The translations under genes and the position numbers were made by a program. 27,638 nucleotides of DNA from a virus. Below are positions 1 to 27,638 of this stretch, in pieces; positions within the stretch are counted from its first letter, which is position 1; the number at the start of each line of letters is the position of its first letter. The notes under the pieces were generated by a model. That model was given only the letters and a program-made list of their open reading frames with translations, searched no databases and was not told where the DNA came from. The stretch lies in the IMG/VR virus record IMGVR_UViG_3300045999_008038, positions 1 through 27,638 of that record; one strand, given 5' to 3'.

Positions 1-3000
1 GGAAAAATGATATTCAAAGTATCATTGAAGAACTTAGAAAATCAGGAGTTGATGTTAATTTTGCTCAACCTCTTGGAGGGACTTTATATGGGATTAAAGG
101 GCAATTAAGTCAAAAACAAAAAAGAGTTTCTAAATCTTTATTAGAAAGCAGAGAAAAGACTATAGATGTAGAAGCTGTAGCAATAGACCCAACATCTCTT
201 GAAACGAATGTAGAAGAAGTTGAACAAATCGGCCAAGAAATTAATAAAGCTTTAGCGCAGGGAATGGAGAGTATTGATGACGCTACAAGGGCTGCGGGGA
301 ATTTAGGTAAGGATTCTATCGACGGTCTAAAAGATTCTATTGATATGCGTTCTCCCCCTAGAATATTCGTCGCTATTGGTAATGCAATTGCGCAAGCATT
401 AGCCCTTGGTATGCGCCAAGGTAGAGATTTAGTGCGAAAAGCTGGGGAATTTCTAGGGCATGAATCTATCCCGGATGATATTGATTCCTCGTTTAGTGAC
501 ATATTAAGTACTACACAAGATGAAGTAGCTAGTAGCCTTGATCAACGAATGGCGAAATTAGCTCAGCAAATTGACAGTGACATGATTTATGGATTAATTG
601 AAAATCAAGAATTAACTCCCATAGAAATAACTTATGATATGACTGCTGAAGAAGCGTCTGAGATTAGAAGAATAAATGAAGAATTAGAGAATCTTATTAC
701 TAATATTAATAAAGCTAACGAAAAAGCTGAGGATTTTCAAAATGCCTTTAGCAAATTTGGTTCTGCTGAAAAACTTATTGATGAACAGTTTGAAAAATCT
801 CAAAATTTAATTGACTATATTGAATATCTAAAACAATTAGATTATTATAATAGACGACTAGAAGCGGGCGAAGTTGGCCCAGATGAAGAAATCCCGACTT
901 TTCCGTCAGAAAGAATACCTGAATTTCCGAGTGCAGGTATTGATGAAGCTCAGAACAGCATCAGTTCTTTTAATGATATTTTAGAAGAAGTAGCCTCGTC
1001 ATTTTTAGCGTTCTTTGCTATTAGTAATCTAATCCCTATTATACAAGACTTAGCTCAACAAGGTATTGAAGCGGCACTGGCTTTTGAGCGTATTGAAATT
1101 CGTATGCAATTAGTTGCAGGCTCCACCGAAGCAGCAATTGATAAAATAAAAGAATATAGAGCTGAAGCTAATCGGTTAGGTGTTGCTGCGACTGAGGCTA
1201 TTGATAGTTACACAAATTATGCTGCTGCGGTTAAAGACACACCGTTAGAGTCTAGTACTGATACTATTGTCAAAGGCTTATTGACCATACAATCGGTACT
1301 AAGCACTAACGCTGAAACATCTGACATGATGAACATGGCTATCGAGCAAATGGCATCAAAAGGTGTCGTATCGATGGAAGAATTAAGACGACAGTTGGGC
1401 GATCACCTACCAGGTGCGTTTCAGATCGCAGCCCGTTCTATGGGATTAACTGCCGCTGAGATGGATCGATTAGTATCCAGTGGTAAATTAATGTCTGAAG
1501 AATTTTTACCTAAATTTTTCCAACAAATATCACTAGAATTTGAACCTGGTGTAGAAGATGCTATTAATTCCAATATCGCCGCCGTTAATAGACTAAATAA
1601 CGCTACTGAATTGCTATTAATCAATTTTGGTAAGATAGCAATGCCGATTTATATTAATGGTGTCAAAGGAATGACTCGCGCTATTAATTTTCTTAATAAA
1701 GGATTTGAATATACGGGTGCTGTAGCAGCGGTTATTCTTGTAGAATTATTCAGACGAATTACAGCACTGAAGAATTTATTAGCCACATTAGTTAAAATAT
1801 TTGGAGTACAAGGATTAAATTTAATAGGTGCCGCTCTAAAAATTCTAAATAGTGGGTTAGAGTTACTTAAAGCAAATATTCTTAAATTAATAGCTGCAAT
1901 AGCAACTCTAGCTGCTAGATTTGTAGTATTTCATATTGCTATTAGTGCAGCTCAAGTAGGCTTACAAACTTTTAGTGATATGTCTGGCGCATCTGGTAAG
2001 AGAGTAGATGCGGGGGCGAAACAAATAGCTAAAATGAGAGAGGAATTACAAGGACTGGGTAAAGATGCTACAGACGCCGCTCATCGTCTAGAAGATGTAC
2101 AATTAAGAGGGGCAGCGGGTAATGTATTTCAAGAGGGGCCGCTCGGTTTTTTGAATCGGAAGGCCGAGGATATGTCAAAATGGTTTGAAAAACGTGGTAT
2201 CCCAACAACAGATAATTATTTGTTAAATAATATTATTCGCTTCTTTCAGAATAAGCAGATTGAAGATGAACTTAAAGCAGGTTTACAACAATTAGAAAAT
2301 GTAGGGGAATTAGAGATTTTAACTAATGTTGTATTAGATGACAATCAAGCCATATCTGAATTTAAGAGAATAGAGAACGCAATAACAAAAAACCGCCAAC
2401 GACAGCAATTAACTAGAATTGTAGACCCCGGTAACATTGAGTTATTAAAAGCGCTTGCGAAAGAAGAACAAGATTTATATAAAGAGCGAGAAAACGCGGC
2501 ATCCGATCTCGTCAAAGCTCAGCGTCTAATAAGCGATGAACTAAATCGTTATAAACAAGATTTAGACGACGTTGAAGGCAAATATGAAAGAGGGGAAATG
2601 GATTATGACACCTACGTTACTAGAACAACTGATTTAGATAATGCTATATCCAATACAGAGGCTTTACAAAGACAGCTTAATGAAGCTTTAGGAACTGGTA
2701 TTGAAAGATTTGAACAAATGGCGATGGCAGCTAGAATGGTTAAAGCTGCTACAGAAGATGCCGCGTTTGCTGCTGAAAAAACGGCGAATATTCGTAGAGC
2801 CGAATTATCTAAATTAGATACAGGACTCAATACAGGATTCATAACAGGGGGTTCTTCAGTAATTGAACAACAATCTATATTACAACAAGTAGAAGCAAAT
2901 AACGCGGCATTAAACTTATTGAGAGAAAATCTAACTAACCCTGAGATAATAAATGCACTACGCTCTCTAGAGCAAAGTATTCCTGATTTTGAAAAATTAG

Positions 3001-6000
3001 GCCCAGAAGGGTTATCTATTTTAAGAGAGCAGCTAGAAGAGCAAGGGGATGTTAGATTAACCTTAGCTCTAGATTACTTAATTGATACTGAACAGATTGA
3101 AGGTGAAGTAGCGCAGTTAAAAGCTAATTTAGAGCAAGCAGCAGCACAACTTAGAGGCGAAATTAATCGCTTAAGTCGTGAACTCGAAGATATGTTTATT
3201 GAACTCGCTAATCAATCTGAAGATATAGCCCTACGATTCAAAGAAGTTCAAAATGATCGAATTATTAACCAAGCGGGGAATAAAGTTAAACGATGGATGA
3301 GCCAACTTAGAGGTGATCATTTCAGTGGGATGATGAACCTACTAGAAGAATTTATTAATATTCTTGGGGAACAGCTAAGACAAACGGCTGACTTCATCAG
3401 ACAAAAAATGGACTTAACAAATCAGCTATTTCAAGCACTACGACAAGCTGAAATGTTCCAATTAAGTATTCCTCAAGTTGATGGGAGCGGTAACGGCGCA
3501 ACAATGGGTTCTGGTACGCTAGTAGGTATTACTGGGAATACGGGGATCGGTAGTGGGGCACATTTAGATATAAGAAAGCGCGAAGGAGATAGACGTTTAA
3601 CAGATGAAGAATTAAATAGATTTCAGGTAAATGGAAGACCTTTAACATCTTACCAAATCACGAGTGAATATGGGCCTAGGAGAGCGCCTGTCCCTGGAGC
3701 CAGTACAATGCATAAAGGGGTGGATTTTGGTATTGGAGTCGGTGGTAGAATAACAACTACCGTACCAATCCGTTCTGTTAATATTAGAGAGCCTGATGAG
3801 ACGGGTGGTGGCGGTTATGTTACGGATGTTGTATTTGAAGATGGACTAGAAGTATCGTTACTTCACTTAGATCCAAGTACGCTATCTGCTGGTGTAGGCA
3901 CGGGCGGTCGAGCGCAAGTACCAAACTTGGGTAATAATGGTGGCACACCATCAGGGAGAGCATCAAGAGTTAGTCGTAATTTACCATCCTTTTTAGAACA
4001 ATTTGAAGGATTTCATTCAACTCCTTATTGGGATGAACAACAATGGTCTTGGGGGTTTGGTACTAGGGCACCAGGAAGAGGAGGAAATATAACTAGAGAT
4101 GCCGCTACAACTGAAATGATGAATTATCTTTCAGGAGTGGAGCAAACTATAGCTAGGCTTGTTGAAGTACCGTTAAATCAAAATCAATTTGATGCGTTAG
4201 CATCATTAATCTACAATATTGGTAGTGGAGCATTTGAAGGTAGTACCGTAAGACGGAGATTAAATCAAGGTGATTATTCAGGTGCCGCAGATGCTTTTAA
4301 GATGTGGAATAGGGGGAATAATGGAGTTCTTCAAGGATTAGTTACTAGAAGACAAGCGGAAGCGGATTTATTTAATCGACCTAGTTCTTCTATCACATCT
4401 TCTGCGATGAGTGCAAGGGAAGGTAGCCAAAGTCAATATGGGCTATTCATGGAAGAAGGATATGCTCTAACTCAACGTCGTGACTATCAATCCGCTCTTA
4501 TTAATTTTAGACGCGCCCTACAAGAACGTCCTAATGACCGTTATGCTACCCAAGCAATTAATAATGTAACAGGATATATTAATCGTTCTCGGCCTACAAC
4601 TACATCTGCGATGAGTGCTAGAGAAGGAAGTCAAAGACATATTTCAACTGAGGTTGCGACACGACAAGCACTCCCATCTATGCCTCAAGTTGATATATCT
4701 CAACAGGCAGGCCAATCTCAGATATTAGGACAACAAACAAATCAGTATAGACAAGAGTTGATTAATAATCATAATCGGCAAATGAATTTACTGAATGAGA
4801 TGCAACGGATGGCAGATCAAAACACGCAAAATGCCATTCAAGCGCTCTTAGACAGGTCTGATACTCAAGTTATAACAGAACGAAGAAACTTAGAAGATCA
4901 AAGATTGCAAGCTGATCGAGAAAGACGAGATATTCAATATGAAAGCATCCCTCAGTTTCAACGAACTCCAGAGATTGAAAGAGCGCGTCAAGAAGAATTA
5001 ATTAGGCGCGACTTTGACGACAGGCGCATTACATTACAGAGACAAAGAGAGGACGCTTTAAGATCGCAAGAAGTTGGGCAAGAAGCATTAAATAATCTCG
5101 TCCCTATGTTGGAATCTTTTGGTGTGGCTAGTCCCGAAGATATCCAAAGATTCAGAAGTAATTTCCAAGAAACCGCAATAACCTCAGGTGAAGTAATAAA
5201 AGTCCTTGAGCAGATGATGACTGACTTGCCTGAAGCGCAAGCTCAATCACTGCAACGAATCGCGGCTGAATACACTAGAGAACTTGCAAATACTCAATTT
5301 CAAAATGCTTCGGACATTACAGAAGCTACAGCCGCCTTGCTTGAGTCTCAAGCGAACAGATTAGATCAAACAGGTGATCCTCAAGGAGCGGCACAATTAC
5401 GAGCTGGGGCGGAACAAGCAAGAATCATTCGTGAAAATCAAGCACTTGTGCGTGAACTTGAGCAACGAATGGAAATTGATCCTACTAATGCTACTCAATA
5501 TCAAGAAAGAATAAATTTAGCTAATCAAAAAATTGCAGTTTCATTAGAAACATTAAATGAAAATTTACGAAGAACTTCTGAAGAAATTGCTCAATATAAT
5601 TATACTGCAAGAGCAGAATCTTCAAGAGAGTTAAGATCGGCGCAAATTCAACAATTACGATTCCAAGGTAGTCCGGCTGAAGCTCTTTTGATGGAACAAG
5701 CGGATGCCTTACAAGCTCAATTAGATCAATTCGCAAGTCGTAGAATTGAAATAGAATTTGATGCTAAATTAGACGATCCTACTAGAGCGCAACTTGAGGC
5801 TGAATTAGCTGAAATCGAAGCTACCACACTTGAAATAACAGCGGAATTAAATTTACGCGCTCAAATACAACTTCAACTTGACGCCGAAAAATTAGTGTTG
5901 GACGCAGAAGTTGCTAACCTTGAAGCTCTAATCCCTAACCTTCTTGCAAGTTTTGAACAAGGTTTAGCTCGTGATATGCAAGATAGATTAGATGGGTTAA

Positions 6001-7709
6001 GAATTGAATTAGAACTTAGACAACGAATTGTAGAAATTAATAAGCCCGAAAATCAATTAACAAGTGAACAAAAAACGTATCTCACACAACTAGCCGAAGA
6101 AGAAGCGACCCTAAAGCGGCAGAACTTAGAGCGTCAACGCGCCTTGAATATTCGTCGTGATCAACTTGATTTAGAGCGTAATATAATTACAAACCCAGGT
6201 GGCCCCCAAGCCCTTACACAGGTACAAGATGCATACTTATCTATGTATGACATCACCCCGACATGGGCAACGCAACAAGAGCGTCTACCTATGATGTTGG
6301 AGTTACAAAATCTTGACTACCAGCAACAACTAATCGATTTAGAAGAACTTCGTAATAGTGGTAAGCTAACAGAAGAAGCGTTCGCGAAAGCCAAAGAAGT
6401 ACTTGTTGAAATAAATGAAATAAAATTAGACCAAATAAGACTTGAAGCGAGTAGTATTCCTGAATTGGTTAAAACGATTAAAGGGCCAATGGAGGGCTTA
6501 TTTAAGGATATTTTAGATCCTAATAGCACTAAAACCTTTGGCGAAGCCTTCAGTGATATGATCAATGGCATGTTAGCTAACTTAGCAACATTGGCCGCAA
6601 ATTGGCTCACTAACTCTTTATTTTCATCTTTCCTTGGCGGCGGAGCGGGAAGTCCTGGTAAAGAGGGTGGATTATTCCAAACCTTGTTTGGCCCCCCACC
6701 TGGTAGTGAAGAAGAAGCTTTATCTTTAGGTGGACAACAAGCTGCAATGATGCTGTCAATGGGCGCACAAGAGGCGGCGATGATTCTAGTTCAAGCAGGT
6801 ATCCAAGTTGCCCAGTCACTTCAAAGTTCGGCCCTCTTATCTAGCAGGTTAGGTACTGGTGGTTACAATTGGGGCGGTATGTCTGGTGTGACTAGACCAA
6901 CTGGATGGCTTGAGAATATGTCTTTCCTCGGTGGAAATGGAAGCACCGCCGCAAGTGCTATAAACCGAGGATTTCCTGATCTTAACAATCTGAACTTTAC
7001 GTTTGCTAGAGGGGCGCAAACTATTGGTAATAGTATTGTTCAAAGTTCCAATGTTGGCGCAAACTCCTTTGGCGGGGGCATTGCGAGTGCTTTACAAGGT
7101 GCTAGTAGAGGTCTTGGTAGCGGAAGTTTGTTTGGGAGCAGTAGAACCAAAGGTAAATCAGGTGGTGGATTCTTCGGGAGTGGAGGCATGGGAGGTGGCG
7201 ACTTCCTAGGAAGCTTGCTCCAGATTGGTCTAGGGTTCCTAGGCTTTAAGGATGGAGGGGTAGTCCCTGAGATCCCAGGATATATGCTAGGAGGTTCTAT
7301 CAAACCTATCGCTAGTCATAGTAAGCTCCGAGCAGGGAATGATGTTATCGCTAAAGCCCTGCGCAAAGAAGGCCCGCGATCTGTATTAAGTACCTTGACA
7401 CCCGGAGAATGGGTTTTGAATAAGAATCAGCAGAAGATTGCTATGGCTAATGGTGTAACTCCAGATATCTTGGGATTCGCATCAGGAGGTATCGTCCCTG
7501 GTGGCCCCACAATCCGACCTGTCGTTAATACATCTAGCGTAGGAGGGTCTACTAACGTATCTGTACCTGTAACTATTAACTCAAGCGGTGGCGATAACAG
7601 CCAAGACCCACAAGCTGCGAAAGCCTTGGCTGATAAAGTCCGTGGGGCAGTCTATGAGGTGATTAACAAAGAGTCCAGATTCGGTGGTCTGCTAGGGGGC
7701 GGACGGTAA
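1..7709 (+). CDS. Tape measure protein with embedded M23-like, GH24 lysozyme and TPR modules (5' partial)
   Basis: The frame is open from base 3, so the gene starts upstream of the window and the ATG at 264 is internal; at least 2568 residues are present. The tape measure sets siphophage tail length and is ejected at infection. Numbering from base 3: the tape-measure core domain is at about 360-510, followed by hydrophobic segments at 573-653. An M23-like module is at 1171-1295 (HKGVD at 1237-1241, LLHLD near 1288). A GH24 lysozyme is at 1326-1460, with FEG Glu1335, Asp1344 and a WSWGFGT loop. A TPR-like motif lies at 1479-1530. Long Gln/Glu/Arg-rich coiled coil fills about 1567-2160. The Gly-rich C-terminus has the LTPGEWVLNK and ASGGIVPGG motifs usual in tape measures. 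By the lambda ratio (roughly 0.15 nm per residue) the tail could exceed 300 nm, although enzymatic insertions reduce this. The gene is convergent with the next one (8-nt gap). Confidence 0.95.
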   Translation, partial: KNDIQSIIEELRKSGVDVNFAQPLGGTLYGIKGQLSQKQKRVSKSLLESREKTIDVEAVAIDPTSLETNVEEVEQIGQEINKALAQGMESIDDATRAAGNLGKDSIDGLKDSIDMRSPPRIFVAIGNAIAQALALGMRQGRDLVRKAGEFLGHESIPDDIDSSFSDILSTTQDEVASSLDQRMAKLAQQIDSDMIYGLIENQELTPIEITYDMTAEEASEIRRINEELENLITNINKANEKAEDFQNAFSKFGSAEKLIDEQFEKSQNLIDYIEYLKQLDYYNRRLEAGEVGPDEEIPTFPSERIPEFPSAGIDEAQNSISSFNDILEEVASSFLAFFAISNLIPIIQDLAQQGIEAALAFERIEIRMQLVAGSTEAAIDKIKEYRAEANRLGVAATEAIDSYTNYAAAVKDTPLESSTDTIVKGLLTIQSVLSTNAETSDMMNMAIEQMASKGVVSMEELRRQLGDHLPGAFQIAARSMGLTAAEMDRLVSSGKLMSEEFLPKFFQQISLEFEPGVEDAINSNIAAVNRLNNATELLLINFGKIAMPIYINGVKGMTRAINFLNKGFEYTGAVAAVILVELFRRITALKNLLATLVKIFGVQGLNLIGAALKILNSGLELLKANILKLIAAIATLAARFVVFHIAISAAQVGLQTFSDMSGASGKRVDAGAKQIAKMREELQGLGKDATDAAHRLEDVQLRGAAGNVFQEGPLGFLNRKAEDMSKWFEKRGIPTTDNYLLNNIIRFFQNKQIEDELKAGLQQLENVGELEILTNVVLDDNQAISEFKRIENAITKNRQRQQLTRIVDPGNIELLKALAKEEQDLYKERENAASDLVKAQRLISDELNRYKQDLDDVEGKYERGEMDYDTYVTRTTDLDNAISNTEALQRQLNEALGTGIERFEQMAMAARMVKAATEDAAFAAEKTANIRRAELSKLDTGLNTGFITGGSSVIEQQSILQQVEANNAALNLLRENLTNPEIINALRSLEQSIPDFEKLGPEGLSILREQLEEQGDVRLTLALDYLIDTEQIEGEVAQLKANLEQAAAQLRGEINRLSRELEDMFIELANQSEDIALRFKEVQNDRIINQAGNKVKRWMSQLRGDHFSGMMNLLEEFINILGEQLRQTADFIRQKMDLTNQLFQALRQAEMFQLSIPQVDGSGNGATMGSGTLVGITGNTGIGSGAHLDIRKREGDRRLTDEELNRFQVNGRPLTSYQITSEYGPRRAPVPGASTMHKGVDFGIGVGGRITTTVPIRSVNIREPDETGGGGYVTDVVFEDGLEVSLLHLDPSTLSAGVGTGGRAQVPNLGNNGGTPSGRASRVSRNLPSFLEQFEGFHSTPYWDEQQWSWGFGTRAPGRGGNITRDAATTEMMNYLSGVEQTIARLVEVPLNQNQFDALASLIYNIGSGAFEGSTVRRRLNQGDYSGAADAFKMWNRGNNGVLQGLVTRRQAEADLFNRPSSSITSSAMSAREGSQSQYGLFMEEGYALTQRRDYQSALINFRRALQERPNDRYATQAINNVTGYINRSRPTTTSAMSAREGSQRHISTEVATRQALPSMPQVDISQQAGQSQILGQQTNQYRQELINNHNRQMNLLNEMQRMADQNTQNAIQALLDRSDTQVITERRNLEDQRLQADRERRDIQYESIPQFQRTPEIERARQEELIRRDFDDRRITLQRQREDALRSQEVGQEALNNLVPMLESFGVASPEDIQRFRSNFQETAITSGEVIKVLEQMMTDLPEAQAQSLQRIAAEYTRELANTQFQNASDITEATAALLESQANRLDQTGDPQGAAQLRAGAEQARIIRENQALVRELEQRMEIDPTNATQYQERINLANQKIAVSLETLNENLRRTSEEIAQYNYTARAESSRELRSAQIQQLRFQGSPAEALLMEQADALQAQLDQFASRRIEIEFDAKLDDPTRAQLEAELAEIEATTLEITAELNLRAQIQLQLDAEKLVLDAEVANLEALIPNLLASFEQGLARDMQDRLDGLRIELELRQRIVEINKPENQLTSEQKTYLTQLAEEEATLKRQNLERQRALNIRRDQLDLERNIITNPGGPQALTQVQDAYLSMYDITPTWATQQERLPMMLELQNLDYQQQLIDLEELRNSGKLTEEAFAKAKEVLVEINEIKLDQIRLEASSIPELVKTIKGPMEGLFKDILDPNSTKTFGEAFSDMINGMLANLATLAANWLTNSLFSSFLGGGAGSPGKEGGLFQTLFGPPPGSEEEALSLGGQQAAMMLSMGAQEAAMILVQAGIQVAQSLQSSALLSSRLGTGGYNWGGMSGVTRPTGWLENMSFLGGNGSTAASAINRGFPDLNNLNFTFARGAQTIGNSIVQSSNVGANSFGGGIASALQGASRGLGSGSLFGSSRTKGKSGGGFFGSGGMGGGDFLGSLLQIGLGFLGFKDGGVVPEIPGYMLGGSIKPIASHSKLRAGNDVIAKALRKEGPRSVLSTLTPGEWVLNKNQQKIAMANGVTPDILGFASGGIVPGGPTIRPVVNTSSVGGSTNVSVPVTINSSGGDNSQDPQAAKALADKVRGAVYEVINKESRFGGLLGGGR
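4401..4618 (+). repeat. Direct repeat flanking an in-frame TPR cassette in the tape measure gene
   Basis: The 14-mer TCTGCGATGAGTGC occurs at 4401-4414 and again at 4605-4618. Both copies are translated in the same frame within SAMSAREGSQ. The copies are 204 bp (68 codons) apart and bracket a single TPR-like helical hairpin (YALTQRRDYQSALINFRRAL). The similarity continues past the exact 14-mer at protein level. Confidence 0.8.
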
Positions 7710-7717
7710 GAAGTATT

Positions 7718-8350
7718 TTACCAACCTCTATCCCTAAATGGAGTAGTTAGTGCTTTTTCAACTGACCAACCGTATGAGTTAATACGATTTCTCAGGCTAA
7801 ATCTGTTTACCCCAAGTTCTCTAGCCCACTGAGTTATACTCTGAGATTTACCGTTATATTCAAGAATTACGGTAGTACTTCTATTGTTGAATTGATCAGA
7901 CCATGTAACCCATCGGCAGTTATCCTTACAATAGTTACCATCGGTTTCTATTCTATCTAGCGTGTGTGCATCTGTTGGAGGGTGTCCCATGTCTTCTAAA
8001 AACACGAGAAAGTCATCCCAAGCTGGATCTACAGTAATACCTTTTCCTCCATACCATTGATAATCTTCACTATTTGGATTATTACAGCGCTTACGCATAC
8101 CTAGCCAAGTTTGGTATACCTTGGTTCCATGCATACCATGCTTAATTTTACCCACAGTATTTTTACACCCGCAAGATTTTATTCGACCTTTATTTAGCAC
8201 TGAAGATTGTACCTTAATCTTCTTACCACATTCACATTTACACCACCATAACCAATTACTATTTTTATCTTTTTCAGCTTTTTCAATTACTTCTAGCGAG
8301 TTAACTACTAACCCAGTCAAATCTAACGCCTTACCCATAAGTACATCCAT
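7718..8350 (-). CDS. HNH endonuclease, phage homing-type, with C-terminal helix-turn-helix
   Basis: A 210-residue protein. The N-terminal part (about 10-55) has LTG..V followed by CKCECG...SCGC, a likely zinc ribbon. The centre has the pattern W..MRKRCNNP, YGGKGI and LDRIETDGNYCKDNCRWVT, diagnostic of the large phage HNH family often annotated as homing-endonuclease-like. The C-terminal part (ITQWARELGVN...GWSVEKALTTP) resembles the NUMOD-type DNA-binding helix found in such enzymes. The likely role is a site-specific nickase or double-strand nuclease that promotes its own spread. It lies head-to-head with the tape measure stop and diverges from the 8437 operon. AGGAG sits only one base from the first ATG, so the in-frame ATG at 8338 (residue 5) may be used instead. 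Family call is firm; the cleavage target is unknown. Confidence 0.85.
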   Translation of the reverse strand: MDVLMGKALDLTGLVVNSLEVIEKAEKDKNSNWLWWCKCECGKKIKVQSSVLNKGRIKSCGCKNTVGKIKHGMHGTKVYQTWLGMRKRCNNPNSEDYQWYGGKGITVDPAWDDFLVFLEDMGHPPTDAHTLDRIETDGNYCKDNCRWVTWSDQFNNRSTTVILEYNGKSQSITQWARELGVNRFSLRNRINSYGWSVEKALTTPFRDRGW

Positions 8351-8378
8351 ACTCCTTTAACGAATTTCACTCTAGGGG

Positions 8379-8408
8379 ATGACAACTCACCCTCGATAGC
8401 GCTATGCT
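8379..8408 (+). promoter_or_regulatory. Candidate sigma70-type promoter with overlapping 10-bp palindrome
   Basis: ATGACA (8379-8384, 5/6 match to TTGACA), an 18-bp spacer and TATGCT (8403-8408, 4/6) lie upstream of the 8437 gene. The perfect palindrome ATAGCGCTAT (8396-8405) overlaps the -10 box, where a repressor would act. The downstream gene encodes a ribbon-helix-helix protein, so autoregulation is plausible. This is inferred from sequence only. Confidence 0.45.
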
Positions 8409-8436
8409 AACACAAGAACTACACGATGGGGTATAA

Positions 8437-8637
8437 ATGGCGCGATTAACCGTACATTATTCTGACACTGATAATGAAGCTATGAACGAAATCACTGAAG
8501 CTCTCTCAATTAGCAAGAACGATGTATTCCGCAAAGGGTTACAACTGATGGTCTTGTATACTAAACAAAAAGCTAATGGGGGGTCAATCGCTGTTAGGAA
8601 TGCTGATGGGACGTATCAAGACCTTATTATTCTTTAG
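8437..8637 (+). CDS. Small ribbon-helix-helix (CopG/Arc-like) DNA-binding protein
   Basis: A 66-residue protein. A basic beta strand (ARLTVHYS, residues 2-9) is followed by helix A (DNEAMNEITEAL) and, after a short turn, helix B (SKNDVFRKGLQLMVLYTKQK). This is the order and spacing of ribbon-helix-helix repressors, which dimerise and insert the paired strands in the major groove. A short C-terminal tail (GSIAVRNADGTYQDLIIL) follows. A weak Shine-Dalgarno (GGGG, 8428-8431) precedes the ATG. It is the first gene of a plus-strand run ending in the methyltransferase. It probably represses its own promoter, since a palindrome overlaps the -10 box upstream. Its partner could also be the divergent HNH gene. 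No toxin partner is recognised next to it. Confidence 0.65.
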   Translation: MARLTVHYSDTDNEAMNEITEALSISKNDVFRKGLQLMVLYTKQKANGGSIAVRNADGTYQDLIIL

Positions 8638-8647
8638 GAAAAAGTAA

Positions 8648-8965
8648 ATGTTTAACACCCTACTCAACTTCATCCATAACGTTTCTAACGCAGTACCTCG
8701 TACTGAGCGGGAACTGTCTATCGCTCTTGCTATCCATCATGTCATTGCAGAAAAGCGCGATTTTATCACAATAGACCAAGCGAAACAAATTCTAAAAGAC
8801 TACATCTATCTCGATGAAAATCAATATTCTAAAGTAGTCCGAGATAATCACCAAAGAGTTATGGAGCGAGTCGATTGGGCTAAGGTCATCTATCAATCTT
8901 TAACCGACGAAATTCATTTGAAAGCTCATAGTATTATAGCTAAGGAAAAGCATGTACGACTTTGA
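8648..8965 (+). CDS. Hypothetical phage protein, mostly helical
   Basis: A 105-residue protein that I do not recognise. It is predicted mainly alpha-helical, with alternating charged and hydrophobic residues, no signal peptide, no membrane segment and no cysteines. AGGAAAA just after the stop of the RHH gene serves as Shine-Dalgarno. Its 3' end overlaps the next gene by 14 nt, so the two are probably translationally coupled. Its position between a small regulator and a methyltransferase suggests an early or accessory role, but nothing in the sequence gives a function. Confidence 0.6.
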   Translation: MFNTLLNFIHNVSNAVPRTERELSIALAIHHVIAEKRDFITIDQAKQILKDYIYLDENQYSKVVRDNHQRVMERVDWAKVIYQSLTDEIHLKAHSIIAKEKHVRL

Positions 8966-9293
8966 AATAGATAGTATTCAGGATCTAAGAGATTTTCTAG
9001 ACCTGAACCGAGATCTAAAGTTAAAGAAAGATCGAAATATTGTTTATTTTGCTGTACCGACATGGACGCTGGATGGTGTATATGACGCTCTCCAGATGAT
9101 TCAAAATCGCCCCTGTTGGAATTATGAGCAAATCAGGGCAACAATTATGACTTATTTTTGTTATCACCAAGAGGAAATGTGTGATGTTCGTAAGGCGCTG
9201 TTGAATACAGGCGGTGATAAACCTGTTGTTATTTGTAGGATAATTAATCTTGAAGGGAGCTTAACCCAAATTAGGCGTAAATATCAAAGTTGA
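8952..9293 (+). CDS. Hypothetical phage protein
   Basis: A 113-residue soluble protein that I do not recognise. It begins with an acidic helix-rich segment, then a strand-like stretch (NIVYFAVPTWT), then a helical region containing Cys residues (PCWNYEQIR, YFCYHQEEMC). AAGGA at 8942-8946 is a good Shine-Dalgarno for this ATG. It overlaps the preceding gene by 14 nt and is separated from the methyltransferase by 38 nt that contain an ATAGCTAT motif. No function is assigned. Confidence 0.6.
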   Translation: MYDFEIDSIQDLRDFLDLNRDLKLKKDRNIVYFAVPTWTLDGVYDALQMIQNRPCWNYEQIRATIMTYFCYHQEEMCDVRKALLNTGGDKPVVICRIINLEGSLTQIRRKYQS

Positions 9294-9313
9294 GAAGCCA
9301 CGGTTTAAGTTGA

Positions 9314-9321
9314 ATAGCTAT
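9314..9321. repeat. Intergenic ATAGCTAT palindrome, copy 1
   Basis: Exact 8-bp palindrome in the 38-nt gap before the methyltransferase, directly upstream of its GAGGT ribosome binding site. The same octamer recurs in gaps at 17389, 20387 and 25242. Confidence 0.5.
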
Positions 9322-9331
9322 GAGGTATTAA

Positions 9332-10471
9332 GTGTCTGTTTATTACAACGAAAATAATCCGAAGAAGGCTGAATGGTTGCGACAACTAATTAAGTTAGAC
9401 GTTATAGCCCCAGGTGACGTAGATGAAAGAAGTATCAAAGAGGTATCCCCCGAAGATGTTCGACACTACACCCAATGTCATTGGTTTGCAGGAATTGGAG
9501 TCTGGAGTTACGCGCTCAGACTTGCAGGATGGGACGACAGTAGACCCGTATGGACAGGAAGTTGTCCTTGTCAGTCCTTTTCAAGAGCAGGAAAACAACT
9601 CGGAACATCCGACCCTCGACATCTCTGGCCTGATTGGTTTAGATTCATCCAAGAGTGCCGACCTCCAGTTATTTTTGGAGAACAGGTTGAAGCAGCGATT
9701 AGAAAAGGCTGGCTCGACCTTGTACAAGATGACTTGGAAACAGAAGACTACACCTTTGGGAAGATCGTACTGCCAGCTTGTAGCATCGGCGCACCGCATC
9801 TCAGGCAACGAATATGGTTCATGGCCCACACCAGTAGCTCAACCAGCAAACAGTACACCCGAAAACTTTCTACGGAGAAAGATGGAGTCGAACGCAAGAT
9901 CGGACGGCCCACGAATGGGAGTTGTGATTTCAGATATACAGATGATGGTCATGATGGTGAAAGCTCCTTACCCAACTCCTCAAGCATCGGACATAACGGG
10001 TGGCGGTCAAGCCAAGCAAGCGATGATGTCTTCTCTGGGAATCAAGAGAGAAAGTGGGAACACAGTAGGGAAGAAACTACGGGATTATTGCATGTTGGTG
10101 GAATCTCCCTTAGAGATGGCAGGATGGAACGTGGATTCTGGGGAAACACTGAATGGCTACCCTTCAGAGACGGAAAACAAAGGATCGTTAAATCCAGCCT
10201 TGGCGCGATGGTTGATGACGTTACCGGAGGAATTCGACAAGGCCGCGATCTTGGCGAACAGGAAGTTGAAAGGAAAATAGTCTACCCACTGGTAAACAAA
10301 TCGCAAGACTCATCAAAATACACCATCGAGGAAATTGACTTCGATAACACGCCAGAAGCGAGGACGATGAGAATCGAAGGTTATGGTGATGCGATTGTTG
10401 CAGAACTAGCAGCCGAAATTATCGGGACAGGCATGGAGTGGCTATCCAGCAACCCTCCAAACGCTATGTAA
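9332..10471 (+). CDS. C5-cytosine DNA methyltransferase (phage Dcm-like)
   Basis: A 379-residue protein that transfers a methyl group from SAM to C5 of cytosine in DNA. Visible motifs: I FAGIG (52-56); IV GSCPCQSFSRAG with catalytic Cys80; VI as EQV (117-119, commonly ENV); VIII QRIWF (159-163). The C-terminal motif is GYGDAIVAELAAEII (about 350-364), preceded by EWLPFRDGK (274-282), which this phage subfamily carries before motif X. The N-terminus (YYNENNPKKAEWLRQLI...IAPGDVDERSI) also matches the subfamily. The start is GTG, with GAGGT at 9322-9326. The region between VIII and X is variable and would hold target recognition; it coincides with a second gene in the +1 frame. The 3' end overlaps the convergent K-like gene by 30 nt. 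The likely role is protection from host restriction. No cognate nuclease is recognised. Confidence 0.9.
   Translation: MSVYYNENNPKKAEWLRQLIKLDVIAPGDVDERSIKEVSPEDVRHYTQCHWFAGIGVWSYALRLAGWDDSRPVWTGSCPCQSFSRAGKQLGTSDPRHLWPDWFRFIQECRPPVIFGEQVEAAIRKGWLDLVQDDLETEDYTFGKIVLPACSIGAPHLRQRIWFMAHTSSSTSKQYTRKLSTEKDGVERKIGRPTNGSCDFRYTDDGHDGESSLPNSSSIGHNGWRSSQASDDVFSGNQERKWEHSREETTGLLHVGGISLRDGRMERGFWGNTEWLPFRDGKQRIVKSSLGAMVDDVTGGIRQGRDLGEQEVERKIVYPLVNKSQDSSKYTIEEIDFDNTPEARTMRIEGYGDAIVAELAAEIIGTGMEWLSSNPPNAM
9423..10280 (+). CDS. WPTP-motif protein encoded in the +1 frame inside the methyltransferase gene
   Basis: A 285-residue frame lying entirely inside the methyltransferase gene, shifted by +1. It is not random-looking: it has GSTLYKMTWK (97-106), TTPLGRSYCQLVASAHR (109-125), SWPTPVAQ (133-140), YPTPQASD (183-190) and a C-terminal LNPALARWLMTLPEEF (256-271). 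I recall the same signatures (TLY.LTWK, TPSGR, WPTP.A, LNP..WLMG.P..W) from phage proteins found beside or inside Dcm genes and often mis-annotated as methyltransferases. AGGTGA (9412-9417) precedes the ATG at 9423; an in-frame ATG at 9456 is the alternative. The function is unknown; co-production suggests it helps or modulates the methyltransferase. I am confident it is real coding sequence, not of its role. Confidence 0.7.
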   Translation: MKEVSKRYPPKMFDTTPNVIGLQELESGVTRSDLQDGTTVDPYGQEVVLVSPFQEQENNSEHPTLDISGLIGLDSSKSADLQLFLENRLKQRLEKAGSTLYKMTWKQKTTPLGRSYCQLVASAHRISGNEYGSWPTPVAQPANSTPENFLRRKMESNARSDGPRMGVVISDIQMMVMMVKAPYPTPQASDITGGGQAKQAMMSSLGIKRESGNTVGKKLRDYCMLVESPLEMAGWNVDSGETLNGYPSETENKGSLNPALARWLMTLPEEFDKAAILANRKLKGK

Positions 10472-11266
10472 TCCTCGTTTCCATGCACCACCAAAGGGTA
10501 CTACTTCGGAGAGGTGCTGAGGTTGCAGCAAGTGGAGGAAAGTTTCATCAGTAACCATAACGCCCACATGACACGGTTGGCGTGATCCGAAGAATCTCAT
10601 TAGGATCACGTCATCTTTTTTAGGATTAGCAGTATTGATTTGAGTAAAGCCGTTAACCGGATCTTGAAAGAGCTTTAGATAAGCCATTTCATAATTAGGA
10701 TCTTTATACCAATCCATTGCAGCAGGGCGTGGGTAATCGGGAAACTCGTGACCTACAATATTCTTTAGGTATGCTTTTAACAGACTACTACAGTCTGATC
10801 TTCCATACACGAAGGGCCATTTCAGGTAGTAGTCAATCTTCGTTTTAGAGGTAGCCTTTTCAAGTAACGGAAAAGGATGATGGTAGTTCGGATCGAAGTA
10901 GTCCCAGGTATCGAACTTAGTGTGATATAGCAGGTAGGGAATACCGTGAAAACGGGACTGATCTATATCGGTAAATGATAGGTAGCCATCGACCATTTCA
11001 CAACAATGACTATGCCAGAAGCAGGCTATGTTGTCTTCATGCTCTAGATAAAGGTCAACATCAATAAGCGCCCCTGTCTCTTGAGTAAGTTCTTGGAGTT
11101 CACCATTCTCGTCAAATTCAGCGAGTCCTGAACCATCAATAGTGTTAGGGCTAAGGAGTACTGTCCCGTCATTGAGAATTAGCCCACACGATTCTTTGTC
11201 AGGTGTGAGATTGCAGTAGGCGGCGATTTGTGATTTTAAGTCGTCGGCGAAGAAGGATGGTGTCAT
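10442..11266 (-). CDS. Lambda K-like tail-tip hydrolase (JAB/MPN plus NlpC/P60)
   Basis: A 274-residue protein with two domains in the order of lambda gpK. The N-terminal JAB/MPN metalloprotease domain shows ESCGLIL (25-31), then WHSH and SFTDID, giving the JAMM pattern (Glu, HxH, SxxD). The C-terminal NlpC/P60 domain shows FVYGRSDCSSL with the catalytic Cys, CHVGVMV with the catalytic His, and FLHLLQP. The family acts at the tail tip in assembly and peptidoglycan cutting. It sits apart from L, J and I, separated by two plus-strand genes, whereas lambda has K next to L and I. No Shine-Dalgarno is visible at the ATG. The 3' end overlaps the methyltransferase by 30 nt. Both active sites appear intact. 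Confidence 0.9.
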   Translation of the reverse strand: MTPSFFADDLKSQIAAYCNLTPDKESCGLILNDGTVLLSPNTIDGSGLAEFDENGELQELTQETGALIDVDLYLEHEDNIACFWHSHCCEMVDGYLSFTDIDQSRFHGIPYLLYHTKFDTWDYFDPNYHHPFPLLEKATSKTKIDYYLKWPFVYGRSDCSSLLKAYLKNIVGHEFPDYPRPAAMDWYKDPNYEMAYLKLFQDPVNGFTQINTANPKKDDVILMRFFGSRQPCHVGVMVTDETFLHLLQPQHLSEVVPFGGAWKRGLHSVWRVAG

Positions 11267-11279
11267 AAGTTTAGTTTAG

Positions 11280-11331
11280 ATAGCCGTGGGTGTTGAGATA
11301 TAGGTGAACGGCTATTCAGGGATGTTATAAT
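11280..11331 (+). promoter_or_regulatory. Divergent intergenic control region: 8-bp inverted repeat and extended -10 promoter
   Basis: ATAGCCGT (11280-11287) and ACGGCTAT (11308-11315) form a perfect 8-bp inverted repeat with 20 nt between. An extended -10, TGTTATAAT (11323-11331), follows on the plus strand for the beta-repeat gene at 11361; no good -35 is seen, as expected for extended -10 promoters. One half-site sits about where a -35 would be; the other lies in the leader of the divergent K-like gene. This arrangement suits one regulator controlling both directions, which is an inference. Confidence 0.5.
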
Positions 11332-11360
11332 AGTTGAGCAATCACTCTTGGAGGATTACC

Positions 11361-12155
11361 ATGCGATACGAATATGAGCCTAGCCAGCATGTTGAACTCA
11401 ATATTAATGCTACCTGTGAAGTCGTTATCAATGAAACAAGCGATGTCGCGATTACCGTTGATGTAGAAGGGGATGATGCTGATAAAGTGAAAGTCTCGTA
11501 CAGTTCAGGAACCCTAACTATCAAACATGAGGGAGCAAGTTTCGGTAATATAACCATCGGTAACATCAGTATGAGCGGTGGTACTACTTTTGTTCAAGGT
11601 GTATCAGGCAACTTTTCAGGAACCGTCATTAGCGGCAACAACATCTACATGTCAGGTGGTAGCGGCTCTGTATTTGTCAACGGTAAACGTATTGACTTGG
11701 ATGAATCAGGTAAAGATTACACACCTATTCAGATCAATGTTTATGTACCTAGCCACATCACCGCTAGTCTTGATGCCTCTATTAGCGGTACTGGGTCACT
11801 GCGATCGCAAGTTTACTTGGAAGAAGCCTTTATAAACAGCCAAGGTCACACCAAAGTTGAACTAACCGCTGGTAGTATTCAAGCTCAAGTATCAGGTTCG
11901 GGCGATCTAGATGCTCGTATTCATGATGGCGACTTGAATGTTTCTATCTCAGGTAGCGCTAATGTTCGAGTAGTTGGGGATATGCGATCGGCCAATGTTC
12001 AAGTCTCTGGTTCAGGTGATGTAATTACTCAAGGAATTTGTCACGGTAATTATCACGCTTCTGTGTCGGGTAGTGGGGATATTCGACATGTAGGAACTGT
12101 GAAAGGGCGCGTTCGTGAGTCTGTAGCAGGTATGGGCAGTGTGCGAGTTGGGTAG
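11361..12155 (+). CDS. DUF2807-type (head GIN domain) beta-repeat protein
   Basis: A 264-residue protein starting at MRYEYEP; GGAGGA (11350-11355) is 5 nt upstream, so this start is preferred over the ATG at 11334. The second half is a series of short beta repeats: VSGSGDLDARI, ISGSANVRVVG, VSGSGDVITQG, VSGSGDIRHVG, AGMGSVRVG. This is the pattern of DUF2807 proteins, thought to form a beta-helix or layered sheet and loosely called auto-transporter adhesin-like. The first half is Gly/Ser-rich (MSGGTTFVQGVSGNFSG). There is no signal peptide or membrane segment. It has its own promoter and the opposite strand to the tail genes. It carries the window's only GCGATCGC octamer (11801-11808) and a further GCGATCG nearby, hinting at a different origin. 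The role is unknown: a virion decoration or a host-derived protein. Confidence 0.7.
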   Translation: MRYEYEPSQHVELNINATCEVVINETSDVAITVDVEGDDADKVKVSYSSGTLTIKHEGASFGNITIGNISMSGGTTFVQGVSGNFSGTVISGNNIYMSGGSGSVFVNGKRIDLDESGKDYTPIQINVYVPSHITASLDASISGTGSLRSQVYLEEAFINSQGHTKVELTAGSIQAQVSGSGDLDARIHDGDLNVSISGSANVRVVGDMRSANVQVSGSGDVITQGICHGNYHASVSGSGDIRHVGTVKGRVRESVAGMGSVRVG

Positions 12156-12184
12156 TTGATGACTCACTGTTGAGGGTGTATAAT
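12156..12184 (+). promoter_or_regulatory. Strong sigma70-type promoter for the HNH gene
   Basis: TTGATG (12156-12161), exactly 17 bp, then a perfect TATAAT (12179-12184) begin right after the stop of the DUF2807-type gene. Transcription would start near 12191, after the ATG at 12183, so that ATG cannot be used from this transcript. This leaves a leader of about 95 nt before the Shine-Dalgarno-linked ATG at 12288. Confidence 0.65.
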
Positions 12185-12287
12185 GGATACATGGAGGGTA
12201 AAAGATTGGCTTAATTACCCAGTCCGGTTCCTGAGGCCACCCTCCTATATCACCACTCAGGATGTTGTTTTTCTCAGGAGATTACTT

Positions 12288-13388
12288 ATGCCTAAAAAAT
12301 ATACAACTGAAATTGTCCAGGAAATGTTGGCTCAAGAAGGTTGGGAATTACTAAATGAGTACGTTTCAGGAAAAAATTATTTGTTAATCAAGAATCCTGA
12401 TCGTTTTAACGGGTATTTATGCACCACTATGTTTAAGGACTGGGTAAAAGGAGCTAGACCTGGTTTTATATCATTAGTAGACAAAACGGATTACATAAAA
12501 GAAGTTATTAATGCCGAAGGGTGGGAGGTTGAAGATAATTTTACTTTTCAAAAAGCAAAAGAATACTTTTTTATAAGAAATAAAAAACGTTATAAAGGAG
12601 TCTGGTGTAAAACAACTTGGGATATGTGGAACTCAGGAGTAAAACCAGGCGAAAGAAGTGTAGTAGACAAGACATCCTACGTAAATTTAATAGTAGGTGA
12701 AGAGGGATGGCAATTATCACGACCTATTAATTTTTTAACAGATTTTCTTTATTTGAAGCACATCGTTATTTTGAAAGGTCATGAAGTAAGGTTTCGTTTT
12801 GCATCATGGAAAAAAGGTGCTAGACCTGATATTAGGAGTTTAGTAAAACCTGAAGAATATATAAAAGAACACCTTAAAGATTTAGGGTATGAAATAATTG
12901 AAGAAAATTTCATTTACAAAGGTGATAAAAATAGATTTACAATAAAAAATCTAGAAACAGGTAAAGAATCGAGAATAAATTGGGCACACATTAATTCCGG
13001 CGATCTACCAAATTCACCAAAAGTTTTAATAAGAAGTCGCATCAACCAATATTTAAAAACAGGTGTAGCAGAAAAATATTTTTCTTCTACTTTAGTTTTA
13101 GGGGAAGATTATTGGAAAAAGTTGAAAGAAAAGTTCCCTAGAGTACCTGAGGGGCTAGAAATCGATCATGTCATACCCTGTTCGTTCTGGGGATTTTCTG
13201 AAAGTCAAGTTGTTTTAGCCAATAGCATAGAAAATTTAAGACTTTTACCAAAAAGAGAAAACGTGATAAGAGGTAATAGATTAAAAGCTTCAGAGCTTGA
13301 TGAATACGATCTTTGGGATCTTTACTATCAGGCTGAAAATCCCAAAGGGTTGCCGTTAATTGAAGATCGTTATGACATAGCAAGTTGA
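12288..13388 (+). CDS. HNH endonuclease with four N-terminal W/Y-rich repeats
   Basis: A 366-residue protein starting at MPKKYTTEIV. CAGGAG (12275-12280) precedes this ATG, and the promoter at 12156-12184 lies such that the upstream in-frame ATG would be untranscribed. Four degenerate repeats of about 60 residues (1-62, 63-124, 125-184, 185-243) share Y...V..EGWE...., a strand like YLLIKN or YFFIRN, then F..W..GARP or W.SG.KP, and VDKT.Y. The C-terminal HNH core is LEIDHVIPCSFWG (290-302) followed by NSIENLRLLPKRENVIRGN. The repeats probably bind DNA and the HNH part cuts it, a mobile-nuclease plan. The gene is AT-rich and ends 4 nt from the convergent L-like gene. Nuclease class is sure; repeat function is inferred. 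Confidence 0.85.
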   Translation: MPKKYTTEIVQEMLAQEGWELLNEYVSGKNYLLIKNPDRFNGYLCTTMFKDWVKGARPGFISLVDKTDYIKEVINAEGWEVEDNFTFQKAKEYFFIRNKKRYKGVWCKTTWDMWNSGVKPGERSVVDKTSYVNLIVGEEGWQLSRPINFLTDFLYLKHIVILKGHEVRFRFASWKKGARPDIRSLVKPEEYIKEHLKDLGYEIIEENFIYKGDKNRFTIKNLETGKESRINWAHINSGDLPNSPKVLIRSRINQYLKTGVAEKYFSSTLVLGEDYWKKLKEKFPRVPEGLEIDHVIPCSFWGFSESQVVLANSIENLRLLPKRENVIRGNRLKASELDEYDLWDLYYQAENPKGLPLIEDRYDIAS

Positions 13389-13392
13389 TAAA

Positions 13393-14064
13393 TCATCTTC
13401 TTGACATACTTGGAAAACCGCTGAACGGAAGTACAGCTCCTTCACCAAATCTAGCTTTACACGCAGAGAGGGTTTTAGCACATTTATCCTCAGCCGGATT
13501 TAATGTTGGAGTATTATCTAGCTTAAACATTGCCGACCCTGTATAGGTGCAACCTACACCGGAGCGATAGACCCAGGAACACTTGTTTAGGGCACAACGC
13601 GAGGGGGCACTTGTCTCACCTCCCCCAAAGTCTAAAGGTGAGGACATTTCGCAAACTATTGCTTCTCCGGGGATGTAGTTTACTACGCGAGTTATGACCA
13701 TATCACTACGTTGAAGAATCCCGTTAACAGTATCAGGGGTGGCACCTGACCCTAGAAAACGAGCTTTTGTCCGAAAAATTCTTAATTTTGCCCCTTCAAT
13801 GGCATCAATTTCATTTAATAAAGATCCGATTGTATTAGCGGCGTCACTAATTGTCATCTCAATTCGAGGTTGCGTACCTGTAGAGGTAATCTCAATAGCA
13901 TTATGGGAGCAAGCTAGAGGATGCCAAAAACCATTATATTCCACACCCGCAAAATTGGTGAAGCGAAAAGTTTCATTCGGATTAGAAACACGAAACCCCT
14001 TCAACTCATACAGGAACACATCAGCCGATTGGTCTAGTTCTTGAACATGTTGTAGTGCAGTCAT
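13393..14064 (-). CDS. Lambda L-like minor tail (tail-tip) protein
   Basis: A 223-residue protein. The N-terminal two thirds form a beta-rich tail-hub domain (ALQHVQELDQSADVFLYELKGF; FTNFAGVEYNGFWHPLACSHNAIEI). The C-terminal part has clustered cysteines, RCALNKCSWVYR, VGCTYTG and DKCAKTLSACKARFG, then VLPFSGFPSM, which matches the family's C..RFG....LPFGGFP ending. Lambda gpL-type proteins are known to bind an iron-sulfur cluster through conserved cysteines, and this protein keeps a suitable set. It sits 2 nt downstream of J on the same strand, so the two are coupled. No Shine-Dalgarno is visible. Confidence 0.9.
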   Translation of the reverse strand: MTALQHVQELDQSADVFLYELKGFRVSNPNETFRFTNFAGVEYNGFWHPLACSHNAIEITSTGTQPRIEMTISDAANTIGSLLNEIDAIEGAKLRIFRTKARFLGSGATPDTVNGILQRSDMVITRVVNYIPGEAIVCEMSSPLDFGGGETSAPSRCALNKCSWVYRSGVGCTYTGSAMFKLDNTPTLNPAEDKCAKTLSACKARFGEGAVLPFSGFPSMSRR

Positions 14065-14066
14065 AA

Positions 14067-16751
14067 TTAAATCAACATAGATTGTGGGCGAGTAAAGTCA
14101 AAGTAAAAATTAGCATCAGAACCCGCTATAGCGCCAAAGCTTTCAGTCCATTGTGATGAACCTCCACTAATAAGCATCGCAGAAATTCTAGAAAAATAAG
14201 TTCCGGGCGGTACAGAGGTAAAGGAATAGCTAGTTTCATTGGTTGTAATAACATCGTTCCAGACTCCACCAGCTTCTTTCTTCCATTGAAGTTGGAATCC
14301 GATAATATACTGACCTCCTAGTGCAGGTCGTGACCAGTTAATATTGAGGACATAAGAAGTTTCCGATAGTGTAGTAAAGCTAATAACAACATTTTCAGGC
14401 TTAGGCGGCACGGGTGGAACGAGTTCTTCTCTAATAATTGGATCGAGCGCCCATCCATTTTCTGTGGCAGCGTAAATAGATTCGTTATATGTCCCTGCTA
14501 TCAGTTCAATAAGATTAGAATCACTGGCATCGGCCTTCATTGCCTGGACTCGATATAACCTTGGTGCGATCACATCGATTATCCAGTTAGCCTCAGGCAA
14601 CGGTGTTGTCGTAAAGGGTGTTGATACAGTAATCGTTTTATGACTGCCTATTCCATTAGTGATTACTTTAGTCTGAATGGTTAAATCAGGCATCGTACAG
14701 GTAATTGAATAGCCCGTAGCCGCTGGCAAATCTACAGGAGCGTCTAGAGTAACTGAAGTAGCTGTAGCAGACGATATAAAGCCGCCGTAGCGTTTAGTAG
14801 ACCTCTTCCAGTCAGAGACAGCTATAACGTCTCCTGGGCGGGCGTAGATGCCTGTGAGACGACTTTTGAAATTAACAGTTTCGGTATTATAAAATCCACT
14901 CAATAATGCAAATCGTCCAGCACGATAGGCTTGACCCCTAGACGTGCATCCATATTCTGTAAATTCTGTCTCTCGATAACCATATCTATCTTGAGCTTCT
15001 TGAAGTTCAACAGGTTCTACGGTGGTACGATAAAAATCTTCAGGATCATTCCATGTAACGTTAGCAACAGAATTACGAGTTTGAATATCAGTAGATGAAT
15101 ATTTGAACTCACCGTTTTCAACATCAGCATTAGTAAATTGGCGAATGACATCTGTGGGGCGATCTTGCCAGAAGCGAACACATGAACCATCCCAAAAATA
15201 ATGAGCGCGACAATTACTCATCATCGCATCTAGAAATTCGTGGGCTTTTTGTTTTGTTTGAAGTACGGTAGAACATCTAAATCGTCGTTCCATTTCTCCA
15301 AACCCACTTGGAATCATTTCATTGTTATATCGACTGATAGCATACAAGTCGTAAGCCGATACTTGACAAGAACTAATTTGCCGCCCTAACCCGTAACGAT
15401 CATTAGTTAACAAATCATACAGTTGCCATGCCACATCAGCGCAAGCAATAGTGGGTTCATATAGTGTTCCGTCCCATACTGCTTCGGTATAATCTAATCC
15501 TCTATCTGTTGGGTTCACCGTAGCATTAGTTGGAATAGCGACCGTTCTGCCGCCAATTTTATATCCTCTTTGAGGAACACTACCGAACTGTTCTGCTAGA
15601 AACTGGAGATCAATAACCGCAGAGTTGGCGTAGTTAATTTTTGCATTATTAATGATTTCCGTGTAACTCTGAAACTTTAGAACTGAAACAATTTTAGAAT
15701 CTTCAGAATCAGGAGTGATTTTAATAACTCGAATGGTAAATTCATCAATAGACCCTCCTTGGTTATTAAGTTGAAATTGATATTCAAATTCGGTTAAACT
15801 TGAAAATTTTTGATTACGTTTATTCTCGTCATAGACAAGGTTAAATGCCCCTGCTGCACCAGATTTAATAAATATCTGAAAGTGCATATCTGTTCCAAGG
15901 ACACTTCCGTTATCTTCATATCGAGTTAACTGAAATCCTAGGCGTACTCTAACCAAATCAACTTGAGAGTTAATAAATGTCCTTGTAACCGGAAGCGCCT
16001 GTTGAACTTCTACACCGACACTGGTTTCTGAAGTAAGTCCTTCTTGTAGAGTAGACGGCAATACCGCTTGATTCTGAGTGCCATTAACAAATGTGTAAGT
16101 TACGCCCTCGAAGTTTTTAGTATTGTCAGCATTACCGTATGGGGTTTTATCAAAAAAGATACCTTGATCGCCATTAATGAGTCCTTCAATTGGCCCTTCA
16201 CTTAAAAGTTCGACAACGGTTGCTCTACTTTTTGATTTAGCAGTGTCTTCTTGAGTCTTAGGCTTCTTACGGCCACCACCATTACTTGATAGAATCCCAC
16301 ACTCACCAATGATATAGGTATGATGACCTTTTACGGTTAGGTTGTAAACGTCAATGCGAGGGTGAGGTGCAACTTCTAGTAAAGGGCGGTAGTCGAAATT
16401 ATTATCAATGAAGAAATCATCAATGTGCCATGTACCAATCTCACTAAATGCTCCACGTTCGTTGTAGAACGCATGGTTAGGCGTTGCTACAATCTCGCCG
16501 CCCCAGAATTTATAAGTGAAGACTTCGTAATCATGGTGGATGAAGGTATCTTCTACTGTAGAAACTAGAATTTCTTCATCGGAACTAAAGCATAGAATCT
16601 CATCACCTGGTTGGAAGTCTATGATTGGTTTTAATCCATTCGGTGTCCAGAGTTGAGTATCCGCTGAACAGCATCCACCGCCAGATCCGTAGATAAGAGC
16701 TAGCGGATCTGTTCCATTTATTTTGCGTCTTTTCTTCTTTTTAGTAGACAT
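14067..16751 (-). CDS. Lambda J-like central tail fibre/host specificity protein with inserted Hint domain
   Basis: An 894-residue protein. After a basic start (STKKKKRRK) and the tract YGSGGG, an intein-like Hint domain occupies 27-157. It is followed by GGGRKKPKTQEDTAKSK and the J hallmark VVELLSEGPIEGLING (about 178-193). The middle contains the usual tail-hub domains, including DRYGLGRQIS, EFLDAMMSNCRAHYFWDG and RAGRFALLSGFYNTETVNFKS. A fibronectin type III-like domain lies near the C-terminus (PPKPENVVISF...SVPPGTYFSRISAM). J forms the tail tip and usually recognises the receptor. Without the Hint insert the protein would be about 763 residues, shorter than lambda J, so receptor-binding parts may sit in neighbouring fibre genes. 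It lies 1 nt from gene I and 2 nt from gene L, in one operon. Confidence 0.93.
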   Translation of the reverse strand: MSTKKKKRRKINGTDPLALIYGSGGGCCSADTQLWTPNGLKPIIDFQPGDEILCFSSDEEILVSTVEDTFIHHDYEVFTYKFWGGEIVATPNHAFYNERGAFSEIGTWHIDDFFIDNNFDYRPLLEVAPHPRIDVYNLTVKGHHTYIIGECGILSSNGGGRKKPKTQEDTAKSKSRATVVELLSEGPIEGLINGDQGIFFDKTPYGNADNTKNFEGVTYTFVNGTQNQAVLPSTLQEGLTSETSVGVEVQQALPVTRTFINSQVDLVRVRLGFQLTRYEDNGSVLGTDMHFQIFIKSGAAGAFNLVYDENKRNQKFSSLTEFEYQFQLNNQGGSIDEFTIRVIKITPDSEDSKIVSVLKFQSYTEIINNAKINYANSAVIDLQFLAEQFGSVPQRGYKIGGRTVAIPTNATVNPTDRGLDYTEAVWDGTLYEPTIACADVAWQLYDLLTNDRYGLGRQISSCQVSAYDLYAISRYNNEMIPSGFGEMERRFRCSTVLQTKQKAHEFLDAMMSNCRAHYFWDGSCVRFWQDRPTDVIRQFTNADVENGEFKYSSTDIQTRNSVANVTWNDPEDFYRTTVEPVELQEAQDRYGYRETEFTEYGCTSRGQAYRAGRFALLSGFYNTETVNFKSRLTGIYARPGDVIAVSDWKRSTKRYGGFISSATATSVTLDAPVDLPAATGYSITCTMPDLTIQTKVITNGIGSHKTITVSTPFTTTPLPEANWIIDVIAPRLYRVQAMKADASDSNLIELIAGTYNESIYAATENGWALDPIIREELVPPVPPKPENVVISFTTLSETSYVLNINWSRPALGGQYIIGFQLQWKKEAGGVWNDVITTNETSYSFTSVPPGTYFSRISAMLISGGSSQWTESFGAIAGSDANFYFDFTRPQSMLI
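16281..16673 (-). other. Hint (intein-like, BIL-type) domain within J, residues 27-157
   Basis: Block A is CCSADTQLWTPNGLKPI (Cys27 in the position of intein Cys1, matching C-x-S-G-D-T). Block B is ATPNHAFY (89-96, the TxxH motif). Block F is VYNLTVKGHHTYII (135-148). The C-terminal block is GILSSN, ending at Asn157. The usual penultimate His is Ser, and the +1 residue is Gly rather than Cys, Ser or Thr. No homing endonuclease is inserted. GGG flanks both ends, so splicing or recombination would leave an unbroken glycine linker. Known bacterial intein-like domains with such substitutions cleave or splice inefficiently. Confidence 0.85.
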
Positions 16752-16752
16752 T

Positions 16753-17319
16753 TTAAGCTACAATATAGGAACGAACAGCGGCGGATAAAACGATACTCCC
16801 AACGATAATGACGCCATAGACAACCGGGACACGATCACCTACCTGTGATGTGTTAGTCTGCCCGGAGAATACGAATGATTTTTGGTCTTCACCTTCAGCT
16901 TTTGGCGTTTTCCGGCCCATGATTCCACTGATAAGAAGCAAACTCCCCGCGATAATCATCTGGAGAGGGGCCAGTCCGAGGAATCCTACGCCCATGATGC
17001 CAGCGGCTATAAGCCCTACTCCGAGAATGATTTTAATAAGGTTTCCACTACCGCCGCCAGCAGCAGCAAATAAAGGAACTAAAATTATGGTGGCATCCTC
17101 TGGGACGGGATCTGTAAGTTCATCTTCACCTAATTGATAGCTATTAGTTTTTACATTGAATACAATTCCACGATTGCCTGCCTCTAACACCCATTCTCTG
17201 AAGCTACTGAAATTTACTTCCAAATATCTAATTGCTTGAGCTACGCTTGAGGCAATGCATTTATGAACCGTACCAAAACGGCGACCTAAAGCTCCTTTAA
17301 GACGGATTGTGATAAACAT
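16753..17319 (-). CDS. Lambda I-like tail assembly protein
   Basis: A 188-residue protein. The N-terminal ubiquitin-like domain (ITIRLKGALGRRFGTVHKCIASSVAQAIRYLEVNF) is followed by a Gly/Ala-rich hydrophobic segment (GGSGNLIKIILGVGLIAAG and LGLAPLQMIIAGSLLLISGIMG). The C-terminal motif is FVFSGQTNTSQVGDRVPVVYG with IVGSIVLSAAV. This order is characteristic of lambda gpI, which acts with K, L and J in tail-tip assembly. It is the first of the I-J-L run on the minus strand, with a 1-nt gap to J. It has no clear Shine-Dalgarno; its leader holds the inverted-repeat element at 17331-17402. Confidence 0.9.
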   Translation of the reverse strand: MFITIRLKGALGRRFGTVHKCIASSVAQAIRYLEVNFSSFREWVLEAGNRGIVFNVKTNSYQLGEDELTDPVPEDATIILVPLFAAAGGGSGNLIKIILGVGLIAAGIMGVGFLGLAPLQMIIAGSLLLISGIMGRKTPKAEGEDQKSFVFSGQTNTSQVGDRVPVVYGVIIVGSIVLSAAVRSYIVA

Positions 17320-17330
17320 AAAATTATAAA

Positions 17331-17402
17331 TAGCTGATAAACCAACTACCTATAAGATAAGATTTAGAGGAGTCTAAACTGACTGCGAATAGCTATCAGC
17401 TA
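17331..17402. repeat. Nested inverted repeats in the leader of the I-J-L operon
   Basis: TAGCTGATA (17331-17339) and TATCAGCTA (17394-17402) form a perfect 9-bp inverted repeat. Inside lies a perfect 6-bp hairpin with a 4-nt loop, TTTAGA-GGAG-TCTAAA (17363-17378). The right arm overlaps an ATAGCTAT octamer (17389-17396). There is no T-tract, so it is not a standard terminator. It may be an operator pair or an RNA structure controlling gene I. Confidence 0.5.
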
Positions 17403-17419
17403 CTTCACACTTTTATTTT

Positions 17420-17911
17420 CTAATTCCGAACATGATAGGCAACACTAACACCCACCGATACAGCCGCAGATAGATTTACAACTAATGCCTGATTCGCAAT
17501 CATATCTAGCGGCATGTGGGCAGGTAGTACCATCTCTCTAAAAGAGCCTGCTGAACCCTTGGGGGAAAGGACACATCGGAAACGTGCGGTAGTGTCGCTT
17601 TCGAGGATAACGGTCACTTCCGTAGCCGATTGATTATCTAGATGGAACCAAGCGATAGAGATACGATTTCCGGCTCCTGGGGCGGCGATAACGGTGTTGT
17701 CCCCACTGGTACTAATAGATGTAACCAGATAGTTTTTAACAAAATTATTGGCGTATAGTTCATCCCAAGCTTCTTTATATATAGCATCATGGCGGTGAAG
17801 CGTGAGAATACGACCTGATACGTTATCCGCACTACCAGCCCCAGAGTCAGTAGCGATTTGAGTACAGGGAGTGTTATCACCTGCAATAGTGCTTACAAGA
17901 ACTGTAGTCAT
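17420..17911 (-). CDS. Phage structural beta protein (virion-associated, putative)
   Basis: A 163-residue protein. The second half is beta-sandwich-like (GAGNRISIAWFHLDNQSATEVTVILES, then ANQALVVNLSAAVSVGVSVAYHV). It resembles small phage proteins I have seen next to tail-fibre genes, in which AWF.. and ALVLNLSG motifs recur, so a decoration or fibre-accessory role is inferred. There is no signal peptide or membrane segment. It is separated from the acyltransferase gene by 53 nt and from gene I by 100 nt that hold inverted repeats. Confidence 0.6.
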   Translation of the reverse strand: MTTVLVSTIAGDNTPCTQIATDSGAGSADNVSGRILTLHRHDAIYKEAWDELYANNFVKNYLVTSISTSGDNTVIAAPGAGNRISIAWFHLDNQSATEVTVILESDTTARFRCVLSPKGSAGSFREMVLPAHMPLDMIANQALVVNLSAAVSVGVSVAYHVRN

Positions 17912-17964
17912 AAGATTTCAAAAATATTTTTCTTTTATTAGGGTAGTCTTTTAGCGGTTGTGAA

Positions 17965-18732
17965 TTAGTGGTGTATGGCTATTGATTTTCGATATTGAGT
18001 AATGGGTCGCTCAACAAAAGTTACTAGAATCTGTGACAATATAAGTGTTACAGTGGTTGTCAGCAAAAATAGAATTAACCCGTGTTGGATACCTATTTTT
18101 ATCCCTATGGATAATACTAAGTAGTGAATTAAAAATACAGGAAATGATATATCAGTAGCCCATTTCGATAGATTGGGAATACTCGGATTTAACCAATAAA
18201 CAGCCGAACCGACTGCTATTGAAAAAACATAAACTGATAAACTACCTGCATAGGGAGCACCATACAAAATTAGTACGTCATGCTGCATCCAAGTGGTGCC
18301 AAAAAATAACCAAAATAAAGTTCTATTAAGGTTCTTAGTTGCTCCTAAAGCTATAGCTAGATAACCTAGGAATAAATAAGGAATTACCCAAGCGGTCGGA
18401 ACTAAACGTAAATCTGGCATCCATAGCATAGATAGTTGACCCAACCAATCTAAACCAATGGGTATACCTATATTATATAAATCCCCTGTTATAGACCATG
18501 CTAACGAAGATAATGCAAATACTATTAAGTAACTGGGCCAGAGTCTTAGATAACGATTGAGAAGAAATGTAAATGGTTTATCTTTGTATTTAGTATTCAT
18601 TGCAGCGGTACAACCGTAACCACTCAATATAAAAAATATAAACACCGCATTACTTGCGACTGCATGACCCTGAGGTAAGGTTGTATGGACAAATAGAATT
18701 ATTAGTGATAGAAGTAGTCTTAAATATCCCAT
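17965..18732 (-). CDS. Acyltransferase-3 (OafA/YrhL-like) membrane O-acyltransferase
   Basis: A 255-residue polytopic membrane protein with about eight hydrophobic segments. Family marks: His in the first helix (ILFVHTT), AVFIFFILSGYG (compare VxxFFVLSGF), LLNRYLRLWPSYLIVF (compare R..RI.P.Y), and a C-terminal FVERPI. Members transfer acyl, often acetyl, groups to surface sugars from the cytoplasmic membrane. At 255 residues it is shorter than the usual 330-400; the N-terminal R-G motif before the His is reduced to YLRLLL, and some middle helices may be missing. The ATG follows the LamG-like gene's stop directly, with GGAG 5 nt before the ATG, so it is co-translated with virion genes. In a phage it most likely modifies host surface glycans, as in serotype conversion and superinfection exclusion. 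Confidence 0.85.
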   Translation of the reverse strand: MGYLRLLLSLIILFVHTTLPQGHAVASNAVFIFFILSGYGCTAAMNTKYKDKPFTFLLNRYLRLWPSYLIVFALSSLAWSITGDLYNIGIPIGLDWLGQLSMLWMPDLRLVPTAWVIPYLFLGYLAIALGATKNLNRTLFWLFFGTTWMQHDVLILYGAPYAGSLSVYVFSIAVGSAVYWLNPSIPNLSKWATDISFPVFLIHYLVLSIGIKIGIQHGLILFLLTTTVTLILSQILVTFVERPITQYRKSIAIHH

Positions 18733-19410
18733 TTAGACTCCATACTTGCCTTGCAGGTAAGCAAGGATGCCTGCCCGATTACTGGTGGCAATGACGATAG
18801 CGGCGATATCACCATTAAGATTGCTTTCGACCCCTCCCCCTCCAATCCAAGTCCCATCTGACTCTGGTGTAAATCCGGTATAAACTTGGGGGGAGCCTAA
18901 TGACCCGCTATCTCCCATCGCTACTGATAAACCATTGCGTTGTACCTCTAGGAGATTATATTTATCAGTTATACTACGGGTCGGTGAAGGCAAAAACCCG
19001 GTATGATAATAAATAATTGTTGTCGCTGTATTGTAGATGAAAGACCAACCATCAATAGACAAACGAGTATGAATTAAACCTCCACGATTATTAATTCTAT
19101 TATCTGAAACTACATAAATATTGGCCGTAGACCCACTGGTATTGAGCAGGGTTGTAGCCATGCTTAGCCAATCCCCGCCATCAAAACGAAGCACCGGATT
19201 GCCGTTGATAGCGTTCGTGACCAGGGTAGGCCGACTACCAGCGGTGCTCTGAGTGAAGCTGTAACCATTGGCGCTACGATCTGCCCAGGCCGATACAGAA
19301 CCCCCAGATTGGGTTACGCCAAAATCGGCCTCTAGCCAGAGGATTTCAGGGTTAATAGAAGCACGACCTCCCAAGAACCCCACATCCCTAAACGTAAAAG
19401 CAGTACTCAA
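18733..19410 (-). CDS. LamG/concanavalin-like virion protein (putative fibre or decoration)
   Basis: A 225-residue protein with the opening pattern of bacterial and phage LamG-like jellyroll domains: ILWLEADFGVT, VSAWADRSANGYSFTQ, RPTLVTNAINGNPVLRFDGGDWL, and near the end NGDIAAIVIATS and ILAYLQGKYGV. Such domains bind carbohydrate or cap fibres. The start is TTG at 19410, overlapping the upstream stop (TTGA), with GGGGAG 7 nt upstream, so it is coupled to the previous gene. The acyltransferase gene follows without a gap. A sugar-binding role is inferred. Confidence 0.75.
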   Translation of the reverse strand: MSTAFTFRDVGFLGGRASINPEILWLEADFGVTQSGGSVSAWADRSANGYSFTQSTAGSRPTLVTNAINGNPVLRFDGGDWLSMATTLLNTSGSTANIYVVSDNRINNRGGLIHTRLSIDGWSFIYNTATTIIYYHTGFLPSPTRSITDKYNLLEVQRNGLSVAMGDSGSLGSPQVYTGFTPESDGTWIGGGGVESNLNGDIAAIVIATSNRAGILAYLQGKYGV

Positions 19411-19847
19411 GGTTCAACTCCCCAAGCGGCTACTGCGTCAGTATCAGCCGTTCCAAAAAATAATACAGTCAACATTCCAGTTTTATTAGCGGCGATGTTA
19501 GCAGGTTTAGTTCCCATGAACTTCCAACCAGCAGGGAACGTTAATGTTCTTGTAGACGCATCAGCGATCAATCTTAGTGTAACACTTTGTCCCGTTGCCC
19601 TATTGCTTGTAGTAAACGTAAGATTTCCTGTAAGAGAAATGGTTCTAAAAACACCGATCAAAGCAGCCATGTCTAAGTTAACCGTAGCGCCATAAGTGAT
19701 GGTATTTATGTTTGCGGTATCGACATAGGTTTTTACTTGCACCCCTGTCACTTTCTCGGAAGTAGTCCCTGCTGTATCTACTTCAAACTGCATCGAATCA
19801 GTGACGGCTGATGCAGCGGTAAGGTCATGAATTTTTACGCTAGGCAT
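19407..19847 (-). CDS. Phage fibre-associated beta protein
   Basis: A 146-residue protein. It begins with a fibre-linker pattern (SVKIHDLTAASAVTDSMQFEVDT, then VTGVQVKTYV) and ends with a compact beta domain, SVTLRLIADASTRTLTFPAGW, KPANIAANKTGMLTVLFFG and VAAWGVEP. This combination is common in phage fibre and neck-appendage proteins. AAGGA inside the preceding small frame serves as Shine-Dalgarno. Its stop overlaps the TTG start of the LamG-like gene. A structural role is likely; the exact position in the virion is not known. Confidence 0.7.
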   Translation of the reverse strand: MPSVKIHDLTAASAVTDSMQFEVDTAGTTSEKVTGVQVKTYVDTANINTITYGATVNLDMAALIGVFRTISLTGNLTFTTSNRATGQSVTLRLIADASTRTLTFPAGWKFMGTKPANIAANKTGMLTVLFFGTADTDAVAAWGVEP

Positions 19848-19850
19848 CAG

Positions 19851-19943
19851 TTATTCCTTTTCTTCAACGGATTCTTCTTTCTCAGCAGGAATAATAAGCC
19901 CTTCACCCTGAACTTTGATTTCAACTAAATCTAGAGGATCCAT
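19851..19943 (-). CDS. Small acidic 30-residue protein (possible)
   Basis: A 30-codon frame, MDPLDLVEIKVQGEGLII then an acidic tail ending EKEESVEEKE. It fits tightly between neighbours: its ATG begins 2 nt after the upstream stop, and the next ATG begins 3 nt after its own stop. It contains the next gene's Shine-Dalgarno. Such packing suggests a real coupled mini-gene; the alternative is a long leader. No function recognised. Confidence 0.45.
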   Translation of the reverse strand: MDPLDLVEIKVQGEGLIIPAEKEESVEEKE

Positions 19944-19945
19944 TA

Positions 19946-20326
19946 TTACACCGTCATTGTTAAGGAACTAACCGCACAAGTATCACCTGATGTCCATGTC
20001 GTTGTATTAAATGTGATATCCCCACCACCACCTGTATTAGTCACGCTGCCTGAAAAAATTGTAGCGTTATCTCTATTGGTAGCAATAAAATTAGCGGCGG
20101 TTCCTGATGTTGCTATGGTTGAGTTAGCAATAGATGAAAACGTTACGCTACCAGAAGAGAATGACCCTGCTGGAGGATTGCTGAAATTATTTGTAGTCAA
20201 TGTTGTATTGCTAGAGTTACGAAAGATAAGCCTAGCAGTGGCATTAGTAGATCCTGCGTTCAGGCGGCTAATTATAGCATCGCCTATGGTGTTGCGTAAG
20301 GTGGTATCTGAAATAGTGATCGTCAT
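19946..20326 (-). CDS. Small phage structural protein (virion-associated beta protein)
   Basis: A 126-residue protein with the pattern of a common phage family: helix TLRNTIGDAIISRLNAG, then strands (TARLIFRN; NPPAGSFSSGSVTFSS), ATSGTAANFIATNRDN and GSVTNTGGGGDITFNTTTW, ending in VSSLTMTV. The T.GTA..F...D..G....GS...GGG.D sequence order is the recognisable part. The role is probably virion decoration or fibre base. Two copies of a GGATAGC-like motif lie in its 72-nt leader. Confidence 0.65.
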   Translation of the reverse strand: MTITISDTTLRNTIGDAIISRLNAGSTNATARLIFRNSSNTTLTTNNFSNPPAGSFSSGSVTFSSIANSTIATSGTAANFIATNRDNATIFSGSVTNTGGGGDITFNTTTWTSGDTCAVSSLTMTV

Positions 20327-20386
20327 AATTCTTCTGTTAGGTTTACCTTTAAGGCTATCCTCTTTACGCTAATACCGTCGTTGTTA

Positions 20387-20394
20387 ATAGCTAT
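20387..20394. repeat. Intergenic ATAGCTAT palindrome, copy 3
   Basis: Exact octamer in the 72-nt gap upstream of the minus-strand gene at 20326, with a degenerate second copy (GGCTATCC on the plus strand, 20353-20360). Copies 1, 2 and 4 are at 9314, 17389 and 25242. Confidence 0.5.
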
Positions 20395-20398
20395 CCGA

Positions 20399-21298
20399 TT
20401 AAGATGTTATACGAGTATCGCCTGTAGCGGTAATACGAATATCACCGGAAGCTGTTGCACGTTCAGTAGATATAGTTCCTGTTCCTGTCACTACTACAGG
20501 TTCTATAGTTAGCGTACTAGATCCTGTATATGTTATATTTCCTACCCCTGATAATGTATTTTCTGGTACTATCAAGTCTCCTTGTCCAGAAATTATCAAA
20601 TTCCCATTAGCAGTTAATTCAACAGGATTTAGAGAAAGGGAACCAGATCCGACAAAAGGTGGGCCAGAAGTTCCCGATCCAGTCATCACAACTGGGTTGT
20701 TTTCTAACCCGCCACTTCCTAATAAAGTTAGTGAACCATTACCTGTAGTTTTGAATGAGTCTAATTGAAGTTCTCCTAAACCCATTACTTGACGGTTAAC
20801 AATACCAGCTCCCCCAATTGAAACAGGTTCAAGTATAAAATTGCTAGAACCAATAGGACTACCTATTATGACATTACCTACTCCTGTGATAGTTAAAATA
20901 CTTAAGGTTAACGATCCTGAACCTGTTGAAATAGGAACCCAACCAGGGCGAAAAACTTCTTCTAGTTTCAGAGATAGCTTCCATACTCCGCCCCCTGAAA
21001 CATAAACAACCCAATCCCAAGACCACCCTTTATCTACAAATAAACCGGGTTTATTACTCCCATCAAACCTGAATACAAAAGGTTTTCCCCGATTTTGTTC
21101 TAGAAACGTCTGTAGATCGTCTCTATCTTTAAGCGTGGCGTTGATAGTGTAGGTTCGTTTAGTCGCATTTATGAAGTGAATACGCTTTCTATCTATGACT
21201 CCACCACGATTTTGCTCAACACGACCTGAACGACAGTCGTATTCGACACTATCGCCAAAGAATGAAACCAGGTCGATTTCAGGATAAACAGTGGCCAT
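20399..21298 (-). CDS. gpM-like minor tail protein with C-terminal GSGSL repeats
   Basis: A 299-residue protein. Residues 1-118 match the lambda gpM-type fold order: GVIDRKRIHFINATKRTYTI, then a helix (RDDLQTFLEQNRGKPFVFRFDG), WSWDWVVYVSGGGVWKLSLKLEEVFRPGW. From about 120 to the end there are Gly/Ser/Thr-rich beta repeats of about 25-30 residues, each containing G.GSL.L.PV..TG.G (GSGSLTL, GNGSLTL, GSGSLSLNPVELTANG, GSSTLTIEPVVVTGTG), closing with ASGDIRITATGDTRITS. The plan suggests a tail-tip anchor carrying an extendable fibre-like shaft. A second gpM-like N-terminus is found in the large gene at 22432-25200. No Shine-Dalgarno is visible; a TATAAT lies 15 nt before the ATG. Confidence 0.7.
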   Translation of the reverse strand: MATVYPEIDLVSFFGDSVEYDCRSGRVEQNRGGVIDRKRIHFINATKRTYTINATLKDRDDLQTFLEQNRGKPFVFRFDGSNKPGLFVDKGWSWDWVVYVSGGGVWKLSLKLEEVFRPGWVPISTGSGSLTLSILTITGVGNVIIGSPIGSSNFILEPVSIGGAGIVNRQVMGLGELQLDSFKTTGNGSLTLLGSGGLENNPVVMTGSGTSGPPFVGSGSLSLNPVELTANGNLIISGQGDLIVPENTLSGVGNITYTGSSTLTIEPVVVTGTGTISTERATASGDIRITATGDTRITS

Positions 21299-21312
21299 AA
21301 TAAAGTTAAATC

Positions 21313-21318
21313 ATTATA
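21313..21318 (-). promoter_or_regulatory. Possible -10 box before the gpM-like gene
   Basis: A perfect TATAAT on the minus strand, 14 nt from the ATG at 21298, without a recognisable -35 at 17 bp. A transcript from it would have a leader of only about 8 nt. The gap upstream also holds TAGCGATATAG, a degenerate relative of the palindrome seen elsewhere. Confidence 0.3.
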
Positions 21319-21363
21319 GAAAGTTTAGTGTCTATATCGCTACTGTTATTCTTTTGATGGCGA

Positions 21364-22062
21364 CTACCAACGAGTCCGAACAGGGTGAACTATCGAATAA
21401 CTGTTATCAAACACCTCTTCATCTTGAACGCAATATACTTCAGACCACGGTGTTGCTTTAATACTCAATTTTTTACACACCATTCCTAATACCCAATCTT
21501 CTCTACGAATTAAATCAGACTCGCCCATTGGGTCAGCGAACTTTTTGTAGTTTTTGTAGCGATCATAAAATCCACCACGGTTATCAAATTTTTTATTCAG
21601 TAATTCTTTTGATTCAACAATAGCTGTAATAGCTTGACGGCTAAAACCCATCGCGCCCCCAGCAATAAAATCAAATGTTTCCCCCATAAATGGTAGCGAG
21701 GTATGATAGACATGACCAAACCAAGGAGCGTCAATAAATCTAAACGTATGATTAATATAAGTATCGGTATCTAATTTTATTATGGTACTCGCGTTGGATT
21801 TTGTTAACACGACTTCTAGATTTCGTTGAGTAAATTCACAGCCTCCTGTAGGTTTATGCTTTAATCGCTCTCCTTCAATTAATATGAGATTTTGATTGAA
21901 GTTTTTAGCGGCGGCAACACTAAATTTATGAAAAGGGCCATCAGCTATAACAATTAACTTTGATTCGGGGAAAAATCGGTTAACTTGATAAGCTAATCTA
22001 ACTAGGAATATTTCATCTTTGTAAATTGAGCAATAAAAATCAAATGGTGGATAAAATGTCAT
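21364..22062 (-). CDS. GT-A fold glycosyltransferase within the fibre operon
   Basis: A 232-residue soluble protein. It opens with FDFYCSIYKDEIFLVRLAYQVNRFFPESKLIVIADG, a Rossmann-like strand-helix-strand. It carries the metal and nucleotide-sugar DxD motif in IIKLDTDTYI, then GGAMGFSRQAI and REDWVLGMVC (the acidic ED-like motif that follows in GT-A enzymes). It would transfer a sugar from a nucleotide-sugar donor to a protein or glycan. No membrane segment is seen, so it acts in the cytoplasm. Its 5' end overlaps the 129-residue gene by 23 nt, placing it inside the fibre operon; glycosylation of fibres or of a host surface precursor is therefore inferred. The exact GT family is not determined. 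Confidence 0.75.
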   Translation of the reverse strand: MTFYPPFDFYCSIYKDEIFLVRLAYQVNRFFPESKLIVIADGPFHKFSVAAAKNFNQNLILIEGERLKHKPTGGCEFTQRNLEVVLTKSNASTIIKLDTDTYINHTFRFIDAPWFGHVYHTSLPFMGETFDFIAGGAMGFSRQAITAIVESKELLNKKFDNRGGFYDRYKNYKKFADPMGESDLIRREDWVLGMVCKKLSIKATPWSEVYCVQDEEVFDNSYSIVHPVRTRW

Positions 22063-22429
22063 AAATTGCCCATAATCCTGGAGATTTTGCTGTGCCTACA
22101 TACATGTGATAATTTGAATCGGCTAAGTAGCTAATGTGGAAATGAATACGTCCTTCCGATGGTATAAACTGCGGACTAAAATCAGGAGGTAAATTAGATG
22201 TTGTTACAACAGGGGGATTAACTGTATAGACGTTAGACCCGCCTGTACTACTCGCAATATATAATGTTGATAGCTGGCCCCACCTAGAAATTCCTGATTT
22301 GGCTAAGCCTAACCAGATGGTGTCAGAACCGCTATTGTAATGGAAACTAATACCTAGATTTTCGCGAGGGTCGTAAACCGGAGGGTTTACAGGATTTCCT
22401 GTACTTCGAGTAAAAGAAATAGCTACCAT
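22040..22429 (-). CDS. Hypothetical fibre-operon protein
   Basis: A 129-residue, beta-rich, aromatic and Ser/Thr/Pro-rich protein (LGISFHYNSGSDTIWLGLAKSGISRWGQ; GRIHFHISYLADSNYHMYVGTAKSPG) with no signal peptide or membrane segment. I do not recognise a family. Its ATG comes 2 nt after the stop of the large gpM-fusion gene, and its end overlaps the glycosyltransferase by 23 nt, so it belongs to the same operon and is probably a virion component. Confidence 0.6.
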   Translation of the reverse strand: MVAISFTRSTGNPVNPPVYDPRENLGISFHYNSGSDTIWLGLAKSGISRWGQLSTLYIASSTGGSNVYTVNPPVVTTSNLPPDFSPQFIPSEGRIHFHISYLADSNYHMYVGTAKSPGLWAIYDILSTI

Positions 22430-22431
22430 AA

Positions 22432-25200
22432 TTAAACCAATAGAGTACCTGAAGAATCAATACCTAAATAATCATTACCGCTAATTGCAAAAAGTAGTAT
22501 TGCCGTAGAGCATTCTTGTCTCAAGTGAACGTCAAGTCTACATTCATTATTTATACCTGAAGATTCAAAAATAGATTCTCCAAAAGTAACACCTATACCA
22601 CAAATATTAGCCACTTGAGAACCACAACATATATCTGGTATAGGTTCTGAAACTATCGTAACAAGAGGCTCAGAACAGGCCGGGTAAGTTATTTCTGTTT
22701 TATGTTGTTCTAGTAGTGATAAGAAGGTAATACATTGCCCATGCCAAGCTGAATAATACTGTTTTAACGTCGTATTGAATACAGGTTGGTCTTTAGCCCA
22801 CGACCCTGACATAGGATTACCTGCACCAACAAATTGATTATTAAGGTAAGTTATAGATCTGTATATCCATCTAAATGTGGTCGCTGGATTTCCTCCCGAT
22901 AAATTGCACCATAATGCCGCCTCTCCGATTAAAGCTTGAACGCCAGGATTATTACCAGCTACCGCTATACTATTGCTCGGAAACGAATTAGGGGGTAGAT
23001 TAGCTTCTCGTGTAGCAAAAACTTGATCAAGCCAATTCAACCAACTCATTGCAAGCATTCTTAAGTCATTATTGGATTGATTCTCGTACCAAGCTTTTGC
23101 TAACCATGCACCAATCTGAGCTTGATAATATCCACTTGTTTCAAAATTATCGAATCCATTAAACCCGAAATTGTTTAATGTGCCACCAAAGGATTGGTTA
23201 TCTTTGTCTTGCCACGTATAAACCGGAGTAAAAGGGCCATTATCACCAATAGAAGTAGAATAAGCCGCTTGTGAGTCTTTAAGAAAACGAAGTGTATTAG
23301 CTAGGTATTCAGGACGATTCCACTCCACCCACCCAATAGGATTCTGATAGGCGGCATAGGGAAGTCCAGTTAAACCACCTGCAACCCCGGATACTATGTT
23401 TCTAGCAAACGGTATTACACCTGGAGTATAAGGCAAGGAGCTTGAATTAGCAGGGTAAACGTCGCCAACATAAAGATTGCGTGTCCCTGTAGATCTATCT
23501 CTAACTCCTGCTCTAAAGACTACAGACGGATTAGACATTGGTTGAGGAGCATTGAGTCCAATCCACCAAATATAAGTAGGATTAGATGTTATTATCCGTA
23601 ATTCCTGAATGTTAGAAGACGAATTAGGCGATCTACCGGATTGAGTGACGTTATTAATAGAACTCCATGTAAATTGACTCCATGATGGTGTAATTAAAGC
23701 CCAATCAGTTATAGCTAATGGGTAATCCCAATAGAAACCTGATCCATCTCTAAGTCTTAAAAGAGTATTATTCCCTGTTATCTTACAAAATATTTTGAAA
23801 GGAGTTTTACTAGGAAAATTTATATTTAATTGAGCGGCACTATCTAATCTTAAAACGACGTTATTAAAAGAGTTTAGATTATACGTTATAAGCGCTTCTT
23901 CATAATTAGCAGTTCCACTAATTAAACCTACCCCATAATACCAAGAAACATTTTCCCATCGGAATAATTCATACGACGCGATCGTTCTAGAATTTATAGT
24001 AGTAGCACTTCCTAGCCGCCAAAACTGTCGATATATTAAATTTTCACTAATATCATCTGATGAAGTCGAAACGAAAAACTCTATTATTCTATTATTAGTA
24101 TTTGCACTCGCTTCTACAATGAATGTAGTAGAAGGAGAAATTGAAAGTTGAAAATCAACGTTTTGTACAGCTAATATTGAAGATCCTGTTACATTAACAA
24201 AGTTTACCAAAACACCAGTAGTTATTCTAGTAGCCGAGCCAATAATTTCAGTTCCGGGATATTCTAATGGTAGGCCAGGATGTTTCCTATATATAAAATT
24301 TTGCGTAGTAAATGTAGCGGCAGTAATAGTATCAGCTTCAGTTCTGTCCGCTAAAGTTTGCCATTGGGTATTATTTGTTATTGTATAAAGTCTGTCATAT
24401 AACTCCCATAGCATATGCATCCAACCAAGGGGGGTATTTACCTCTCCTGTGTTTAATGTTCTTAAAGTATAATAAATGTCCTCTCTTCTATTATTGGTCT
24501 TTATGTCATATAACCAATGAGGGAGATAAAGTGTACCAGCGGAACTAGAATTGTAATAGTTATTTACGATAGCGTTGGCGTAATTAGTAGCGCGAGTCAA
24601 CCATACCGGATTTTCCGTTGTAGCATAAGCATTTAGACAAGATAAAGCTAGTGATAATTGATCATAAAGCGTCCCTGAATCCGAAGGAATCTGCTCTAAA
24701 TGTGTGTGAAGAGATCTAACAACGAGATTATTATTTGAGTTGACCAAATAAGTTCCACTATTACTTGTAAAGTTAGTCAAAAATGATGACGCTTGATCAA
24801 GTTGACTGATAATCAAATTAGTGTCAATTAAAGCGCCAAACGAAGCGCATTCACCTCTAACATCTTCAATAAAAGTTGCTGAAAACGAATATGCGTCTAT
24901 ACCTAAAAACTCAATATTCCACTTCTCGCAGAAGAATAACCGTTTAGCAATATCTGGGTGAGGCGACCAAAGAAATGCCCCGACGCCACCTAAGAGAGTG
25001 AGGAAATCAACAATCTCATCAACCTCATCTTGTCGAAGTCCTATACGAGAAATATTCCACTCCACCGCATTAGGGTGGATAGAAGCAGCAGAATTCACTG
25101 TATATCCATCACCTAAGACACTTTCGTTAACAGAGTCCGGCGAATACGATTCCGTGGCGTTCCAACTGGGGGATAGTATTAGCGTAGGGTAATTACTCAT
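22432..25200 (-). CDS. gpM-like domain fused to a putative six-hairpin glycosidase-like tail protein
   Basis: A 922-residue protein. Residues 1-117 match the gpM-type tail domain (SYSPDSVNESVLGDGYTV, WNISRIGLRQDEVDEIVDFL, GVGAFLWSPHPD, YSFSATFIEDVRGE). About 120-280 is alpha-helical with DQLSLALSCLNAYATT, WLTRATNYANAIVNNYY and WMHMLWELYDRLYTIT, as in (alpha/alpha)-toroid glycan-active enzymes. About 300-560 is a beta-rich insert. About 570-850 is helical again (NRPEYLANTLRFLKDSQAAY, YYQAQIGAWLAKAWYENQ, AMSWLNWLDQVF, YYSAWHGQCITFLSLL). The tail has eight Cys in the last 75 residues. The two helical halves could form one toroid split by the insert. The proposed role is a tail-anchored depolymerase or glycan-binding fibre; catalytic residues are not identified. 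Its leader contains an ATAGCTAT motif. Confidence 0.65.
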   Translation of the reverse strand: MSNYPTLILSPSWNATESYSPDSVNESVLGDGYTVNSAASIHPNAVEWNISRIGLRQDEVDEIVDFLTLLGGVGAFLWSPHPDIAKRLFFCEKWNIEFLGIDAYSFSATFIEDVRGECASFGALIDTNLIISQLDQASSFLTNFTSNSGTYLVNSNNNLVVRSLHTHLEQIPSDSGTLYDQLSLALSCLNAYATTENPVWLTRATNYANAIVNNYYNSSSAGTLYLPHWLYDIKTNNRREDIYYTLRTLNTGEVNTPLGWMHMLWELYDRLYTITNNTQWQTLADRTEADTITAATFTTQNFIYRKHPGLPLEYPGTEIIGSATRITTGVLVNFVNVTGSSILAVQNVDFQLSISPSTTFIVEASANTNNRIIEFFVSTSSDDISENLIYRQFWRLGSATTINSRTIASYELFRWENVSWYYGVGLISGTANYEEALITYNLNSFNNVVLRLDSAAQLNINFPSKTPFKIFCKITGNNTLLRLRDGSGFYWDYPLAITDWALITPSWSQFTWSSINNVTQSGRSPNSSSNIQELRIITSNPTYIWWIGLNAPQPMSNPSVVFRAGVRDRSTGTRNLYVGDVYPANSSSLPYTPGVIPFARNIVSGVAGGLTGLPYAAYQNPIGWVEWNRPEYLANTLRFLKDSQAAYSTSIGDNGPFTPVYTWQDKDNQSFGGTLNNFGFNGFDNFETSGYYQAQIGAWLAKAWYENQSNNDLRMLAMSWLNWLDQVFATREANLPPNSFPSNSIAVAGNNPGVQALIGEAALWCNLSGGNPATTFRWIYRSITYLNNQFVGAGNPMSGSWAKDQPVFNTTLKQYYSAWHGQCITFLSLLEQHKTEITYPACSEPLVTIVSEPIPDICCGSQVANICGIGVTFGESIFESSGINNECRLDVHLRQECSTAILLFAISGNDYLGIDSSGTLLV

Positions 25201-25241
25201 TAACTGATCGTACTTGGATATTACAGTACCCTTGGTATTTA

Positions 25242-25249
25242 ATAGCTAT
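25242..25249. repeat. Intergenic ATAGCTAT palindrome, copy 4
   Basis: Exact octamer 42 nt upstream of the minus-strand ATG at 25200. On the minus strand its context, GAATAGCTATTAA, resembles that of the copy at 20387 (GGATAGCTATTAA). A GTACT-N10-AGTAC inverted repeat (25210-25229) lies between it and the ATG. Confidence 0.5.
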
Positions 25250-25272
25250 TCGGTTGCTTGGCACTCTTTGAT

Positions 25273-25683
25273 CTAAAGGTGATAGTATGACTTAATTGCA
25301 ATCAACATATCAACCACTTCTTCACTAACCTCGGACAACCTATTGATATCGCCCCCATAGGCGGAACGCCCATTAAGATTAGCCATCAAAACAGCATTTT
25401 CATCTACATACATATAGGCTGAAACTTGATCTTCAATAGCGTCATACATAACGATCAAATACCCTTGCCCTACCCTATGCACCATCAGAACGAACTGACC
25501 ATCATATCCTGTGGGGATAGCGTACAAGATAGGAGAACCATTGGGCATAGTACCGTGGCAGACACGATTAATTACCACAGGACAATTCTCAGACTGCGGC
25601 AATGATTCATAGGATTGAGCATGGGCGGCTCCGATTGAAAAAACAGCAGCGCTAGCCAACAGACTGAAAATAAAACGTTTCAT
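25273..25683 (-). CDS. Exported protein with Sec signal peptide, function unknown
   Basis: A 136-residue protein starting MKRFIFSLLASAAVF with a good Sec signal peptide (Lys/Arg, hydrophobic core, AHA-Q cleavage near residue 22). The mature part of about 114 residues has two close Cys (ENCPVVINRVCHG) that could form a disulfide in the periplasm, then a small alpha/beta domain (QFVLMVHRVGQGYLIVMYD; NRLSEVSEEVVDMLIAIKSYY). I do not recognise a family. It is followed by the gpM-fusion gene and preceded by a terminator. Possible roles are superinfection exclusion, envelope inhibition or lysis support; none is shown by the sequence. Confidence 0.65.
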   Translation of the reverse strand: MKRFIFSLLASAAVFSIGAAHAQSYESLPQSENCPVVINRVCHGTMPNGSPILYAIPTGYDGQFVLMVHRVGQGYLIVMYDAIEDQVSAYMYVDENAVLMANLNGRSAYGGDINRLSEVSEEVVDMLIAIKSYYHL

Positions 25684-25717
25684 ATTTTTCTCTCACTAAT
25701 GGTTTAGTCCTCGAGAT

Positions 25718-25750
25718 TAAAAAACCGCTGGAAGGAGGAAGATCCAGCGG
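25718..25750 (-). terminator. Rho-independent terminator
   Basis: On the minus strand a perfect 7-bp stem CCGCTGG/CCAGCGG (25744-25750 with 25725-25731, 12-nt loop) is followed directly by six T residues. It ends transcription of the gene at 25788-26117. An outer pair, ATGGTTT/AAACCAT, could extend the structure. Confidence 0.85.
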
Positions 25751-25787
25751 CAAACCATCAAGAGGAAATTATATTTAGTATACCCAA

Positions 25788-26117
25788 TTAGTTTTTGAAC
25801 GGTATCACCTTAATAAGGCTATGTTTGACTTCTTTGAGAGATGCAAGAGCTTTAGCCGCGACAGCTAGAGACTCAGCTTTTTCCTCATCGGTCAATACTC
25901 GTCCGTCAGCAGATTCAGGACTAAGAGCTTCAAGGGTCAACTCTATACAATCTTCTAAAAGTTCTAGAGCTTCAGCCATGCGCTTCTTAGCTTCATTAAG
26001 ATCAGCAATTACTTCATCTTTTTGAACCTTTAGAAATGCCAGAAGTGTAATAATTGTAGGTAGAAATACCTCTAGCACAGCGAATACAATATCTTTCGTT
26101 GGTAGAAATTCTAGCAT
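25788..26117 (-). CDS. Small membrane-anchored helical protein (possible holin-like)
   Basis: A 109-residue protein. One N-terminal hydrophobic segment (about 9-29, IVFAVLEVFLPTIITLLAFL) is followed by a charged, heptad-like helix (DEVIADLNEAKKRMAEALELLEDCIELTLEAL) and a second helix near the C-terminus (EEKAESLAVAAKALASLKEVK). GAGG precedes the ATG. It has its own terminator and a 224-nt region upstream, so it is a separate unit. Single-segment membrane proteins with charged tails in phages can be holins, spanin parts or assembly factors. I cannot decide; holin-like is only a guess. Confidence 0.6.
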   Translation of the reverse strand: MLEFLPTKDIVFAVLEVFLPTIITLLAFLKVQKDEVIADLNEAKKRMAEALELLEDCIELTLEALSPESADGRVLTDEEKAESLAVAAKALASLKEVKHSLIKVIPFKN

Positions 26118-26271
26118 TTGGTCATCCTCTAATTCACAGTAATAATTCTAAGTTAACTTGATGATGGTATATATTCTTTAGTAAATGGCGATGTATTGGA
26201 TAACTTAGACACCATTACCGAGTCAACCGGATAAAACCGTTTTAATAATCCTTCCTCAATCTTTTGTGGCG

Positions 26272-26318
26272 GAAAAAATGATAAATGCCACCCCCAAATG
26301 AAGGAGTGACATTTATTA
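26272..26318 (-). terminator. Rho-independent terminator in a 224-nt intergenic region
   Basis: ATAAATG (26281-26287) pairs with CATTTAT (26310-26316), continued by CAC/GTG after one mismatch. On the minus strand the stem is followed by CATTTTTTCC. It ends transcription from the 26342-27550 genes. The rest of the gap (26118-26271) shows only a small TAAAAC-C-GTTTTA palindrome (26232-26244) and a TTGACT without a good -10. Confidence 0.75.
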
Positions 26319-26341
26319 ATCAACAAGATTAAATTAAGAGT

Positions 26342-26785
26342 TTACAAATTCCAATCGAGTTGAACTTGAGTTGCAGTTTCGATAGTCGCGGTTCCTCCTT
26401 TTTGTTTTTTGAGAATTACTTTATACACTACGTCGGCGTTAAGTTTTTTAAGTTTAGGCTCGCCGTCGCGATCCAGTTTGACTTCGCCGTTACCATCAAT
26501 CATTTCAACAGCCCAATCGTCAATAAACTTAAACACGTCTAGGGTTTCGAGTTCGTGGGCACCAATACGAGAAATTTGAAGGGCGCGTTTAGCATATTCC
26601 GCAGGAGTAATATCCCCCTCACGAAATTCTTGCATAATCCCGTGAGCCGTTAACGTGATGGGCATATTAGCGTACTTAAGATTCGCCTTGGGGATGTCAT
26701 CTGCAATCGCTTCCATTTCAGCATATTGCTCAGCGGTAAACTTACCTTGGATTACGTTAGAGTCTTGAGTGTCAGTTGCGTACAT
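26342..26785 (-). CDS. Hypothetical phage protein
   Basis: A 147-residue protein starting MYATDTQDSN; AGGAGA (26795-26800) is 9 nt upstream and the upstream stop is adjacent, so this start is preferred over an ATG at 26842. It is acidic and mixed alpha/beta, with a helix-rich N-terminal half (FTAEQYAEMEAIADDIPKANLK; GDITPAEYAKRALQISRIGAHE) and a Lys-rich C-terminal part (EVKLDRDGEPKLKKLNADVVYKVILKKQKGG). No family is recognised and there is no signal peptide. It is the last gene of the three-gene unit ended by the terminator at 26272-26318. Confidence 0.6.
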   Translation of the reverse strand: MYATDTQDSNVIQGKFTAEQYAEMEAIADDIPKANLKYANMPITLTAHGIMQEFREGDITPAEYAKRALQISRIGAHELETLDVFKFIDDWAVEMIDGNGEVKLDRDGEPKLKKLNADVVYKVILKKQKGGTATIETATQVQLDWNL

Positions 26786-26786
26786 A

Positions 26787-27038
26787 TTAGTTAGTCTCCT
26801 TTTTCGTAAACTGAGAGTTGAAAATTTTAGCTCGAAGGTCATTTTCCTTGATTACTTGCTCTTCAAATGGCGTTAACTCTGCAAGCTCTCCGAACGGGCT
26901 TACCCATTGAAGGGCTTCAGCAAGTTCATTATCTGTCATGTGTTTTGGATGAATGGGAGTAGTATTAGTTGGAGATTTCAATTTTCCATACATATAATAC
27001 TGTTCTAATTCCGTGTCGGTCATTTGTGCTCTATGCAT
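26787..27038 (-). CDS. Small hypothetical protein with two MTD.EL motifs
   Basis: An 83-residue acidic protein. A strong Shine-Dalgarno (AAGGAGG) is just upstream of the ATG. A short internal repeat is visible: MTDTELEQYY (6-15) and MTDNELAEAL (34-43), each beginning a helix. No family is recognised. It lies 17 nt after the resolvase-like gene and its stop abuts the next gene, so it is part of that unit. Confidence 0.6.
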   Translation of the reverse strand: MHRAQMTDTELEQYYMYGKLKSPTNTTPIHPKHMTDNELAEALQWVSPFGELAELTPFEEQVIKENDLRAKIFNSQFTKKETN

Positions 27039-27055
27039 ATTTCCTCCTTAGTAAA

Positions 27056-27550
27056 CTATGCGACTTTAGTCGTGGGTATTGACAAGGAATAATCTGGGTA
27101 TGCAATCAAGTTCTGCTTACATATTTCAATAAACAGTAAAGAACAAACTTGTCCATAGGGACGATCACAGGACTTGAGAGTGACTAGATGATTCCAATCA
27201 AGGGCATCTTCTGTGAGTTTTTTACCAGTGAGAAGGTAAGACGGGATTACTGTACTCCAAGGTTGGTTATCACCACGATGAAATAGAACAGGGATTAGTT
27301 TGGTGGCTTCTGCTTGTTGAACAGCTTGTTTCCACCACGCTTGAGTGATGGGCGTTTTATGGTGCTTAAATTCCAAAGCAAAAGGAACCATTAGTCTCCC
27401 ATTGGGTACATCCATAAGAGTGCAGTCATAGCCACCTAGGTTCGATTGACTACCGTTCTTTTGAAGGTAGAGTCCTAGATGTGCTTGAAAAAAGTCGCGA
27501 AGACTTCGTTCTGCTGCACTACCCTTGTTCCTGGATGCTTTACCGCCCAT
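27056..27550 (-). CDS. PD-(D/E)XK nuclease, Holliday-junction resolvase-like
   Basis: A 164-residue protein. It opens with RNKGSAAERSLRDFFQ, the helix with conserved Glu of Hjc-like and related phage nucleases. The core follows as GGYDCTL (Asp), then FALEFKHHK (the E-x-K half), then a helix WWKQAVQQAEATKLIPVLFHRGDNQPW, whose W..QA....K.PVL..R pattern is typical of the group. It would cut branched DNA during replication or packaging, using Mg2+. The predicted catalytic residues are present. GAGGT lies about 11 nt before the ATG. It leads a three-gene unit with an operator-like repeat upstream. A general PD-(D/E)XK nuclease is the alternative to a true resolvase. Confidence 0.75.
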   Translation of the reverse strand: MGGKASRNKGSAAERSLRDFFQAHLGLYLQKNGSQSNLGGYDCTLMDVPNGRLMVPFALEFKHHKTPITQAWWKQAVQQAEATKLIPVLFHRGDNQPWSTVIPSYLLTGKKLTEDALDWNHLVTLKSCDRPYGQVCSLLFIEICKQNLIAYPDYSLSIPTTKVA

Positions 27551-27579
27551 CTGAATGTTCTACCTCAAAGTTGTATGTT

Positions 27580-27624
27580 CACCCTGTCACACTACCATAG
27601 CACAACAGGGTGGGACTGTGTCTA
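27580..27624 (-). promoter_or_regulatory. Candidate promoter with inverted-repeat operator
   Basis: CACCCTGT (27580-27587) and ACAGGGTG (27605-27612) form a perfect 8-bp inverted repeat with a 17-nt centre. On the minus strand TAGACA (27619-27624) and TATGGT (27594-27599), 19 nt apart, form a weak promoter for the resolvase unit. The -10 box lies between the two half-sites, as for a repressor operator. No T-tract follows, so a terminator is unlikely. Confidence 0.45.
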
Positions 27625-27638
27625 CCTAAACGCCTGTA

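Follow-up and report, generated by a model that had tools for sequence, protein, structure and literature searches.

The window analysed here, a stretch of 27,638 nucleotides comprising the viral record IMGVR_UViG_3300045999_008038, contains a C5-cytosine DNA methyltransferase gene, here termed alpha, with a second gene, beta, in its +1 frame. Both frames are coding, and their overlap is a genuine, ancient arrangement under selection. Judged from sequence comparisons, the locus very probably encodes a two-polypeptide C5-methyltransferase, in which alpha would be the catalytic and beta the specificity subunit; complex formation, activity and specificity are inferred. To our knowledge, long nested genes with an assignable role for both frames are rare. 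The features of the locus are as follows.

9332–10471, + strand: alpha, C5-cytosine DNA methyltransferase, putative catalytic subunit (GTG start; PF00145, phrog_363, alignment A2)
9412–9417, + strand: Shine-Dalgarno-like AGGTGA, 5 bases upstream of the beta ATG
9423–10280, + strand: beta, +1-frame protein of 285 residues, inferred specificity subunit (ATG start; phrog_1008, relatives, codon-shuffle and codon-position tests)
9476–9529, + strand: alpha motif I region (CHWFAGIGVWSYALRLAG; invariant A2 columns and by-eye comparison with M.HhaI)
9557–9592, + strand: alpha motif IV with the catalytic Cys (GSCPCQSFSRAG; A2 and M.HhaI alignment)
9648–9812, + strand: beta scaffold, residues 76–130, a helix and two strands around STLYKMTWKQKTTPLGRSYCQLVASAHRIS (conserved in alignments A1/A3; confident part of the model)
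9674–9688, + strand: alpha motif VI (FGEQV; Gln replaces Asn family-wide)
9788–9811, + strand: alpha motif VIII (GAPHLRQR; A2; the M.HhaI match stops shortly beyond)
9822–9956, + strand: beta cassette 1 (WPTPVAQPANSTPENFLRRK...), type 9 (cassette HMM, iE 6.6e-13)
9969–10097, + strand: beta cassette 2 (YPTPQASDITGGGQAKQA...KKLRDYCML), type 0 (cassette HMM, iE 1.7e-10)
10182–10238, + strand: beta motif IX (GSLNPALARWLMTLPEEFD; HMM built from other betas, iE 2.7e-11)
10379–10423, + strand: alpha motif X, diverged (GYGDAIVAELAAEII; A2; family consensus GNAIVPQVAAEFI)

The two proteins and their distribution

Alpha starts with a GTG preceded by GAGG at positions 9322–9325, and its product has 379 residues. 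It matches phrog_363 (1.8e-68) and PF00145 (1.8e-17), the latter limited to profile positions 66–189 of 324, and the alignment of M.HhaI with profile A2 stops at M.HhaI residue 174, i.e., it runs through motif VIII. Motifs I, IV, VI, VIII and X had been listed for this frame in the initial annotation. Motifs I, IV and VIII stand as described, but motif VI reads EQV rather than ENV, and motif X is diverged, with GDAIVA in the window compared to GNAIVP in relatives. A roughly 45-residue insertion precedes it. The catalytic core that defines PF00145 (motifs I, IV with PCQ, VI and VIII) is thus present, motif VI being EQV. Because its motif X is degenerate, the window's own methyltransferase might be impaired.

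The beta ATG lies about 30 codons inside alpha. Both open reading frames, the 285-residue length and +1 position of beta, its Shine-Dalgarno-like AGGTGA and the sequence signatures assigned to it (TLYKMTWK, the two (W/Y)PTP motifs WPTP and YPTP, and LNPALARWLMTLPEEF) were confirmed. Beta matches phrog_1008 (2.9e-24), and a Pfam search with it returned no family matches. The structure model of beta alone is poor (pLDDT 61.7), its first ~45 residues being disordered. Foldseek and VIA searches with this model gave only weak rows and no methyltransferase among the matches listed, which does not exclude the fold; comparison of the beta profile with PDB sequences gave no match.

The initial annotation pointed to similar WPTP proteins in other phages. 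With a cut-off of E<0.01, tblastn finds beta relatives in 228 phage records, and +1-frame homologues with conserved residues exist. Close DNA relatives of the window are absent from the phage set. With the window sequence alone, a search of viral contigs gave nothing, whereas alignment A1, built from ten betas, recovered relatives there. The A1 profile gave 80 viral loci (562 relatives found), and an A1-based set from bacterial genomes comprises another 80 (167 relatives found). Alpha is present at every beta-bearing locus, and beta lies in the +1 frame relative to alpha at 177 of the 178 loci where both are matched. The sole exception is the single-chain enzyme of Gordonia phage Trax, with both matches in one frame. 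Among actinophage loci, a +1 open reading frame with a scaffold-like ETWPTSGMTRxG...RT...LPTP overlaps alpha in 60 of 62. Loci with the nested arrangement number in the hundreds, in phages and prophages that range from those of Proteobacteria to actinobacteriophages.

Alpha and beta both seem shortened in Krischvirus LF73P4 and Escherichia phage Alma; in the former, the matches switch frame, resembling a decaying copy. The annotation of Cr-LKS3 holds only beta, under the name 'methyltransferase', and in plasmid records H281–H292 one 'DNA cytosine methyltransferase' is annotated beneath the beta match.

Several neighbours of the locus were also recorded. Inside the tape measure protein of 2481 residues (264–7709) lies a domain of the phage lysozyme family (PF00959, 3e-34, residues 1246–1366). 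Beside the tail genes, a TTG-started open reading frame (11334–12155) matches DUF2807, 'putative auto-transporter adhesin' (2.5e-14), an unusual phage cargo. On both sides of the methyltransferase locus there is an HNH-type endonuclease gene (7718–8350, − strand; 12183–13388, + strand), either of which could encode a homing enzyme.

WPTP cassettes and motif IX

The WPTP unit of beta is a module of ~37 residues. Each of 137 betas carries one to four typed units, not counting the 'type 2' cluster, an artefact of an LTWKxxVTPSGRS stretch that was excluded from the cassette counts. Thirty recurrent types cover 203 of the 295 modules; of these types, 26 are seen at two or more ordinal positions, and 26 have at least three partner types. 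Ordered combinations are diverse (85 distinct ones among 106 multi-unit betas), and modules up to 95% identical accompany alpha cores that are only 66% identical. Going by this distribution, cassettes are exchanged between loci. The two window cassettes fell outside the recurrent types in clustering, and both were typed by HMM.

Cassette HMMs built solely from +1-frame betas also match single-chain enzymes, in frame and between motifs VIII and IX: type 14 in L236 (iE 5.9e-14), type 9 in L230 (iE 1.0e-8) and type 0 in L193 (iE 1.2e-7). In a control with five-fold shuffled sequences, the best value was 0.0092. The target recognition domain of C5-methyltransferases sits between motifs VIII and IX (PMC3404938). 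Since in-frame cassettes occupy this normal place, the most economical reading of the WPTP cassette is that of a target recognition module, which remains an inference.

Actinobacteriophage single-chain members contain motifs I–VIII, in some cases PTP units, an EWMMGxPxGW block and then GNGVVPQQ. In their profile, the EWMMG and GN blocks align to M.HhaI 268–308, corresponding to motifs IX and X; at 2.4 bits this match is weak alone, and it is colinear. The AF2 model of one such enzyme, L185 (pLDDT 73.1, pTM 0.75), matches M.HhaI end to end over 253 residues (Z 23.5, rmsd 3.6). A C-terminal beta HMM (LNPAHSRWLMGxPxEW), from which the window beta had been excluded, retrieved 20 entries at iE<=1e-3, namely 19 single-chain enzymes plus the window beta. 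Among the 171 alphas, it had no match at iE<=1. Profile–profile comparison of beta with single-chain enzymes gave E=5.1e-7 and 6.5e-6. Together, these profile matches place motif IX on beta and not on alpha. A target recognition domain and motif IX on the same chain, as in PF00145, are accordingly not found in alpha, whose Pfam match ends at profile position 189.

The window-type layout, with motif IX on beta and motif X on alpha, is one of several. Inventum and Nyxis have both motifs on the second open reading frame, and L186, L192, L197 and L199 have both on alpha, with the cassettes in beta. Nor is the work split between the two frames in the same way everywhere, as some actinophage loci contain cassettes, or ends resembling motif IX, in both of them. 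At L099, L185 and comparable loci of actinophages, cassettes are present in the alpha frame as well as in the overlapping +1 open reading frame, the end of which (LPREFTSWNEVPASW) looks like a second motif IX; such loci may encode enzymes that can use either of two specificity parts.

In the proposed enzyme, AdoMet binding and catalysis would fall to alpha, through motifs I, IV, VI, VIII and the diverged X, without a target recognition domain or motif IX of its own. Beta would be translated from its own ribosome-binding site inside alpha and would consist of a scaffold at the N-terminus, WPTP cassettes of ~37 residues in tandem that act as target recognition domains (two in the window), and motif IX. 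It would thereby complete the small domain, touch the DNA through the cassettes and provide the missing motif. Both chains are predicted to assemble into one active enzyme, assembly and methylation activity being inferred, and the cassettes would determine which sequences are methylated, possibly with one target per cassette. The gene is a phage gene without a recognised cognate restriction enzyme adjacent, so it would be expected to help the phage withstand host restriction; shielding phage DNA in this way is the likely use, although the anti-restriction role is likewise inferred. The suggestion in the initial annotation that beta covers the target-recognition region of the enzyme was correct, and 'partner or modulator' can be sharpened, by inference, to a partner carrying the target-recognition cassettes and motif IX.

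There is no direct evidence for a complex or for activity, and the poor model of beta also weighs against a split enzyme. Beta could instead be a real protein with another job, e.g., a regulator, modulator or anti-restriction factor, and no integral part of the enzyme, a reading that the lack of a Pfam match, a fold match and biochemistry leaves standing. We nevertheless regard it as improbable, as the motif IX missing from alpha is on beta, the cassettes of beta occur in frame in single-chain enzymes, and alpha accompanies beta throughout.

Selection on the two frames

In the shuffle control, synonymous codons were permuted within alpha, keeping its protein sequence and codon usage. The beta HMM score of the window was 242.0 for the real sequence compared to 102.7 ± 12.4 after shuffling (maximum 132.6), and across 41 loci the z-score of beta was at least 10.5 (median 13.3). 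In the reciprocal shuffle, alpha scored 366 compared to 134 ± 18. The actinophage +1 open reading frames behaved similarly, with z of at least 6.1 and a median of 10.3 (30 loci). A beta ATG is present at 169 of 171 loci, compared to 57% in codon-shuffled controls. Shine-Dalgarno matches of at least 4 bases precede beta at 88% of loci (37% in controls), and matches of at least 5 bases at 49% (8% in controls).

Codon positions were compared in nine close pairs, the alphas of which are 80–97.5% identical. Upstream of the beta start, alpha positions 1/2/3 change at 0.019/0.015/0.154, the pattern of an ordinary gene. Between motif VIII and the CRDGK block, the values are 0.136/0.043/0.048; the free position here is alpha position 1, which is beta position 3, and residues change at 0.154 in alpha and 0.061 in beta. 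Selection thus tracks the beta frame between motif VIII and the C-terminal block of alpha. Both frames are constrained on the approach to motif VIII and again in the C-terminal block. In 68 more distant pairs, the relaxation ahead of beta and the joint constraint recur, with the middle region being less clear (0.420/0.296/0.351). The first ~45 residues of beta show little constraint of their own and evolve nearly as if alpha alone mattered. Conservation of beta forced by alpha is ruled out by the codon-position test for most of beta and holds only for about these first 45 residues. Both the shuffling and the codon-position tests show alpha synonymous sites to be constrained by beta, and together with the homologues they bear out the earlier view of an old, selected arrangement.

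These data also bear on how the +1 frame is expressed. A programmed +1 frameshift past motif VIII could fuse alpha motifs I–VIII to the cassettes and motif IX without any separate beta, and in Inventum and Nyxis, where cassettes, IX and X are all in the +1 frame, such a shift would yield a complete enzyme. However, constraint on the +1 frame reaches well upstream of motif VIII, where alpha position 3 changes at 0.257 within the overlap compared to 0.512 outside it, the beta ATG and Shine-Dalgarno sequence are conserved, and the shifted product in proteobacterial-type loci would be without motif X. The constraint upstream of motif VIII and the conserved beta start favour internal initiation over frameshifting, and a frameshift-only product is unlikely, slightly more so than a beta with another job. 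Long spurious open reading frames are possible in high-GC relatives, yet codon shuffling and the codon-position test rule out that chance or the composition of alpha keeps the +1 frame open, as it was open in 0 of 5000 synonymous shuffles of the window alpha (mean 7.2 stops), all 41 loci tested exceeded their shuffled controls as given above, and beta is open and conserved in distantly related loci.

Within the proposed two-polypeptide enzyme, alpha between motifs VIII and X evolves like filler beneath the beta frame, while the cassettes sit on beta. Specificity might be kept out of frame: the variable region of alpha would be a mere carrier, and the +1 frame an array of interchangeable recognition cassettes shuffled by recombination between phages, so that the methylation pattern could be altered with the catalytic protein untouched. 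We consider the chances of this extension to be even.

Annotation mostly lists one of the two proteins, so an orphan methyltransferase of a phage may look dead when only the annotated gene is expressed. With the cassette array, a recognition code for 5-methylcytosine specificity can be put to the test, and the locus is a tractable system for studying how selection is divided between two frames along one gene.

Comparison with known methyltransferases

The closest precedent for alpha/beta is M.EcoHK31I, in which the small open reading frame is nested in the large one in a different frame, as is the case at 177 of 178 loci here. This two-polypeptide enzyme (YGGCCR) has motifs I–VIII and X on the large polypeptide and motif IX solely on the small one, and its target recognition domain is predicted in the large subunit (PMC3404938). 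The distribution of motifs is the same in alpha and beta, with the window motif X being diverged. Unlike in M.EcoHK31I, the recognition cassettes are apparently on beta and in tandem, and the locus is a phage locus with no restriction enzyme recognised adjacent rather than a restriction-modification system. In the split enzyme M.AquI (CYCGRG), motifs I–VIII are on one subunit and the distal variable region and motif IX on the other (PMC3404938). The window shares this division but has motif X on alpha, whereas M.AquI has it together with IX on the small subunit; Inventum and Nyxis, with IX and X on the second open reading frame, are nearer to the M.AquI layout.

The multispecific C5-methyltransferases of Bacillus phages place their tandem domains between motifs VIII and IX. 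Several tandem target-recognising domains are described for M.H2I and its relatives, as far as the secondary source relates the original work (Lange 1991, Wilke 1988, via PMC8936443). The enzyme proposed here would likewise be a phage enzyme with several recognition modules in tandem, but with the modules encoded in a different frame, on a second polypeptide, and not on a single chain; some single-chain actinophage relatives have the modules in frame. By profile, beta belongs to the same family as PHROG 1008 and the 'Mte8-like protein' of K1 phages, and both open reading frames are annotated in the record of phage K1ind2. These annotations give no role, and the label 'DNA methyltransferase' fails to separate beta from the catalytic subunit. 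In the open literature searched, no description was found of the out-of-frame arrangement in phages, the cassette array, its shuffling or its breadth. Naturally split C5-methyltransferases are already known, a precedent absent from the initial annotation, and what is new is the breadth of the arrangement and its out-of-frame, shuffled cassettes.
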